The notes under the pieces: generated by a model | What the model was told of the DNA's origin: nothing | The model's input: only the letters and a program-made list of their open reading frames with translations | Database searches by the model: none | Origin: Prauserella aidingensis | Lineage (GTDB): Bacteria; Actinomycetota; Actinomycetes; Mycobacteriales; Pseudonocardiaceae | Reading direction: 5' to 3' | Length of the DNA: 64,000 nt | Assembly (NCBI RefSeq): GCF_024171865.1 | Contig: NZ_JAMTCN010000011.1 | Span: 1 to 64,000 of the forward strand | Position numbers and translations under genes: made by a program | Shown: positions 1 through 64,000 of the stretch, one piece after another | How positions within the stretch are numbered: the first letter of the stretch is position 1 | Layout: each line of letters begins with the position of its first letter

Positions 1-140
1 AGCGGGAAGCCTGTTCCTAGATGAGGTCTCCCACCCCGTTGTGGGTTAAGGCCCCCAGTAGATGACTGGGTTGATAGGCCAGACATGGAAGCGCAGTAAT
101 GTGTGTTGGAGTGGACTGGTACTAATCGGCCGAGGACTTG
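1..140 (+). rRNA. 23S ribosomal RNA, 3' end (partial)
   Basis: The sequence is the 3' terminal part of 23S rRNA. It carries the conserved helix sequence around ATGAGGTCTCCCACCC, then GGTTGATAGGCC and the terminal ACTAATCGGCCGAGGACTTG. The 5' part lies outside the window. The exact 3' end, near position 140, is estimated from the family and not from a processing site. Confidence 0.95.
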
Positions 141-237
141 TCCACAACGATGCTACGCACCCACTCTACGATCCTGAAACACCACACCACCCCCACGTGG
201 GTGTGTGGGGAGGCAGCCGGTGTGTTGTTTCGTAGTG

Positions 238-355
238 TTTCGGTGGTGATAGCGGTAGGGGTACGCCCGGTCCCATTCCGAACCCGGAAGCTAAGCCTGC
301 CAGCGCCGATGGTACTGCACCCGAAGGGGTGTGGGAGAGTAGGACACCGCCGAAC
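238..355 (+). rRNA. 5S ribosomal RNA
   Basis: The closing stem is visible as TTCGGTGGT at the 5' end and ACACCGCCGAA at the 3' end. Between them lies the conserved CCCATTCCGAACCCGGAAGC core, and the total length is near 118 nt. The roughly 100-nt spacer after 23S (141-237) contains a CCACACCACCCCCACG/GTGTGGGG inverted pair, probably a processing stem. There is no tRNA after the 5S. Ends are accurate to within 2-3 nt. Confidence 0.95.
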
Positions 356-370
356 TTTCTTTACAGTGGG

Positions 371-425
371 AGGGCCCGCTGGAGCGACTATCCCGAACGT
401 ACGGGATGGGCGCCCAGCGGGCCCT
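371..425 (+). terminator. rrn operon terminator, nested hairpin
   Basis: A perfect 12-bp stem is formed by 371-382 (AGGGCCCGCTGG) and 414-425. Inside it is a second 6-bp hairpin, ATCCCG (390-395) with CGGGAT (402-407). It sits 16 nt after the 5S and has no clear T tract, as is usual for terminators in high-GC actinobacteria. It lies before the start of the next gene at 466. Confidence 0.75.
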
Positions 426-465
426 ACACGTATGCTCAACCAGAACTTCAACAGTGGGAGGACCC

Positions 466-1956
466 GTGTCCGACAAGAGCGGGCGCGACCGTTCGGGCCG
501 CGACGACCGTGGCCGATCCGAGCGATCCGGAAACGCCGGCAATGCACGTTCCGGTAGTTCCGGTAATTCCGGAAACCGTGGCCGTGGTGGTCCCGGACAG
601 GGAGGACCGCACGGCCGAGGTCGTGACGACCGCGCTCGCGGAGGCGAGGGCGGCGGCCGATCCGGAGGTCGGAACGACGACCGCCGCGGTGGTGGCCGTG
701 GCGGCGACGGACGTGGGTCCGACGATCGGCGTGGAGGCCGCGACGGTGATCGTCGGGGCAACTACGGCCGCGGGGCAGGCGAGCGCGGACGTGGTTCCGA
801 CGATCGTGGCCGCGACGAGCGCAGCCGCGGTGACCGCGGCCGGGACGATCGCGGGCGTCCCGGCCGGAACGACAACGACCGTAGGGACAACGACCGCGGT
901 GGCCGGGACGGCCGCGGCTCCCGTGACGGCGGTGGCCGGCCCAGGACCGGCGGAGACACACGCGGCGGGTACGGCGACCGCCGTTCCGGCGGAGACCGGA
1001 ACGCGCGGGACGATCGCAACCGACCGGATCGCCACAACCGCAACAGCTCCGATGGTCGCAACCGCAGTGACCGGGACCGCAACGACCGGGATGACCGCAA
1101 CCGGGACGGCCGTGGCCGCAACGACGGCAACCGTGACGACCGGACGTTCGGCGGCGGCCGGCGCCGGGACGACGACCGACGGTCGGAGCGCGGCCCCCGC
1201 GGCGGCGCGACAGCTCACGGGAAGCCGGAACGCAGTGCCCGGCCGGACGGCAATGCCAAGCCGGAACGCAGCGGGCCGCGGGACGTGCCGACGGCACCGG
1301 ATCTGCCGGACGAGGCCGAGTACTCCATGCTCGACGCCGACGCGAGGCAGGAACTGCGCTCGCTGCCGAAGGATTTCGCGGAACGTATCGGACGGCATCT
1401 CGTCGCCGCGGGCCTGCTCGTCGACACGGACCCGGACGCGGCACTGGCCCACGCGCGCTACGCGAAGAAGCGCGCGTCGCGGATCGCGGTCGTGCGGGAG
1501 GCGCTCGGGCTGACGGCGTATCACACCGGGAACTGGTCGGAGGCGCTGTCGGAGCTGCGCGCGGTCCGGCGCATGACCCACACCGACGCCCACATCGCGG
1601 TGATCGCCGACGCGGAACGGGCGATGGGCAGGCCGGAGCGGGCGATCGACATCGTCAAGGAGACGAACGTTGCCGGGCTGCCGAAGGAGACGGCGGTCGA
1701 ACTGAAGATCGTCGAGGCAGGCGCGCGCCGCGACCTCGGCCAGCTCGACGCCGCCGTCGTGACGCTCCAGGGCGCCGACCTGGACCCGCAGCGGCCGCAG
1801 CCGTGGAGCGTGCGGCTGTTCTACGCCTACGCCGACAACCTCGCCGAGGCCGGCCGCACCGCCGAGGCGGTGCAGTGGTTCCTGCACGCCGCCGAGGTCG
1901 ACGACGACATGCAGACCGACGCCGCCGAACGCGCCTCGGAGCTCGCGGGTGAATGA
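466..1956 (+). CDS. TPR protein with a long Arg/Asp/Gly/Asn-rich disordered N-terminus (Rv1691-like)
   Basis: The GTG start at 466 has GGAGG four bases upstream. An in-frame ATG at 406 lies inside the rrn terminator stem and was not chosen. The 496-residue product has two parts. Residues 1 to about 275 are a polyampholyte of RG, RD, RN and DDR repeats with almost no hydrophobic residues. Residues about 280-496 are helical TPR-like repeats (for example AYHTGNWSEALSELRAVRR and YADNLAEAGRTAEAVQWFL). The gene opens the block that in M. tuberculosis begins with Rv1691 and it overlaps the next gene by 8 bases. RGG-type tails often bind RNA and TPRs bind proteins, so an RNA- or ribosome-linked role beside the rRNA operon is possible but is inference only. 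The long repetitive N-terminus may vary among strains. Confidence 0.85.
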   Translation: MSDKSGRDRSGRDDRGRSERSGNAGNARSGSSGNSGNRGRGGPGQGGPHGRGRDDRARGGEGGGRSGGRNDDRRGGGRGGDGRGSDDRRGGRDGDRRGNYGRGAGERGRGSDDRGRDERSRGDRGRDDRGRPGRNDNDRRDNDRGGRDGRGSRDGGGRPRTGGDTRGGYGDRRSGGDRNARDDRNRPDRHNRNSSDGRNRSDRDRNDRDDRNRDGRGRNDGNRDDRTFGGGRRRDDDRRSERGPRGGATAHGKPERSARPDGNAKPERSGPRDVPTAPDLPDEAEYSMLDADARQELRSLPKDFAERIGRHLVAAGLLVDTDPDAALAHARYAKKRASRIAVVREALGLTAYHTGNWSEALSELRAVRRMTHTDAHIAVIADAERAMGRPERAIDIVKETNVAGLPKETAVELKIVEAGARRDLGQLDAAVVTLQGADLDPQRPQPWSVRLFYAYADNLAEAGRTAEAVQWFLHAAEVDDDMQTDAAERASELAGE

Positions 1957-2959
1957 CGCCGCAACACTGCTCGACGTCTGCGACGCGCTGCTGTTCGACC
2001 TCGACGGCACCGTGTATCGGGGTGCGGACCCCGTCCCGGGAGCGGCCGACGCGGTGTCGCGGGCACGCAGTCGCGACACCCCGGTCCGGTTCGTCACCAA
2101 CAACGCGTCGAAGGCGCCGGAGGCGGTCGTGGCGCATCTCGCCGAGGTGGGCGTCCCCGCGGCCGACGACGAGGTGAGCACGAGCGCGCAGGCGGGCGTC
2201 CGGCTCCTCGCGGAGCGGATCGACCCCGGTGCGCGCGCGCTCGTCGTCGGCACGGAGGCGCTCGCCGACCAGGTCGCCGCGGCCGGACTGACGCCGGTGC
2301 GGACAGCCGACGACGGTGTCGCGGGCGTCGTGCAGGGCCACTCGCCCGACACGGCGTGGCCCGTGCTCGCCGAGGCGTGCCTCGCCATCCGCGCGGGCGC
2401 GGTGTGGGTCGCGTGCAACGAGGACACGACCCTCCCTGCCGAACGTGGACTGCTGCCGGGCAACGGCGCCATGGTCGCGGCGCTGCGCGCGGCCACCGGC
2501 GCGGCCCCGGTCGTCGCGGGCAAGCCGGAGACTCCGCTGCTGCGGCTCGCCGCGGACTCGGCGGGAAGCACGCGCCCCCTCGTCGTGGGCGACCGGCTCG
2601 ACACCGACATCGCCGGCGCCGCGGCCGCGGACATGGCCTCCCTCGCGGTGCTGACCGGCGTCGTGACGCCCGCGGGACTGCTGGCGGCAGGGCCCGGGCA
2701 GCGGCCCGGATACGTGGCCGCCGACCTGGCCGCGCTCGACGAGCCGGCCTGCCGGGTGGCGGTCGGGCCCCAGGACGGCTGGCACATCGACACCGGCGGT
2801 GACACGCTGACCGTCACGACGGCCGGCACCGGGGACGCCGCCGACCCGATGGCACTGCTGCGCGCGCTGTGCGACGCCGCGTGGCGCACGGGCATCATGG
2901 CGGCCCGCCCGGGCGACGACGCGGCGGCCACGGCGTTGGCCGACCTCGGCCTGACCTGA
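1949..2959 (+). CDS. HAD-superfamily IIA phosphatase (NagD/p-nitrophenylphosphatase-like, Rv1692-like)
   Basis: The GTG start overlaps the previous stop by 8 bases (GTGAATGA). The 336-residue protein has all HAD motifs in order: FDLDGTVYRG (motif I, nucleophile Asp) near residue 15, FVTNNAS (motif II), AGKPETPLL (motif III Lys) and VVGDRLDTDIAGA (motif IV acids). The spacing with a cap between motifs II and III fits class IIA. The M. tuberculosis counterpart has been reported as a glycerol phosphate phosphatase, so a role in recycling polar heads of lipids is plausible. The substrate cannot be read from this sequence. A strong hairpin follows the gene. Confidence 0.9.
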   Translation: MNDAATLLDVCDALLFDLDGTVYRGADPVPGAADAVSRARSRDTPVRFVTNNASKAPEAVVAHLAEVGVPAADDEVSTSAQAGVRLLAERIDPGARALVVGTEALADQVAAAGLTPVRTADDGVAGVVQGHSPDTAWPVLAEACLAIRAGAVWVACNEDTTLPAERGLLPGNGAMVAALRAATGAAPVVAGKPETPLLRLAADSAGSTRPLVVGDRLDTDIAGAAAADMASLAVLTGVVTPAGLLAAGPGQRPGYVAADLAALDEPACRVAVGPQDGWHIDTGGDTLTVTTAGTGDAADPMALLRALCDAAWRTGIMAARPGDDAAATALADLGLT

Positions 2960-2962
2960 CCG

Positions 2963-3000
2963 CGCCCGGTGCCGCGCTCCACCGACCGCGGCACCGGGCG
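2963..3000 (+). terminator. 14-bp perfect hairpin after the HAD gene
   Basis: Positions 2963-2976 (CGCCCGGTGCCGCG) and 2987-3000 (CGCGGCACCGGGCG) are perfect reverse complements around a 10-nt loop. It starts four bases after the HAD stop codon. It lacks a T run but is strong enough for an intrinsic terminator or mRNA-end stabiliser. Confidence 0.65.
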
Positions 3001-3063
3001 TTCCGAGCAGCACCGGGCCCTGTCGGCGACGGTGGTCCGCGCCGGATCGGATAGCGTTGAGGC

Positions 3064-3303
3064 GTGCACGACGACAGCCCGGTACCCGGCCCGCCGCAGG
3101 AGGCCGGCCAGGACACGCCACCGAACCACGACGCGAACACGGCCCAGGACGCGGCCCAGGACACCGACCCGAGGGCCGGTATCGACGAGGCCGTCGCCGC
3201 GCTCGACGACCTCGAGCAGCTGCCCGTGGCCGAGCACGTCGAACGGTTCGAGGCCGTGCACACCGAGCTCACCGTGGCTCTGTCCAGCATCGACAAGGTG
3301 TGA
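3064..3303 (+). CDS. small acidic conserved protein (Rv1693-like)
   Basis: This 79-residue frame starts with GTG. Its first half is Pro/Gln/Asp-rich and disordered. Its second half is a conserved-looking amphipathic helix, with AVAALDDLEQLPVAEHVERF and VHTELTVALSSIDKV. A short protein of this kind lies between the HAD phosphatase and tlyA in many actinobacteria, which is the main support for calling it real. No function is known to me. Confidence 0.75.
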   Translation: MHDDSPVPGPPQEAGQDTPPNHDANTAQDAAQDTDPRAGIDEAVAALDDLEQLPVAEHVERFEAVHTELTVALSSIDKV

Positions 3304-3360
3304 GCATGGCGGCCACGGGTTCCGGTGTGCCCACGCGCACGCTCGGCGATCGGTCTGGTC

Positions 3361-4182
3361 ATGCCGCGTAGGGCGCGGCTCGACGCGGAGCTGGTGCGGC
3401 GCGGGCTCGCCCGGTCGCGCGAACAGGCCAGTGCCCTGATCGGGGAAGGCCGGGTGACCGTGCGCGGCATGGTCGCCGCCAAACCGGCGACGAGCGTCGA
3501 GCCGGACGCTCCCATCGTCGTGCGCACCGACGACGACCCCGGGTGGGCGTCGCGGGGCGCTCACAAGCTGCTCGGCGCGCTGGAGGCGTTCCGGCCGGAA
3601 GGGCTGAGCATCACCGGCGCCCGCTGTCTCGACGCGGGAGCCTCCACCGGCGGCTTCACCGACGTCCTGCTGCGTGAGGGCGCACGGGAGGTCGTGGCCG
3701 CCGATGTCGGCCGCGGGCTGCTCGACTGGCGCCTCCGCACCGACGAACGCGTCGTCGTGCTGGACAAGACCAACGTGCGCAGCCTGACGCCGGACGAGAT
3801 CGGCGGACCGGTGGACCTGGTGGTCGCCGATCTGTCGTTCATCTCGCTGAAGCTCGTGCTCGGCGCACTCGCCGCCTGCTCGGCCGAGGGCGGCGATCTG
3901 CTGCCGATGGTGAAACCGCAGTTCGAGGTCGGCAAACACCGGCTGGGCAGCGGCGGCGTGGTCCGCGATCCCGCGCTGCGCACCGAGGCGGTGCTCGACG
4001 TGCTGGCCGCGGCGGCCGACCACGGGCTGCAGCCGCGCGGGGTGACGGCGAGTCCGCTGCCCGGGCCGTCCGGCAACGTCGAGTTCTTCGCCTGGCTGCG
4101 CAAGGGCGGGCCCGAGGCGGGTTCCGACCGGCCGGATCCGGAGGAACTGGTACGCACCGCGGTCGAAGCGGGTCCACAGTGA
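3361..4182 (+). CDS. tlyA: TlyA family rRNA 2'-O-methyltransferase / hemolysin-like
   Basis: TlyA methylates ribose 2'-OH of cytidines in 16S and 23S rRNA in mycobacteria, and loss gives capreomycin resistance. The 273-residue product begins MPRRARLDAELVRRGL. Residues 1-60 are an S4 RNA-binding domain (REQASALIGEGRVTV). The rest is an FtsJ-type SAM domain with CLDAGASTGGFTDVLL (SAM loop), VADLSFISLKL (Asp of the K-D-K-E set) and MVKPQFEVG (Lys). The ATG at 3361 is chosen because it gives the standard N-terminus. An upstream in-frame GTG at 3325 would add twelve atypical residues. It forms an operon-like run with nadK and recN. Confidence 0.93.
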   Translation: MPRRARLDAELVRRGLARSREQASALIGEGRVTVRGMVAAKPATSVEPDAPIVVRTDDDPGWASRGAHKLLGALEAFRPEGLSITGARCLDAGASTGGFTDVLLREGAREVVAADVGRGLLDWRLRTDERVVVLDKTNVRSLTPDEIGGPVDLVVADLSFISLKLVLGALAACSAEGGDLLPMVKPQFEVGKHRLGSGGVVRDPALRTEAVLDVLAAAADHGLQPRGVTASPLPGPSGNVEFFAWLRKGGPEAGSDRPDPEELVRTAVEAGPQ

Positions 4183-4219
4183 CCGCGGTGACGGTGAGGA
4201 CGACGGTGAGGGGGCCGCA

Positions 4220-5143
4220 GTGAGTTTCGGGCCTCGGGAAGTGCTGCTCGTGGTGCATCCGGACCGCGAGTCGACGCAGGACGCCGCGCGCGCGGTCGCG
4301 GCGCGGCTCGCGGGAGCGGGCATCGGCCTGCGCGTGGTCGACGACGAGGTACGTCAGCTCGTCGGCAGGGCGGGGGACACGCCGTGCGTCGTGGTCGACC
4401 CGGATCACCGTCCAGCCCACGGCGCCGAGCTGGTGCTCGTGCTCGGCGGCGACGGCACCCTGCTGCGGGCGGCCGAACTGGCCCGCCCCGCCGGGGTGCC
4501 GGTGCTCGGGGTGAACCTGGGCCGTGTCGGATTCCTCACCGAGGCCGACTCGCACGCCCTGGCCGACACGGTCGAACGCGTCGTGCGGGGCGCCTACCGC
4601 ATCGAGGAGCGGATGACGATCGACGTCACCGTGACCCGAGGCGACGAGGTCGTGGCCGCCACATGGGCGCTCAACGAGGCGAGCGTGGAGAAGTCCACCC
4701 GTGAACGCATCCTGGACGCGCTGATCGAGGTCGACGGGCGGCCCGTGTCGGCCTTCGGCTGCGACGGCGTGCTGTGCTCGACGCCGACCGGGTCGACGGC
4801 GTACGCGTTCTCCGCGGGCGGACCCGTGGTGTGGCCCGACGTCGAGGCGCTGCTCGTGGTGCCGAGCAACGCGCACGCCATGTTCTCGCGTCCGCTCGTC
4901 GTCTCCCGCGAGTCGGTGATCACGGTCGGTGTCGACCCGGACGGCTCGCCCGCGGTGCTGACCTGCGACGGACTCCGGCACATCGAGCTCGACGCAGGCA
5001 TGCAGGTACGGGTCGTGGCCGGCTCGGTGCCGGTGCGGCTCGCGCACCTGTGGGACGGGCCGTTCACCGACCGCCTCGTGCACAAGTTCTCGCTGCCGGT
5101 GAAGAGCTGGCGGGAACGGCACGACCGCGGCGACCCGAGCTGA
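4220..5143 (+). CDS. nadK: NAD kinase
   Basis: The enzyme phosphorylates NAD to NADP. The 307-residue protein has the diagnostic GGDGTLLRAAEL motif near residue 75. It also has NEASVEKSTRERILDA and then DGVLCSTPTGSTAYAFSAGG, the second family motif. The GTG start at 4220 gives a normal N-terminus (MSFGPREVLLVVHPDR). It follows tlyA by 37 bases and precedes recN by 75, the order seen in Rv1694-Rv1696. Confidence 0.95.
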   Translation: MSFGPREVLLVVHPDRESTQDAARAVAARLAGAGIGLRVVDDEVRQLVGRAGDTPCVVVDPDHRPAHGAELVLVLGGDGTLLRAAELARPAGVPVLGVNLGRVGFLTEADSHALADTVERVVRGAYRIEERMTIDVTVTRGDEVVAATWALNEASVEKSTRERILDALIEVDGRPVSAFGCDGVLCSTPTGSTAYAFSAGGPVVWPDVEALLVVPSNAHAMFSRPLVVSRESVITVGVDPDGSPAVLTCDGLRHIELDAGMQVRVVAGSVPVRLAHLWDGPFTDRLVHKFSLPVKSWRERHDRGDPS

Positions 5144-5218
5144 CCGGCCCGCCGGGTACGCGACCTCGCACCCCCTGCACACTCCCGGCTGTCGGTGGCT
5201 GCCGATACGGTGGTGCGC

Positions 5219-7219
5219 GTGCTGGCCGAGATGCGAATCCAGGGCCTCGGAGTGATCGAGGACGCCCTGCTCGAACTGCACCCGGGTCTCACCGTCGTCA
5301 CCGGTGAGACGGGGGCGGGCAAGACCATGGTCGTCACCGGGCTACACCTGTTGTCGGGTGGCCGGTCGGAGGCGTCGAAGGTGCGTGCGGGCGCGGCCAA
5401 GGCGACCGTCGAAGGGCGTTTCGAAGGCATCGGCGCCGCGGGCGGCGGTGCCGCTTCCGGCGACCGCGCGCCGACGATCATCGCCGACGCGGGCGCGGAC
5501 ACGGACGAGGACGGCAGCGTGATCGCGCTCCGCTCGGTCGGCGCCGACGGACGGTCGCGCGCCCACCTCGGTGGCCGGTCCGTGCCGGTCGGGGTGCTCG
5601 GCGACCTCGCCGAGCAGCTGATCGCCGTTCACGGGCAGAACGACCAGCTGAAACTGCTGCGCTCGGCCGAGCAGCGCGCGGTGCTCGACCGGTTCGCAGG
5701 CGACCCCGTCGCGACGCCGCTCGCCGAGTACCGGCGGATCCGGCGGGAGTGGCTCGACGTGATCACCGAGCTCGAGGAGCGGTCGTCACGCTCGCGGGAG
5801 CTGGCGCAGCAGGCGGACATGCTGCGCCACGGCCTCGCGGAGATCGAGGCGGTCGCCCCCGAGCCCGGCGAGGACACCGACCTGACCGAACAGGTGAAAC
5901 GGCTGTCCGCGGTCGACGAGCTGCGGGAGGCGGCATCGGCCGCGTCGGCGGCCGTGTCGGGGGACGCCGACGGAGACCTCGACCAGCCCGGCGCGCTCGG
6001 GTTGCTGGCCGACGCGCGCCGCAGGCTGTCGGCGGCCGACGACGCGGTGCTGCGCGACCTGGAACCGCGGCTGGCCGAGGCGGCGACACTGCTGTCGGAC
6101 GTCGGCGCCGAGCTCACCGGCTACCTCGACGGACTCGAAGCCGACCCGGAACGGCTGGAACAGATCCTCGCCAGGCAGTCCGAGCTGAAGAAACTGACGC
6201 GCAAGTACGCCGCCGACGTCGACGGTGTGCTCGCGTGGGCGGAGGACGCGCGGGAACGGCTCGCCGGGCTGGACACCTCGGACGAGGCCCTGACCGCGCT
6301 CGCGGGCCGCCGCGACGAACTGGCCGCCGAACTCGCCGCACGTGCGGACGAGGTGAGCACCGCCCGACGCACCGCTGCGGCCGAGCTCGCGGACCGCATC
6401 ACCGCCGAGCTGGCGGGCCTGGCCATGGGACAGGCCGAGATCGAACTGCTGGTCCGTACCAAGGGTGCCGACGAGACCGATCCGCACGCGCTGACCGTGG
6501 CGGGGGAGCGCGTGCACGCGGGCCCGGACGGCGTCGACGAGGTCGAGCTGGTACTCAAGGCCCACTCCGGGGCGCAGCCGATGCCGGTGCACAAAGCCGC
6601 CTCCGGCGGCGAGCTGTCCCGGGTGATGCTCGCCATCGAGGTCGTGCTGGCACACGCCGATCCCGTGCAGACCCTCGTGTTCGACGAGGTGGACGCCGGT
6701 GTCGGCGGCCGCGCGGCGGTCGAGATCGGCAAACGGCTCGCCTCGCTGGCGCGCACCCACCAGGTGCTGGTCGTGACGCACCTGCCCCAGGTCGCGGCAT
6801 TCGCCGACCGGCACCTCGTCGTGGACAAGGCCGCGGCCGACGGCATCACGCGCAGCGGAGTGACCGTGCTCGACCCGGAGCACCGCGTCGACGAGCTCGC
6901 GCGCATGCTGGCGGGCCTCGACGACAGCGAGGCGGGCCGGGCGCACGCGGAGGAACTCATCGGCACGGCCGACACGTACAAGGCCGACGCCGCCCGCGGC
7001 GCCGGGAACGCCGGCTCCCGCAGCGGCGGTGCGAAGGGCGGTGCGAAGGGCGGCGGATCCGAGGGCGGAGCGTCGAAGGTCGCAGGATCCGGCGGCGGCT
7101 CCAAGGGCGGTGGCTCGAAGAGCGGCGGATCCAAGGGCGCTGGCTCGAAGGGAGCCGGTTCGAAGGCGTCCGGAAAGTCCGTCTCCGGGAAGAAGACGGG
7201 CGGCGGCGACCGGGTGTGA
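5219..7219 (+). CDS. recN: DNA repair protein RecN with a Gly/Ser/Lys-rich C-terminal tail
   Basis: RecN is an SMC-like ATPase in double-strand break repair. The GTG at 5219 gives the typical start MLAEMRIQGLGVIEDA. Walker A is GETGAGKT near residue 32. Coiled-coil arms occupy roughly residues 150-400. The signature is ASGGELSRVMLA and Walker B is TLVFDEVDAGVGG. The conserved protein ends near residue 590. About 75 further residues form a low-complexity tail built from GGSKGG, GGAKGG and GAGSKG repeats, giving 666 residues where about 590 is usual. The basic tail could bind DNA, which is inference. Confidence 0.95.
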   Translation: MLAEMRIQGLGVIEDALLELHPGLTVVTGETGAGKTMVVTGLHLLSGGRSEASKVRAGAAKATVEGRFEGIGAAGGGAASGDRAPTIIADAGADTDEDGSVIALRSVGADGRSRAHLGGRSVPVGVLGDLAEQLIAVHGQNDQLKLLRSAEQRAVLDRFAGDPVATPLAEYRRIRREWLDVITELEERSSRSRELAQQADMLRHGLAEIEAVAPEPGEDTDLTEQVKRLSAVDELREAASAASAAVSGDADGDLDQPGALGLLADARRRLSAADDAVLRDLEPRLAEAATLLSDVGAELTGYLDGLEADPERLEQILARQSELKKLTRKYAADVDGVLAWAEDARERLAGLDTSDEALTALAGRRDELAAELAARADEVSTARRTAAAELADRITAELAGLAMGQAEIELLVRTKGADETDPHALTVAGERVHAGPDGVDEVELVLKAHSGAQPMPVHKAASGGELSRVMLAIEVVLAHADPVQTLVFDEVDAGVGGRAAVEIGKRLASLARTHQVLVVTHLPQVAAFADRHLVVDKAAADGITRSGVTVLDPEHRVDELARMLAGLDDSEAGRAHAEELIGTADTYKADAARGAGNAGSRSGGAKGGAKGGGSEGGASKVAGSGGGSKGGGSKSGGSKGAGSKGAGSKASGKSVSGKKTGGGDRV

Positions 7220-7422
7220 GCCGTCCGAAGTGGATCTTCACGGGATCGCGGTGGTGCCACCGAACGGCCCGCGGAGGGGCGTCCCCGCCCCGGCCGAACC
7301 CCGCCGGTGCCCGCTGGTCGCCGGCACGGTGGTGTGATCTGCGGCGTGGACGAGGGTGATCGTCGGCCGTTCTCGGCGCGTCGCCGCCGTATTACGCGGT
7401 GTCGTTTGCCAGTATCGAAGGC

Positions 7423-8607
7423 ATGAAACTCTCCGGCTTGCTCACCCGGGCCAAGGAATCCCTGCCCGGTACCAGCGGAGTGGCACGTGTCGACCGGCGC
7501 ACCCGGGAGTTGTTGCGGCGGGTGGGTTCCGGGGACATCGTCGTCATGGACGAGGTCGACATCGATCGCGCCACGGCCGACGTGCTCGTCGCGGCCGAGG
7601 TCGCCGCGGTCGTGAACGCCGCACCGTCCATCTCGGGTCGTTTCCCCAACCTCGGCCCGGAGATCCTCGTCGAGGCGGGTGTTCCGCTGGTCGACAACGT
7701 CGGCTCCGACGTCGTGCAGCGCCTCAAGGACGGCAGCAAGGTGCGCCTCCACGAGGGCACGCTGTACGCCGGGGACGAGGCGATCGCGTCCGGCACGGTG
7801 CAGACGGCCGAGAGCGTCGCCGACGCGATGATCGAGGCCAAGGCCGGCATGTCCACGCAGTTGGAGGCGTTCTCCGCCAACACGATCGAGTTCCTGCGGC
7901 GGGAACGCGCGCTGATCCTCGACGGTGTCGGCGTGCCCGAGCTGCGGTTGCAGCTGAAGGACCGGCACGTGCTGGTCGTCGCGCCCGGCAACGAACACGC
8001 CGAGGACCTCAAGGCGCTGAAGAAGTACATCAACGAGCACCGACCCGCGTTGATCGGCGTCGACGCCGCGGCCGACACGCTCCGCGACCTCGGTTACACC
8101 CCGGACGTGGTCGTCGGCGACCCGAGCGGCATCGGCGCGCAGACACTCAAGGAATGCCACGAGGTCGTCGTGCCCGCGCAGCCGGACGGCTACGCACCGG
8201 GCGTCGAACGTATCCAGGACCTCGGGATCGGGGCCGTGACGTTCCCGGCCTCGGGTAACGCGGAGGACCTCGCGTTGCTGCTGGCCGATGCCCACGACGC
8301 CGGCCTCGTCGTGACGATCGGGTTCCAGGCCACGCTGCGGGAGTTCCTGGACCACGGCCGGTCCGGCTCGAATCCGTCGACGTTCCTCACCCGGCTCAAG
8401 CTCGGCACGAAACTCGTCGACGGGAAGGCCGTCGCCACGCTGCATCGCAATCGCGTGTCGATGAGCGCGGTCGTGCTGCTGGTGCTGGCCGCGCTGGCCG
8501 TGGTCGCGGCGGCGCTGCTGGTCTCCGACGTCGGCAGCGTGTACGCGGATTGGCTGCGCGACACCTGGAATTCGTTCGCGTCCTGGGTCAGGGGGCTGTT
8601 TTCGTGA
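7423..8607 (+). CDS. steA: SteA-like cytokinesis protein (Rv1697-like)
   Basis: In Corynebacterium glutamicum SteA and SteB act together in septal peptidoglycan cleavage and cell separation. This 394-residue protein has the cytosolic thiamine-pyrophosphokinase-like fold region (GVDAAADTLRDLGYTPDVVV, GDPSGIGAQTL). One C-terminal membrane helix lies at about residues 345-370 (MSAVVLLVLAALAVVAAALL). The ATG at 7423 gives MKLSGLLTRAKESLPG, the normal start. Its stop overlaps the next GTG by four bases, so the two are translationally coupled. The 203-bp gap upstream (7220-7422) shows no confident promoter. Confidence 0.88.
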   Translation: MKLSGLLTRAKESLPGTSGVARVDRRTRELLRRVGSGDIVVMDEVDIDRATADVLVAAEVAAVVNAAPSISGRFPNLGPEILVEAGVPLVDNVGSDVVQRLKDGSKVRLHEGTLYAGDEAIASGTVQTAESVADAMIEAKAGMSTQLEAFSANTIEFLRRERALILDGVGVPELRLQLKDRHVLVVAPGNEHAEDLKALKKYINEHRPALIGVDAAADTLRDLGYTPDVVVGDPSGIGAQTLKECHEVVVPAQPDGYAPGVERIQDLGIGAVTFPASGNAEDLALLLADAHDAGLVVTIGFQATLREFLDHGRSGSNPSTFLTRLKLGTKLVDGKAVATLHRNRVSMSAVVLLVLAALAVVAAALLVSDVGSVYADWLRDTWNSFASWVRGLFS

Positions 8608-9554
8608 TCTCGCTGCGGTATCACATCGTCTCGATCGCCGCGGCGTTCCTCGCGCTGGCGATCGGGGTCGTGCTCGGCTCGACCGCACTGAACGGGCCGT
8701 TGCTGTCCGGGCTGTCGGACGAGCGCGAGGACCTCGCCGGGCAGGTGAGCGACCTCGAGTCGCAGCGGAACTCGTTGCAGGCGCAGCTGTCCGACGCGGA
8801 CGCGTTCGCGGGCTCGGTGGGCGGCAGCGTGGTCGACGGGCTGCTCGACAAGCGGTCGGTCGTGTTCATCACCACCCCGGACGCGAGCTCGGCCGACCGG
8901 GACGCGCTGACCGAGCGTGTCGAACAGGCGGGTGCCGAGGTCACCGGCGAGGTGCAGCTGACGGAGGCGTTCACCGACCCCGGCCAGTCGGACCAGCTGC
9001 GCGAGATCGCCACCAGGCTGCAGCCGTCGGGCGCACAGTTCCCGACGGCGGGCGACCCGGGCACGCTCGCGGGCGCGCTCGCCGGGTCGGTGTTGCTGCT
9101 CGACGGCGAGAACGCGAAACCGCAGGCGTCCGGTGACGAACGTCAGGCGGCACTGTCCGGGCTGACCGACAGCGGGTTCGTCAACCCGAGCAAGGAGTCG
9201 GTCAAGCCCGCGCAGCTGGCCATCGTGCTCACCGGCGGTGCGGAGACCGGCGACGGCGCAGGCAACAAGGCGGCGACGATCGCGCGGTTCGCGGCCCAGC
9301 TCGACCGTTCCGGCGCGGGCGCCGTGCTGGCGGGCCGGGAGGGCTCGGCAGGAGGCGCCGGCGCTGTCGGTGTCGCGCGGGCGGACACGGCGGTGACCTC
9401 AGTTCTGTCCACGGTGGACAATGTCGCCTCGCACTCCGGCCGGATCGCCACGGTCCTGGCACTGCGTGAGCAGCTCGAAGGCGACACGGGCCGCTACGGC
9501 ACCGCGGGCAACGCCGAGGCGCCGGCACCGGGCGTCGACCGAGAGAGCCGCTGA
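8604..9554 (+). CDS. mctB: copper transporter family protein MctB/SteB (Rv1698-like)
   Basis: The GTG start overlaps the steA stop (GTGA). The 316-residue protein begins MISLRYHIVSIAAAFLALAI, one N-terminal membrane helix. A coiled coil follows (residues about 40-75, LAGQVSDLESQRNSLQAQLS), then an extracytoplasmic domain. This matches the MctB family, described in mycobacteria as an envelope protein affecting copper levels and in corynebacteria as SteB, the SteA partner. The coupling to steA favours the cell-separation role. The C-terminus is Gly/Ala-rich. Confidence 0.88.
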   Translation: MISLRYHIVSIAAAFLALAIGVVLGSTALNGPLLSGLSDEREDLAGQVSDLESQRNSLQAQLSDADAFAGSVGGSVVDGLLDKRSVVFITTPDASSADRDALTERVEQAGAEVTGEVQLTEAFTDPGQSDQLREIATRLQPSGAQFPTAGDPGTLAGALAGSVLLLDGENAKPQASGDERQAALSGLTDSGFVNPSKESVKPAQLAIVLTGGAETGDGAGNKAATIARFAAQLDRSGAGAVLAGREGSAGGAGAVGVARADTAVTSVLSTVDNVASHSGRIATVLALREQLEGDTGRYGTAGNAEAPAPGVDRESR

Positions 9555-9571
9555 CGGCGGAGGAGCCCGGC

Positions 9572-9606
9572 CAGCCCCGGTCGAGCATTCAGCCCCGGTC
9601 GAGCAT
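9572..9606. repeat. 18-bp direct duplication across the aroA stop codon
   Basis: The 17-mer CAGCCCCGGTCGAGCAT occurs at 9572-9588 and again at 9590-9606, giving a period of 18. The aroA stop codon (TGA on the minus strand, 9591-9589) sits at the join. The duplication encodes the last residues MLDRG twice, with only the first copy in the protein. Confidence 0.85.
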
Positions 9607-10923
9607 GGTGTGCCACGCGTCGACGAAACCGGGGAAGGTCTTGCCGACCGTGGCGGGGTTCTCCACCCCGATCCCGGGCACCCGCAGACCGAGCACCGCG
9701 CCGGCCATGACGAGCCGGTGGTCGTCGTAGGTGTGGAACATGCCGGCGTGCAGCGGCGCCGGGGTGATGACCAGCCCGTCGTCGGTCTCGGTGACGTCAC
9801 CGCCGAGCGCGGTCAGCTCGGTCGCGAGCGCGGCCAGCCGGTCGGTCTCGTGGCCGCGCAGGTGCGCCACACCCGAGATGCGTGACGGGCCGTCGGCGAA
9901 ACAGAGCATCGCCGCGACGACCGGCGTCAGCTCGCCGACCTCGTGCAGGTCGAGTTCGCGGCCGGCCAGCACGCCGTCACCGGTGACGCGGAGGAGGTCG
10001 GAGCCGTCGGCGGCGCGTTCGAACACGGCCTCACCGCCCAGTTCGGCGACGAGGCTGCGCAGCCAGTCACCCGGCTGGGTGGTCTCGCGCGGCCAGCCCG
10101 CGATGCGGACCGTGCCGCCGGCCACCAGCGGTGCCGCGACGAACGGTGCCGCGGTCGACAGGTCCGGCTCGACCGTGTACTCGGTGAGCGTCAGCGTCGC
10201 GGGCGGGACGTGCACCTCGCGGCCGCTGCGCTCGGGGGCCGCGCCGAAGCGGCGCAGCATGTCGAGGGTCATGGCGATGTGCGGCTCGCTGGGCACCGTG
10301 CCCACCAATCGCACCGTGACGCCGCGTTCGAACGCGGGAGCGGCGAGCAGCAAGGCCGACAGGAACTGGCTGGACGCCGACGAGTCGAGGTCGACCTCGC
10401 CGCCGGTCAGCCCGCCGTGGCCCCGGACGGTGAACGGCGGAGCGCCGGGCTCCCCACCGTCGTCCCGGATGTCCGCACCCAGCTCACGCAGTGCGCCTAG
10501 CAGCGGCGACAGCGGCCTGCGGCGGATCGCGGCGTCACCGTCGAAGTGGACGGTCCGCTCACCCAGCGCGGCCAGCGCCGGCGTGAACCGGGCCACCGTG
10601 CCCGCGTTACCGAGTGTCACGGCGGCGTCACCCGATCCGGGAGTGAGCGGGCTGACCCGCACCCCGTCGGACGTGTGCTCGGCGCCGGCGCCCAGTGCGG
10701 CCAGCGCGCCGAGCATCAGGCGTGCGTCCCGCGAATCGAGCGGTTCCCGCACCAGTGTCGCCCCGGTCGACAGGGCCGCGAGCACGTAGGCCCGGTTGGT
10801 GATGGACTTCGACCCGGGCACCCGCACCGTCGCGTCGAGCGTCCCGCCCGTCGCACGGCGTGCCGTCGGTGCGGTCCAGGGGGAGGCGGTGGTTGCGGCG
10901 TCTTCGGTGGACACGCCAGCCAC
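9589..10923 (-). CDS. aroA: 3-phosphoshikimate 1-carboxyvinyltransferase (EPSP synthase)
   Basis: AroA joins shikimate 3-phosphate and phosphoenolpyruvate in the aromatic amino acid pathway. The 444-residue product shows VPGSKSITNRAYVLAAL near residue 36 (substrate loop). It also has LGNAGTVARFTPALAALG, DGDAAIRRRPLSPL and DLDSSASSQFLSALLLAAPA. The family C-terminus has DDHRLVMAGAVLGLR. It is convergent with mctB and divergent from pyrG, with 76 bp between starts. In mycobacteria aroA lies elsewhere, so its place between mctB and pyrG is a local rearrangement of the conserved block. Confidence 0.95.
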   Translation of the reverse strand: MAGVSTEDAATTASPWTAPTARRATGGTLDATVRVPGSKSITNRAYVLAALSTGATLVREPLDSRDARLMLGALAALGAGAEHTSDGVRVSPLTPGSGDAAVTLGNAGTVARFTPALAALGERTVHFDGDAAIRRRPLSPLLGALRELGADIRDDGGEPGAPPFTVRGHGGLTGGEVDLDSSASSQFLSALLLAAPAFERGVTVRLVGTVPSEPHIAMTLDMLRRFGAAPERSGREVHVPPATLTLTEYTVEPDLSTAAPFVAAPLVAGGTVRIAGWPRETTQPGDWLRSLVAELGGEAVFERAADGSDLLRVTGDGVLAGRELDLHEVGELTPVVAAMLCFADGPSRISGVAHLRGHETDRLAALATELTALGGDVTETDDGLVITPAPLHAGMFHTYDDHRLVMAGAVLGLRVPGIGVENPATVGKTFPGFVDAWHTMLDRG

Positions 10924-10999
10924 TGTCGCACGAGCGGCGCCACGCGGCGCGTGAGGCGCCTGCGCACGAATCCGTGAGTGTGAGTTAAGGTGGAAGCCC

Positions 11000-12697
11000 G
11001 TGGGACTTCAGCCGCGGACAACCAAGTACGTCTTCGTCACGGGAGGCGTCGCCTCCTCGCTCGGCAAGGGGCTTACCGCCTCCAGCCTGGGCCAGCTTCT
11101 CACCGCTCGTGGACTCCGCGTCACGATGCAGAAGCTGGATCCGTATCTCAACGTCGACCCGGGAACGATGAACCCGTTCCAGCACGGTGAGGTGTTCGTC
11201 ACCGAGGACGGCGCCGAGACCGATCTGGACATCGGGCACTACGAGCGCTTCCTCGACCGGGATCTCTCCGGTTCTGCCAACGTGACCACCGGGCAGGTGT
11301 ACTCGTCGGTGATCGCCAAGGAGCGGCGCGGCGAGTACCTCGGCGACACGGTGCAGGTCATTCCGCACATCACGGACGAGATCAAGGCGCGCATCATGGC
11401 CGTCGCGGACGGTGACGGCAGTGGCAAGCGCCCCGACGTCGTCATCACCGAGGTCGGCGGCACCGTGGGTGACATCGAGTCGTTGCCGTTCCTCGAGGCG
11501 TGCCGTCAGGTGCGCCACGACGTGGGCCGCGACAACTGCTTCTTCCTGCACGTCTCGCTGGTGCCGTACCTGGCGCCGTCCGGCGAGCTCAAGACGAAGC
11601 CGACGCAGCACTCGGTGGCCGCGCTGCGCAACATCGGCATCCAGCCGGACGCGCTGGTGTGCCGCGCCGACCGCGAGCTGTCCGACGAGGTGAAGAACAA
11701 GATCGGCCTCATGTCCGACGTGGACAGCGAGGCCGTCATCGCCTGCCCGGACGCGCCGTCGATCTACGACATCCCGAAGGTGCTGCACTCCGAGGCCCTC
11801 GACGCCTACGTCGTGCGCAGGCTCGGCCTGCCCTTCCGCGACGTCGACTGGACGGTGTGGGGCGACCTGCTCGAGCGCGTGCACAACCCGAACGAGACGG
11901 TCCGGGTCGCGCTGGTCGGCAAGTACATCGACCTGCCCGACGCCTACCTGTCGGTGACCGAGGCGCTGCGTGCGGGCGGATTCGCCCACCACGCCAAGGT
12001 GAAGATCGTCTGGGTGGCCTCGGACGACCTGCTGACCGAGTCCGGTGCGGCCGCTGCGTTGTCCGATGTGGATGGCGTGTTGATTCCCGGCGGATTCGGC
12101 ATCCGCGGTATCGAGGGCAAGATCGGCGCTATCAAGTTCGCGCGTGAGCGCAAGATCCCGGTGCTGGGGCTGTGCCTCGGGCTGCAGTGCATGGTCGTCG
12201 AGACGGCCCGCAACCTCGCGGGCATCGACGGCGCCGACTCGTCCGAGTTCGACCCGGCGGCCGCCCACCGGGTGATCTCCACGATGGCCGACCAGAAGCA
12301 GGTCGTCGCGGGGGAGAAGGACATGGGTGGCACCATGCGGCTCGGCGCCTACCCGGCGACGTTGCGGGCCGGATCGCAGGTCGCCGCCGCCTACGGCGAG
12401 ACCGAGATCTCCGAGCGGCACCGCCACCGCTACGAGGTCAACAACGCCTACCGCGACCGGTTGGCCGAGGCGGGCCTGGTGTTCTCCGGCACCTCGCCCG
12501 ACGACCGGCTCGTCGAGTTCGTGGAGCTGCCCGCCGAACAGCATCCGTTCTTCGTCGCCACGCAGGCGCACCCGGAGCTCAAGAGCAGGCCGACCCGCCC
12601 GCACCCGCTGTTCAGCGCGTTCGTCAAGGCCGCCGTCGAGTACCACACGGCCGAGCGGCTGCCGGTCGAGCTGCCGGAATCGGCGGGTGCGCGGTGA
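11000..12697 (+). CDS. pyrG: CTP synthase
   Basis: PyrG aminates UTP to CTP using glutamine. The 565-residue protein has the synthetase domain ([20 protein letters not shown] near residue 12, and [20 protein letters not shown]). The class I amidotransferase domain follows, with nucleophile Cys in [13 protein letters not shown] and the His/Glu of [11 protein letters not shown]. The GTG at 11000 has AAGGTGG seven bases upstream. The stop overlaps the next gene by four bases. Confidence 0.97.
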
Positions 12698-13329
12698 CCG
12701 AGCCGGGAACGCACGAGTTCGACGTGGTGTCCACGCGGGACATCCACATCGGACGGGTCGTGGGACTGCGCGTGGACGAGGTGGCCATGCCGGGCGGTGC
12801 GACGGCGCGGCGCGAGGTCGTGGAGCACCTCGGCGCCGTGGCCGTCTGTGCCGTCGACGACGACGGCGGCGTGACGCTCATCCATCAGTACCGGCATCCG
12901 GTGCAGGACCGGTTGTGGGAGCTGCCCGCGGGGCTGCTCGACGTCGACGGCGAGGATCCCGTGGACACCGCGGCCCGGGAGCTCGTCGAGGAGGCCGGGC
13001 TGGCGGCGGCGCGCTGGGACACGCTCGTGGAGGTGGCCGCCTCGCCCGGTTTCACCGACGAGGTCGTGCGGGTCTACCTGGCGCGTGAGCTGCGGGCGGT
13101 GGAGCGGCAGGCCCACGGGGACGAGGAGGCCGACCTGACGATCACGACCGTCCCCCTGGACGACGCGGTCGGGATGGTCCTGGCGGGCGAGATCGTCAAC
13201 GGGGCCAGCGTCGGGGGCATCCTCGCGGCGCACGCCGTCGTCACCGGGCAGCGCTCCCCGCGTGGACCGCACGCCCCGTGGCGGCACCGGCCGATGACGT
13301 TCGCCGAACGGGTCCGCGACGCGACCTGA
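12694..13329 (+). CDS. NUDIX hydrolase, ADP-ribose pyrophosphatase type (Rv1700-like)
   Basis: The 211-residue product starts at a GTG overlapping the pyrG stop. The Nudix box reads [24 protein letters not shown], slightly relaxed at its first Gly but with the RELxEEAG core intact. The following [21 protein letters not shown] is typical of ADP-ribose diphosphatases. M. tuberculosis Rv1700 in the same position is an ADP-ribose pyrophosphatase, so hydrolysis of ADP-ribose to AMP and ribose 5-phosphate is the likely reaction. Confidence 0.88.
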
Positions 13330-13406
13330 CGTCCCACGGCGCCCGAGTGCGCCCGCTGTCTGCGCGCTGCGCCCGCATCGCGGGCGGATCCGTCTACAGT
13401 GTCCGC

Positions 13407-14339
13407 GTGGCACGCGCGCGAGGGTCCGTGGAACACGTGGTGGCGACCTATCTCGACCATCTCGCGGTGGAGCGCGGCACGTCGAAGAACACTCTCGACG
13501 GGTACGCCCGTGACCTGCGCCGCTACGTGGCGTTCCTGGAGGGGAACGGCATCACCGATCCGGCGGCCGTGGAGCCGCGGCACGTCGCCGAGTTCGGTGC
13601 CGTGCTGCGGGAGGGCGACGACGAGCATCGCCCGCTCGCGGCCTCGTCGGCGGCCAGGGCGCTCGTCGCGGTGCGGGGGTTGCACAAGTTCGCCAGCGCC
13701 GACGGCATCACCGACCACGACCCGGCCCGCGACGTGCATCCGCCCGCACCGGCCCGGCGACTGCCGAAGGCACTACCGGTCGACGACGTGCTGCGGCTGC
13801 TCGCGACCCCCGCGCCGGACGGCGAACGCCCGTTGCGGGACCGGGCACTGCTCGAACTGCTGTACTCCACCGGCGCGCGGATCTCCGAAGCGGTCGGTCT
13901 CGACGTCGACGACATCGACACCACCGAGCGCACCGTCCTGCTCGACGGCAAGGGCGGCCGCCAACGGCTCGTGCCGATCGGCAGACCCGCGCTCGAAGCG
14001 CTCGACGCCTACCTCGTCCGCGCCCGTCCGGTGCTGGCCCGGTCGGGCAGGGGCACGGCCGCCGTGTTCCTGAACGCGCGGGGAGGCAGGCTGTCGCGGC
14101 AGAGCGCATGGCACGTGCTCAAGACCGCCGCCGAGCGGGCGGGCATCACCGCGACGGTGTCGCCGCACACGCTGCGCCACTCGTTCGCCACCCACCTCAT
14201 CGAAGGCGGTGCCGACGTACGGGTGGTGCAGGAGCTGCTCGGGCACGCGTCCGTCTCGACCACACAGGTCTACACGCTCGTCACGGTCACCACGCTCCGC
14301 GAGGTGTACGCGACGGCGCACCCGCGCGCGCTCCACTGA
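13407..14339 (+). CDS. xerD: site-specific tyrosine recombinase XerD
   Basis: XerD resolves chromosome dimers at dif with XerC. The 310-residue protein starts at a GTG ([19 protein letters not shown]). Residues 1-95 form the SAM-like core-binding domain. The catalytic set is visible: Arg in [13 protein letters not shown], Lys in [19 protein letters not shown] (His and Arg), [12 protein letters not shown] (His and the Tyr nucleophile). The family C-terminus [12 protein letters not shown] is present. Length and position match Rv1701. There is no sign of an integrated element. Confidence 0.93.
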
Positions 14340-14570
14340 CCCAGCCGGCTGCCTGCCCGCCACGGTCCCGCGGCCCGCCACGTGCTCGCCGGCCCGCCAC
14401 GTGCGATCCGGTCGGTCGTCCGCCCACGCCCGGGTCCTCCCGTGGCCGGGCCCGGCACCGGTGCGACGTGCGGCGACAATCCGCTCGCCACGCGGCGAGC
14501 CTCTTTGCCGCTATGTCTACACCGCGAATAGGCTGACGGCGTTCTTGCCCCAAGGAGGAGCTTCCGCCCT
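14340..14570. other. intergenic region before parA
   Basis: These 231 bases separate xerD from parA. CGGCCCGCCACGTG occurs twice in near-identical form (GCGGCCCGCCACGTGC and CCGGCCCGCCACGTGC, 14370-14404). A possible -10 (TAGGCT, 14530-14535) and a ribosome site AAGGAGG at 14552-14558 precede the ATG. No confident -35 and no small gene were seen. Confidence 0.5.
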
Positions 14571-15614
14571 ATGTCGACCTCCCAGCAGCCGCGCTCCCAG
14601 TCCGGCGGCCCGACCGCCGAGGGCAGCGGCGCGACCGCAGACGCCACGTCCGACCACGCAGCCGCCCCGGGCTACTCCGGCGCGGCCGCGGCCGACACGG
14701 CACCCGCTGCGGCCGGCGAGGACCAGACCGGCGAGAACCAGACCGGTGGGCAGCAGACCGGTGGGCAGCAGGCCGAGGACGAGGTGAAACTCGGCCCGAC
14801 CGGCAGGCCGCTGAGGGAGATCCCCGAGCCCCCGGAGCTGCACAGTCACGGCCCGGCCACGGTGCTGGCGATGTGCAACCAGAAGGGTGGCGTGGGCAAA
14901 ACCACGTCGACGATCAACCTCGGCGCGGCGCTGGCCGAGTACGGCAGGCGGGTCCTGCTCGTCGACTTCGACCCGCAGGGTGCGCTGTCGGTTGGTCTCG
15001 GCGTGCAGCCGCACGAGCTCGAACAGAGCGTCTACAACGTGATCATGGAGCGGTCGCTGCCGGTCGGCAGCGTCATCCGCAACACGAAACTCGACGGCAT
15101 CGACCTGCTGCCGAGCAACATCGACCTGTCGGCGGCCGAGGTGCAGCTGGTCGCCGAGGTCGGGCGTGAGCACACGCTACTGAGGGTGCTGCATCCGGTG
15201 ATGAAGCAGTACGACTATGTTCTTGTCGACTGCCAGCCGTCGCTGGGACTGCTCACCGTCAACGCGCTCACCGCGTCCGACGGCGTGATCATCCCGCTGG
15301 AGTGCGAGTTCTTCAGTCTGCGGGGCGTGGCGTTGCTGATCGACACCATCGATAAGGTGCGCGAACGGCTCAACCCCAAACTGGACATCACCGGCATTCT
15401 CGCCACGATGTTCGACCCGAGGACGTTGCATTCGAAGGAGGTCATGGCGCGCGTGGTGGAGGCATTCGGCGACACCGTGTTCGACACGGTCATCAACCGC
15501 ACCGTGCGGTTCCCGGAGACCACTGTGGCCGGTGAACCGATCACCAAGTGGGCTCCTCGCTCGGCGGGCGCGGCGGCGTACCGGCAGTTGGCGCGTGAGG
15601 TGATCGGCCGGTGA
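14571..15614 (+). CDS. ParA family ATPase (Rv1708-like) next to the condensin genes
   Basis: The 347-residue protein begins with about 75 residues rich in Gly, Thr, Gln and Ala (including two GGQQTGG-type repeats). The ATPase core follows with a deviant Walker A, MCNQKGGVGKTTSTINLG. Switch elements are LLVDFDPQGALSVGLGV and VLVDCQPSLGLLTVNAL. ParA proteins move DNA or protein cargo. This is not the oriC-linked parA because it lies with scpA and scpB. It overlaps the next gene by four bases. Confidence 0.88.
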   Translation: MSTSQQPRSQSGGPTAEGSGATADATSDHAAAPGYSGAAAADTAPAAAGEDQTGENQTGGQQTGGQQAEDEVKLGPTGRPLREIPEPPELHSHGPATVLAMCNQKGGVGKTTSTINLGAALAEYGRRVLLVDFDPQGALSVGLGVQPHELEQSVYNVIMERSLPVGSVIRNTKLDGIDLLPSNIDLSAAEVQLVAEVGREHTLLRVLHPVMKQYDYVLVDCQPSLGLLTVNALTASDGVIIPLECEFFSLRGVALLIDTIDKVRERLNPKLDITGILATMFDPRTLHSKEVMARVVEAFGDTVFDTVINRTVRFPETTVAGEPITKWAPRSAGAAAYRQLAREVIGR

Positions 15615-16180
15615 GCAGGCGAGCATCCCTGCCCGGAGCGTCCGAACTGTTCCGCCGCACCAGCAACCCCGTGTTCGGGGACGGCGCCGTGACACCCGCA
15701 GCTCCGCCCGCGCCCGCGGCGGCTCCGGACGCCGAATCGGTGGAGACGTCCGCGGCTGACGCCCCTGCCGGGGCCGCCGACGAGACGTCCGCCGCGCCGG
15801 AGACTGCCGCCGTGACGGAGACGTCCGCGGACGGGGCGGCCGAGGAGGCGGAGTCCCCTCGGAAGCAGACGGCGTCGACGACCGCTGCGAAGCCCGCGTC
15901 GGCGGGTTCGGCCGGCCTGGCGAAAGCGGGCCGCCGCGGTTCGGGCAGGCAGAAGCACGACGCGAAGATCACGGTGTACCTGTCCGGTGACGAGCTGGTC
16001 GCGATGGAGCAGGCCCGGTTGGCGCTGCGCGCGTCGCACGACCTCGCGGTGGACCGCGGGCGCATCGTGCGGGAGGCCGTCGCCGTGCTGCTGGCCGACT
16101 TCGAGGCCGGCGGCGAGGACTCGGTGCTCGTCACGCGGCTGCGCGACGGCGACCTCGACGACCAGGAAGCCACGAACTGA
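15611..16180 (+). CDS. small protein with a C-terminal helix-rich, possibly ribbon-helix-helix, domain; putative ParA partner
   Basis: The GTG start overlaps the parA stop (GTGA) and the gene's stop shares one base with the scpA start, so it is locked into the parA-scpAB operon. Of 189 residues, 1-115 are Ala/Pro/Thr/Glu-rich and probably disordered. Residues 116-175 are ordered: KHDAKITVYLSGDELVAMEQ, then a helix and DRGRIVREAVAVLLADF. The strand-helix-helix pattern resembles ribbon-helix-helix proteins. ParA systems often pair with such a small DNA-binding protein, so a centromere-binding or adaptor role is plausible. I do not recognise a named family. Confidence 0.8.
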   Translation: MSRRASLPGASELFRRTSNPVFGDGAVTPAAPPAPAAAPDAESVETSAADAPAGAADETSAAPETAAVTETSADGAAEEAESPRKQTASTTAAKPASAGSAGLAKAGRRGSGRQKHDAKITVYLSGDELVAMEQARLALRASHDLAVDRGRIVREAVAVLLADFEAGGEDSVLVTRLRDGDLDDQEATN

Positions 16181-17205
16181 TGAACCACGGGGCGCAGCCC
16201 CAGCCGGACGCCGACGACACACCGACCGACGCGACCACCGCCGACCCCGTCCCCGCCGGCGGTGCCGAGGCGCTCGACGACGTGGCCGGGAAGCCCGCTT
16301 CGGGCGACTCCGGGGAGACGGCTGCGAGCGACGGGGCCGGGACGAGCGGGCACGGCGACGAGAGTGGTGCCGACGCCGGTCACGGCGAGACGGCGGACGG
16401 CACGCCTCGGTTCCAGGTGCGGCTGCAGAACTTCGAGGGCCCGTTCGACCTGCTGCTGCAGCTGATCTCGCAGCACCAGCTGGACGTCACCGAGGTCGCG
16501 CTGCACCAGGTCACCGACGACTTCATCGCCCACACCCGGTCGCTCGGCGAGGAATGGAACCTCGACGAGACCACCGAGTTCCTCGTCGTCGCGGCGACGC
16601 TGCTCGACCTGAAGGCCGCGCGGCTGCTGCCGTCCGCGGAGGTCGAGGACGAGGACGACCTGGCACTGCTGGAGGCGCGGGACCTGCTGTTCGCGCGAGT
16701 GTTGCAGTATCGCGCCTACAAGCAGGTCGCGGCGCTCTTCGGCGAGCTAGAGGCCGGTGCGCTCCGGCGGTATCCACGGTCGGTCAGCCTGGAGGAGCGC
16801 TATCTCGGACTGCTGCCCGAGGTGATGCTCGGCGTCACGCCGGACCGGTTCGCCGACATCGCGCTCGGCGTGTTCCGGCCCAAACCCACGCCCGAGGTGT
16901 CGCTCGACCACCTGCACATGGGCAAGGTGTCGGTGCGCGAACACGCGGCCGTGCTGCGCGTGCGGCTCGCGGAACAGGGGGCGGGCACGTTCCGCGAGCT
17001 CGTCGTCGACTGCGAGCACACCCTCGAAGTGGTCGCACGGTTCCTGGCGTTGCTCGAGCTGTACCGGGAGAAGTCGGTGAACCTCGAACAGGAGGAGGCA
17101 CTGGGCGAGCTGCACGTGAGCTGGACGGGCGGTTCGCTCGAGGAGGCCACGGCCCGGGCCGAAGCCGACCGGGCCGCCGACACGGACGACGAGGAGTACG
17201 GGTGA
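16180..17205 (+). CDS. scpA: segregation and condensation protein A
   Basis: ScpA is the kleisin of the SMC-ScpAB condensin. The 341-residue product has about 65 disordered acidic residues. The kleisin N-domain follows, FQVRLQNFEGPFDLLLQLIS and ALHQVTDDFIAHTRSL. The C-terminal winged-helix part contains SVREHAAVLRVRLAEQ and FLALLELYREKSVNLEQ. The ATG shares one base with the preceding stop, and the stop overlaps scpB by four. Confidence 0.95.
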   Translation: MNHGAQPQPDADDTPTDATTADPVPAGGAEALDDVAGKPASGDSGETAASDGAGTSGHGDESGADAGHGETADGTPRFQVRLQNFEGPFDLLLQLISQHQLDVTEVALHQVTDDFIAHTRSLGEEWNLDETTEFLVVAATLLDLKAARLLPSAEVEDEDDLALLEARDLLFARVLQYRAYKQVAALFGELEAGALRRYPRSVSLEERYLGLLPEVMLGVTPDRFADIALGVFRPKPTPEVSLDHLHMGKVSVREHAAVLRVRLAEQGAGTFRELVVDCEHTLEVVARFLALLELYREKSVNLEQEEALGELHVSWTGGSLEEATARAEADRAADTDDEEYG

Positions 17206-18161
17206 GCGAGCCACACGACATCGATGCGTACGTCGGTGCCGATCCCGGCGCCGACGCCGTCACCACCGACAGCGGCACCACCGACAGCGGCACCGACGCC
17301 GTCGCCGCCGACGGGGTCGCGCCGGACAGCGCCGCGGCCGACGACTCCGAGCCGGACGCCGCCGTGACCGACGCCGTCACCACCGGCAGCGCCGCCACCG
17401 ACAGCGCCACCACCGACAGCGGTGTGGCTGACAGCACCGGCGGTGATGTTCCCGACCTCGACGGCGACGCGCCCGACGGCGAGACAGGCGGTGGCGACGC
17501 AGCCGGCGGTGAGGCGTCCGTCGGCGGGGAGCCCGAGGGAGAGGCGGCCGGGGACGCAGCGCCCGACGGCGAGGACACGAGCCTCACGGCGGTGGCGCAG
17601 GACCGGGAGCTGCCGGACGTGTCCGAGTACGACACGCTGGTGTCCGCGCTGGAGTCGATGCTGCTGGTGGTCGACGCGCCGGTCGGGGAGGAGACCCTGG
17701 CCGGCGCGCTGGAGCAGCCCGTCGACCGGGTCACCGAGACGTTGCGCACGATGGCCGAGGACTACACCGACCGTGGCAGCGGGTTCGACCTGCGCCGGTC
17801 GGCGGAAGGCTGGCGGTTCTACACGCGTAGCACCTACGCCCCGTTCGTGGAGAAGCTGCTGCTCGACGGGCAGCGGTCGAAGCTCACGCGGGCGGCGCTC
17901 GAAACGCTCGCGGTCATCGCCTACCGGCAGCCGGTCACGCGCTCGAGGGTCGCGGCGGTACGCGGTGTGAACGTCGACGGCGTGATCCGTACGCTCGTAC
18001 AGCGCGGTCTCATCGAGGAGAGCGGCGCCGACGGCGAGTCCGGCGGCACGCTCTACGTGACGACCGAGCTGTTCCTGGAGCGGTTGGGCCTTGAGTCGTT
18101 GAACGACCTGCCGCCCATCGCACCCTTGCTACCCGAGGTGGATTCGATCGATGACATCTAG
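17202..18161 (+). CDS. scpB: segregation and condensation protein B with a long acidic N-terminal repeat region
   Basis: ScpB binds ScpA through two winged-helix domains. The conserved part begins near residue 145 (DTLVSALESMLLVVDAPVG) and includes LTRAALETLAVIAYRQPVTR and VNVDGVIRTLVQRGLIEE. Residues 1-140 are an unusual low-complexity Asp/Thr/Ser/Gly/Ala segment with repeats such as TTDSGTTDSGTD and TDSATTDSGV, giving a strongly negative tail. The GTG start overlaps scpA and the 3' end overlaps rluB by 11 bases. Confidence 0.94.
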   Translation: MSEPHDIDAYVGADPGADAVTTDSGTTDSGTDAVAADGVAPDSAAADDSEPDAAVTDAVTTGSAATDSATTDSGVADSTGGDVPDLDGDAPDGETGGGDAAGGEASVGGEPEGEAAGDAAPDGEDTSLTAVAQDRELPDVSEYDTLVSALESMLLVVDAPVGEETLAGALEQPVDRVTETLRTMAEDYTDRGSGFDLRRSAEGWRFYTRSTYAPFVEKLLLDGQRSKLTRAALETLAVIAYRQPVTRSRVAAVRGVNVDGVIRTLVQRGLIEESGADGESGGTLYVTTELFLERLGLESLNDLPPIAPLLPEVDSIDDI

Positions 18162-18891
18162 CAACCCCGACGGGGTTCGCCTGCAGAAAGTGCTCGCACA
18201 GGCGGGCGTCGCGTCGCGGCGCGCCTCCGAGGAGCTGATCGCGCAGGGCCGGGTGAGCGTCGACGGCGAGACCGTGCGGGAACTCGGCAAGCGGGTCGAC
18301 CCGGACACCGCGGTGATCCACGTGGACGGCGAGCGGCTGATCGTGGACGACACGCTGGTCTACCTGGCGCTGAACAAGCCGAAGGGCGTGCACAGCACGA
18401 TGTCCGACGAGGAGGGCAGGCCGTGCGTCGGCGACTACGTGCGCAAGCGCAACGAGCGGCTGTTCCACGTCGGCAGGCTCGACGCCGACACCGAGGGCCT
18501 GCTGCTGCTGACCAACGACGGCGACCTGGCGAACAAGTTGATGCACCCGTCGTTCCACGTGCCGAAGACCTACCTGGCCGAGGTCGACGGCTCCGTGCCG
18601 CGGGGCCTCGGTAAGCGGCTGCGCAACGGCGTCGAGCTGGAGGACGGTCCGGTGCGGGTGGACGAGTTCCGCGTCAAGGACGTCCAGGCCGGGCGGACGC
18701 TCGTCGAGCTGGTGCTGCACGAGGGCCGCAAGCACATCGTGCGCAGGCTGCTGCGCGAGGTGGGCCACCCGGTGCGCAAACTCGTCCGCACGCAGGTCGG
18801 TGGCGTGCAGCTCGGGCAGACCAAGCCGGGCGCGATCCGCAAGCTGAACCGCAAGGAGGTCGGCTCGCTCTACAAGGCCGTCGGTTCCTGA
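18151..18891 (+). CDS. rluB: 23S rRNA pseudouridine synthase, RluB type (Rv1711-like)
   Basis: The 246-residue enzyme has an N-terminal S4 domain (RLQKVLAQAGVASRRASEEL). The RsuA/RluB catalytic loop is HVGRLDADTEGLLLLTNDG, with the essential Asp. The family motifs LALNKPKGVHSTM and HEGRKHIVRRLLREVGHPV are present. It overlaps scpB by 11 bases, the classic scpA-scpB-rluB order. The exact target uridine is taken from the family. Confidence 0.93.
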   Translation: MTSSNPDGVRLQKVLAQAGVASRRASEELIAQGRVSVDGETVRELGKRVDPDTAVIHVDGERLIVDDTLVYLALNKPKGVHSTMSDEEGRPCVGDYVRKRNERLFHVGRLDADTEGLLLLTNDGDLANKLMHPSFHVPKTYLAEVDGSVPRGLGKRLRNGVELEDGPVRVDEFRVKDVQAGRTLVELVLHEGRKHIVRRLLREVGHPVRKLVRTQVGGVQLGQTKPGAIRKLNRKEVGSLYKAVGS

Positions 18892-18927
18892 CCGGCGGCT
18901 GTCCGGCCACCCGCAGCGGCCCCGGGC

Positions 18928-19356
18928 TCAGCCGACCGTGGCGTCGACCGTCACCGGGATGTTGCCGCGAGTGGCATTGGAGTACGGGCACATTGCGTGG
19001 GCCGCCTGGGTCAGCTCGTCGGCCGTGGCCTGGTCGACGCCGGACAGTTCGACGTGCAGATCCGCGGCGAGGCCGAACCCGCCGCCGTCCTGCGACCGCA
19101 GCTGCACCTCGGCGACGACGGCCGAGTCGCTGATCGTCGCCTTCCGTTCGGCGGCGACGGCCTTCAGCGCGGAGTGGAAGCACGCAGCCCAGCCCGCGGC
19201 GAACAGCTGTTCCGGGTTGGTGCCGCCGCCGGTGCCGCCCATCTCGGCCGGGACGGCGAGCGTGACGTCGAGCGCCTCGTCGTTGGTGGCGGCCCTGCCG
19301 CCGCGCCTGCCGTCGCCGGTGGAGGTCGCAATCGCGGTGTACACGGCGTCTGACAT
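18928..19356 (-). CDS. ohr: organic hydroperoxide resistance protein Ohr
   Basis: Ohr is a thiol peroxidase that reduces organic hydroperoxides. The 142-residue protein begins MSDAVYTAIATSTGDGRRGG and has the two catalytic cysteines in GWAACFHSALK and AMCPYSNATRGN. GAGGAGAAG lies five bases before the start. It is convergent with rluB. No ohrR regulator is adjacent, which is unusual for an ohr gene. Confidence 0.94.
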   Translation of the reverse strand: MSDAVYTAIATSTGDGRRGGRAATNDEALDVTLAVPAEMGGTGGGTNPEQLFAAGWAACFHSALKAVAAERKATISDSAVVAEVQLRSQDGGGFGLAADLHVELSGVDQATADELTQAAHAMCPYSNATRGNIPVTVDATVG

Positions 19357-19450
19357 GGACTTCTCCTCGCTGAGCGCGTCTGGACCGATCCTTTCCCCCA
19401 CGACGGTAGTGGCGCAGGCGGTGTGAGGCCGGGTGGCGTTCGGTGGCCGT

Positions 19451-20629
19451 TCAGGCGCCGGACGTCGCCGGGCGCGGCTGCAGGCGGCGGGCCACGGGCT
19501 CGATGACGCGGGCCGCGGTCGGGCCGAGGATCGCCATCAGCAGCACGTACGCGGTCGCCAGGGCGGCGAGCTCGCCCTCGACGGCGCCGGCGCTCACCGC
19601 GAGACCGGCGATGACGATCGAGAACTCGCCGCGTGCCACGAGGGCCGCGCCCGCCCTCGCCCGTCCGAGTCTGCCGACGCCCGAGCGCCGGGCCGCCCAC
19701 CACCCGGTGCCGATCTTGGTCACCGTCGTGACCACGGCCAGCACGACGGCCCAGACCAGTACCGGCGGGATCGACGCGGGGTCGGTGTTGAGGCCGAACA
19801 CCACGAAGAACACGGCCGCGAACAGGTCGCGCAGGGGTTCCAGCAGGCGGGTGGCGTTCTCCGCGGTCGACCCCGAGATCGCGATGCCCAGCAGGAACGC
19901 GCCCACCGCGGCCGACACCTGCAGCGCCTGGGCCAGACCGGCCACCAGCAGCGCCGACCCGAACACGCGCAGCAGGAACACCTCGCGGTCGTCACTGTCG
20001 ACGATCGCGGAGACGAACCGCCCGTACTTGAGGGCGATCACCAGCACGACCGAGATGACCAGGAGCGAGATGCCGACCGCGGTCAGGCCGCCCACGAGGC
20101 TCACGCCGCCGAGGACCGCGGTGAGGATCGGCAGGTACAGCGCCATCGCCAGGTCCTCGAACACGAGGATCGACAGCACCACCGGCGTCTCGCGGTTACC
20201 GAGCCTGCCCAGGTCGCCCAGGACCTTCGCGATGATGCCGGACGAGGAGATGTAGGTGACGCCGCCGAGTACCAGCGCGCCGATGGGCCCCCAGCCCAGC
20301 AGCAGCGCCACGACGGCACCCGGTGCCGCGTTGGCCACGATGTCGACGACGCCGGCCAGCCAGGACCGCTTCATCCCGCCGACCAGTTCGGCCGCCGAGT
20401 ACTCGAGCCCGAGCAGCAGGAGCAGCAGCACGACGCCGATCTCGCTGGCCAGGTGCGTGAACTGGCCGATGTCGCCCAGCTCGATCACGCCGCCCTCGCC
20501 GAAGAACAGCCCGCCCACCAGGTAGAGCGGGATCGGCGACATGCCCATGCGCTGGGCGACCCTGCCGAGTACGCCGAGCAGGAAGAAGACCGCGCCCAGC
20601 TCGATCAGTGCGAGTGCGGTGTGGTCCAC
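19451..20629 (-). CDS. khtU: KhtU-like K+/H+ or cation/proton antiporter (CPA2 family)
   Basis: The 392-residue protein has about 12 membrane helices. CPA2-type features include an early amphipathic pore helix (GVVLLLLLLGLEYSAAEL), GGVTYISSSGIIAKVLGDL and the ion-site helix LSILVFEDLAMALYLPIL. It lacks the cytosolic RCK domain of KefB/C. That part is supplied by the separate gene just upstream (20639-21121), as in the KhtTU potassium efflux system. Ion specificity is inferred from this partner. Confidence 0.88.
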   Translation of the reverse strand: MDHTALALIELGAVFFLLGVLGRVAQRMGMSPIPLYLVGGLFFGEGGVIELGDIGQFTHLASEIGVVLLLLLLGLEYSAAELVGGMKRSWLAGVVDIVANAAPGAVVALLLGWGPIGALVLGGVTYISSSGIIAKVLGDLGRLGNRETPVVLSILVFEDLAMALYLPILTAVLGGVSLVGGLTAVGISLLVISVVLVIALKYGRFVSAIVDSDDREVFLLRVFGSALLVAGLAQALQVSAAVGAFLLGIAISGSTAENATRLLEPLRDLFAAVFFVVFGLNTDPASIPPVLVWAVVLAVVTTVTKIGTGWWAARRSGVGRLGRARAGAALVARGEFSIVIAGLAVSAGAVEGELAALATAYVLLMAILGPTAARVIEPVARRLQPRPATSGA

Positions 20630-20638
20630 GGCGGGCCG

Positions 20639-21121
20639 TTACCCCTGGTGGAGGATCTTCGTCGCCGCGTCGAGTCCCTCCGCCGTACCGACGGCCGCGA
20701 CGAGGTCGCCCGCCGTGAACACGAAGTCCGGGGCGGGGGACGGGTGGATCTGCCCCGCGCGCATCACGGCGACGACGGACACGCCGGTGCGGGTGCGGAT
20801 CTCCGTGTCGGCCAGCGTCCGGCCGTCGTAGGGCGACGCGGCCTTGATCGTCAGCTGCCGGGTGCTGATGCCCGGCAGCTCCTTCTGCTCCTCGGTCAGT
20901 TGCGCGACCAGCTGCGGCGCGCCGAGCAGGTTGGCGAGCGCACCGGCCTCGTCCGAGGTCAGGGCCAGCGAGGCCAGGCAGGCGTCGGGGTCGTCCGACT
21001 TGGAGACGATGAGATCGGTCGTGCCGTCGCGGTGGCTGACGACGCCGACCCGGCGGCCGTTGGCCGCGACGAATTCCTTCCGGACACCGATGCCCGGCAG
21101 TGGAGTGACTTCGACGTTCAC
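20639..21121 (-). CDS. khtT: KhtT-like TrkA-C domain regulatory subunit
   Basis: The 160-residue soluble protein begins at a GTG at 21121 (MNVEVTPLPGIGVRKEF). Residues about 80-160 form an RCK_C/TrkA-C domain, with TLADTEIRTRTGVSVVAVMR and GDLVAAVGTAEGLDAATKIL. It lies nine bases ahead of the antiporter on the same strand and very likely gates it. It is divergent from the mrp operon across 160 bp, so both cation systems may share upstream control. Confidence 0.88.
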   Translation of the reverse strand: MNVEVTPLPGIGVRKEFVAANGRRVGVVSHRDGTTDLIVSKSDDPDACLASLALTSDEAGALANLLGAPQLVAQLTEEQKELPGISTRQLTIKAASPYDGRTLADTEIRTRTGVSVVAVMRAGQIHPSPAPDFVFTAGDLVAAVGTAEGLDAATKILHQG

Positions 21122-21243
21122 AGCTCCACAGTAACCCTTCGCCGACCAGCGGGAGTAGCGGTGACCTGACCGTGGGTATCCGCCGGTCATGGACCGTCCA
21201 CTTCGGCCGGACGCGCGGAATGATCAGAGATTTCGTAGTATCG

Positions 21244-21263
21244 GTTCGGTTACGGCGCCGAAC
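21244..21263 (+). promoter_or_regulatory. khtT-mrpA divergent region with an inverted repeat
   Basis: The 160-bp divergent gap (21122-21281) holds GTTCGG/CCGAAC arms at 21244-21249 and 21258-21263, 19 bases before mrpA. A TAGTAT hexamer at 21236-21241 could be a -10, but no good -35 is present. It may be an operator or an mRNA hairpin; no regulator is evident. Confidence 0.35.
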
Positions 21264-21281
21264 GGGAGCGGGTGAGGCCGG

Positions 21282-23726
21282 GTGCTGGTGGCGATCGTGG
21301 TGCACTTCGCACTCGCCGCGGTGCTCCCCCTCGTCGCGCGCCGGTACGGCCGGGCGGCGTTCGTGGTCGGTGCGCTCGCGCCTGCGGGCACGCTGGTCTA
21401 CGCACTCGCGCGGGCCGGCGAGGCGCTGGCCGACACGCCGCCGCTGGAGACGGCGGCGTGGGCGCCCGCGATCGGACTCGAATTCACGGCGCGGTTCGAC
21501 GAGCTGGCGGTCCTGCTGATCCTGCTGATCAGCGGCGTCGGCACGATCGTGCTCGGCTACTACGCGGGCTACGCGAAGGTCGGCGACCACCGCACCGCCG
21601 CGCGCGACTCGGCCCTGTTGGTGACGTTCGCGGGTGCGATGCTCGGCCTCGTCCTCGCCGACGACGTCCTCTCCCTGTACCTGTTCTGGGAGCTGACGAC
21701 ACTGTGCTCGTTCCTGCTCGTCGGCGGGGACGGGCTGCGGAAACGGCTCCGCCAGTCGGCGACGCAAGCACTGCTGGTCACCACGTTCGGCGGCCTCGCG
21801 ATGCTGCTCGGGCTCGTGCTGCTCGGCACCGCGGCCGGCACGCTGCGGATCTCGGAGATCCTGGCCGACCCGCCCGGCGGCGGAGTGGTCACGGCGGCAC
21901 TGCTGCTGATCCTGCTCGGGGCGCTGACCAAATCCGCACAGGTGCCGTTCCACCCGTGGCTGCCCTCGGCCATGGTGGCGCCGACCCCGGTGAGCGCGTA
22001 CCTGCACGCCGCCGCGATGGTGAAGGCGGGCGTCTACCTGGTGGCCCGGTTCTCGCCCGCGTTCGCCGACCATCCCGCGTGGTGGATCCCCGTCGTCGGA
22101 TGCGGCCTGTGGACGATGCTGCTCGGCGGGTTCCGCGCGCTGCGCCAGTACGACCTCAAGACCCTGCTGGCCTACGGCACCATCAGCCAACTCGGTTTCC
22201 TCATGGTGATGCTCGGCATCGGCACGTGGATGTCGGCGCTCGCGGCGGGCACGCTGATCCTCGCGCACGGACTGTTCAAATCGGCGCTGTTCCTGACCGT
22301 CGGCATCATCGACAAGCGCACCGGGACCCGCGACATCCGCGAACTGTCCGGGCTCGGCGGCCGCTGGCGCGTGCTCACGACGCTGACCACGCTCGCGCTG
22401 CTGTCCATGGCCGGTCTGCCGCCGCTGCTGGGGTTCCTCGGTAAGGAGGTGGCGCTCGAGGCGCTGCTGCACGGAGGACCGGTTGACATGGTCGCCTGCG
22501 TCGGGGTGGTCGCCGGGTCCGTGCTCACCGTCGCCTACAGCCTGCGCTTCCTCCGCGGAGCGTTCGCCAGGAAACCGGACGTCGCACCACCGCCGTCCGT
22601 GCCGTGCGGGCGCGTCATGACCGCCCTGGTGGCCGTCCCCTCGCTCGCGGGGCTGGTCCTCGCGCTCGCTCCGGGCCTGATCGAGCCGATCGAGGCGGGC
22701 TACGCCGACCGGTACGGCAGTGACCCCGGCTACCACCTGGCGCTGTGGCACGGCTTCACCCCGCCGCTCGCGCTCAGCGTCGGCATCGTCGTCGCCGGGT
22801 ACCTCGTACACCGCTACGCGGGCCTGCAACGGCTCGGCGGACGTGTGCCCTCCGGGCTGCAGGCCCAGAACTGGTACACCGCGTCCGTCGACGGCCTCGA
22901 ACACGTCGCACACGGCGTCACGGGCCGCACGCAGGTCGGCTCGCTGCCGGTGTACCTCGGCGTCATCCTGACCACACTCGTCGTCGTGCCCGGGGCCGGC
23001 CTGCTGGCGGGCGGCGTCGAATTCGGTGCATTGCGGCTGTTCGACAACGGGCTGCAGGTGCCGCTCGCGGTGCTGGTGCTCGCCGCCGCGGTGACGTCGC
23101 TGGTCGCGCGCCGCCGCCTCACGGCCGTGCTGCTGACCGGTGTCGTGGGGTACGGCATCGGCGCGTGGTTCGTCGTCGACGGCGGCGCCGACCTCGCACT
23201 CGCCCAGTTCCTCGTCGAAACGCTCACCCTCGTGGTGTTCGTGTTCGTCATCCGCCGGTTCCCGCCCCGCTTCACCCAGAACCGCGAGTACATCCCGGGC
23301 CGGTGGGTCAAGGCCGTCGTCGCCGGTGTCGCGGGCACGTTCGTGGCGGTCCTGGCGGTGTTGTACTCCGGGTACACCCACGGGATGCCGGAGGCGAGCC
23401 GGGAGTACATCGAGCGGGCCGAGGACGAGACCGGGGCGACGAACGTCGTCAACGCGATCATCGTCGACTTCCGCGCGTTCGACACCATCGGCGAGATCGC
23501 GGTGCTCGCAGTCGCGGCCACGGGCGCGGCGAGCCTGATCCTGGCCCGCTCGCGCAAGCGGACCGGGGGAGACGGCACGTCGGACGAGCCGGGCGTCGCC
23601 GAGGGCACCGACCCGGTCGGCGGCCGGGACGAGGCCGAGGAGTCGGGCGATGCGGGCGCGGTCCGTTCCGCGCGCGCCCGCGACACCGGTCCCGGTGACG
23701 GCCCGGAACCGGAGGTGACGTCATGA
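21282..23726 (+). CDS. mrpA: Na+/H+ antiporter subunit A (MrpA/MnhA)
   Basis: MrpA is the largest subunit of the Mrp secondary antiporter, related to complex I NuoL. The 814-residue protein carries the NuoL-like antiporter helices. These include the Glu-bearing FWELTTLCSFLLVGGDG, TKSAQVPFHPWLPSAM with AAAMVKAGVYLVARF (functional Lys residues), and LLAYGTISQLGFLMVMLG. An MrpA-specific C-terminal part (residues about 600-765) has ADLALAQFLVETLTLVVFVF and AFDTIGEIAVLAVAATG. It ends in a hydrophilic tail. Its ATGA overlap with mrpB starts a fully coupled seven-gene operon. Confidence 0.95.
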   Translation: MLVAIVVHFALAAVLPLVARRYGRAAFVVGALAPAGTLVYALARAGEALADTPPLETAAWAPAIGLEFTARFDELAVLLILLISGVGTIVLGYYAGYAKVGDHRTAARDSALLVTFAGAMLGLVLADDVLSLYLFWELTTLCSFLLVGGDGLRKRLRQSATQALLVTTFGGLAMLLGLVLLGTAAGTLRISEILADPPGGGVVTAALLLILLGALTKSAQVPFHPWLPSAMVAPTPVSAYLHAAAMVKAGVYLVARFSPAFADHPAWWIPVVGCGLWTMLLGGFRALRQYDLKTLLAYGTISQLGFLMVMLGIGTWMSALAAGTLILAHGLFKSALFLTVGIIDKRTGTRDIRELSGLGGRWRVLTTLTTLALLSMAGLPPLLGFLGKEVALEALLHGGPVDMVACVGVVAGSVLTVAYSLRFLRGAFARKPDVAPPPSVPCGRVMTALVAVPSLAGLVLALAPGLIEPIEAGYADRYGSDPGYHLALWHGFTPPLALSVGIVVAGYLVHRYAGLQRLGGRVPSGLQAQNWYTASVDGLEHVAHGVTGRTQVGSLPVYLGVILTTLVVVPGAGLLAGGVEFGALRLFDNGLQVPLAVLVLAAAVTSLVARRRLTAVLLTGVVGYGIGAWFVVDGGADLALAQFLVETLTLVVFVFVIRRFPPRFTQNREYIPGRWVKAVVAGVAGTFVAVLAVLYSGYTHGMPEASREYIERAEDETGATNVVNAIIVDFRAFDTIGEIAVLAVAATGAASLILARSRKRTGGDGTSDEPGVAEGTDPVGGRDEAEESGDAGAVRSARARDTGPGDGPEPEVTS

Positions 23727-24520
23727 CCGAGCACCCCGACCCCGCGCCCGGCCGGGAGCACGGCGAGGCCGGACGTCCGGCGCCCGAGCGGCACACCACC
23801 TCCCGGGGCGCGGTCTCCCACACGGAGGCGCCGTGGACGGCGTGGGACACCCCGCGTGAGCAGTGGCTGATGACCGAGCAGAGCGCGGGGAGCTGGCCGC
23901 GCTCGATGCTGCTCGAGGTCCTCGCGCGCGTCCTGTTCCCGACCGTCCTCGTGTTCTCGGTGTATCTGCTGCTGGCGGGTCACAACAACGCGGGCGGAGG
24001 CTTCAGCGGCGGCCTCGTCGCCGGGCTGGCGTTCGTGCTGCGGTACGTGGCAGGCGGCGGTGCCGAACTGGCGACGGCCGTGCGGGTGCGGCCACCGGTC
24101 GTCATCGGCACGGGTCTCGCGATCGCCGTCACCACGGCGCTGGCACCGGTGCTGCTGGGCGAGGTGGTCCTGTCGTCGGCGGTGTGGAAACTGCACCTTC
24201 CCGTGCTCGGCGAGCTCAAGCTCACGACGAACCTGGCGCTCGACCTCGGCGTCTATCTGCTGATCATCGGCGTCGTGGTGGACCTGCTGCGCACGCTCGG
24301 CTCCGGCACCGAGTTCGGCGGACCGGGTGTCGACGGCGAGGGCGTCCCGGACGATCCCGACGACCCGGAGGAGCTCGCGGATGACGAGGACGCCGCGGGC
24401 GGCGTCGGCGGGGACGGGTTCGACGGCTTCGGCCCGCACCACGGCCCGGCTACCGGCCGCGGCACCGACCGCGACCCCGGCTCCGGCGCCGACGGCGACG
24501 ACGAGATGAGGCGATCATGA
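23723..24520 (+). CDS. mrpB: Na+/H+ antiporter subunit B (MrpB) with extended tails
   Basis: The core MrpB/MnhB fold spans residues about 55-195: ARVLFPTVLVFSVYLLLAG, GGFSGGLVAGLAFVLRYVAGG and NLALDLGVYLLIIGVVVDLL. It overlaps mrpA and mrpC by four bases each. At 265 residues it is much longer than the usual roughly 140, because of a hydrophilic N-terminal segment of about 50 residues and an acidic Asp/Gly-rich C-terminal tail of about 65. Confidence 0.93.
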   Translation: MTEHPDPAPGREHGEAGRPAPERHTTSRGAVSHTEAPWTAWDTPREQWLMTEQSAGSWPRSMLLEVLARVLFPTVLVFSVYLLLAGHNNAGGGFSGGLVAGLAFVLRYVAGGGAELATAVRVRPPVVIGTGLAIAVTTALAPVLLGEVVLSSAVWKLHLPVLGELKLTTNLALDLGVYLLIIGVVVDLLRTLGSGTEFGGPGVDGEGVPDDPDDPEELADDEDAAGGVGGDGFDGFGPHHGPATGRGTDRDPGSGADGDDEMRRS

Positions 24521-24990
24521 CCATCAACATCACGATGGCCGTCATGCTCGCCGGCCTCTACTCGATCGGGTTCTACCTGCTCATGCAGCGGTCGCTGATG
24601 CGGGTGATCCTCGGCATCGTGATCCTGGGCCACGGCGCCAACCTGTTCCTGCAGGTCGCCGGCGGTCCACCGGGGGAGCCGACGTTCGTCGGCACCGCGG
24701 CCGTCGAGGCGATGGTCGACCCGCTCCCGCAGGCACTGGCGTTGACGGCGATCGTCATCACCTTCGGGCTCACGACGTTCCTGCTCGCGCTGTCGTACCG
24801 GTCGTGGGCCCTGTTGGGGCACGACGAGGTGCAGGACGACGTGGAGGACCGGCGCGTCGCCGAGGCCGAGCTCGCCGAGCGGGAGATCGAGGACGAGGCG
24901 GCCGAGGCCGAGCGGGTCGCCGGCTTCGAGGCCCCCGAGGCACCGGAGGCCGGTCCCGGGCAGACCGACGAGGAGGCCGGTGTCCGATGA
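24517..24990 (+). CDS. mrpC: Na+/H+ antiporter subunit C (MrpC)
   Basis: MrpC resembles complex I NuoK. The 157-residue protein has three membrane helices, including LYSIGFYLLMQRSLMRVILG and VDPLPQALALTAIVITFGLT, the family signature. About 50 extra C-terminal residues are highly acidic (EAELAEREIEDEAAEAERVA). It overlaps both neighbours by four bases. Confidence 0.94.
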   Translation: MTINITMAVMLAGLYSIGFYLLMQRSLMRVILGIVILGHGANLFLQVAGGPPGEPTFVGTAAVEAMVDPLPQALALTAIVITFGLTTFLLALSYRSWALLGHDEVQDDVEDRRVAEAELAEREIEDEAAEAERVAGFEAPEAPEAGPGQTDEEAGVR

Positions 24991-26519
24991 GCTTCCTGGT
25001 CGCACTGCCGGTGCTGCTGCCGTTGCTGGCAGCGGCGTTGTCGCTGGTCGCAGGCCGGTCACCGATGGTGCAGCGGGCGCTCGGCGTCGTCGTGCTGACC
25101 GTGATCGCCTGCGTCGCGGCCGCCTTGCTGGTGGAGGCCGACAGCTCGGGCCCGGTGGTGCTCGAGCTCGGCGGATACGGCCCGCCGTTCGGCATCACCC
25201 TGGTGGCCGACCGGCTCGCGTCGCTGCTGCTGCTCGTGTCGGCGCTGGTCACCCTCGCGGTGCTGGTCTTCTCCGTCGGTCAGCGCATCACCGACTTCGG
25301 CCGCAGGGCGGCGTCGACGACGTTCCACCCGATGTACCTGATGCTGTGCGCGGGCGTGTCGCTGGCCTACCTGACGGCGGACCTGTTCAACCTCTTCGTG
25401 GCGTTCGAGGTGATGCTCGGCTCGTCGTACGTGCTGATCACGCGCCGGGTGACCGCCCAGCGGGTGCGGGCGAGCATGACGTACGTGATCGTCAGCCTGA
25501 CCTCGTCGCTGCTGTTCATCACCATGATCGCGCTCGTCTACACCGCCACGGGCACGGTCAACATGGCCGCACTGCCGGAGAAGATCGCGGCCCTGCCGCC
25601 GGGCGTGCAGTCGAGTCTCGCGCTGCTGTTCCTGATCGTGTTCGGCATCAAGGCGGCGCTCGTGCCGCTGCACTTCTGGCTGCCCGACAGCTATCCGACG
25701 GCGCCCGCCCCGATCACCGCGGTGTTCGCCGCGCTGCTCACGAAGGTCGGCGTGTATGCGCTGATCCGCACCCAGACGCTCGTGTTCGTGCACTCCGACA
25801 GTTGGACGGCGTTGCTCGTCGTCGCGCTGCTGACGATGATCGTGGGCGTGCTCGGGGCGATCGCGCAGAACGACCTCAACCGGATGCTGTCGTTCCTGCT
25901 GGTGAGCCACATCGGGTACATGCTGTTCGGACTGGCGCTGTTCACGGTGATCGGGCTGGCAGGCGTGATCCTCTACGTCGTCCACCACATCACCGTGCAG
26001 GCGGCGCTGTTCCTGGTGAGCGGTCTGGTCACGCGCCACACCGGGACCGTGTCGTTGCAGGCCATGTCGGGCGTGGCGAAGGGGTATCCGCTCGTGGCCG
26101 TGCTGTTCGCCGTCCCGGCGCTGAGCCTGGCCGGCATCCCGCCGCTGTCGGGGTTCGTCGCGAAGATCGCCCTGTTCCAGGCCGGCGCCGAGGTGGGAAC
26201 CCCGGCGGCCCTCGCCGTGACCGGCGGCGCCGTCGTGACGAGCCTGCTGACGCTGTACGCGGTCACGAAGATCTGGGCGGGCGCCTTCTGGGGCAAGCCG
26301 GCGCCGCCACAGCCCGATCCGGACCCGAACGACGACGTGACGGTGGGCACGGGGACGACCTCGGGTGCCATGCTCGGCGCCACGGGCGGTCTGGTCGTCG
26401 TGAGCGTGCTGATCGCCGTGTTCGCGGGTCCGCTCGCCGCTATGAGTGAACGCGCCGCGAACGACGTGCTGCACGACGCCGGTTACCGGTCGGCCGTGCT
26501 GGGAGAGGAGGGTCGCTGA
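24987..26519 (+). CDS. mrpD: Na+/H+ antiporter subunit D (MrpD)
   Basis: MrpD is the NuoM/NuoN-like proton channel subunit. The 510-residue protein has the transmembrane Glu in FNLFVAFEVMLGSSYVLI. It also has GIKAALVPLHFWLPDSYPTA, PAPITAVFAALLTKVGVYAL and LNRMLSFLLVSHIGYMLFGL. The C-terminal 50 residues are less conserved. The start codon lies inside the mrpC end and the stop shares a base with mrpE. Confidence 0.95.
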   Translation: MSFLVALPVLLPLLAAALSLVAGRSPMVQRALGVVVLTVIACVAAALLVEADSSGPVVLELGGYGPPFGITLVADRLASLLLLVSALVTLAVLVFSVGQRITDFGRRAASTTFHPMYLMLCAGVSLAYLTADLFNLFVAFEVMLGSSYVLITRRVTAQRVRASMTYVIVSLTSSLLFITMIALVYTATGTVNMAALPEKIAALPPGVQSSLALLFLIVFGIKAALVPLHFWLPDSYPTAPAPITAVFAALLTKVGVYALIRTQTLVFVHSDSWTALLVVALLTMIVGVLGAIAQNDLNRMLSFLLVSHIGYMLFGLALFTVIGLAGVILYVVHHITVQAALFLVSGLVTRHTGTVSLQAMSGVAKGYPLVAVLFAVPALSLAGIPPLSGFVAKIALFQAGAEVGTPAALAVTGGAVVTSLLTLYAVTKIWAGAFWGKPAPPQPDPDPNDDVTVGTGTTSGAMLGATGGLVVVSVLIAVFAGPLAAMSERAANDVLHDAGYRSAVLGEEGR

Positions 26520-27328
26520 TGGCCCGGCGCACCATGCCCGGTACGCGCGTCGCACCGTCCCTGCTGATCTGGCTCGTGCTGGTGTGGCTGCTGCTGTGGG
26601 GCACGTTCGACGTCGCGACCCTCGTCTACGGCACGATCGTGGCGCTCGCCGTGCTGATGCTGTTCCCACTGCCCACCCATCGGTGGAACATCTTCCGCCG
26701 ACCGCTGCGGCTCGTGACCGTGGCGCTGTACGTCGTGGTGGACCTGTTCGCCTCCGCACTGCGGTTCCTCACCGACATCGCACGGGGCGGCGGTTCGGTG
26801 TCGGCGGGCATCGTCGCGGTACCCGTGCTGTCCGATGTGGATCACGTCATCGCCTCGGCGGCGAACGTCGTGTCGTTGGCCCCGGGCAAGTTCGTGCTGC
26901 AGATCGACCGCCCCGGCGGCATCTGGTACGTCTACGTGACCGGGGTGCGCAGCAGGGAGGACGCCGACAAGGCGTTCGACGACGTGCTGGACCTGCAGCG
27001 GGCCGTGGTCTGGGCGGTCGCGGGCGACGACGAGGCCTCGACGGCGGGCGAGCGTGCCGGGGAGGCGAAACGGCGCCGCCGCACCGGTGCTGCCCTGACC
27101 CCGGCGACGGCACCGGGAGGCGCCCCGCCCGACGGGACCGCCACCGCTACGCCCGCCACCGCTACGCGCGACGCCGCGGAGCCGGACCCAGACGAGCCTC
27201 CCTCCGACGAGCACGACGCAGGCGGGACCGGGGAGAGCGGGTCCCGTGCGGAGGGGGCCGGCGACGGCACGGGGGGACCACCGGGAGAACCGCGCCCCGG
27301 CCGTGAGGACAGGCGGGAGAACCGATGA
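26519..27328 (+). CDS. mrpE: Na+/H+ antiporter subunit E (MrpE) with a low-complexity C-terminus
   Basis: The MrpE core (residues about 10-170) has two N-terminal membrane helices (SLLIWLVLVWLLLWGTFDVA) and the domain with VVSLAPGKFVLQIDRPGGIW and VYVTGVRSREDADKAFDD. The last 95 residues are a Pro/Asp/Gly/Thr-rich tail, again longer than the usual roughly 160-residue protein. It overlaps mrpF by four bases. Confidence 0.92.
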   Translation: MARRTMPGTRVAPSLLIWLVLVWLLLWGTFDVATLVYGTIVALAVLMLFPLPTHRWNIFRRPLRLVTVALYVVVDLFASALRFLTDIARGGGSVSAGIVAVPVLSDVDHVIASAANVVSLAPGKFVLQIDRPGGIWYVYVTGVRSREDADKAFDDVLDLQRAVVWAVAGDDEASTAGERAGEAKRRRRTGAALTPATAPGGAPPDGTATATPATATRDAAEPDPDEPPSDEHDAGGTGESGSRAEGAGDGTGGPPGEPRPGREDRRENR

Positions 27329-27591
27329 GCGTCGTCTTCGCGATCACGTTCGGCCTGCTCGGACTGGCCGCTCTGCTGACGTTGCTGCGCATCGTGCGCG
27401 GCCCGCGCACCCTCGACCGGATCCTCGCCGTGGACGTGCTGGTGATCCTGATGGTGGCGGGCACGGCGGTCGGCATGGCGATGTCGTCACGGGGCATCTA
27501 CATCGCGCTGATCGTGGTGGTCGCGCTGCTCGGGTTCGTCGGGACGATCTCCGTGGTGCGGCTGGTCGAGCGCAGGGAGGAGTACCGATGA
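27325..27591 (+). CDS. mrpF: Na+/H+ antiporter subunit F (MrpF)
   Basis: The 88-residue protein has three membrane helices and the family segment LLTLLRIVRGPRTLDRILAV, then VVVALLGFVGTISVVRLVER. It overlaps mrpE and mrpG by four bases each. Confidence 0.93.
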   Translation: MSVVFAITFGLLGLAALLTLLRIVRGPRTLDRILAVDVLVILMVAGTAVGMAMSSRGIYIALIVVVALLGFVGTISVVRLVERREEYR

Positions 27592-27929
27592 GCGTGCGGG
27601 ACTGGATCAGCGCGGTGCTGCTCATCGCCGGCGCGCTGTTCTGCGTGATCGGTGCGTGGGGCATGGTGCGGCTGCCGGACACGTTGAGCAGGCTGCAGGC
27701 GGCGACGAAACCGCAGACGCTGGGGTTGCTGCTCGTGCTCGCGGGCACGGCGGTGCGGCTCGAACCGCATTTCGCGGTGGGGCTCGTCCTCGCCGGGTTG
27801 TTCCAGGTCATCACGGCACCGGTGCTGTCGCAGCTGCTCGGCCGCGCCGCCTACCGCACGGGCGGTGTCGATCGGTCGACACTGGCGGTGGACGAACTGT
27901 CGCAGCGCCTGCGTGCTGGGCGGGAGTGA
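27588..27929 (+). CDS. mrpG: Na+/H+ antiporter subunit G (MrpG)
   Basis: The 113-residue protein has three membrane helices with the MrpG motif GMVRLPDTLSRLQAATKPQT and LVLAGLFQVITAPVLSQLLG. It closes the mrpABCDEFG operon. The next gene, cmk, begins 52 bases later. Confidence 0.94.
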   Translation: MSVRDWISAVLLIAGALFCVIGAWGMVRLPDTLSRLQAATKPQTLGLLLVLAGTAVRLEPHFAVGLVLAGLFQVITAPVLSQLLGRAAYRTGGVDRSTLAVDELSQRLRAGRE

Positions 27930-27981
27930 CCGCCAGGCAGAATGGGGCCGCAGCACACAGGCGAGTAGCGAGGAGCAGTCG

Positions 27982-28704
27982 GTGACGGGAGCCCTACGCG
28001 GTGTGGTCGCCCTCGACGGGCCGTCGGGGACGGGGAAGACCACCGTGGCGCGGAAACTGGCGGCCGCACTCGGTGCCGGGTACCTGGACACGGGCGCGAT
28101 GTACCGCGTGGTGACGCTGGCGGTCCTCGACGCGGGTGTCGATCCTCACGACGCCGACGCGGTCGTGGCGCTCGCCCGGTCGGTGCGGCTGGACGTGTCG
28201 ACGGACCCGGCCGCCCCCGGTGCGCGGCTCGAGGGCACGGACGTGGGCGAGGCGATCCGCACCCCGCGGGTCGACGCCGCGGTCTCGGCCGTGTCGGCCG
28301 TCCCGGAGCTGCGGGACCTGCTGGTGCAGCGGCAGCGGGCACTCATCGCGGAGGCGGCCCGGGACGGCGGCGTCGTCGTCGACGGACGTGACATCGGCAC
28401 CGTCGTGGCCCCGGACGCTCCGCTGAAGGTGTTCCTCACCGCCTCGCCGGAGGTGCGTGCCGCGCGTCGCGGAGCCCAGGACACCGCCGCGGGCCGGGAG
28501 GCCGACCAGGCGACGGTGCTGGCGTCGGTCGAGCGCCGCGACCGACTGGACTCGAGCCGGGCGGCGTCGCCGCTGCGGCCCGCCGACGACGCGGTCGAGT
28601 TCGACACGTCGGAGCTGTCGATCGACCAGGTACTGGCGGCGCTGACCGAGCTGGCGGGCACGCGCGGACTGCTCGACGAGGGCGTGGCGGAGCCGTGCCG
28701 GTGA
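27982..28704 (+). CDS. cmk: cytidylate kinase
   Basis: Cmk phosphorylates CMP and dCMP. The 240-residue protein has the P-loop VALDGPSGTGKTTVARKLA, GYLDTGAMYRVVTL, VVDGRDIGTVVAPDAPLKVF and FLTASPEVRAARR. The GTG at 27982 has AGGAG ten bases ahead. It is coupled to the acyltransferase by a GTGA overlap and keeps the actinobacterial cmk-plsC-der order. Confidence 0.95.
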   Translation: MTGALRGVVALDGPSGTGKTTVARKLAAALGAGYLDTGAMYRVVTLAVLDAGVDPHDADAVVALARSVRLDVSTDPAAPGARLEGTDVGEAIRTPRVDAAVSAVSAVPELRDLLVQRQRALIAEAARDGGVVVDGRDIGTVVAPDAPLKVFLTASPEVRAARRGAQDTAAGREADQATVLASVERRDRLDSSRAASPLRPADDAVEFDTSELSIDQVLAALTELAGTRGLLDEGVAEPCR

Positions 28705-29396
28705 CCGGATCCGCGGGCGCGGCGGGCTCCGGCGAACTGCCGGACGGGCTGCCCGAGGGTGCCGTGCCGTGGTTGCACGATCTGGGCCGGACGATCGGCC
28801 GGCACCTGTACCGGCCCGCGTACCGGCTGCGTGTCGCGGGGATGGAGCGGGTGCCGCGGACCGGGCCCGTGGTGCTCGTCGCCAACCACAGCACGATGAT
28901 CGAACCGCAGCTGTTGTTCGGCCTCGTGCCGCGGCGCTCGGTGTTCCTGGTCAAGGACGAGATGTTCGACGCCGCGACGGGGCCGTGGCTGCGGCGGCTC
29001 GGCCAGGTCCCGGTGACGAGGGGAGCGCCCGACCGGACGGCGCTGACGACGGCGACCGGCGTGTTGTCGCGCGGTGGGCTCGTGGGAGTCTTTCCCGAGG
29101 GCACTCGCGGCGCGGGTGAGGTGACCTCGGCGCACCACGGTGCGGCGTGGCTGGTGCGCAACTCCGGCGCCCTGGTGCAGCCGGTGGCGGTGCGCGGCAC
29201 GCTACGCCCGCCGGATCGGCAGCGCAGGCGGTTGCGCCCCGCGGTCGACGTGGTGGCGGGGGAACCGTTCACACTGGAGGTCGGTCGCGGCCGCAGCGGG
29301 CTGGCCGACGCGACCGAACACATCCGCGGGACGCTCGCCGAGCTGGTCTCCCGTGTCGACGAGACCAGGCACAGCGACAGGGAAGAGAAACAGTAG
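28701..29396 (+). CDS. 1-acylglycerol-3-phosphate acyltransferase family protein (PlsC-like)
   Basis: The 231-residue protein has acyltransferase block I as [17 protein letters not shown], block II around [14 protein letters not shown] and block III as [11 protein letters not shown]. The usual HX4D catalytic pair reads His-Ser-Thr-Met-Ile-Glu, so Glu replaces the Asp. The GTG at 28701 overlapping the cmk stop is preferred over a GTG two codons earlier. It probably acylates lysophosphatidic acid or another glycerolipid, and the substrate is not certain. Confidence 0.85.
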
Positions 29397-29398
29397 CG

Positions 29399-30844
29399 AT
29401 GACCGAAGCAGACGGCACGGCCTCCGGCGAGGTCGACGGCACCTGGTCCGACGAGGCCGAGTTCGCCCGCCTCGACGAGCTGGGCGCCCAGTCGGGGACC
29501 GGCGACGAGGAGGTCGTCGGCACGCAGCCGGTGCTGGCCGTGGTCGGCAGGCCGAACGTGGGCAAGTCGACCCTGGTCAACCGGATCCTGGGCCGCCGCG
29601 AGGCGGTCGTGCAGGACGTGCCGGGTGTGACGCGCGACCGCGTGGCCTACGACGCCCTGTGGGGCGGCAGGCGGTTCACGCTCGTCGACACCGGCGGCTG
29701 GGAGCCGGACGCCGACGGGCTGCAGGGATCGGTGGCCGCGCAGGCGGACCTGGCGATGTCCACATCGGACGCGGTGCTGCTCGTGGTGGACGCGACCGTC
29801 GGGGCGACCGCCACCGACGAGGCCGTCGCGAAGGTGCTGCGGCGGTCGAAGCGCCCGGTGATCCTGGCGGCGAACAAGGTCGACGACCAGCGGCTCATCG
29901 CCGAGACGGCGTCCCTGTGGTCGCTGGGTCTCGGCGAGCCGCACCCGGTGAGCGCGTTGCACGGCCGCAGCTCCGGTGACCTGCTCGACACGATCCTCGA
30001 GGTGTTGCCGGAGGCGCCGCGGGAGCGGCGGGCACCCGTCAGCGGGCCGCGCCGGGTGGCCCTCATCGGCAAGCCCAACGTCGGGAAGTCGAGTCTGCTG
30101 AACAAACTGACCGGCGAAGAGCGGTCCGTTGTGGACGATGTCGCGGGCACGACGGTCGACCCGGTCGACTCGCTCGTCGAACTCGACGGGCAGGACTGGC
30201 GCTTCGTCGACACCGCGGGACTGCGCAAGCGGGTGCAGACGGCCAGCGGCATGGAGTACTACGCGTCGCTGCGGACGAAGACGGCGATCGACGCGGCCGA
30301 AGTGGTGATCGTGTTGCTGGACGCGAGCGAGCCACTGTCCGAACAGGACCTGCGGATCATCACGATGGTCTCGGAGGCAGGCCGCGCGCTCGTGCTCGCG
30401 TTCAACAAGTGGGACCTGGTCGACGACGACCGCAGGCGTCAATTGGAGCGGGAGATCGACCGCGGGCTGGTGCGTGTGCCGTGGGCCGAACGGGTCAACG
30501 TGTCGGCGTCGACGGGGCGCGCCGTGCGCAAGCTCGCACCGGCGCTGCGGACGGCGCTCGACTCCTGGGACCAGCGGGTGCCCACGGGCCAGCTGAACAG
30601 CTGGCTGTCGGACCTGGTCGCGGCGAAACCCCCGCCTGTGCGGGGTGGCAAGCAGCCGAAGGTACTTTTCGCGACCCAGGCGGGAATCCGGCCGCCTACT
30701 CTGGTGTTGTTCACAACGGGCTTCCTCGAGGCCGGCTACCGCCGGTTCGTCGAGCGCAAGTTCCGGGAGCGATTCGGGTTCCCCGGCTCACCGGTGCGGA
30801 TCAACGTGCGGGTGAGGGAGAAGAAGCCGAAGAAGCAGCGGTAG
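29399..30844 (+). CDS. der: ribosome biogenesis GTPase Der (EngA)
   Basis: Der has two GTPase domains and helps assemble the 50S subunit. In this 481-residue protein G-domain 1 has [23 protein letters not shown] and AANKVD. G-domain 2 has [27 protein letters not shown] and AFNKWD. The C-terminal KH-like domain ends in [17 protein letters not shown]. About 40 acidic residues precede G1, which is common in actinobacteria. Confidence 0.96.
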
Positions 30845-30956
30845 CGACGGGCGCACTGGGGCGCCGGCAACCACCCATCGCGGCTGGTGCGCGCCCCGCC
30901 TCGACACGGCCGGGCAGTGCGGACGTGACGCGATGGGCCGAGGAGGAGGTGGCGAC

Positions 30957-31859
30957 ATGACCGATGCGGACGAGTTGTACGTGGTCGATTCCGACGTGCC
31001 GGTGCTCGACGGTGCGGTCCTGCTGTACCACCTGGACGGTTACGTGGACGCGGGCAACGCGGGTGAGCTGCTCACCGAGCACCTCACGGAGACGTTCGAC
31101 GGCCCCGTGGTGGCGCGGTTCGACGTGGACCGGCTGATCGACTACCGGTCGCGGCGGCCCGCCATGACGTGGGACGGCGACGGCTGGGCCGACTACCAGG
31201 TGCCGGAGCTGACGGTGCGGTTGCTGCACGACGGCGACGAGACGCCGATGCTGCTGCTGACGGGTCCGGAACCGGATCGGGAGTGGGAGCTGTTCGCCGA
31301 GGCGGTCCGCAGGCTGGTGGAGCGGTGGAAGGTCCGGCTGAGCGTCCAGTTCCAGGGGATTCCGATGGCCGTGCCGCACACCAGGCCGCTCGGGGTGACG
31401 GCGCACGCGACGCGGACGGAGCTGGTGCGCCAGTTCAGCCCGACGTTCAACCGGGCTCAGGTCCCGGGCAGTGCGGAGGCGCTCGTCGAGTTCCGGCTGG
31501 GGCAGGCCGGTCACGACGCGGCGGGGTTCGCCGCGCACGTGCCGCACTACCTGTCGCAGTCGCGCTATCCGGCGGCGGCGTTGACGCTCGTCGACGCCGT
31601 GCAGAAGGTCTCGGGTCTGCAGCTGCCCGACGACGCGTTGCGGGAGGCCGCGCGGCGCGCCGAGGTGGAGGTCAACCGCCAGGTCGAGGACTCGGACGAG
31701 GCGGCGAACGTGGTGCACTCCCTCGAGGAGCAGTACGACGCGTTCACCTCGTCGGACGACAACCTGCTGGTCGGGGACACCGAGATGCCGACCGGTGACG
31801 AACTGGCCACCGAGTTCGAGCGGTTCCTCGCGCAGCAGCCCGGCACCGAGCAGGACTGA
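30957..31859 (+). CDS. PAC2 family protein (proteasome assembly chaperone-like)
   Basis: The 300-residue protein has the PAC2 fold features LLYHLDGYVDAGNAGELL, VARFDVDRLIDYRSRRP, PMLLLTGPEPDREW and FQGIPMAVPHTRP. Actinobacterial genes of this family accompany proteasome-bearing genomes, and their function is not settled. GAGGAGG lies before the ATG at 30957. A terminator hairpin follows. Confidence 0.87.
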   Translation: MTDADELYVVDSDVPVLDGAVLLYHLDGYVDAGNAGELLTEHLTETFDGPVVARFDVDRLIDYRSRRPAMTWDGDGWADYQVPELTVRLLHDGDETPMLLLTGPEPDREWELFAEAVRRLVERWKVRLSVQFQGIPMAVPHTRPLGVTAHATRTELVRQFSPTFNRAQVPGSAEALVEFRLGQAGHDAAGFAAHVPHYLSQSRYPAAALTLVDAVQKVSGLQLPDDALREAARRAEVEVNRQVEDSDEAANVVHSLEEQYDAFTSSDDNLLVGDTEMPTGDELATEFERFLAQQPGTEQD

Positions 31860-31870
31860 CCGCGCGGGCG

Positions 31871-31899
31871 GGCCGGGCGGCACAGGGTGTCGCCCGGCC
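31871..31899. terminator. bidirectional hairpin between the PAC2 gene and the BenE-type permease
   Basis: GGCCGGGCG (31871-31879) pairs with CGCCCGGCC (31891-31899) around an 11-nt loop, 12 bases after the PAC2 stop. The two genes are convergent, so it can serve both. Confidence 0.55.
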
Positions 31900-31947
31900 T
31901 GTCTGTCGCGTGGGCCCGCCTGTCGCGTCGGTTCCGCGCGGTTCGGC

Positions 31948-33243
31948 TCACCCTGCCGGTTCGCCCGCTCGGCTTGCGCGCTCGGCGGTGAAGTCGGCCC
32001 GTTCCATGAGGCCCGAGACGGCGAGTCCGGCCACCAGGCCCCAGAAGGCGGCGCTGATGTTGAGCGGGTCGACGTCGGAGACGGTGACGACGAACGCGAC
32101 GAGCGCGCCGAGGGTGAAGCGGCCGCCGAAGGCGCTGACGAATGCCCCCTGGAGCGCGCGGAGCATGGCGAGGCCGCCGAGGACGGCGATGAACGCCTCC
32201 GGTGTCGCGAGCATGAGCTGGACGAAGGCAGGGGCGAGCAGCCCGACGAGCATCGCGAGCCCGCCGCAGACCATGCCGGCGATGTAGTGGCGGTGCCGCT
32301 GGCCGGAGGCGGTGAGCAGGGCGTTGGTCGGCCCGGTGAGGCACGTCGACACGGCGCCCACCGCGGCGGCGGGCAGTGACCACAGGCCGCACGCCACCGT
32401 GGCGACGTTGACCGGCGGTTCGTGCCCTGCCTGTTTGAGCACGGCGATGCCCTGGCCGTTCTGCACCACGAGCACGGTGATGGCCAGTGGCACGACGAGT
32501 TCGAGGATCGCCTGCCAGGACCACTGCGGCGGCTGCAGCATCGGCTGGGCCAGCCAGCCCGCGTCGCCCGCCGGGTCGAACCGGCCGGAGAGTGCGACGG
32601 CCGCGACGCCTGCGAGGAGCGCGCCGAGGATCGGCGGGATGCGTTTCCCGAGGCCGGTCATGACGCTGAGCAGCAGGAACACGGCCACCATCGGAACGGC
32701 GAGTCCCGGGTCGACGCCGAACGCGTCGACGAGGTCGAGCCCGAACTGCAGGAACACGCCCGCGACCATCGCCATCACGATCGGCATGGGCAGTGCCGAC
32801 ATCACGCGCCGTACCCAGCCGGTGAGCCCGACGACGAGGATCAGTGCCGCGGTGACGACGAACGCGCCGAGCACCTCGGGCCACGTGAGGTGACCGAGCG
32901 AGCCGCCCACGACGACCGTGCCGGGGATGGTCCAGAAGAACGCGAGCGGCTGCCGGTAGAGCCACGACGCGAGCAGGGTCAGCAGGCCGTTGAGGAAGAA
33001 GATGCCGAAGATCCACGACGACAGCTGCGCGGTCGACAGGCCTCCGGACACGCCGACGGACATGATCACCGCGATCGGGCCGGTGGCGGCGAACACCATG
33101 CCGACCAGGCCGTTGGTGAGGTACGCGCCGCCGGAGTGGCGGCGCAGGGTGCGCAGATCGGACAGTGGGCGTGGCGGGCGTTCGAACCGGTGTGGGGGCG
33201 GGCCGGCGGGAGTGGCCGTCGCGTCGCCGTCGGTCGTGGTCAT
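31948..33243 (-). CDS. BenE-family benzoate/H+ symporter-like permease
   Basis: The 431-residue membrane protein has about 12 helices and BenE features: GLVGMVFAATGPIAVIMSVG, AFFWTIPGTVVVGGSLGHL, GLGKRIPPILGALLAGVAAV and VNVATVACGLWSLPAAAVGA. The ATG at 33243 is preceded by GAGGAGG. No aromatic degradation gene is nearby, so the substrate may be another aromatic or organic acid. It is on the same strand as the TetR gene but 147 bp away. Confidence 0.83.
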   Translation of the reverse strand: MTTTDGDATATPAGPPPHRFERPPRPLSDLRTLRRHSGGAYLTNGLVGMVFAATGPIAVIMSVGVSGGLSTAQLSSWIFGIFFLNGLLTLLASWLYRQPLAFFWTIPGTVVVGGSLGHLTWPEVLGAFVVTAALILVVGLTGWVRRVMSALPMPIVMAMVAGVFLQFGLDLVDAFGVDPGLAVPMVAVFLLLSVMTGLGKRIPPILGALLAGVAAVALSGRFDPAGDAGWLAQPMLQPPQWSWQAILELVVPLAITVLVVQNGQGIAVLKQAGHEPPVNVATVACGLWSLPAAAVGAVSTCLTGPTNALLTASGQRHRHYIAGMVCGGLAMLVGLLAPAFVQLMLATPEAFIAVLGGLAMLRALQGAFVSAFGGRFTLGALVAFVVTVSDVDPLNISAAFWGLVAGLAVSGLMERADFTAERASRAGEPAG

Positions 33244-33390
33244 GCGGCCCTCCTCGGTCGCGTGCCCGTGGCCGCGTCCCTGCGGTCGGGGAGCGGCCAC
33301 CCTGTCGCCGTACGCATACTGAACACTGGGGCGCACAGCGTACAGACCTTGTGGGAAGTGACACGAGGTGCAACCGGGGGAGACCGACGG

Positions 33391-33978
33391 TCACGCCGTG
33401 AGGCGCGGCCGCAGTCGTTCGAGGTAGTCGCCGGTCAGCGCGCCGGCCTCCCGTTCGTCGATGCGCCCCGCCATCAGTAGCGTTCCGACGCCGTGCGCGA
33501 GCCCCATGACCTCCATGGCGAGCAGTCGGGCCGTCGTCGCATCGAGTCGAGAGCGGGATCGGAGGGTGTTCGCGAGGTGGTCGGCGAGGCCGTCGAGGTG
33601 TCGTTGGTAGGCGCGGCCGGCCGTGCCCGGGTGGGTGATCGCGAGGGCTTCGAGGGAGACACCGACCCGATGGAAGCCCCTGCTCTCCTCGTCGGTGGGC
33701 AGGGCCTCGTCGAGGAACACCCGCATCTCGTCGAGGGCCGACGGGTTCGCGTCCTGGTGTGCGGCGCGGGTGCGCCACCGTTCGATGCTGCGCTCCGCGA
33801 GGCGGTCGAGGGTCGAGCTCAGCAGGTCGTCCTTCGTTCGGCCGTAGTACTGGACGAGCCGGAGTGAGACCCCGGCTTCCGTCGCCACGGCTCGCATGGT
33901 CACCGCGTCGACGCCGCCTCGGGCCAGGAGGCGTTCCACCGCGTCCATGATCTCGGTCCTGCGTTCGTGCTCAGACAT
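33391..33978 (-). CDS. TetR family transcriptional repressor
   Basis: The 195-residue protein has the N-terminal helix-turn-helix DAVTMRAVATEAGVSLRLVQ followed by YYGRTKDDLL, then an all-helical ligand domain. It is divergent from the MFS exporter and two palindromes lie between them, so it very likely represses both. The ligand is unknown. Confidence 0.92.
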   Translation of the reverse strand: MSEHERRTEIMDAVERLLARGGVDAVTMRAVATEAGVSLRLVQYYGRTKDDLLSSTLDRLAERSIERWRTRAAHQDANPSALDEMRVFLDEALPTDEESRGFHRVGVSLEALAITHPGTAGRAYQRHLDGLADHLANTLRSRSRLDATTARLLAMEVMGLAHGVGTLLMAGRIDEREAGALTGDYLERLRPRLTA

Positions 33979-34001
33979 GGGCCGCTCCTTTCACGCGGTG
34001 A

Positions 34002-34017
34002 TGATACGCTCGTATCA
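34002..34017. promoter_or_regulatory. TetR operator 1
   Basis: TGATAC (34002-34007) and GTATCA (34012-34017) are inverted around GCTC. A likely MFS promoter overlaps it: -35 TTCACG (33990-33995), 17-bp spacer, -10 TATCAA (34013-34018). Binding here would block transcription. Confidence 0.75.
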
Positions 34018-34020
34018 AAT

Positions 34021-34038
34021 TTGATACACGCGTATCAA
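34021..34038. promoter_or_regulatory. TetR operator 2
   Basis: TTGATAC (34021-34027) and GTATCAA (34032-34038) are perfect arms around ACGC. The centre is exactly 20 bp from the centre of operator 1, close to two helical turns, so two dimers would sit on one face. The right arm runs into the AAGGAGGG ribosome site of the MFS gene. The join of the two operators also makes GTATCAAATTTGATAC, a perfect 16-bp palindrome. Confidence 0.78.
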
Positions 34039-34048
34039 GGAGGGTTTC

Positions 34049-35470
34049 GTGGCCGCTGCGCACCGGCTCGGGTTGTGGACCTCCTGCCTGGCTCAGCTGC
34101 TGGTGGTACTGGACATCTCGGTGGTGAACGTCGCCCTGCCCTCGATCCAGGCCGACCTGGGGCTCGGCCGGCTCACGGCGTCGTGGGTGGCGATGGCCTA
34201 CAGCCTCGGCTTCGCGGGGGTGCTACTGGTCGGGGCGAGGCTGGCCGACGTCGTCGGCACCGCGAGACTGTTGGCCTGGGGGGCCGCGGCGTTCGCGCTC
34301 GCCGGGACGATCGGTGGTCTCGCCGGCGAGGGATGGACCCTGGTGGCAGCCCGCGCGGTGCAGGGCCTCGCCGCGGCGGTGGTCTCACCGGCCACGTTCA
34401 CGCTCCTGACCGCCACCCACGCCGAAGGCCCGAGCCGTACTCGGGCGATCGCGGTCTGGACGGCCGTCAGCCTCGCCGGGGGCGGGATCGGCAATGTCGG
34501 TGGCGGGGTGTTCACCGACCTGATCTCGTGGCGCGTGACGCTGTTGATCAACCTGCCCATCGGTGCCGGCGTGGCCGTGGCCGCGGCCGTGCTGCATCGG
34601 CGGCGCGTCGCCGACCCCTGTGGCGGGCGGATGAGTCTTACCGGGGTTGTGTTGGCGACCGGCGCGTTCACGGGCGCCGCCTATGCGCTGTCGTCGGCGG
34701 GGGAGCCTGCTGCCGGAGTCGCGCCCGCCCTGGCCGGCGGGGGTGCGCTCGTGCTGTTCGTCCTGCTCGTGGTCCAGCAGCGACGGACCCCGCACCGACT
34801 CGTGCCGAGCGCGCTCCTGAGGGACCGGACCATCGTGCTCGGCAACCTCGCGACCGGGCTGACGGCCACCTCCTTCCAGGTCGGGCTGTGGTACTTCCTC
34901 ACCTATCGCATGCAGGACCAGTGGGGATACACGCCGATTCAGGCCGGCCTGGCCTTTCTGCCGATCACGGCGGCGATCATGGTCGTGAATCTCGGGCTCA
35001 CGCCGCGGCTGACGACGCGCTACGCACCCGGCGTTCTCGTCACCGCGGGCACTCTGATCGCCGCGGGCGGTCTGATCTGGGTCGCGGTCGTCGATCACGG
35101 ACCGTTCGTCATCGCCTTCCTGGTGCCGAGTGTCGTGATCGGCATCGGCGGGGGTCTGGTGAACACTCCGCTGGCCACGATCGTCACCACAGGTGTCGGA
35201 TCGGGAGACACCGGTGCCGCGTCCGGACTGATGAACACCGCGAAGCAGTTCGGTGGCGCGATCGGCCTCGCGGCGGCCTCCACCGCGACGGCCGCTGCCG
35301 GAACGGATGCGGCCGCGTTCGTGCTCATGGCCGCGGCTCTCGCCGCCGTGTCGACGGTCATGGCCGGGATTCGCCGCGTTCGTGGTTCGTCGACGCCGGG
35401 TGCCGCGGCCGGAACGGAGCGCGTGTCAGGGCCCGGTCGGATTCGACGGCCGCCGGTTTCCACGCCGTGA
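34049..35470 (+). CDS. MFS drug exporter, DHA2 (14-helix) family
   Basis: The 473-residue protein has DHA2 motifs: LDISVVNVALPSIQADLGL (motif D1), GARLADVVGTARLLAWGAAA (motif A) and ARAVQGLAAAVVSPATFTLL. About 14 membrane helices are predicted. The GTG start follows AAGGAGGG. Under TetR control it probably exports a toxic compound that is also the inducer. Confidence 0.9.
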   Translation: MAAAHRLGLWTSCLAQLLVVLDISVVNVALPSIQADLGLGRLTASWVAMAYSLGFAGVLLVGARLADVVGTARLLAWGAAAFALAGTIGGLAGEGWTLVAARAVQGLAAAVVSPATFTLLTATHAEGPSRTRAIAVWTAVSLAGGGIGNVGGGVFTDLISWRVTLLINLPIGAGVAVAAAVLHRRRVADPCGGRMSLTGVVLATGAFTGAAYALSSAGEPAAGVAPALAGGGALVLFVLLVVQQRRTPHRLVPSALLRDRTIVLGNLATGLTATSFQVGLWYFLTYRMQDQWGYTPIQAGLAFLPITAAIMVVNLGLTPRLTTRYAPGVLVTAGTLIAAGGLIWVAVVDHGPFVIAFLVPSVVIGIGGGLVNTPLATIVTTGVGSGDTGAASGLMNTAKQFGGAIGLAAASTATAAAGTDAAAFVLMAAALAAVSTVMAGIRRVRGSSTPGAAAGTERVSGPGRIRRPPVSTP

Positions 35471-35474
35471 GGCG

Positions 35475-36296
35475 TTACCGCCCGCGGTAGCGGTCCAGGC
35501 CCCAGGCGTGGTCGACGGTGTCGTGGGTGAGGACGTCCTCGGGTCTGCCCTCGGCGACGACGCGTCCGCCGGAGAGCAGCACGCAGTGGTCGGCGCGGTC
35601 GGCGTCGGCGAGGTCGTGGGTCACGTGCACGGCGGCGGCGCCGTCGTCGGCGGCACGGCGTAGTGCGGCCGCGATCGCGTCCTGGGCGGCGACGTCGAGG
35701 CCCGCGGTCGGCTCGTCCAGCAGCAGGACGGCCGAGTGCTGCACGAGTCCCTGTGCGACGAGCGCCCGTTGCCGCTGTCCGCCCGAGAGGGTGCTCAGCC
35801 GCCTGCGGGCGAGGTCGGCGATGCCGAGGCGGTCGAGCGCGCCCTCGACCAGCCGGTGATCCTCCCGCCGCAGTCTGCGCCACGGTCCGCGGTGGGCCCA
35901 CCGGCCCATGCGCACGACCTCCCGCACCGTGATCGGGAGCTGGTCGGGGACACCCGATTGCTGGACGACCAGGGCCGGCCTGCCGTCCGGCGGCAGTGTC
36001 ACCGTGCCCGACGTGGTCCGGACCACTCCCGCGATCACTCCGACCATGGTCGACTTCCCGGCCCCGTTCGGCCCGACGATCGCCGTGACGGCGGCGCGTG
36101 GAATCCGTGCGCTCACACCCCGCAGGACGTCCGTGCCGTCGTAGCCGGCGGAGACGTCGTCGAGCGTCACGGCCGCCTTGTCGGAAGACGTCGCATCGGA
36201 AGACGTCGTCGCGGGGCTGATTCCGGGTGGCGAGGCGGTACTCCCGTCCGTGGTGTCGCCCGTCTCCCGCTCGGCGTGCGTCCTCGCCTGTGTCAT
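35475..36296 (-). CDS. aztA: zinc ABC transporter ATP-binding protein (AztA/ZnuC type)
   Basis: The 273-residue ATPase has Walker A IVGPNGAGKST near residue 75, signature TLSGGQRQRALVAQG, Walker B VLLLDEPTAGLD and H-loop VHVTHD. About 40 disordered Ser/Thr/Asp residues precede the domain. It is divergent from the cognate permease, with a Zur-like site between them. Assignment to the Azt type rests on the aztC and aztD partners across the divide. Confidence 0.88.
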   Translation of the reverse strand: MTQARTHAERETGDTTDGSTASPPGISPATTSSDATSSDKAAVTLDDVSAGYDGTDVLRGVSARIPRAAVTAIVGPNGAGKSTMVGVIAGVVRTTSGTVTLPPDGRPALVVQQSGVPDQLPITVREVVRMGRWAHRGPWRRLRREDHRLVEGALDRLGIADLARRRLSTLSGGQRQRALVAQGLVQHSAVLLLDEPTAGLDVAAQDAIAAALRRAADDGAAAVHVTHDLADADRADHCVLLSGGRVVAEGRPEDVLTHDTVDHAWGLDRYRGR

Positions 36297-36325
36297 GGCT
36301 CTCCTCGGTCGCTCGGCAACCCTGA

Positions 36326-36363
36326 TTGAAATGAAATTCGTTTTCAGTTTAGGCTACCGCGTG
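36326..36363 (+). promoter_or_regulatory. aztB promoter, probably leaderless
   Basis: The -35 TTGAAA (36326-36331) and -10 TAGGCT (36350-36355) are 18 bp apart. Transcription would begin at about 36361-36363, which is the GTG start codon of the permease, so the mRNA probably has no leader. No Shine-Dalgarno sequence is visible, consistent with this. Confidence 0.65.
36332..36346. promoter_or_regulatory. Zur-like operator in the aztA/aztB divergent promoter
   Basis: TGAAATTCGTTTTCA has perfect 5-bp arms (TGAAA/TTTCA). From memory it matches the actinobacterial Zur core TGAAAATCATTTTCA at 13 of 15 positions. It fills the spacer between -35 and -10 of the aztB promoter, so zinc-loaded Zur would exclude RNA polymerase and could shut off both directions. 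Confidence 0.72.
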
Positions 36364-37229
36364 TGGAGTGGTTGATCGCGCCGTTCGAGGTCTCGTTCGT
36401 TCAGCGGGCGCTGTGGGGAGGCGTGCTCGTCTCGGCGATCTGCGCCCTCGCGGGCACGTGGGTGGTCGTGCGCGGCATGGCGTTCCTCGGTGAGGCGATG
36501 GCGCACGGCATGCTGCCGGGAGTCGCCGTCGCGTCCCTGGCGGGCGGGAATCTGATGCTCGGCGGCGCACTCAGTGCCGCGGCGATGGCCTGCGGCGTCA
36601 CGATGCTCGGCCGGTCCCGGAGATTCGCTCAGGACACCGCGATCGGACTGCTGTTCGTCGCCATGCTCGCGACCGGCGTGATCATCGTGTCGTACTCGGG
36701 ATCGTTCGCCGTGGATCTCACGAGCATCCTGTTCGGCGACGTCCTCGCCGTGCGGTCCCGCGACCTGCTGCAACTCGTCGCCGCGCTCGCGCTCGCCGCC
36801 GTGGTGTGCGCGGGCGGGCACCGGGCGTTCGTCGCACTGAGCGTCGACCGGAGGACGGCGACGGCGCTCGGCCTGCGGCCGCGGGTGGCGCACGGGGCGC
36901 TGCTGTTGTTGCTGACCCTGGCCATCGTGTCGTCGTTGCACGTCGTCGGCACGTTGCTGGTGGTCGGGCTGCTCGTCGCGCCGCCCGCGGCCGCGATGTT
37001 CTGGGCCGACCGGATTCCGCTGGTCATGCTCGGCGCCGCGCTCCACGGCACCGCGGCGACGGCCGTCGGACTGCTCGTCTCCTGGCACGCCGGCACCGCC
37101 GCGGGCGCGACGATCGCGCTCGTCGCCGTCGCGCTGTTCGGCCTCTCCGCGCTGCTCTCCCGGCTGCGCCCGCGCCACCGCGCGCCGCGCAGCACAGCCC
37201 CCGAACCGGTTCCGGAAAGGACACTGTGA
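36363..37229 (+). CDS. aztB: zinc ABC transporter permease (AztB/ZnuB type)
   Basis: The 288-residue ABC-3 family permease has eight or nine membrane helices. Family segments are FLGEAMAHGMLPGVAVASLA, LTSILFGDVLAVRSRDL and HVVGTLLVVGLLVAPPAAAM. Overlapping GTG codons at 36361 and 36363 are out of frame with each other; only 36363 opens this frame. The stop overlaps the next gene (GTGA). Confidence 0.9.
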   Translation: MEWLIAPFEVSFVQRALWGGVLVSAICALAGTWVVVRGMAFLGEAMAHGMLPGVAVASLAGGNLMLGGALSAAAMACGVTMLGRSRRFAQDTAIGLLFVAMLATGVIIVSYSGSFAVDLTSILFGDVLAVRSRDLLQLVAALALAAVVCAGGHRAFVALSVDRRTATALGLRPRVAHGALLLLLTLAIVSSLHVVGTLLVVGLLVAPPAAAMFWADRIPLVMLGAALHGTAATAVGLLVSWHAGTAAGATIALVAVALFGLSALLSRLRPRHRAPRSTAPEPVPERTL

Positions 37230-38488
37230 CCGACAACGACACCGTGAGGGACAAGGACGCTGTCACGGAGAAGGACACCGTGACATCACGTGTGAGAACG
37301 ACGATGTTCCGCCCGCCTGCCGCGGCGGCGTTCGCCACAGTCCTCTGTGGAGTAATGCTGGCGGCGTGCGGCGGTGAGACGGGCCGCACGGCAGCGACCG
37401 CCACCAGCACGCCCCACGGCTACGTCGACGGCGCCGAGGAGGCCGCCGAACCCCAGTCGCGGCTCGTGGTCGCCGACGGCGACGGCCGGGGAGTGCGCGT
37501 GCTCGACCTGCTCAGCGGCGAGGCGACCGAGTTGGCGGGCGACGGTGCGGTCACCGGTGCCGTCACCGACGGCAGGTTCGCGTTCCTCTCCGGCGGGAAC
37601 CGCACCCGCGTGATCGACAGCGGGGTGTGGACCGTCGAACACGGCTACCACAACCACTACTACCGCACCGAGCCCGGCGCGGCCGGCACCGTAGCCGGCA
37701 CGGTCACGGGCGCATGGTCCGACACCGCGCTCACCGCGCTCGCCCGCGACGACGGCACGACGGTGCTGCTCGACCGCGAGGCACTCGAATCCGGCGAGGT
37801 CGAGGAGCGGGACACCGTCGACGGCGTCGCCGTGCCCTACGACCGGCACGTCGTCGTGGCGACCGGTGAGGGCGTCGCGGTGCGGGAACGCGACGGCGGC
37901 GAGGTCGCCGACCTCGACGTCACCTGCGAGGACCCGGGCGACGCTGCGGTGACCACCCGCGGCGTCGTGTTCGGCTGCGGCGGTGGCGCGGTGCTCGTCG
38001 ACTCCGACGACGGCGAGTTCACCGGCGAGGCGGTGCCGCAGCCGGACGGCGGCGCCGGCGCGGGCCCGTTCCGGCAGCGTCCCGGGGCCGAGACGCTCGG
38101 TGCGGTCGCGGGCCGTGACGGCGCCTGGCTGTTCGACGCCGCCGAGCCCGCGTGGACGCACGCCGGGACCGGCCCCGCCGCGGCGGCGGCCGCCACGGGC
38201 CCGGACGGTCCGCTGCTGGTGCTGACCGAGGACGGTGTCCTCCACGCCCACGCCCACGCCCACGCCCACGCCCACGACGCGGAGACCGGGGAGGAGACCG
38301 CGGCGACGAGGCTCCTGGACGGTGACGTGCCCGACGGGGTCACCATCGCGGTCGACACCGACCGCGCCTACGTCAACGACCCCGCGGCGGCGACCGTGCA
38401 CGAGGTCGACTACCGCGACGACCTGCGGGTCGCCAGGACGTTCGACACCGACGTCACGCCCTCGCTGCTCGTGGAGACCGGCCGATGA
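37226..38488 (+). CDS. AztD-like zinc-binding lipoprotein with a His-Ala repeat
   Basis: The 420-residue protein starts with a GTG in the permease stop. It has a charged leader of about 26 residues, then a lipoprotein signal ending LAACGG, so it is anchored outside the membrane. The body is a beta-propeller-like repeat protein (WLFDAAEPAW, VLTEDG) with a HGYHNHYY loop near residue 137. Near residue 340 it contains LHAHAHAHAHAHDAETG, with six alternating His residues encoded by a hexanucleotide repeat. AztD in Paracoccus is a periplasmic zinc chaperone that feeds AztC and is also a propeller with His-rich elements. This is a divergent paralogue of the AztD-like gene at 39517. Confidence 0.8.
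   Translation: MTDNDTVRDKDAVTEKDTVTSRVRTTMFRPPAAAAFATVLCGVMLAACGGETGRTAATATSTPHGYVDGAEEAAEPQSRLVVADGDGRGVRVLDLLSGEATELAGDGAVTGAVTDGRFAFLSGGNRTRVIDSGVWTVEHGYHNHYYRTEPGAAGTVAGTVTGAWSDTALTALARDDGTTVLLDREALESGEVEERDTVDGVAVPYDRHVVVATGEGVAVRERDGGEVADLDVTCEDPGDAAVTTRGVVFGCGGGAVLVDSDDGEFTGEAVPQPDGGAGAGPFRQRPGAETLGAVAGRDGAWLFDAAEPAWTHAGTGPAAAAAATGPDGPLLVLTEDGVLHAHAHAHAHAHDAETGEETAATRLLDGDVPDGVTIAVDTDRAYVNDPAAATVHEVDYRDDLRVARTFDTDVTPSLLVETGR
38243..38275 (+). repeat. hexanucleotide repeat coding for alternating His-Ala
   Basis: CACGCC is repeated five times and followed by a sixth CAC, giving six His codons. Gain or loss of a unit keeps the frame and would alter the number of zinc ligands. Confidence 0.9.
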
Positions 38489-39450
38489 GGGCACGGATGT
38501 GGGACGAGGGCGTGACGAGGCCGCGGCGCGGAGGCCGGTTCGCGGCCGTGGCGACGGCGCTGCTGTCGGTGTGCGCGCTGGTGCTGACCGGTTGTTCCTC
38601 CGCGGGTGCAGGCAGCGGCGGAATCGTGGTGACGACCAACATCCTCGGCGACGTCACCCGCGAGATCGCAGGCGACGAGGCGGAGGTGACGGTGCTCATG
38701 AAGCCCGGTGCCGATCCGCATTCGTTCGCGATCTCGGCGAGGGAGTCGGCGGTCGTGGAACAGGCGGGCCTGCTCGTCCACAACGGGCTCGGCCTGGAGG
38801 AGGGCGTCCAGCGCAACGTGGACGCCGCGGTCGAGTCGGGGGTGCCGGACCTCGCCGTGGCCGAACGGGTCGATCCGATCCGCTTCTCCGGTGGCGACTC
38901 CGACGGCGAGGCCGATCCGCACTTCTGGACCGATCCCCGTCGCATGCGCACCGCCGTCGAACACATCACCGACCGCATCGTGTCCGACGTGGACGGTGTC
39001 GACGAGCGGGCGGTGCGCGCCAACGCGGAGGCGTACCTGGCGAAGCTCGGCGAGCTCGACGAGTGGATGACGCGACGGTTCGACCGTATCCCCGACGACC
39101 ACCGCACGCTGGTGACCAACCACCACGTGTTCGGCTACCTCGCCCAGCGGTACGGGTTCACCGTGCTCGGAGCGGTGATCCCCAGCGGTACGACGTTGGC
39201 CTCACCCAGTGCGTCGGACCTCGAAGACCTGGCGGGCACCGTCCGCGAGGCCGGGGTTCCGGCGATCTTCGCGGACTCGACGCAGCCGGACCGGCTGGCG
39301 AACGTGCTGGCCGACCGGGCGGGCGTCGACGTGCAGGTGCGCTCGCTGTTCACCGAGTCGCTCACCGGCCGCGACGGGGGCGCACCGACGTATCTGGCCA
39401 TGATGCGCGCCAACACCGACGCGATCGTCGACGGCCTCACCGGCGCATGA
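38485..39450 (+). CDS. aztC: zinc ABC transporter substrate-binding lipoprotein (AztC type)
   Basis: The 321-residue cluster A-I receptor has a signal ending VLTGCSS, with lipid-anchored Cys. The metal ligands expected of the family are visible: His in GADPHSFA, His in ADPHFWTD, His in TNHHVFGYLAQRYGF and Asp in FADSTQPD. The loop between the first two is short and not His-rich, unlike ZnuA and like AztC. That leaves chaperoning to the AztD-like proteins. It overlaps the preceding gene by four bases (ATGA). Confidence 0.88.
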   Translation: MRARMWDEGVTRPRRGGRFAAVATALLSVCALVLTGCSSAGAGSGGIVVTTNILGDVTREIAGDEAEVTVLMKPGADPHSFAISARESAVVEQAGLLVHNGLGLEEGVQRNVDAAVESGVPDLAVAERVDPIRFSGGDSDGEADPHFWTDPRRMRTAVEHITDRIVSDVDGVDERAVRANAEAYLAKLGELDEWMTRRFDRIPDDHRTLVTNHHVFGYLAQRYGFTVLGAVIPSGTTLASPSASDLEDLAGTVREAGVPAIFADSTQPDRLANVLADRAGVDVQVRSLFTESLTGRDGGAPTYLAMMRANTDAIVDGLTGA

Positions 39451-39516
39451 CCTCACCCGCGGCGGGCCAGGACACGCCGCGGACCCGAACCCGGTTCCCC
39501 AGGAGAAGGAGAAGAG

Positions 39517-40710
39517 ATGAGCAGTACGGCTCGGATCAGGAGAGCCGCCGCGCTGTCGGCGGCGGCCGCGATGCTCGCGGTGAGTGCCTGCGCCGCGGAC
39601 GAACAGGAGAGCGGAAGCGGAGGCGGCGGCGGTGAACAGGGTGGCGGTGCCGACATCGCCGAACCCGTCGTCACCACCTACGACGGCGGCGTCTACATCC
39701 TGGACGGCACCACGCTCGAGGTGCAGGCCGACATCCCGCTGGAGGGGTTCAACCGGCTCAACCCCGCGGGTGACGACCGGCACGTCATGGTGTCCACCTC
39801 GGAGGGCTTCCGGGTCCTCGACGCGGTCGGCGGACAGCTGACCGACGTGACGTTCGGCGGTGCCGAGCCGGGCCACGTCGTCCGGCACGCGGGCCGCACG
39901 GTGCTGTTCACCGACGGCACCGGGCAGGTGCGCAGCTTCGACCCGCACGACCTCGGCGACGGCACGCCCGAGACGACCGAGTACACGACCGAGGAGCCGC
40001 ACCACGGGGTGGCCGTCGAGCTCGAGAACGGCGGGATGCTCGTGACGCTCGGCGACGAGGAGGAACGCAATGGCATCGCGATCCTCGACGAGAACCGGGA
40101 GGAGGTCACGCGCAACGAGAACTGCCCCGGGGTGCACGGCGAGTCGGCCGCGCAGGGCGAGGCCATCGCGGTGGGCTGCGAGGACGGCGTGCTGATCTAC
40201 CGCGACGGGAAGATCACGAAGGTCGACAGCCCGACCGAGTACGGCCGGATCGGCAACCAGGCGGGTTCGCCCGAGTCGCCGATCGTCCTCGGCGACTACA
40301 AGCAAGACGCCGGCGCCGAACTGGAACGGCCGACGCAGATCGCGCTCGTCGACACCGAGAGCGCGGAGCTGCGGCGGGTGGACCTGCCCGCCAGCTACAC
40401 GTTCCGTTCGCTCGCGCGGGGCCCGGAGGGCGAGGCCCTGGTGCTCGGCACCGACGGCAGGATCCACGTCGTCGATCCCGAGAGTGGTGAGCTGACCGAG
40501 TCCATCCCGGTGCTCGACGAGGAGTGGTCCGAGCCGATCGAGTGGCAGCAGCCGCGGCCTGCCCTGTTCGTGCGCGGGGGCACCGCGTACGTGTCGGACC
40601 CGGAGAAGCAGCAGCTCCACGCCGTCGACCTGGAATCGGGGGAGACGACCGCGACCGCCGATCTCGAGGCCGCGCCGAACGAGCTGAGCGGGGTCGTGCA
40701 CGCGCACTGA
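39517..40710 (+). CDS. aztD: zinc metallochaperone AztD-like lipoprotein
   Basis: The 397-residue protein has a signal ending AVSACAA (lipobox) and a Gly/Ser linker. A propeller-like chain follows: VYILDGTTLEVQADIPLEGF, VLDAVGGQLTDVTFGG, GRIHVVDPESGELTESIPV. Possible zinc ligands are HVVRHAG, EEPHHGVAVE, CPGVHGES and the last residues VVHAH. AGGAGAAGGAGAAGAG precedes the ATG, 66 bases after aztC. It and the protein at 37226 share fold and context but little sequence. Confidence 0.85.
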   Translation: MSSTARIRRAAALSAAAAMLAVSACAADEQESGSGGGGGEQGGGADIAEPVVTTYDGGVYILDGTTLEVQADIPLEGFNRLNPAGDDRHVMVSTSEGFRVLDAVGGQLTDVTFGGAEPGHVVRHAGRTVLFTDGTGQVRSFDPHDLGDGTPETTEYTTEEPHHGVAVELENGGMLVTLGDEEERNGIAILDENREEVTRNENCPGVHGESAAQGEAIAVGCEDGVLIYRDGKITKVDSPTEYGRIGNQAGSPESPIVLGDYKQDAGAELERPTQIALVDTESAELRRVDLPASYTFRSLARGPEGEALVLGTDGRIHVVDPESGELTESIPVLDEEWSEPIEWQQPRPALFVRGGTAYVSDPEKQQLHAVDLESGETTATADLEAAPNELSGVVHAH

Positions 40711-40896
40711 CGTCGCGCCCGCGCAGGCACCGGAGCATCCGACGCGCGCGGTCGGCGTCCCGTCGTCATACCAAGGTCGTGGAGGCCAGGGGCGTCGACC
40801 GCGCGTGTCACCCGTCGGTGGATGATGGAAGGGCGGCGCAGACGCCGCGAACGTCACATCACGAGACATGTCATCACCCAAGGGGGTCCATCGCCG

Positions 40897-42852
40897 ATGG
40901 CGGAGCAGGCAGTGGAGTCGGAGCAGCAGGCCGAGACGCACGAGTTCCAGGCCGAGGCGCGGCAGCTGCTGCGACTGATGGTGCATTCGATCTATTCGGA
41001 CAAGGACGTGTTCCTGCGGGAGCTGCTGTCCAACGCGTCGGACGCGCTGGACAAGGTGCGGCTCGAGTCGATGGTCGACAAGGATCTGGAGGTCGACACC
41101 GACGACCTGCACATCCAGCTGGAACGCGACCCGGCCGCGCGGACGCTGACCGTGCGCGACAACGGCATCGGGATGTCGCGCGACGAGGTCGTCGGCCTCA
41201 TCGGCACGATCGCCCGGTCCGGCACGGCCGAGTTGCTGGAGAAACTCAAGTCCGCGCAGGAGGCGCAGGGCAGCGACCTCATCGGGCAGTTCGGTGTCGG
41301 CTTCTACTCGGCGTTCATGGTCGCCGACAAGGTCACGGTCGTGACCCGCAAGGCGGGTGAGAGCGTCGGCACCCGGTGGGAGTCCGAGGGCGAGGCGACC
41401 TACACGATCGCCGACGTGCCCGACGCCCCGCAGGGCACCGCCGTGACCCTGCACCTCAAGCCCGTCGACACCGACGACGGCATGCACGACTACACCGACA
41501 CCGGCGTGCTGCGGCGGATCGTCACCCGCTACTCGGACTTCCTCGCCTGGCCGATCCGCATGGAGGTCGAGCGGGTCCGGAAGAGCGAGGACGGCGAGTC
41601 CGAGGAGACCGTCGTCGAGCCGGAGACGCTGAACTCGATGAAGGCGCTGTGGGCCCGGCCGCGCAGCGAGGTCACCGACGCCGAGTACAACGAGTTCTAC
41701 AAGCACATCAGCCACGACTGGGCGGACCCGCTCGAGACGATGCGGCTGCACGCCGAGGGCACGTTCGAGTACCAGGCGCTGCTGTTCCTGCCCTCGCGTG
41801 CGCCGATGGACCTGTTCACCCGCGAGGCGAAGCGCGGCGTGCAGCTCTACGTCAAGCGCGTGTTCATCATGGACGACTGCGAAGAGCTGATGCCCGAGTA
41901 TTTGCGCTTCGTCAAGGGCGTCGTCGACGCGCAGGACCTGTCGCTCAACGTCTCGCGGGAGATCCTGCAGCAGGACCGGCAGATCCGTGCCATGCGGCGC
42001 AGGCTCGCCAAGAAGGTGCTGTCCACCGTGGCCGGTCTGGTCAAGTCCGAGGAGTCCGAGGACAGGGACAAGTACCGCACGTTCTGGAGTCAGTTCGGCA
42101 CGTGCGTGAAGGAAGGGCTGGTCACCGACCCGGACAGCAGGCAGGACATCCTCGAGATCGCCTCGTTCGACTCGACCCGCTCGGCCGACGAGCAGACCAC
42201 CCTGGCCGAGTACATCGAGCGGATGCCCGAGGGTCAGGAGCACATCTACTACCTGACCGGCAAGTCCCGCGAGATGGTGGAGAAGTCGCCGCACATGGAG
42301 GCCTTCACCAGCAAGGGCATCGAGGTGCTGATCCTCACCGACCAGGTCGACGAGATGTGGGTCGACTCGGGTGCCGAGTTCCAGGGCAAGACGTTCCGGT
42401 CGATCGCCAAGGGCGAGGTCGACCTCGACGGCAACGACGAGGCCGACGACTCGGCCGACGAGGCCAAGAAGGAGGAGTTCGCCGGGCTGCTCGAGTGGCT
42501 CCGGGAGACCCTGTCGGACGAGGTGAAGGACGTGCGGCTGTCGTCGCGGCTGACGACCTCGCCCGCCTGCATCGTCGGCGACGAGGGCGACCTGAGCCCG
42601 GAACTGGTCCGCATCTACCGCCAGTTGGGTCAGCCGCTGCCGGACGTCAAGCGCATCCTGGAGATCAACCCGGAGCACGCGCTCGTGACCGGGCTGCGCG
42701 AGTCGCACGCGAAGAACGCCGAGGACCCGTCGCTGCCGGAGGTGGCGCAGCTGCTGTACGGCACGACGCTGCTGGCCGAGGGTGAGGAGCTGCCGGATCC
42801 GCACAAGTTCGCGCAGCTGCTGTCGGGCAGGCTCGCCGCCGGACTCGGCTGA
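40897..42852 (+). CDS. htpG: molecular chaperone HtpG (Hsp90)
   Basis: HtpG is the bacterial Hsp90 ATPase. The 651-residue protein has the GHKL ATP site: FLRELLSNASDALDKVR, VRDNGIGMSRDEVVGLIG and GQFGVGFYSAFMVADKV. The middle domain contains LSLNVSREILQQDRQIRAM. The ATG at 40897 follows AGGGGG by ten bases. The 186-bp upstream region has no recognisable heat-shock operator. Confidence 0.96.
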   Translation: MAEQAVESEQQAETHEFQAEARQLLRLMVHSIYSDKDVFLRELLSNASDALDKVRLESMVDKDLEVDTDDLHIQLERDPAARTLTVRDNGIGMSRDEVVGLIGTIARSGTAELLEKLKSAQEAQGSDLIGQFGVGFYSAFMVADKVTVVTRKAGESVGTRWESEGEATYTIADVPDAPQGTAVTLHLKPVDTDDGMHDYTDTGVLRRIVTRYSDFLAWPIRMEVERVRKSEDGESEETVVEPETLNSMKALWARPRSEVTDAEYNEFYKHISHDWADPLETMRLHAEGTFEYQALLFLPSRAPMDLFTREAKRGVQLYVKRVFIMDDCEELMPEYLRFVKGVVDAQDLSLNVSREILQQDRQIRAMRRRLAKKVLSTVAGLVKSEESEDRDKYRTFWSQFGTCVKEGLVTDPDSRQDILEIASFDSTRSADEQTTLAEYIERMPEGQEHIYYLTGKSREMVEKSPHMEAFTSKGIEVLILTDQVDEMWVDSGAEFQGKTFRSIAKGEVDLDGNDEADDSADEAKKEEFAGLLEWLRETLSDEVKDVRLSSRLTTSPACIVGDEGDLSPELVRIYRQLGQPLPDVKRILEINPEHALVTGLRESHAKNAEDPSLPEVAQLLYGTTLLAEGEELPDPHKFAQLLSGRLAAGLG

Positions 42853-42874
42853 GCGCAGCCGAACACCGCACGTG

Positions 42875-42916
42875 AGGGGCGGGCCGGGGATCAGGTGGGT
42901 GTCCCGGCCCGCCCCT
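42875..42916 (+). terminator. htpG terminator, 14-bp perfect stem
   Basis: AGGGGCGGGCCGGG (42875-42888) pairs perfectly with 42903-42916 around a 14-nt loop, 22 bases after htpG. The same GGGGCGGG(C/T)CGGG core recurs in the hairpin at 62417. Confidence 0.8.
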
Positions 42917-43004
42917 TGCCGTTCGGTAGGTCCGTTCGACCGAGGGCGTCGGCACCGGGCGCGGTGACGGTGTCGTGGACCGGCCGCCGGTGGCGCTGTC
43001 GGCC

Positions 43005-43035
43005 GCCGGTGCTCTCGGCGAACCGGAGCACCGGC
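43005..43035. terminator. hairpin serving the minus-strand methyltransferase gene
   Basis: GCCGGTGCTC (43005-43014) and GAGCACCGGC (43026-43035) are perfect arms with an 11-nt loop, ending 19 bases beyond the stop of the methyltransferase gene on the minus strand. Confidence 0.55.
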
Positions 43036-43054
43036 GCGGGCCCGGGAACCGGGT

Positions 43055-43579
43055 TCAGGTGCGACGCGCGACCCGCACGATGCGGGACACGCTCGGCTGC
43101 GGCGGGCTGAAGTCGTCACCGCCGATGCGGGTGATCTCGGTGACCGTGAACTCGGGCGGAAGCCGGCCGAAGTCGGAGTCCTGGCCGGTGGCGAGCACGG
43201 CCGTGCGGAACGAGAGTTGCGGCAGAAGGTCGATCAGCGATTCGGTGACGGCGTCGGGCAGGCTGCCGATCAGCACGTCGTAACGCAGCTCGTGCACGAG
43301 CTGCAGCGCATCGCCCTGCCGGACGTGTGCGTGTGGTACTGCCCGCCGGAGTGCCTCGAGCAGCCGCGGATCGAGTTCCACGACGGTCAGGCCGGCGCAG
43401 GGCGGCATCGCGCGCGCCACCGTGCCTGCTCCTGCTCCCACCTCGAGCACCGTATCGCTCGGGCGGATGCCGGCCGCGTCGACGAGCATGGTGAGCTTGT
43501 CGGGCGATACCAGGAAGTGCTGCTCGAGAGCCGGGTCGGCCAAGGCGTGCAGTTCATCCCTGTTCGCCGGACCTCTCAT
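43055..43579 (-). CDS. short KsgA/Erm-like methyltransferase
   Basis: The 174-residue protein resembles the N-terminal SAM domain of the rRNA adenine dimethylase family: EQHFLVSPDKLTMLVDAAGI, DTVLEVGAGAGTVARAM (SAM loop), LTVVELDPRLLEALRR and HVRQGDAL. Where KsgA and Erm have the catalytic NLPY/NIPY-type motif, this protein reads LIGSLPDA, and the C-terminal RNA-binding domain is missing (about 100 residues shorter). It therefore may not methylate adenine in rRNA. It could be a small SAM-dependent enzyme of another kind. Confidence 0.78.
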   Translation of the reverse strand: MRGPANRDELHALADPALEQHFLVSPDKLTMLVDAAGIRPSDTVLEVGAGAGTVARAMPPCAGLTVVELDPRLLEALRRAVPHAHVRQGDALQLVHELRYDVLIGSLPDAVTESLIDLLPQLSFRTAVLATGQDSDFGRLPPEFTVTEITRIGGDDFSPPQPSVSRIVRVARRT

Positions 43580-43802
43580 GTCTCCGCATTGTCCGCCGCG
43601 GTGCCGAGCTCCGCGATGCGGACCGGCCCTGTCACGCGACGACCGTCGACGGCACCCGCCGCGAGCGACGATCCGGACGTTCCGGAGGCGTCGGGTAACA
43701 GTTCGGTCATTTTATGAGTGAGTCCATTGTGAGGACTGAGGTCTGAGTTGTTTGATGAGACGGAAGTTGTGAGGGTCCCGATGTCCGGAAGGAGGTTGAG
43801 CC

Positions 43803-44084
43803 ATGAATAGGTATACGTGGGAGGACGGGACAGCCTGGTGGTTGGAAGCGTTCCGTGAGTCGGATGAGCTCCTCGAGTGGAAGGTCTGCTTGGAGAATGC
43901 TTCGCGCCCTGAGCTTGAGAGTATACTTGGAATAGCGATGGAAACGCCGGTTGGCTATGATGCAACGGTTAGCCAGGTGAAGTTGGCGCTGGAGAAATTT
44001 TATTCCGGTGCGGTTGACAAATTTGGCTTGGATGGATCGAAATTCTCCTTCTGCGTATCGGCGTACAAGGCGGAATCGACGTAA
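43803..44084 (+). CDS. orphan 93-residue protein in a low-GC islet
   Basis: A strong ribosome site (AAGGAGG, 43789-43795) lies seven bases before the ATG. The gene is about 50% GC, against about 70% around it, and uses codons such as AAA, ATA, TTT and GAT that are rare in its neighbours. This points to recent transfer. The product is acidic and helical (WEDGTAWWLEAFRESDELLE, VSQVKLALEKFYSGAVDKFG) with no signal or membrane segment. I do not recognise the family. Lying just before a Hint-domain stub, it could be the immunity protein of a lost polymorphic toxin, which is inference. Confidence 0.7.
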   Translation: MNRYTWEDGTAWWLEAFRESDELLEWKVCLENASRPELESILGIAMETPVGYDATVSQVKLALEKFYSGAVDKFGLDGSKFSFCVSAYKAEST

Positions 44085-44159
44085 TCATGTTCGTATAGAA
44101 GTCCGGCCGCAGTACTATGCTCCAGCGCCCGGATTGAGGACGTCGTGCGGTCGCACTGA

Positions 44160-44382
44160 ACCCCGAGGGCGGTTCAGCACCGTGGTGTTGATGGCGGATG
44201 GGACTTCTCGGCCGATCGAGGAGGTCGAGCTCGGTGACCGTGTGCTCGTGACCAACCCCCATACCGGCGACACCGCAGTAGCGTGGCCGAGCCGGGATGG
44301 ATACTTCTCCTGGGACGATGAAGCTCCCGGCCGGCTAAACGCGCGTCAGCCACTCACCCCGACCGGAGCCTGCGGGTCCTGA
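44160..44382 (+). pseudogene. remnant of a polymorphic-toxin Hint (pretoxin) domain
   Basis: The frame includes TVVLMADGTSRPIEEVELGD followed by RVLVTNPHTGDTAV, the start of a Hint domain as found ahead of toxin tips in RHS-like and type VII secreted toxins. The residue before FSTVV, where the self-cleaving Cys is expected, is Arg. The domain stops after about 40 residues in unrelated sequence and a stop at 44380-44382. Nothing upstream encodes a toxin body. Confidence 0.65.
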
Positions 44383-44472
44383 CATTCGCGCAGCTACGCG
44401 CGGTCAGGCCGGCCTACTGGCGTGGCCGACCGCGGCCGCGGGCCCGTCGCAGCCGAAACACCGCACGGCCAC

Positions 44473-44499
44473 GACGGGCGCGGGACGTCCCGGCCCGTC
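44473..44499 (-). terminator. hairpin after the ROK regulator gene
   Basis: GACGGGC (44473-44479) pairs with GCCCGTC (44493-44499), and inside lies the palindrome CGGGACGTCCCG. It begins 32 bases beyond the ROK stop codon on the minus strand. Confidence 0.5.
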
Positions 44500-44530
44500 C
44501 TCCAACCAGGCGGCCCGCGCGGCACGGCGC

Positions 44531-45706
44531 TCACTGCGTGAGCAGCGACTCCACCTGACCGGCCGCGAGGGCATGGTCGATCACCATGAACGCCGCACCG
44601 GACACGCCGGCCTCGTCGCCGGAGCGCAACGGCACGATGCGCAGGTTTTGCGTCGCCAACGGCAGCGAACGCTGGTAGACCGCTTCTCGCACCCCGGCGA
44701 TCAAGTGCTCACCCGCCAGCGAGAGCGCCCCGCCGACCGCGAGCACGGACGGGTTGAACAGGCTCACCGCCGTCGCGAGCACCTCCCCGATGTCGCGGCC
44801 GGCCTGCCGGATGTACTGCAACGCGGGCACCGAGCCGTTGCGGGCGAGCGTGACGACATCCGCGCTGCTGGTCGCGGGGACACCCGCCTCGGTCAGCTTC
44901 GCCGCGATCGCCGCGCCGCTCGCGACGGCCTCCAGACACCCGACATTGCCACAGCGGCAGCGGACATCGGTGTCGTGCGGCACCCGGACGTGGCCCATGT
45001 CGCCCGCCGCACCCTGCGACCCCCGGTGCAGCCGGCCGTAGCTGATCAGGCCGCTGCCGATGCCGGTGGCGACCTTCACGAACACCATGTGCTCGTGCTC
45101 GGCCCAGTGGGCGCGGTACTCGCCGAGCGCCATGATGTTGACGTCGTTGTCCACCAAGGTCGGCGCGCCGAGCTCGGCGCGCACGAACGCGGGGACGTCG
45201 AACCCGTCCCAGCCGGGCATGATCGGCGGATTGGTCGGCTTCCCCGACAGGTGCTCGACCGGCCCGGGCAAGCCGATGCCGACGCCGAGCAGATCGCATT
45301 CGCCGCGCCCGGCCTGAGTGAGCAGCGCGCGGCCGCGGTCGCACACTTCCCGGAGCACGACCTCGGGGCCTGCCGCGATGTCGAGCACCTTGTCCTCCTC
45401 CACCAGCACGTCGCCCGCGAGGTCGGTGACCGCGAGCTTGGCGTGTGTGGCGCCGACGTCGGCGGCGAGCACCACCCTGGCCGCCGGGTTGAAGGCGACC
45501 GTCGTCGGCGGACGGCCGCCGGTGGAGTTGGCCTTGTCGCTGAACTTCAGCAGACCCGAGCTGAGCAGGGTGTCGATGCGCTCGGCGACGGTCGAGCGTG
45601 CCAAGCCGGTCTCGGCGGACAGCTCGGCGCGGGTGCGCGGCCGTCCGTCGCGCAGGAACTGGAACAGCGCCGCCGTGCCCGCCGGCGACAGCTCACCCCG
45701 CGTCAT
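44531..45706 (-). CDS. ROK family transcriptional regulator
   Basis: The 391-residue protein has an N-terminal winged helix (RTRAELSAETGLARSTVAER) and a ROK sugar-kinase fold: VVLAADVGATHAKLAV, VDNDVNIMALGEYRAHW and GIGSGLISYGRLHRGSQGAA. The zinc site CRCGNVGCLEAV is also present. It is divergent from the sugar ABC operon and is the obvious candidate repressor, released by a sugar or sugar phosphate. Confidence 0.92.
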   Translation of the reverse strand: MTRGELSPAGTAALFQFLRDGRPRTRAELSAETGLARSTVAERIDTLLSSGLLKFSDKANSTGGRPPTTVAFNPAARVVLAADVGATHAKLAVTDLAGDVLVEEDKVLDIAAGPEVVLREVCDRGRALLTQAGRGECDLLGVGIGLPGPVEHLSGKPTNPPIMPGWDGFDVPAFVRAELGAPTLVDNDVNIMALGEYRAHWAEHEHMVFVKVATGIGSGLISYGRLHRGSQGAAGDMGHVRVPHDTDVRCRCGNVGCLEAVASGAAIAAKLTEAGVPATSSADVVTLARNGSVPALQYIRQAGRDIGEVLATAVSLFNPSVLAVGGALSLAGEHLIAGVREAVYQRSLPLATQNLRIVPLRSGDEAGVSGAAFMVIDHALAAGQVESLLTQ

Positions 45707-45818
45707 GTGATCGCCTTCCTTCCCCTCGTCAGCAGAATTCGCTGGTTCGACACTAGAACAGCCGCGACTTCTCGCGCCGTAGATGCGGCCATTTGGATGT
45801 AGCGCAGCGAACTTCTGA

Positions 45819-45857
45819 TTGACGCTCAGGCAAAAGTGCGCTTATAGTCCACCGCTA
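45819..45857 (+). promoter_or_regulatory. strong promoter of the sugar ABC operon, probably leaderless
   Basis: TTGACG (45819-45824) and TATAGT (45843-45848) are 18 bp apart and close to the sigma-70-type consensus. Transcription should start near 45855-45857, at the ATG. No Shine-Dalgarno sequence lies before the ATG. An imperfect inverted pair (AGCGCA...AACTT near 45801-45813 and AAGTGCGCT at 45834-45842) overlaps the promoter and may be the ROK operator. Confidence 0.72.
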
Positions 45858-47395
45858 TGAGCTCAAGGGAGAGCGAGATCACAGCCGATGCCGGGCAGGA
45901 GCCCCTGCTGCAGATGAGCGGCATCGTCAAGCACTTCCCCGGCGTGAAAGCGCTGGACGGCATCGACCTCGAGGTGCGGGCCGGCGACGTCCATTGCCTG
46001 CTGGGCCAGAACGGCGCGGGCAAGTCGACGTTGATCAAGGTGCTTGCCGGAGCGCACCAGCCGGACGGCGGCACGATCCGCTGGCACGGCGACGACATCC
46101 GCATCGCCAATCCGCAGGACGCGATCGACCACGGGATCGCCACGATCTACCAGGAGCTCGACCTGGTCGACGGGCTGACCGTGGCGGAGAACATCTACCT
46201 CGGGCACGAGCGCGCGCGGTGGGGTGTCGTCGCGCGCGCCGAAGCGAACCGCTCAGCCGCGGAGCTGCTGCGCCGCCTCGGTCATCCCGAGGTGGCCCCC
46301 GATGTCGAGGTGGGGCGACTGTCGGCCGCGGGAAAACAGATCGTGAGCATGGCCCGTGCGCTGTCGCACGAGGCGGAGCTGATCGTGATGGACGAGCCGT
46401 CGGCCGTGCTGGACCAGGAAGAGGTCGCGCGGCTGTTCGGCGTGATCCGCGAACTGGCGGCGCAGGGTGTGGCGATCGTCTACATCTCGCACCGGCTGGA
46501 GGAGATCCGCGAGATCGGCGACCGGGTCACCGTCCTCAAGGACGGGCGTACCGCCGCCACCGGCCTCCCGGCGGCCGAGACGCCGACGTCGGAGATCATC
46601 CGCCTGATGACCGGCCGGTCGATCGAGTACGTCTTCCCGGAACGGCCGGAGCGGCAACTGGGCGACACCGTGCTCGAGGTGTCGGGGCTGAGCAGGCCGG
46701 GGGAGTTCCACGACGTGTCGTTCACCGTGGCCGCCGGGGAGGTCGTCGGCCTCGCAGGACTGGTCGGCTCCGGCCGCTCGGAGATCCTGGAGACGATCTA
46801 CGGCGCGCGCAAGGCCCAGGCAGGCACGGTGTCCGTCGCAGGACGCCGGTTGCGCCCGGGCCGGGTCGGAGCCGCGGTGGCCGCGGGCGTCGGGCTGTGC
46901 CCCGAGGAACGCAAAAGTCAGGCACTCGTGCTGCACGAGTCGGTGGCGCGCAACATCTCGCTCGCCAGCCTGGGCCGGTTCGCCCGCGGTGGTTTCGTCA
47001 ACCGTCGTGACGAGCGGCGAGCGGCCGACGAGCAGGTTCGCGCTCTCGACGTGCGGCCTGCCGACGCGGAGCGGCACGCGGGCACGCTCTCCGGCGGCAA
47101 CCAGCAGAAAGTCGTGCTGGCGCGCTGGCTGCTGCGGGAGTGCCGGGTGCTGGCGTTGGACGAACCGACACGCGGCGTCGACGTCGGCGCGCGGTCGGAG
47201 ATCTACGCGCTGATCAGGGACCTGGCGGCAGGCGGCATCGCGGTCGTTGTCGTCTCCAGCGAGATCGAGGAGGTGATCGGGCTGTCCGACCGCGTCCTGG
47301 TGGTCTCCGACGGCGCTCTCCTCCACGACGGTCCCGCCGACGAGATCGACGAGCACCAGGTGCTCGACATGGTGATGGAAGGAGACGCGGCATGA
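45857..47395 (+). CDS. sugar ABC transporter ATP-binding protein (RbsA/MglA type)
   Basis: The 512-residue protein is two fused ABC domains. Domain 1 has CLLGQNGAGKSTLIKVLAG, an altered signature (LSAAGKQIVSMARAL) and LIVMDEPSAVLD. Domain 2 has a degenerate Walker A (GLVGSGRSEIL), LSGGNQQKVVLARWLL and LALDEPTRGVDVGA. This matches importers of pentoses, galactose, inositol and autoinducer-2. The substrate is not readable. It is first in an operon with the permease by four-base overlap. Confidence 0.93.
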   Translation: MSSRESEITADAGQEPLLQMSGIVKHFPGVKALDGIDLEVRAGDVHCLLGQNGAGKSTLIKVLAGAHQPDGGTIRWHGDDIRIANPQDAIDHGIATIYQELDLVDGLTVAENIYLGHERARWGVVARAEANRSAAELLRRLGHPEVAPDVEVGRLSAAGKQIVSMARALSHEAELIVMDEPSAVLDQEEVARLFGVIRELAAQGVAIVYISHRLEEIREIGDRVTVLKDGRTAATGLPAAETPTSEIIRLMTGRSIEYVFPERPERQLGDTVLEVSGLSRPGEFHDVSFTVAAGEVVGLAGLVGSGRSEILETIYGARKAQAGTVSVAGRRLRPGRVGAAVAAGVGLCPEERKSQALVLHESVARNISLASLGRFARGGFVNRRDERRAADEQVRALDVRPADAERHAGTLSGGNQQKVVLARWLLRECRVLALDEPTRGVDVGARSEIYALIRDLAAGGIAVVVVSSEIEEVIGLSDRVLVVSDGALLHDGPADEIDEHQVLDMVMEGDAA

Positions 47396-48432
47396 CGACC
47401 GCATCCGACGAGAGAACCGGCGCCGGCGCGCCCGGTGGAGACACCGACGGGCCGTTGAGCCGGGTCACCGCGATGTTCTCCGGTCCTGCCGGGCGCAACC
47501 TCGGTCTGGTGTTTGCGCTGCTGCTGCTGTGCATCGTCGGGGTGATCACCGCGGGCGATCGGTTCGTCAGCTTCGACAACATGATGACGATCCTGCGCCT
47601 CGCGTCGGTGATCGGCGTGGTGAGCGTCGGGATGACGTTCGTGATCACCGGCGGCGGTATCGACCTGTCGGTCGGTGCGATCGTGGCGCTGTCGTCGGTG
47701 TGGGCGTCGACCCTCGCCACGCAGACGCTCGCGACGGACACCCACTGGATCGTCATGGTCACCACGGCATTGCTGGTCGGCGCGGGCTGCGGCCTCGTCA
47801 ACGGGGCGCTCATCGCCTACGGCAGATTGGCCGCGTTCATCGTGACGCTGGCGATGATGGCCGGTGCGCGCGGCCTCGCGGAGATCATCGCGCAGAAGCG
47901 CACGCAGGTCGTGACGGTCAGCGACTTCATCGACGTCATCGGCGGCAGGGTGTTCGGCATTCCGGTGCTCGTGATCATCTTCGCGGTGGTCGCCGTCGCG
48001 GGCTGGATCCTGCTCAACCGCACCACGTTCGGCCGCCGCACCCTCGCCGTCGGCGGCAACCCGGAGGCCGCGAGGCTGGCGGGCATCAACGTCAAGCGCC
48101 ACACCACGCTGCTGTACGTCATCGTGGGTGTCGCCTGTGGACTCGCCGCGGTGATGCTGCTGGCGCGCACCACCGCGGGGACCTCGACGCACGGCATGCT
48201 CTACGAGCTCGACGCCATCGCGGCCGTCGTGATCGGCGGGACGCTGCTCTCGGGCGGTCGCGGCACGATCGTCGGCACCGTCTTCGGCGTGCTGATCTTA
48301 ACCACGCTCACCAACGTCTTCACGCTCAACAACCTCGACACGTCCACCCAGGCCGTCGCGAAGGGCGTGATCATCGTCGTCGCCGTGCTGCTGCAACAGC
48401 GCGTCGCGGCCCGCAACGGCTCCCCACCGTGA
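47392..48432 (+). CDS. sugar ABC transporter permease (RbsC type)
   Basis: The 346-residue protein has about nine or ten membrane helices. BPD_transp_2 features are GMTFVITGGGIDLSVGAIVA, GLVNGALIAYGRLAAFIVTL, AVGGNPEAARLAGINV and IAAVVIGGTLLSGGRGTIVG. It overlaps the ATPase gene and precedes the receptor by 65 bases. Confidence 0.93.
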   Translation: MTTASDERTGAGAPGGDTDGPLSRVTAMFSGPAGRNLGLVFALLLLCIVGVITAGDRFVSFDNMMTILRLASVIGVVSVGMTFVITGGGIDLSVGAIVALSSVWASTLATQTLATDTHWIVMVTTALLVGAGCGLVNGALIAYGRLAAFIVTLAMMAGARGLAEIIAQKRTQVVTVSDFIDVIGGRVFGIPVLVIIFAVVAVAGWILLNRTTFGRRTLAVGGNPEAARLAGINVKRHTTLLYVIVGVACGLAAVMLLARTTAGTSTHGMLYELDAIAAVVIGGTLLSGGRGTIVGTVFGVLILTTLTNVFTLNNLDTSTQAVAKGVIIVVAVLLQQRVAARNGSPP

Positions 48433-48497
48433 ACCGCGCGGAACACGCGCGACCCCTACGCGAAACCCATCGGAACCCACTCCCCGAGGAGAGAACC

Positions 48498-49541
48498 ATG
48501 CCGCAGCGCAGCAGCAGACTCCTTCGTGCCACCGGCGCCGTCGCGGCGCTCGCCCTGCTCACCACCGCCTGTACCGGCAACGATCCGGCGGCGCAGGAGA
48601 ACAACAGCGACCCGAGGGCGGTCAGCTCGAACGACGACCCCGGCAAGGAAGTCGTCATCGGCTTCTCCGGTCCCGAGGCGGACCACGGCTGGCTGGGTGC
48701 GATCAACTCGACCGCCGTCGCCGAGGGCAAGAAGTACGAGGACGTCACGCTGCGGGTCGCGGAAGGCACCGACGACCCGAGCATGCAGATCAGCCACATC
48801 GAGACGTTCATCAACGACGGCGTGGACGCGATCGTGCTGCTGCCGACCGACGGCGCGGCGCTGACCAAGGTCGCCACGCAGGCGATGGACGCGGGCATCC
48901 CGGTCGTCAACGTCGACCGCGAGTTCTCCAGCGAGTTCGCCGCACGCACCACGATCCTCGGTGACAACTACGGCATGGGCGTCTCGGCCGGCACCTACGC
49001 GTGCAACCTGGTCGAGGAGAACGACCTCGGCGGCGACGCGGTGGTGACCGAGATCGCGGGCACCGACTCGCTGCCACTGACCCAGGACCGCTCCGACGGG
49101 TTCAAGGACGCGCTGAAGGAGTGCAACCAGAACGTCGACCACCGGGTGGCCGGGGACTTCACCGTTGAGTCCGGTGAGCAGGCGGCATCGAACCTGCTGC
49201 AGGCCGTGCCGGAGATCGACATCATCTGGAACCACGACGACGACCAGGGCGTGGGCGTCAAGGCCGCGTTCGACAACGCCAACCGTGACGAGTTCTTCTT
49301 CATCGGTGGTGCCGGCTCGAAGAACGCGATGCGCTGGATCCAGCAGGGCGAGATGGAAGCCACCGTCCTCTACCCGCCGACACAGGCCGCCGACGGTGTC
49401 CGCCTCGCGCGGCTGCTCGCCCAGGACAAGGGCATGTCCGACCTGGTGCAGCGCGAGGTGCCGCGCCGGATCGTGCTGAACGCCCCTGTGGTGACCAAGG
49501 AGAACGTCGAGGAATACCTCCCGCTCGGGTTCGAGTCCTGA
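48498..49541 (+). CDS. sugar ABC transporter substrate-binding lipoprotein (RbsB type)
   Basis: The 347-residue protein has a lipoprotein signal ending LLTTACTG and a periplasmic-binding type 1 fold: VVIGFSGPEADHGWLGAINS, DAIVLLPTDGAALTKVATQA, AGIPVVNVDREF and IDIIWNHDDDQGVGVKAAFD. Asp and Arg residues in VDREF and LTQDRSDGFKDAL are where ribose/inositol-type receptors bind sugar hydroxyls. GAGGAGAG precedes the ATG. Confidence 0.92.
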   Translation: MPQRSSRLLRATGAVAALALLTTACTGNDPAAQENNSDPRAVSSNDDPGKEVVIGFSGPEADHGWLGAINSTAVAEGKKYEDVTLRVAEGTDDPSMQISHIETFINDGVDAIVLLPTDGAALTKVATQAMDAGIPVVNVDREFSSEFAARTTILGDNYGMGVSAGTYACNLVEENDLGGDAVVTEIAGTDSLPLTQDRSDGFKDALKECNQNVDHRVAGDFTVESGEQAASNLLQAVPEIDIIWNHDDDQGVGVKAAFDNANRDEFFFIGGAGSKNAMRWIQQGEMEATVLYPPTQAADGVRLARLLAQDKGMSDLVQREVPRRIVLNAPVVTKENVEEYLPLGFES

Positions 49542-49578
49542 GATCGCACGACACCCACGAACCGCCCGGGGAGGGCTG

Positions 49579-50766
49579 ATGACGCACGCGGACAGAGCGC
49601 CGATCGGGATCGGCATGATCGGCTACGCCTTCATGGGGATGGCGCATTCCCAGGGATGGCGTAACGCCAAGAGCTTCTTCGACCCGAAGCTGGAGCCTCG
49701 GCTGGTCGCGCTCGGCGGGCGCGACCGCGCCAAGGCCGAGGAGATGGCTCGCCGGTTCGACTGGCAGAGCGTGGAAACCGACTGGCGCGCACTGATCGCC
49801 AGGGAGGACGTCGGCCTCGTCGACGTCTGCACCCCCGGCGACACGCACGCCGAGATCGCGATCGCCGCGCTCGCGGCGGGCAAGCACGTGCTGTGCGAGA
49901 AGCCGCTCGCCAACTCGGTCGACGAAGCCGAGAAGATGGCCGAGGCCGCCGAACGAGCCCACGCCGAGGGTGTTCGGGCGATGGTGGGATTCACCTACCG
50001 GCGCGTTCCCGCGCTCGCGCTCGCACGAAAACTCGTGCGCGACGGCCGGATCGGCACGCTGCGCCATGTGAGGGCGCAGTACCTGCAGGACTGGCTCACC
50101 GACCCGGCCGCGCCGTACTCCTGGCGGCTCGACGCCGCCCGGGCGGGTTCCGGCGCGCTCGGTGACATCGGTGCCCACGTGATCGACCTGACCCAGTTCC
50201 TCACCGATGAGCACATCACCGGGGTCAGCGCCACGCTGGACACCTTCGTCCCCGAACGCCCACTACCCGACGGCGACGGCACCGGCCGGGTGACCGTGGA
50301 CGACGCGGCGGTGTTCCTCGGCCGGTTCAGCGGCGGCGCGATGGCCTCCTTCGAAGCCACCCGCTACGCCGCAGGCCGCAAGAACGCCATTCGCATCGAG
50401 CTGAACGGGACCGAGGGCAGCCTCGCGTTCGACTTCGAGGACATGAACACCCTGTGGTTCCACGACGCCTCGGCGCAGGCCGAGACGCAGGGCTTCACCC
50501 GGATCCTCGTCACCGAGCCGACGCACCCGTATCTCGGCGCGTGGTGGCCACCCGGCCACCTGCTCGGCTACGAACACGGCTTCTCGCACCAGGCCGCCGA
50601 CCTGCTCACCGCGATCGCGGAGGGCACCGACCCCGAGCCGTCGTTCGCCGACGGGCTGCGGGTGCAGCGGGTGGTCGCCGCGGTACAGGCCAGCGCGGCG
50701 GCGGGCAGCCAGTGGGTCGCCGTGGACGAGACGAAGACAGCAGGAACGACGAGGGAGGTGGCGTAA
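49579..50766 (+). CDS. Gfo/Idh/MocA family NAD(P)-dependent oxidoreductase
   Basis: The 395-residue protein has the Rossmann start [40 protein letters not shown], the family [20 protein letters not shown] and the catalytic region [20 protein letters not shown]. Such enzymes oxidise sugars or inositol at one hydroxyl, often to 3-keto compounds. Its stop shares a base with the next gene's start, so the two probably act in sequence on the imported sugar. Confidence 0.92.
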
Positions 50767-51767
50767 TGGCACGACCGGTCACCCTGTTCACCGGGCAGTG
50801 GGCCGACCTGCCGTTCGAGGAGGTCGCGAAGCTCGCATCGGAGTGGGGCTACGACGGACTGGAGATCGCCTGCTGGGGTGATCATCTCGACGTCTGGCGC
50901 GCGGTGGAGGACGAGTCGTATCTGCAGTCCCGGTTGGACATCCTGGACAAGTACGGACTCGGCGTGTGGGCGATCTCCAACCACCTCAAGGGGCAGGCGG
51001 TCTGCGACGACCCGATCGACGCGCGCCACAAGGCGATCCTGCCGGAGCGGATCTGGGGTGACGGCGAGCCGGAGGGCATCCGGCAACGCGCGGCCGAGGA
51101 GATGAAGCACACCGCCCGGGTCGCCGCGAAACTCGGCGTGAACACCGTCGTCGGCTTCACGGGTTCGGCGAGCTGGAAGTACGTGGCGATGTTCCCACCG
51201 GTGCCCGCCGAGCTCGTCGAGGCCGGGTACCAGGATTTCGCCGATCGGTGGAACCCGATCATGGACGTCTTCGAGGCCGAAGGCGTGCGGTTCGCGCTCG
51301 AGGTGCACCCGTCGGAGATCGCCTACGACTACTGGTCCACCGTGGCCACCCTCGACGCGATCGGGCGCCGGGAGTCGTTCGGCCTCAACTGGGATCCGAG
51401 CCACATGGTGTGGCAGGACATCGACCCGGCCGGGTTCCTCGTCGACTTCGCGGACCGGATCTTCCACGTCGACTGCAAGGACACCAAGCGCAACACCGGC
51501 AACGGCCGCAACGGCAGGCTCGGCTCGCACCTGCCGTGGGGCGACCCGAGGCGCGGCTGGGACTTCGTGTCCACCGGGCGCGGCGACGTGCCGTGGGAGA
51601 CGTGTTTCCGCGTGCTGAACTCCATCGGCTACGACGGTCCGATCTCGATCGAGTGGGAGGACGCGGGCATGGACCGGCTGCGGGGCGCTCCCGAGTCGCT
51701 GCGGTACGTGCGCGAGCAGTTGTTCGATCCACCGGACGCCGCGTTCGACGCGGCGTTCAGTTCCTGA
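50766..51767 (+). CDS. cytoplasmic sugar phosphate isomerase/epimerase family protein (TIM barrel)
   Basis: The 333-residue protein has AP-endonuclease-2-like TIM-barrel motifs with metal ligands in [17 protein letters not shown] (Glu), [14 protein letters not shown] (Asp, His), [15 protein letters not shown] (His, Asp) and [12 protein letters not shown] (Glu). It is paired with the dehydrogenase. The pair resembles inosose or keto-sugar processing modules, but no substrate can be named. Confidence 0.9.
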
Positions 51768-51847
51768 ACCTCGACACCCGCGCGCCTCGCGTGCGGTTGC
51801 ACCCGATCCTGACGTCTCCAACGAAGTAGTACGGAAAAGGAGGGTTC

Positions 51848-52807
51848 ATGTGTTACGGATTCGATGGTGAGAGCGCGATCCGCCGCTCGCTCGGTGAGCG
51901 GGGCCTCAGCAGACGAGGCGCATTGCGGACCGCACTCGGCGGTGCCGTCGGTGCCGGCCTGCTCGCCGCCGGCGTGGCCGCACCGGCGGCACAGGCGACC
52001 ATCAAAGGCACCGGCCGGCCCCTGGTGCCGCCGGGGCTGATCAGCATGCAGTTGTACACGGTGCGTTCCGCACTGCAGGGTGAGCCGGGCTTCGACGCCA
52101 CGTTGCGGATGCTGGCCGACACCGGCTACCCGAAGGTCGAGCAGGCGCTCGGCTACTTCGGCCGCACCGCGCGGGAGCTGCGCGAGTTCTACGACGGCAT
52201 CGGCATCTCGGCGACGTCCGGCCACGACGACATCAGCGACAGTGAACAGGCGCTGCACACCAAGATCGACAACGCGCTCACTCTCGGCCAGTCGTACATG
52301 GTGGTGCCGTACCTGAACTCGTCCGACAAGGCCGACTGGCAGCGATGGGCCGAGCGGATGAACCACGAGGCCGAGGTGGCCCGGTCGGCCGGACTGCACT
52401 ACGGCTACCACAACCATGCGCACGAGTTCACCACCGACCTCGGTGGTGGCGTCACGCCGTGGCAGGTGCTGACGTCCGAACTGGACCCGAAGCTCGTGCA
52501 CCTCGAGATCGACATCTACTGGGTGGTCCGCGGCGGCATCGAGAGCGGCGACGGGGCGAGCGACCCCGAGGGCTTCGCCATCGACGTGATGCGGTCCGCG
52601 CCGCAGCAGGTGCTGCAGTACCACGTCAAGGACCGGCACGCCCACGACGGCGACATGGCCGACCTGGGCACCGGCCACATCGACTTCGCCCGCATCTTCC
52701 GCGCGCACTCCGTGCGGGAGTACATCGTCGAGAACGACACCCCGGACGTGAGCGTTCCCCGGACCTCCGAGGTCGGCTACTCCTACCTGCGCAACCTGCG
52801 CTTCTGA
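51848..52807 (+). CDS. Tat-exported isomerase-like TIM-barrel protein with an MCYGFDG leader
   Basis: The 319-residue protein starts MCYGFDGESAIRRSLGERG, followed by a twin-arginine signal (LSRRGALRTALGGAVGAGLL). A sugar isomerase/epimerase fold follows: LISMQLYTVRSAL, YGYHNHAHEFTTDL, LVHLEIDIYWVVRGG and YHVKDRHAHDGDMADLG. Tat export means it folds in the cytoplasm and acts outside. The seven-residue leader before the signal resembles a short motif I remember from other actinobacterial Tat proteins. It lies between the cytosolic isomerase and the secreted PQQ dehydrogenase. Confidence 0.87.
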   Translation: MCYGFDGESAIRRSLGERGLSRRGALRTALGGAVGAGLLAAGVAAPAAQATIKGTGRPLVPPGLISMQLYTVRSALQGEPGFDATLRMLADTGYPKVEQALGYFGRTARELREFYDGIGISATSGHDDISDSEQALHTKIDNALTLGQSYMVVPYLNSSDKADWQRWAERMNHEAEVARSAGLHYGYHNHAHEFTTDLGGGVTPWQVLTSELDPKLVHLEIDIYWVVRGGIESGDGASDPEGFAIDVMRSAPQQVLQYHVKDRHAHDGDMADLGTGHIDFARIFRAHSVREYIVENDTPDVSVPRTSEVGYSYLRNLRF

Positions 52808-52821
52808 GTCCCCTTCCCGTT

Positions 52822-52849
52822 GATCGGCCGGTCGTCACCGGAGCCGATC
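52822..52849 (+). terminator. hairpin between the Tat isomerase and the PQQ dehydrogenase genes
   Basis: GATCGGC (52822-52828) pairs with GCCGATC (52843-52849), and CGGT/ACCG forms an inner stem with a two-base bulge. It begins 15 bases after the stop and may lower expression of the next gene. Confidence 0.45.
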
Positions 52850-52916
52850 CCGTCCCAGTGGCGTGCGGTCACCTCAGCCGCGCGTCTGGTCTCCCCCTAT
52901 CCGAGGAGAGTTCGTC

Positions 52917-55037
52917 ATGCGCAAAATTCCCGTCGCGGCGGTCGTGACCGCCGTGACAACCGCGTTACTGACAGCGCCAGGACTGTCCACGGCGGAGGAA
53001 GCTCCGCCGCCACCGCCGGACTCGGAGTTCCAGAAGGTCGTCCTCGACGACACCCCCGGCGAGCCGATGGATCTCGCCGTGCTGCCGGACGGCAGAGTGC
53101 TGCACACCACGAGGTCGGGCGAGGTGCGGCTGCACAACCCGGACACCGGCCGCAACATCGTCGCCGCCGACGTCGACGTCTACGAACACGACGAGGAGGG
53201 TCTGCAGAGCATCGCGATCGACCCCGGGTTCAACGGCACGACGAACCGCTGGGTCTACCTCTACTACTCGCCGCCGATGAACACCCCGGTGGACGATCCG
53301 TCCACACCGGACGTCAATGAAGGCGATGCGCCGGAATTCGGCACGCCGGAGGACTTCGCGCCGTTCGAAGGCGCGCTGCGGCTGTCGCGGTTCCAGCTCA
53401 ACGGCGACACCCTGGACCTGTCGAGCGAGCAGCAGGTCCTCGACGTCCCGGTGGACCGGGGCACGTGCTGCCACGTCGGCGGGGACATCGCGTTCGACAG
53501 CGACGGGAATCTCTACCTCGCCACCGGCGACGACAGCAATCCGTTCGCCTCGGACGGCTATGCGCCGATCGACGAGCGGGACGGCCGCAACCCGGCCTTC
53601 GACGCGCAGCGCAGCTCGGCCAACACCAACGACCTGCGCGGCAAGGTGCTGCGGATCGATGTCGGCGAGGGCGGCTCGTACACCGTGCCGGACGGCAACC
53701 TCTTCGAGCAGGGCACACCGAAGACGCGCCCGGAGATCTACCTGATGGGGCTGCGGAACCCGTTCCGCATCGACGTCGACCCCCACACCGACGCGCTCTA
53801 CGTCGCCGACTACTCGCCGGACGCGGCCACCGCCGACCCGGAGCGCGGCCCCGCAGGGACCGGCAAGTGGTTCACCGCGACCGAGCCGGGCAACTACGGC
53901 TGGCCGTACTGCGCCACCCCCGAGCTGCCCTATGTCGACTACGACTTCGCCACCGGCGAGTCCGGCGACGCCTTCGACTGCGCGGCGCCGGTGAACGAGT
54001 CACCCCACAACACCGGGCTCACGGAGCTCCCGCCGGTGGAGCAGCCGCAGGTCTGGTACGACTTCGAACACTCGTCGGAGTTCCCCGAGCTCGGTACCGG
54101 CGGCGTCGGGCCGATGGCGGGTCCGGCCTACGACTTCGACCACAAGAACCGGCGTGGCCGCGCCCCGGTCGGCTGGCCGAAGCACTACGACGGGATGCCG
54201 CTGTTCTTCGAGTGGACCCGCGACTACATCAAGGGATTCCACGTCGACGACTCCGGCGCGGTGAGCGGCATCGAGGACGTGGTGTCGTCCATCCCGCTGT
54301 CCGGCCCGATGGCCATGGAGTTCGGCCCGAACGGTGCGCTCTACATGCTCGAGTACGGCAAGGGCTACTTCGGCGAACTCCCGGGGGCGGCGCTGTCGCG
54401 GATCGACTACATCGGACCGAACGGCAACCACAGCCCGGAGGCGGCGGCCACGGCGGACGTCGACAACGGGCACGCGCCGCTGACGGTGTCGTTCTCCAGC
54501 GACGGCACCGAGGACGCCGAGGGCGACCGGCTGCGCTACGCCTGGGACTTCGACGCCGACGGTGAGGTCGACTCGCGGGAGCCGAACCCCACGCACACCT
54601 ACACCGAGAACGGGGTCTACAACGCCTCGTTGCAGGTGACCGACGTCGGCGGCAAGCACCGGGGCAAGACCGGCGTCGCCGAGGTGGAGATCGTCGTCGG
54701 CAACCAGGAGCCGGTGGTCGAGTTCACCACGCCGGTCGACGGGCAGCAGTTCTCCTTCGGCGACGTCGTCGAGTTCGAGGTCTCGGTGAGCGACGACCAG
54801 GCGGTGGACTGCTCGCAGGTCGAGGTGACCTACATCCTCGGCCACGACGATCACGGGCACCCGCAGACGACGGCGTCCGGCTGCTCCGGCTCGATCGAGA
54901 CCAGCGAGCCGGAAGGTCACGACCCCGAACACGACGAGTTGCACGGCGTGTTCAACGCGACCTACAGCGACCCGGGCGCCGACGGTCTGCCGTCGCTGAC
55001 CGGCAGTGACGAGGTCGTGCTCGAACCGGCGGAGTAA
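52917..55037 (+). CDS. secreted PQQ-dependent sugar dehydrogenase-like protein with a PKD domain
   Basis: The 706-residue protein has a Sec signal (residues 1-27, ending LSTAEE). A GSDH/sorbosone-dehydrogenase beta-propeller follows (about 35-500): MDLAVLPDGRVLHTTRSGEV, CCHVGGDIAFDSDGNLYLAT, EIYLMGLRNPFRIDVDPHTD and NYGWPYC. A PKD domain lies at about 515-605 (RYAWDFDADGEVDSREPNPT). The C-terminal 100 residues are His/Asp-rich (GHDDHGHPQ, GHDPEHDELHG). It should oxidise sugars or polyols outside the cell. No PQQ synthesis gene is in the window, so the cofactor is from another source or the activity has changed. Confidence 0.9.
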   Translation: MRKIPVAAVVTAVTTALLTAPGLSTAEEAPPPPPDSEFQKVVLDDTPGEPMDLAVLPDGRVLHTTRSGEVRLHNPDTGRNIVAADVDVYEHDEEGLQSIAIDPGFNGTTNRWVYLYYSPPMNTPVDDPSTPDVNEGDAPEFGTPEDFAPFEGALRLSRFQLNGDTLDLSSEQQVLDVPVDRGTCCHVGGDIAFDSDGNLYLATGDDSNPFASDGYAPIDERDGRNPAFDAQRSSANTNDLRGKVLRIDVGEGGSYTVPDGNLFEQGTPKTRPEIYLMGLRNPFRIDVDPHTDALYVADYSPDAATADPERGPAGTGKWFTATEPGNYGWPYCATPELPYVDYDFATGESGDAFDCAAPVNESPHNTGLTELPPVEQPQVWYDFEHSSEFPELGTGGVGPMAGPAYDFDHKNRRGRAPVGWPKHYDGMPLFFEWTRDYIKGFHVDDSGAVSGIEDVVSSIPLSGPMAMEFGPNGALYMLEYGKGYFGELPGAALSRIDYIGPNGNHSPEAAATADVDNGHAPLTVSFSSDGTEDAEGDRLRYAWDFDADGEVDSREPNPTHTYTENGVYNASLQVTDVGGKHRGKTGVAEVEIVVGNQEPVVEFTTPVDGQQFSFGDVVEFEVSVSDDQAVDCSQVEVTYILGHDDHGHPQTTASGCSGSIETSEPEGHDPEHDELHGVFNATYSDPGADGLPSLTGSDEVVLEPAE

Positions 55038-55053
55038 GCGCACCACTCCTGAC

Positions 55054-55102
55054 GGAGCGTGAGTCGTTGTGGCCGCCTGCCGGCCGCAACGACTCACGCT
55101 CC
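55054..55102 (+). terminator. 22-bp hairpin between the PQQ dehydrogenase and the ebo-type locus
   Basis: Positions 55054-55069 are a perfect reverse complement of 55087-55102. The stem continues inward through a T-G wobble (55070/55086) and GGCCG/CGGCC (55071-55075, 55081-55085) to a five-base loop. It starts 17 bases after the stop and ends 33 bases before the next ATG. Confidence 0.75.
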
Positions 55103-55134
55103 CCGTGACCCAACCACCCCAGGGAGGCCGGAGG

Positions 55135-56331
55135 ATGGCACCGAAGACCGGACTGTGGTTCATCGGCGCGCGCGGGTCGGTGGCCACCACCGCTACCGTC
55201 GGCGCGCTCGCGCTCACCGCGGGGCTCACGCGGCGCACCGGGTGCGTCACGGATCTCGCCGAGGTGGCGGCCGCCCGGCCGCCCGGAGTGGCCGACCTGG
55301 TGATCGGTGGCCACGACGTCGCCGGCGACTCACTGCCGAAACGCGCCGAGGCGTTGGCGGACGGCGGGGTGTTCGGCGTCGAGCTCGCGCGGGCGGTGCA
55401 CGACGGGCTGACCCGGGTGGACGCCCGCATCCGGCACGGCGTCGCGAGCAGCGGTCCGCACGACGGGCAGCACACCGGTTCGGAAGGTCCCGACGAGGGT
55501 ACTCAGCGGGACGCCGTCGAGCGGATCAGCCGCGACCTCGCCGGGTTCCGTGCGGCGCACGCGCTGGATCAGGTGATCGTCGTCGACGTCGCCACCACCG
55601 AGCCACCGGTCGACGTGACCCCGGAACTGTCCGATCTGGACGCATTGGAGCGGGCGTTGGCGGCGGGCGAGTCGCCGTTGCCGCTCAGCTCCCTCTACGC
55701 CTACGCGGCGTTCCGGGCGGGGTGCCCGGTCGTCGCGTTCACGCCGAGCCCCGGCCCCCGGCTTCCCGCGCTGGCCCAACTGGCCGAGCGGATGGGACTG
55801 CCGTGGGCGGGGTCGGACGGCAAGACCGGTGAGACGCTGGTCAAGTCGGCGCTCGCGCCGATGTTCGCGACCCGCGCCCTGCGGGTGCGCTCGTGGGCGT
55901 CGTACAACCTGCTCGGCGGCGGAGACGGCCGGGCACTGGCCGATCCGGTGACGGCGACGAGCAAGACGGCGACCAAGGGCAAGGGACTGACCGAGATGCT
56001 GGGCGAGCCGGTGGACGGCCCGCTGCACATCGACTACGTCGACGATCTCGGTGACTGGAAGACGGCATGGGACATGGTGTCGTTCGAAGGTTTCCTCGGC
56101 ACCAGGATGTCGATGCAGTTCACCTGGCAGGGCTGTGATTCCGCGCTCGCCGCGCCGTTGGTGCTCGACCTCGCCCGGCTGGTGGCACGCGCCCACCAGG
56201 TCGGGGAGTCCGGCCCACTCGGCGCGCTCGGCTTCTTCTTCAAGGACCCCGCAGGGGAGGGCGGGCACGACCTGGCAGGCCAGTGGCGCGCCCTCACCGA
56301 ATGGTGCGGGCGGCTCGGAGGTGACCGATGA
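55135..56331 (+). CDS. inositol-3-phosphate synthase-like cyclase
   Basis: Ino1 enzymes turn glucose 6-phosphate into inositol 3-phosphate with NAD. The 398-residue protein has the NAD loop GLWFIGARGSVATTATVGAL, AGSDGKTGETLVKSALAPMF, SWASYNLLGGGDGRAL and YVDDLGDWKTAWDMVSFEGF. CDSALAAPLVLDLARLV follows. The catalytic lysines of the family appear present. It overlaps eboC by four bases, so it belongs to the ebo-type operon. GGGAGGCCGGAGG precedes the ATG. It may make a carbocycle other than inositol. Confidence 0.88.
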   Translation: MAPKTGLWFIGARGSVATTATVGALALTAGLTRRTGCVTDLAEVAAARPPGVADLVIGGHDVAGDSLPKRAEALADGGVFGVELARAVHDGLTRVDARIRHGVASSGPHDGQHTGSEGPDEGTQRDAVERISRDLAGFRAAHALDQVIVVDVATTEPPVDVTPELSDLDALERALAAGESPLPLSSLYAYAAFRAGCPVVAFTPSPGPRLPALAQLAERMGLPWAGSDGKTGETLVKSALAPMFATRALRVRSWASYNLLGGGDGRALADPVTATSKTATKGKGLTEMLGEPVDGPLHIDYVDDLGDWKTAWDMVSFEGFLGTRMSMQFTWQGCDSALAAPLVLDLARLVARAHQVGESGPLGALGFFFKDPAGEGGHDLAGQWRALTEWCGRLGGDR

Positions 56332-57334
56332 AGGCGCGGGACGCGGTCGAGCTGGTACGGCTGCCTGCCGTACTGACCATTCCCGGCGACAGCCTCGCCG
56401 GGGGCGCGGCGGCGGGCTGGCCGTACGGCAGGCGGGGCTGGGCGATGCCGGCCGCCTCGGCGTGCTTCTACCTGGCGGGCATGGCGCTCAACGACTACGC
56501 CGACCGGGAGCTGGACGCCGTCGAACGTCCCGAGCGCCCGATCCCGTCCGGCAGGGTGCGGCCCGGCGAGGCGCTCGCGTTGGCGGCCGGGTTGACCGGC
56601 GCGGGCCTGGGCATCGCCACCGCTGTGGGCGGCCGCGCCGCCGTGCGGATCGCGGTGCCGGTCGCCGCCGCGGCGTGGACGTACGACCTCGCCGCGAAAG
56701 ACACCCCGGCCGGGCCCGCCGTCATGGCGGCCGCGCGGGGGTTGGACGTGCTGCTCGGAGCTGGGGGTCGACCGCGGAGGGCGGCACTGCCGGCCTCCGC
56801 GGTCGCCGGGCACACGCTCGGTGTGACCACCCTGAGCAGGGGTGAGGTGCACGGCGGATCGCGGCGCACCGGCCTGGCGGCACTCGCCACGACGGCGTCG
56901 GCGGCCACTGCGGCTGCGGTGGCCGCGTTACCTCGACGTCGCGGGCGGCGCGGCGACGACACGCTCCCCACCGACGACACGCGACGCGCCGACGACAGGC
57001 GCCGCCCGACGACAGGCGCCGCGCCGACGACAGGCGCCGCGCCGACGACAGGCGCCGCGCCGACGACAGGCGCCGCGCCGACGACAGGGGCCGCGCCGTC
57101 GCCGGCGCCGCGTTCGCCGCCACGTACGCGGGCACGGTCGGCCGCGCGCAGGCCGGCGCCGCGCGCACCCCGGATGCCGCCACGGTACGCACCGCGACCG
57201 GCGCAGGCGTGCGAGGCGTCATCGGATTGCACGCCGCTCTCGTGGCGGGCACCGGGGCGATCGGCCTCGCCGGGGGACTCCTGGCCGCGGGCCCGATCGC
57301 GCGGCTGGCCTCGAAGGTGGTGTCGCCGACATGA
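56328..57334 (+). pseudogene. eboC: EboC: UbiA-like prenyltransferase, frame broken inside a tandem repeat
   Basis: The first part (frame of 56328) has the UbiA prenyl-diphosphate motif NDYADRELDAVERPERPIPS. It continues with the EboC-like HTLGVTTLSRGEVHGGSR. Within the 18-bp repeat one G is missing between 57005 and 57006. After that point the continuing EboC sequence (AAFAATYAGTVGRAQAG ... VIGLHAALVAGTGAIGLAGG, last membrane helix) is in another frame and ends at a TGA (57332-57334) overlapping the next ATG by four bases. Restoring one base gives a 335-residue membrane protein. Unrepaired, the first frame runs on out of register. Either a sequencing error, a mutation or repeat slippage could be the cause. 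Confidence 0.82.
56988..57094 (+). repeat. six-copy 18-bp tandem repeat in eboC
   Basis: The unit is GCCGACGACAGGCGCCGC, coding Ala-Asp-Asp-Arg-Arg-Arg. Copies are at 56988-57005, 57006-57022 (17 bp, first G lost), 57023-57040, 57041-57058, 57059-57076 and 57077-57094 (one C to G change). It encodes a charged loop between membrane helices. Confidence 0.92.
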
Positions 57335-58191
57335 CCCTGCGCTTCGGCTACGGCACCAACGGATTCGCCGGACACCGCCTGGACGACGCCCTCGGCGTGC
57401 TCGCCGACCTCGGCTACGACGGTGTCGCGCTCACCCTCGACCATCCACATCTCGACCCGTTCGCTCCCGACCTCGCCGCCCGCACCGACGACGTGCGCCG
57501 CCGGCTCGCCGCGTACGGACTCGCCGTCGTGATCGAGACCGGCGCGCGCTACGTCATGGACCCGTGGCGCAAACACGAACCGACCCTGGTGTCCGACGTC
57601 GGCCGCGAGCGCCGTGTCGACTACCTGTGCCGCGCGATCCGCGTCGCAGCCGACCTCGGCGCGGAGGCGGTGTCGTTCTGGTCGGGGACGGTGCCCGAGG
57701 GCGCCGGTCCCCACCAGGCCTGGGAGCGGCTCACCAGCGGCGTCGAGCAGGTGCTGGCCGAGGCGCAGCGCCGCGACGTGCGGTGCGCGTTCGAACCGGA
57801 ACCGGGCATGTTCGTCGACACGCTCGCGGGCGTGGCGGAACTACGCCGCAGACTCGGCGATCCCGAACACCTCACGGTGACCGTCGACGTCGGACACTGC
57901 GTCTGCAACGAACCCGCCCCGCCGCAGGACCGCATCCGCGACGTCGGGTCGTCGCTGGGCAACGTGCAGATCGACGACATGCGCCCCGGAGTGCACGAGC
58001 ATCTCGAATTCGGCGACGGCGACGTCGACCTGCCCGCCACGCTCCGCGCGCTGTGCGACGTCGGCTATCAGGGCCTGGTCAGCGTGGAACTGCCCCGGCA
58101 TTCCCACGCCGCACCCGCCGTCGCCGCACGTTCGCTGGAGGCGTTGCGTACCGCGCAGGCAACGGCACTCGCGGCGGAGGTGACCGGGTGA
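57331..58191 (+). CDS. sugar phosphate isomerase/epimerase family protein in the ebo-type locus
   Basis: The 286-residue TIM-barrel protein has family metal sites in RCAFEPEPGMFVDTLAG (Glu), VTVDVGHCVCNEPAP (Asp, His), VQIDDMRPGVHEHLEFGDGD (Asp, His) and LVSVELPRHSH (Glu). Its ATG overlaps the eboC stop and its stop overlaps the eboA start. It is distinct from EboE further on. It probably isomerises or epimerises the same sugar-derived metabolite. Confidence 0.88.
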   Translation: MTLRFGYGTNGFAGHRLDDALGVLADLGYDGVALTLDHPHLDPFAPDLAARTDDVRRRLAAYGLAVVIETGARYVMDPWRKHEPTLVSDVGRERRVDYLCRAIRVAADLGAEAVSFWSGTVPEGAGPHQAWERLTSGVEQVLAEAQRRDVRCAFEPEPGMFVDTLAGVAELRRRLGDPEHLTVTVDVGHCVCNEPAPPQDRIRDVGSSLGNVQIDDMRPGVHEHLEFGDGDVDLPATLRALCDVGYQGLVSVELPRHSHAAPAVAARSLEALRTAQATALAAEVTG

Positions 58192-58859
58192 CATCACTGG
58201 ACGACCTGCTCGACAGCGAGGGCAGAGCCAGGCTGGCCGAGCTGACCGGCGAGGTGACGGCCGACCCGGCGCGGATCGGGGTGCTGCTGCCCGCCGTGGC
58301 GCGCGCCGTCGGCAGGGGACCGGCCGACCCGGACGACCCCGACGGCATGGTCACGCCCCGGATCGAGGACCAGGCCAGGGTCGCGTTGCTGCGCGCCGCC
58401 GCGCAGGGCTGGAACACCGATGCCCTCGTGGCGGAAATCGGCGCGCTGTACCGGCACGGCGACGCCGACGAGAAACGCGCCGTACTGCGAGCCCTGGACC
58501 ACCTCGACGTGGGAGACGCAGCGCTCGACCTGGTGGGGGACGCACTGCGCGGCAACGACACCCGGCTCATCGCGGCAGCCCTCGGCCCGTACGCGGCCGA
58601 GCACCTCGACCCGCACAGCTGGCGGCACGGCGTGCTGAAGTGCCTGTTCACCGGTGTTCCGCTGGCGGCGGTCGCCGGGATCGCGGAGCGCTCGGGGATC
58701 GCGGAACGGGGTGACGCCGAGTTGGCCCGGATGGTCGACGGCTTCGCCGCCGAGCGCCGCGCGGCGGGCCGCGACGTCCCCGCCGACGGGACGTGGCTGC
58801 TCGACCGGTTGACCTCGCAGCACCCGGACGTCGATGGGGGAACCGTCCCCGACCAGTAA
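58188..58859 (+). CDS. eboA: EboA domain-containing protein
   Basis: The GTG start lies in the preceding stop (GTGA). The 223-residue all-helical protein resembles the EboA family: RVALLRAAAQGWNTDALVAE, LYRHGDADEKRAVLRALDHL, DALRGNDTRLIAAALGPYAA and LDPHSWRHGVLKCLFTGVPL. The function is unknown. The family is defined by its place in ebo clusters. No signal or membrane helix is present. Confidence 0.82.
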   Translation: MTSLDDLLDSEGRARLAELTGEVTADPARIGVLLPAVARAVGRGPADPDDPDGMVTPRIEDQARVALLRAAAQGWNTDALVAEIGALYRHGDADEKRAVLRALDHLDVGDAALDLVGDALRGNDTRLIAAALGPYAAEHLDPHSWRHGVLKCLFTGVPLAAVAGIAERSGIAERGDAELARMVDGFAAERRAAGRDVPADGTWLLDRLTSQHPDVDGGTVPDQ

Positions 58860-58885
58860 CGCGTTCGGTACGACCAGGAGGACTG

Positions 58886-59746
58886 ATGCGCATCTTCGAC
58901 CCCCACATCCACATGACCTCCCGCACCACCGACGACTACGAAGCCATGTACGCCGCCGGGGTCCGCGCGGTCACCGAACCGGCGTTCTGGCTCGGCCAGC
59001 CGCGCAGCAGTGCCGCGTCGTTCTACGACTACTTCGACGGACTGCTCGGCTGGGAACGGTTCCGCGCCGCCCAGTTCGGCATCCGGCATCACTGCACGAT
59101 CGCGCTCAACCCGAAGGAGGCCAACGACCCCCGGTGCACCGAGGTATTGGACGTGCTGCCGCGCTACCTCGCCAAGGACGGCGTGGTCGCGGTGGGTGAG
59201 GTCGGGTTCGACTCGATGACCGACGCCGAGGAGAAGGCGTTCGTCCGGCAGCTGGAACTCGCCGGCGAGCACGACCTGCCGGTGCTCGTGCACACCCCGC
59301 ACCGCGACAAGGTCGAAGGCACCCGCCGCACCCTGGAACTGGTCGCGGCGTCCGGGCTGCCACCGGAACGGGTACTGGTCGACCACCTGAACGAGGTCAC
59401 CGTCGACCTGGTGGCCGAATCCGGGTGCTGGCTGGGGTTCTCCATCTACCCGGACACCAAAATGGACGAACAGCGCATGGTCCGGATCCTCGCCGACCAC
59501 GGCCTGGATCGGATGATCGTCAACTCCGCCGCCGACTGGGGTCGCAGCGATCCGCTCAAGACGGCCAAGACCGGGCAGGCGATGCGTGACGCCGGGTTCG
59601 GCGAGGACGACGTCGACCGCGTGCTGTGGCGCAACCCCGTCGCGTTCTACGGCCAAAGCCGGCGATTGTTGCTCGACCCGATCGATGTCGACCAGACAGA
59701 GACGTTCGAGGGCAACTCGGTGCTGCGCGGACAGCGCCCGGCCTAG
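58886..59746 (+). CDS. eboB: TatD-family metal-dependent hydrolase (EboB)
   Basis: The 286-residue amidohydrolase has the first metal motif MRIFDPHIHMTSR. It also has VAVGEVGFDSMTDAEEKAF (Glu), LPVLVHTPHRDKVEG (His) and VLVDHLNEVTVDL (His). IVNSAADWGRSDPLKTAKTG gives the last Asp. AGGAGG precedes the ATG. EboB is the TatD-like member of ebo clusters. Confidence 0.87.
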   Translation: MRIFDPHIHMTSRTTDDYEAMYAAGVRAVTEPAFWLGQPRSSAASFYDYFDGLLGWERFRAAQFGIRHHCTIALNPKEANDPRCTEVLDVLPRYLAKDGVVAVGEVGFDSMTDAEEKAFVRQLELAGEHDLPVLVHTPHRDKVEGTRRTLELVAASGLPPERVLVDHLNEVTVDLVAESGCWLGFSIYPDTKMDEQRMVRILADHGLDRMIVNSAADWGRSDPLKTAKTGQAMRDAGFGEDDVDRVLWRNPVAFYGQSRRLLLDPIDVDQTETFEGNSVLRGQRPA

Positions 59747-59773
59747 GATCTGTTCGGAAACGGGGAGCCCGCC

Positions 59774-60940
59774 ATGCGCTTCACCCACCCTGACGGCAGC
59801 CGCGTCCACCTGGCGTACTGCACCAACGTCCACCCCGCCGAGGACATCGACGGCCTGATGCGCCAGCTCCGCGTGTTCGGCGGCGGTATCCGCGCGGAAC
59901 TCGACGTCGATCGGCTCGGTGTCGGGCTGTGGCTGCCGGCGCCGCTGGCCGCGCACCTCGCCGACCACCCGGACCTGGACCGGCTCCGGGCCACCCTGGA
60001 CGACCACGGCCTCGAAGTCGTCACGCTGAACGCCTTTCCGTACCGGGGGTTCCACGACCCGGTGGTGAAGAAGGCGGTGTACAGCCCCGATTGGGTGGAG
60101 ACGCGGCGGCTGGAGTACACCCTGACGTGCGCCCGCCTGCTGGCGCGGCTGCTCCCGGACGACGCCGCGCGCGGCAGCATCTCGACCGTGCCGCTGGCGT
60201 GGCGGGCGCCGTGGTACTCCGACCGTCGCCTGCGGGCACACGAGCTGCTGGACCGGCTGGCGGAAGGGCTCACCAAGCAGACCGCCGAGACCGGCAGGCC
60301 GATCCGGGTCGGACTGGAACCCGAGCCCGGCTGCGTGGTGGAGACGGTCGACGACGCGATCGACCAGCTTTCCGGCATCGACACCGACCACATCGGACTG
60401 TGCCTGGACGCCTGCCACCTTGCGGTGGCGTTCGAGGACCCGACGGCGGCGGTGCGACGGCTCGTCGACGCGGGCCTGCCGATCGTGAAAACCCAGGCCT
60501 CGGCGGCGCTGCACGCCGCGGCGCCGGCTGACCGCGCGACCCGGCAGGCGCTGTCGTCGTACGCCGAGGACCGGTTCCTGCACCAGGTGCGCGAGCGCGG
60601 TCCGTCGCGCATCGCCGAACGCGACGACCTTCCCGAGGCCGTCGACGGTCGCCGCGCGTTGCGGGGCGACGGGCCGTGGCGCGTGCACTTCCACGTGCCG
60701 ATCCATCGACGTCCCGAACCACCGCTGGAGTCCACACGCGGCGAGCTCGGCGAGACGCTGGACGCTCTGCTCGGCGGTCCGGTCGCGCTGACCGACCACG
60801 TCGAGATGGAGACCTACACCTGGTCGGTGCTGCCGGAGCGGCAACGACCGGGCAGTGATGCCGAGCTGATCTCCGGCCTCACCGCGGAACTGCGCTGGGT
60901 CGCCGACCGGATGCGGCGAGCCGGATTGGAGACCACATGA
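59774..60940 (+). CDS. eboE: metabolite traffic protein EboE-like (TIM barrel)
   Basis: The 388-residue protein begins MRFTHPDGSRVHLAYCTNVH and has VVTLNAFPYRGFHDPVVKKA, RVGLEPEPGCVVETVDDAID, HIGLCLDACHLAVAFEDPTA and WRVHFHVPIHRRPEPP. These are EboE hallmarks. It is an isomerase-like barrel with a longer C-terminus. It overlaps eboF by four bases. Confidence 0.9.
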   Translation: MRFTHPDGSRVHLAYCTNVHPAEDIDGLMRQLRVFGGGIRAELDVDRLGVGLWLPAPLAAHLADHPDLDRLRATLDDHGLEVVTLNAFPYRGFHDPVVKKAVYSPDWVETRRLEYTLTCARLLARLLPDDAARGSISTVPLAWRAPWYSDRRLRAHELLDRLAEGLTKQTAETGRPIRVGLEPEPGCVVETVDDAIDQLSGIDTDHIGLCLDACHLAVAFEDPTAAVRRLVDAGLPIVKTQASAALHAAAPADRATRQALSSYAEDRFLHQVRERGPSRIAERDDLPEAVDGRRALRGDGPWRVHFHVPIHRRPEPPLESTRGELGETLDALLGGPVALTDHVEMETYTWSVLPERQRPGSDAELISGLTAELRWVADRMRRAGLETT

Positions 60941-62316
60941 CTGCGAACAAGGTCCTGCTCCTCAACATCGTCGGACTGACACCACGGCTGCTCGCGCATG
61001 CGCCACGGCTGCGCGCGCTCGCCGCGGACGGCTGGCAGGCCCAGCTCGACACCGTGCTGCCCGCCGTCACGTGCTCGGCGCAATCCACCATGCTCACCGG
61101 ACGTCCGCCGCGCGACCACGGCATCGTCGGCAACGGCTGGTATTTCCGCGACCTCGGCGAGGTCTACCTGTGGCGCCAGCACAACCGGCTGGTGCAGGGG
61201 GAGAAGGTGTGGGAGACCGCCCGGCGCGCCGATCCCGACTACCGCGCGGCGAACGTGTGCTGGTGGTACGCGATGGGCGCGAGTACGGACTGGACGATCA
61301 CGCCGCGCCCGGTCTATCACGCCGACGGGCGCAAGTCCCCGGACTGCTACGCGCGCCCGCCGGAGCTGCACGACCAACTCACCGACGAGCTCGGCGCGTT
61401 CCCGCTGTTCAACTACTGGGGTCCGACGGCGTCGCTGCGTTCCAGCGAATGGGTGGTCGCGGCGTCCCGGCGACTGCTGCCGGATGCGGATCTGACGCTG
61501 GCCTACGTCCCGCACCTGGACTACGACCTGCAACGCCACGGTCCCGACAGCCCGCAGGCCCTTGCCGCCGTGCGCGACGTCGACCGCACCGTCGCGCCGC
61601 TGCTCGACGACGCGCAGGCGTCCGGCGCCACGGTCGTCGTGGTCAGCGAGTACGGCATCACGCCCGCGTCGCGGCCCGTCGACGTCAACCGGATGTTGCG
61701 GCAGTCCGGGTTGCTGGAGGTCTACACCCAGGAGGGCATGGAGTACCTGGACCCGTGGACGTCGCGGGCGTTCGCGGTCGCTGACCACCAGGTCGCGCAC
61801 GTCTACGTCGACAATCCGGCGGACGTCGGGGCGGTGGCGAAGCTGTGCCAGGACCTGCCCGGTGTGGACCTGGTGCTGGACCGCGAGGCGCAGGCGGACT
61901 ACGGCATCGACCACGAGCGAGCGGGCGAGCTGGTGCTGGTTGCGGAGCAGGGCGCGTGGTTCACGTACTACTACTGGCTGGACGACGCCCGCGCCCCGGA
62001 CTTCGCCCGCGGCGTCGACATCCACCGCAAACCCGGTTACGACCCGGCAGAGCTGTTCCTCGACCCCGCCGATCGCACGGCGAAGGCGCGGGTCCTGCTC
62101 GGATTGGCGAAGAAGAAGCTGGGACTGCGGTACACGATGAACGTCGTGCCGACGGACGGGCGATGGGTGAAGGGCACGCACGGCAGGCTGCCCGACGACC
62201 CTGCCGATGGTCCGGTGTTGCTGTGCAGCGACCCGGCCGCGCGCCGCGACCGCATCGCGGCCGCGGACGTCCGGGACCTGGTGCTGGAATCGGCCGGGAT
62301 CGCGGACACGACGTGA
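60937..62316 (+). CDS. eboF: EboF-like nucleotide pyrophosphatase / alkaline phosphatase family protein
   Basis: The 459-residue protein has the type I phosphodiesterase nucleophile region LPAVTCSAQSTMLTGRPPRD followed by HGIVGNGWYF. Further metal ligands lie in LAYVPHLDYDLQRHGPDS (Asp, His) and VVSEYGITPASRPVDVNRML. GTHGRLPDD is near the end. It should cleave a phosphodiester or phosphoester, perhaps releasing the final metabolite. No signal peptide is visible, so it is probably cytosolic. It closes the operon. Confidence 0.9.
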   Translation: MTANKVLLLNIVGLTPRLLAHAPRLRALAADGWQAQLDTVLPAVTCSAQSTMLTGRPPRDHGIVGNGWYFRDLGEVYLWRQHNRLVQGEKVWETARRADPDYRAANVCWWYAMGASTDWTITPRPVYHADGRKSPDCYARPPELHDQLTDELGAFPLFNYWGPTASLRSSEWVVAASRRLLPDADLTLAYVPHLDYDLQRHGPDSPQALAAVRDVDRTVAPLLDDAQASGATVVVVSEYGITPASRPVDVNRMLRQSGLLEVYTQEGMEYLDPWTSRAFAVADHQVAHVYVDNPADVGAVAKLCQDLPGVDLVLDREAQADYGIDHERAGELVLVAEQGAWFTYYYWLDDARAPDFARGVDIHRKPGYDPAELFLDPADRTAKARVLLGLAKKKLGLRYTMNVVPTDGRWVKGTHGRLPDDPADGPVLLCSDPAARRDRIAAADVRDLVLESAGIADTT

Positions 62317-62609
62317 CGAGACGTCCCCGCTGACGAGACAGCACGCCATCCGCCGCGGACTCCGACCGCGGCGTGCGGAAACCCGCCGGACGTGGGCGCG
62401 CATGTCCGGTTGTGCCGGGGCGGGTCGGGGCTTCCCGGCCCGCCCCTGACGTGTGTGCGCCGGGGTAGCGCGCGCCGGTCGCCGCCCGAAAAATCCCGCC
62501 GAGGCGGAACCTGTCCGGGTGATGCCGCGTCAGTCGCTACATACGAGCGATGGCCGGCAGCCGGTGCGGCGGCCGGCACGGACGCCGGACAGGCGAAGGA
62601 CTGGGGACG
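62317..62609. other. intergenic region between the ebo-type locus and the type VII genes
   Basis: These 293 bases contain a CGCCGCGG/CCGCGGCG hairpin (62351-62373), the terminator at 62417 and no supported gene. GC dips around 62485-62560, where the type VII promoter probably lies, but no convincing hexamer pair was found. Confidence 0.5.
62417..62446 (+). terminator. ebo-type locus terminator
   Basis: GGGGCGGGTCGGG (62417-62429) pairs with CCCGGCCCGCCCC (62434-62446), 13 bp with one T-G wobble and a four-base loop. The core is nearly the same as in the htpG terminator at 42875. Confidence 0.78.
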
Positions 62610-63065
62610 ATGACAGGTTTCGACGCTGTTCCCGACGAACTGCGCGGGACGGCAGGACGGATCGGTGAGACCGCGAGCACTGCGGCCGGCCTGGTGTGGC
62701 AGGGCCCCAGCGGCGATTACGGCAACGACGCGGTGCAGCAGGCGTGGCAGCGCTACATCGAGAGCACGCGTGAGCATTTCCAGGCGTTGAAGGGCAAGGC
62801 CGAGGAACTGGGGAGTCAGCTCGGCTCGGCCGCCGCCCGGTACCTCGAATCCGACGAGGGCACGCGGTCGTCGCTGGACACACTGGGCAACGCGGTCGAG
62901 AGCGCGGCGGTCGGCATGGGTGCAGGCGGTGCCGCGGGCAGCGCGGTCGGCGGTGCCGTCGGCGGGATCGCGGGCGGCCTGGGCGGTGCGCTCGGCGGCG
63001 TGGCCGCGGGCGGCATCAGCGCCGTCCTCGACGGCGGTGCCGGCGGCGAGGGACAGGAGCGGTGA
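62610..63065 (+). CDS. EspC-like type VII secretion target
   Basis: The 151-residue protein has a helical N-domain (TGFDAVPDELRGTAGRIGET) like the EspC/type VII target family, and near residue 90 the export motif Tyr-Leu-Glu-Ser-Asp (YxxxD). The last 50 residues are a Gly/Ala zipper (GAGGAAGSAVGGAVGG...) that could enter membranes or pack as an oligomer. Its stop shares a base with the next start, so the two are probably co-secreted partners. Confidence 0.8.
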   Translation: MTGFDAVPDELRGTAGRIGETASTAAGLVWQGPSGDYGNDAVQQAWQRYIESTREHFQALKGKAEELGSQLGSAAARYLESDEGTRSSLDTLGNAVESAAVGMGAGGAAGSAVGGAVGGIAGGLGGALGGVAAGGISAVLDGGAGGEGQER

Positions 63066-64000
63066 TGGCGGAACTGGGGCAGACCGACGACCCGAAGGCA
63101 CTCGTTCCCGGCGACCCCGAGGCGATCTCGTCCGATCTGGGCGCGTTGGTCGATCCGATCACCGTGGCCGACGAGATCGGTTCGACCCTCGGCACCATCG
63201 ATCCGGTCGGCTGGGTCGGCGATGCGGCCACGGCCTTCCGTTCGGTTCTGGCGGAGGAGCCTCCCCGATGGGGACAGGCCGTCGACGCCGTCGGGCAGGG
63301 CGGCGACCGGCTGGCGGACTACGCCGACATCCTGACCTGGGGGCAGGGGGAGGCGCAGCGCGCGATCGAGCTGTACCACCAGGCACGGGCCGCGGGCCGC
63401 GCGGCGAAGGCCCAGTACGACGCGTTGCGCGCGCTGGGCCCGATGGCCGGCGGGCCGATGGGACCGTTCCAGGACCCGGGCGCGCCCGCGATGGCCGAGG
63501 CGCAGCAGATCCTCGACGCCGCGAGGAAGGCCGTCGCCGCGGAAGGCCCCGTGATCGCCATGGCACTCGGCATGACCCACGACGAGGACGGCCGGTTCCG
63601 GCACGAGTTCGGCGAGCAGGCTTTCGGTGCCGACAACCGGCGGACGGAGCCGGTGTACAACCCGGAGACCGGCCGGTGGGAAGGCCCGGACGGCTGGCAG
63701 ACCGACGCGGACGGCAACCGCAGTTACGAGCGGACGGCCGGTGACCAGCCCGCCGACAAGCTCATGCACGACGGCGCCAGGGACCTGTTCGACAGCCTGG
63801 GCATCGACCTGCCGGGGCCGGGCATGCTGGGTGTCGACCCGGTGCGGCACGAGGTCGGCGACAACGTCGACGTCGCGGGCGGCGACTTCGCGGTCGGAGT
63901 CGAGCACGGCGGCATGTCGGCCGGGGCGTCCGGTTCGGGTTCGGTGCTCGGCGCCGGGGCGGGTGCGTACGCCGAGGCCACCGAGGACGGGTTCGCCGCC
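63065..64000 (+). CDS. large type VII secretion-associated protein, possibly a polymorphic toxin (partial, 3' end outside)
   Basis: At least 312 residues run off the window. Residues 20-125 form an LXG/WXG-like helical hairpin with a central DPVGWVGDAATAF turn, typical of putative type VII-secreted proteins. Next comes a linker (GPMAGGPMGPF), then YNPETGRWEGPDGWQTDADG, a domain common in actinobacterial secreted proteins. A Gly/Ala-rich segment follows. The activity domain, if any, lies beyond 64000. Confidence 0.78.
   Translation, partial: MAELGQTDDPKALVPGDPEAISSDLGALVDPITVADEIGSTLGTIDPVGWVGDAATAFRSVLAEEPPRWGQAVDAVGQGGDRLADYADILTWGQGEAQRAIELYHQARAAGRAAKAQYDALRALGPMAGGPMGPFQDPGAPAMAEAQQILDAARKAVAAEGPVIAMALGMTHDEDGRFRHEFGEQAFGADNRRTEPVYNPETGRWEGPDGWQTDADGNRSYERTAGDQPADKLMHDGARDLFDSLGIDLPGPGMLGVDPVRHEVGDNVDVAGGDFAVGVEHGGMSAGASGSGSVLGAGAGAYAEATEDGFAA

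Follow-up and report, generated by a model that had tools for sequence, protein, structure and literature searches.

A repeat-lengthened loop and a one-base loss in a putative SCO3242-family prenyltransferase gene of Prauserella aidingensis

Prauserella aidingensis is a soil bacterium, and the window analysed here, a stretch of 64,000 nucleotides, comes from contig C12 of its 80-contig draft genome. Profile searches point to an ebo-like operon that includes a UbiA-type prenyltransferase gene of the SCO3242 family (Table 1). The frame opening at ATG 56328 matches positions 2–204 of the 287-position NCBIfam model NF045897, which represents this family, and positions 211–287 are matched in a second frame, that of 57098–57331. 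Since the two parts match consecutive stretches of the same model, they form one gene split at a tandem array. The original frame is clear, as the earlier note on this DNA had held. That note had named the product EboC-like. Its UbiA type and ebo-type neighbours agree with the name, but the scores do not: the first part alone passes the SCO3242-family cut-off of 260 bits and the last part aligns with the closing stretch of that model, whereas the two parts, scanned separately, reach 113.7 and 15.2 bits against a cut-off of 250 for EboC (NF035940). On profile scores, SCO3242-family prenyltransferase is the better name, with the difference from other family members that the frame is broken in the array.

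The neighbouring genes encode an EboA-domain protein, an EboE protein (424.9 bits, cut-off 250) and a TatD-like protein of the EboB kind (Pfam TatD_DNase, 50.6 bits). UbiA-297 of marine Flavobacteria, described in PMC9235831 as a relative within an ebo cluster, likewise lies beside EboA-domain, TatD-like and EboE genes, and the motif NDYADRELD in the window is of the DXXDXXXD kind which the same paper gives. No EboD (3-dehydroquinate-synthase-like) protein was found among the eight neighbouring proteins scanned with profiles. A sequence search of solved structures returned only four distant UbiA relatives, the best being chlorophyll a synthase (E = 1.3e-7). Compared with Prauserella halophila, the EboE protein of the window is without a stretch of about 11 residues at 60615–60620, with the frame kept, and the TIM barrel protein carries 19 residue differences, five of them within residues 127–132, which is more than its upstream neighbours show.

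Table 1. Coordinates of the split prenyltransferase gene, its repeat array and the genes that follow
Feature	Coordinates	Strand	Basis
Prenyltransferase gene (SCO3242 family, UbiA type), first part, with the Asp-rich motif and most helices	56328..56987	+	Read from ATG 56328 as far as the first exact unit; NF045897 294.1 bits and Pfam UbiA 67.7 bits for 56328–56999
Entire tandem array, period 18, 9.5 copies	56944..57112	+	TRF
Six near-identical units; the second (57006–57022) of 17 bp, the other five of 18 bp	56988..57094	+	Direct reading of the sequence
Prenyltransferase gene, last part, read in a different frame and ending with the stop TGA 57332–57334	57098..57334	+	NF045897 positions 211–287, 61.5 bits
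Gene that follows, for a xylose-isomerase-like TIM barrel protein; its start codon ATG overlaps the stop of the prenyltransferase gene	57331..58191	+	Pfam AP_endonuc_2 142.6 bits
EboA-domain protein; the lost frame ends here	58194..58859	+	NF035938 162.2 bits, cut-off 50; ORF 56328–58859

The six tandem units start at 56988, 57006, 57023, 57041, 57059 and 57077 and measure 18, 17, 18, 18, 18 and 18 bp. The count of six and the short second unit had been correctly noted before, with the qualification that the sixth unit differs from the others by one base. Two diverged 18-bp units (56952–56969 and 56970–56987) directly precede them, and TRF joins all of these into a single array with a score of 247, the highest among its 55 rows for the window. 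Because the second unit has only 17 bp, the frame from ATG 56328 is lost there, and the prenyltransferase reading frame is not continuous but split at the array. From its start to its stop the gene spans 1007 bases, one fewer than a multiple of three, in agreement with the 336 codons including stop that had been calculated for the restored gene; the overlap of its TGA with the ATG at 57331 was likewise correctly described. At the break, no base is repeated four or more times in a row. Within the array, exact self-matches reach at most 65 bases (57006 against 57024), a length that could trouble the short words of an assembler but not reads of 100–150 bases.

Past the break, the frame from ATG 56328 meets no stop until 58859; it runs open through the next gene and joins the frame of eboA, as previously noted, giving an open reading frame of 843 aa. 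That it encodes a real fusion protein, from the prenyltransferase through EboA, has in our view next to no probability. The frame is indeed continuous and takes in that of EboA, but its middle section reads the next gene in the wrong frame. Of 71 homologues of the next gene, 34 likewise have no stop in that frame; the P. halophila homologue is among them, those of P. rugosa and P. alba are not. On the window contig, 13 of the 69 genes encoding 250 aa or more have the corresponding frame open. Such openness is therefore not unusual, and the fused frame has no meaning: it arose by chance, as is common in GC-rich genes of this type.

Judged by the next gene, the nearest named relatives are P. halophila, P. 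rugosa and P. alba. All three have complete, single-frame copies of the prenyltransferase gene (299, 305 and 293 aa), and these vary in steps of six residues at the position of the array. Two overlapping surveys extended the comparison. Among the best 80 of 415 loci, retrieved through the next gene, an eboC-like gene is present in 79: it is complete and in a single frame in 76, split in one (that of CUA-673) and cut by contig ends in two; the locus stretch retrieved for the remaining one (L075) gave no eboC-like match. In 249 Pseudonocardiaceae genomes, evenly drawn from a larger group, the gene was found in 113 (119 match rows). Of these, 108 carry it complete and in a single frame, three have it cut (G071 at a contig end, G172 at a run of N, and G098, judging from its coordinates, also at a contig end) and two have it split, namely the window's genome and that of Saccharomonospora sp. 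CUA-673. Across the surveys, whether the gene is split cannot be judged for the five copies that a contig end or an N gap interrupts. At the threshold used, 136 of the 249 genomes had no match, which means that the family can do without the gene. A family-wide loss of the gene by way of this loop was considered and rejected, the only other split copy being that of CUA-673, in an assembly rich in splits.

The part of the protein that bears the array varies more in length than the remainder. In an alignment of 96 proteins this stretch measures 28–270 residues (median 38, sd 36.8), against 233–336 residues for the remainder of the same proteins (median 250, sd 11.7, with long N-termini among the extremes), and 14 of the 96 have loops of at least 55 residues. 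Several relatives hold tandem repeats there with periods divisible by three: an 18-bp array of 2.5 copies in P. rugosa, a 21-bp array of 4.2 copies in Jiangella ureilytica and an 18-bp array of 12 copies in Actinomadura kijaniata. In contrast to the window, these relatives keep the frame, and the unit sequences of the other genera are unrelated to the window's. TRF arrays with a score of at least 60 cover 859 of 11862 loop bases and 475 of 57399 other bases, an excess that comes mostly from the longest loops; counted by gene it is slight (9 of 76 genes with an array in the loop, 8 of 76 with one elsewhere). Three loops, those of two Streptomyces and A. kijaniata (L037, L041 and L076), reach 232, 270 and 205 residues and are rich in A, G, P and R.

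The structure predicted for the P. halophila protein (pLDDT 92.2, pTM 0.90) puts the loop at residues 200–214 or so, between helices 179–199 and 215–244. Helix counting would place it on the membrane face opposite loop 171–178, which we take to be one of the two active-site loops of UbiA enzymes. The window's loop is about six units longer than that of P. halophila, and the sequence comparison shows that the 18-bp repeat was recently expanded in a loop that is often longer in relatives. Since the loop has been lengthened repeatedly in this prenyltransferase family, at times by unrelated tandem repeats, insertions are tolerated at this position. With the frame lost, helices 215–244, 248–271 and 276–295 would be lost as well.

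Could the array act as a switch? The earlier note had offered mutation, error and phase switching as explanations, and the first two both stand. We consider it very improbable that this is a phase-variable (contingency) gene, in which changes in array length toggle the prenyltransferase and the off-length unit makes the gain or loss of a unit frame-changing. An array within a coding frame that includes one such unit, in a loop whose length varies among relatives and which in several of them also carries arrays, speaks for this proposal. However, 18 is a multiple of three, five of the six units have this length, and the break shows no homopolymer of at least four bases, in contrast to the repeats expected of a contingency gene; the single 17-bp unit is the exception to frame neutrality. 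Moreover, every complete copy in the relatives keeps the frame, the relatives vary by whole units, and among the copies examined only those of the window and of CUA-673, whose assembly is riddled with errors, are split. The narrower idea that the single off-length unit, within an otherwise frame-neutral array, forms a rare on/off switch of the membrane prenyltransferase and, by way of the stop–start overlap, of the ebo-like genes further down seems to us marginally less probable still. The claim that slippage by whole units keeps the frame holds for the 18-bp units; slippage of the off-length unit would change it, which limits the claim to the former and is the only point still in favour of a switch. 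In the limited collection of literature covered, we found no report of phase variation by slipped-strand, tandem-repeat frameshifting in Actinobacteria.

Both halves of the gene look conserved in sequence. The first part differs from P. halophila by 2 nonsynonymous and 16 synonymous changes and from P. rugosa by 9 and 26, respectively; for the last part the counts are 1 and 1 against P. halophila and 1 and 13 against P. rugosa. We rejected an old pseudogene on the grounds that neither part shows decay, although for the last part the counts are low (two differences to P. halophila). Conservation of both parts would also be expected if programmed ribosomal frameshifting joined them and the gene were functional as given, and stable RNA folds are predicted in the GC-rich array. 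We nevertheless regard this as highly improbable, as no in-frame X XXY YYZ heptamer, the mark of a −1 site, occurs between 56328 and 57100, and the relatives use one frame without a shift. In the literature covered, the sole match for Prauserella together with frameshifting concerns chlD (PMC9227772).

What remains is an accident, either in the draft consensus or in the genome. Proteins of P. halophila, P. rugosa and P. alba served as queries against the assembly in a test for split genes; a comparison by DNA gaps only was swamped by non-coding stretches and was replaced by this protein-based one. A first protein criterion missed the prenyltransferase split with the P. rugosa query, the pieces overlapping in the array, and a second criterion found it. 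On the window contig, 2 of 87 genes are split against P. halophila (the prenyltransferase and one confined to the first 28 residues), 2 of 12 against P. rugosa (the prenyltransferase and one N-terminal case) and none of 52 against P. alba, where the prenyltransferase was not among the automatically picked genes and the result is uninformative for it. The two additional splits lie within the first 28–42 residues of the query gene, and we take them to be probable cases of wrongly chosen starts. The other in-gene arrays of the contig gave no such split in this test. With so few other splits, the contig is good, and the break lies in its highest-scoring array. In the CUA-673 assembly, by contrast, the second criterion finds 8 of 14 genes split with P. 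halophila as query and 8 of 15 with P. rugosa (the first criterion gave 8 of 14 and 10 of 16), and its prenyltransferase split therefore does not represent an independent loss; gene calls in this assembly (L024; NZ_MKKE01000011.1, G006:C11) need care.

Against an error, the window contig is otherwise clean and the odd unit adjoins unique sequence on its left, a position at which ordinary reads ought to resolve its length. Against a mutation, the break lies in the hardest-to-assemble 17% of the gene, and there is no decay. Because relaxed selection has left no sign, a real break would be recent. In our judgement, which is not a calculation, a draft consensus error is slightly ahead of a very recent mutation.

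We thus propose, with considerable confidence, that a SCO3242-family gene had its loop lengthened in frame by duplication of an 18-bp unit and shows an accidental loss of one base, by error or by recent mutation, and that regulation plays no part. The loop between two helices tolerates in-frame lengthening, and the comparison with P. halophila, which has two units, shows that tandem duplication has extended it by about six more. One unit is a base short in this sequence, and the frame is lost; the protein would lack its last three helices and would probably be inactive. The missing base itself may be a consensus error in a GC-rich array or a mutation too recent for decay to have followed.

The feature is real in the sequence and ordinary in kind, a loop lengthened by a repeat together with the loss of one base. 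Its first implication is one of caution: the array needs resequencing before anyone describes the strain as naturally mutated in the ebo-like pathway. A modest further use is that the loop marks a place in this prenyltransferase family at which insertions are tolerated.
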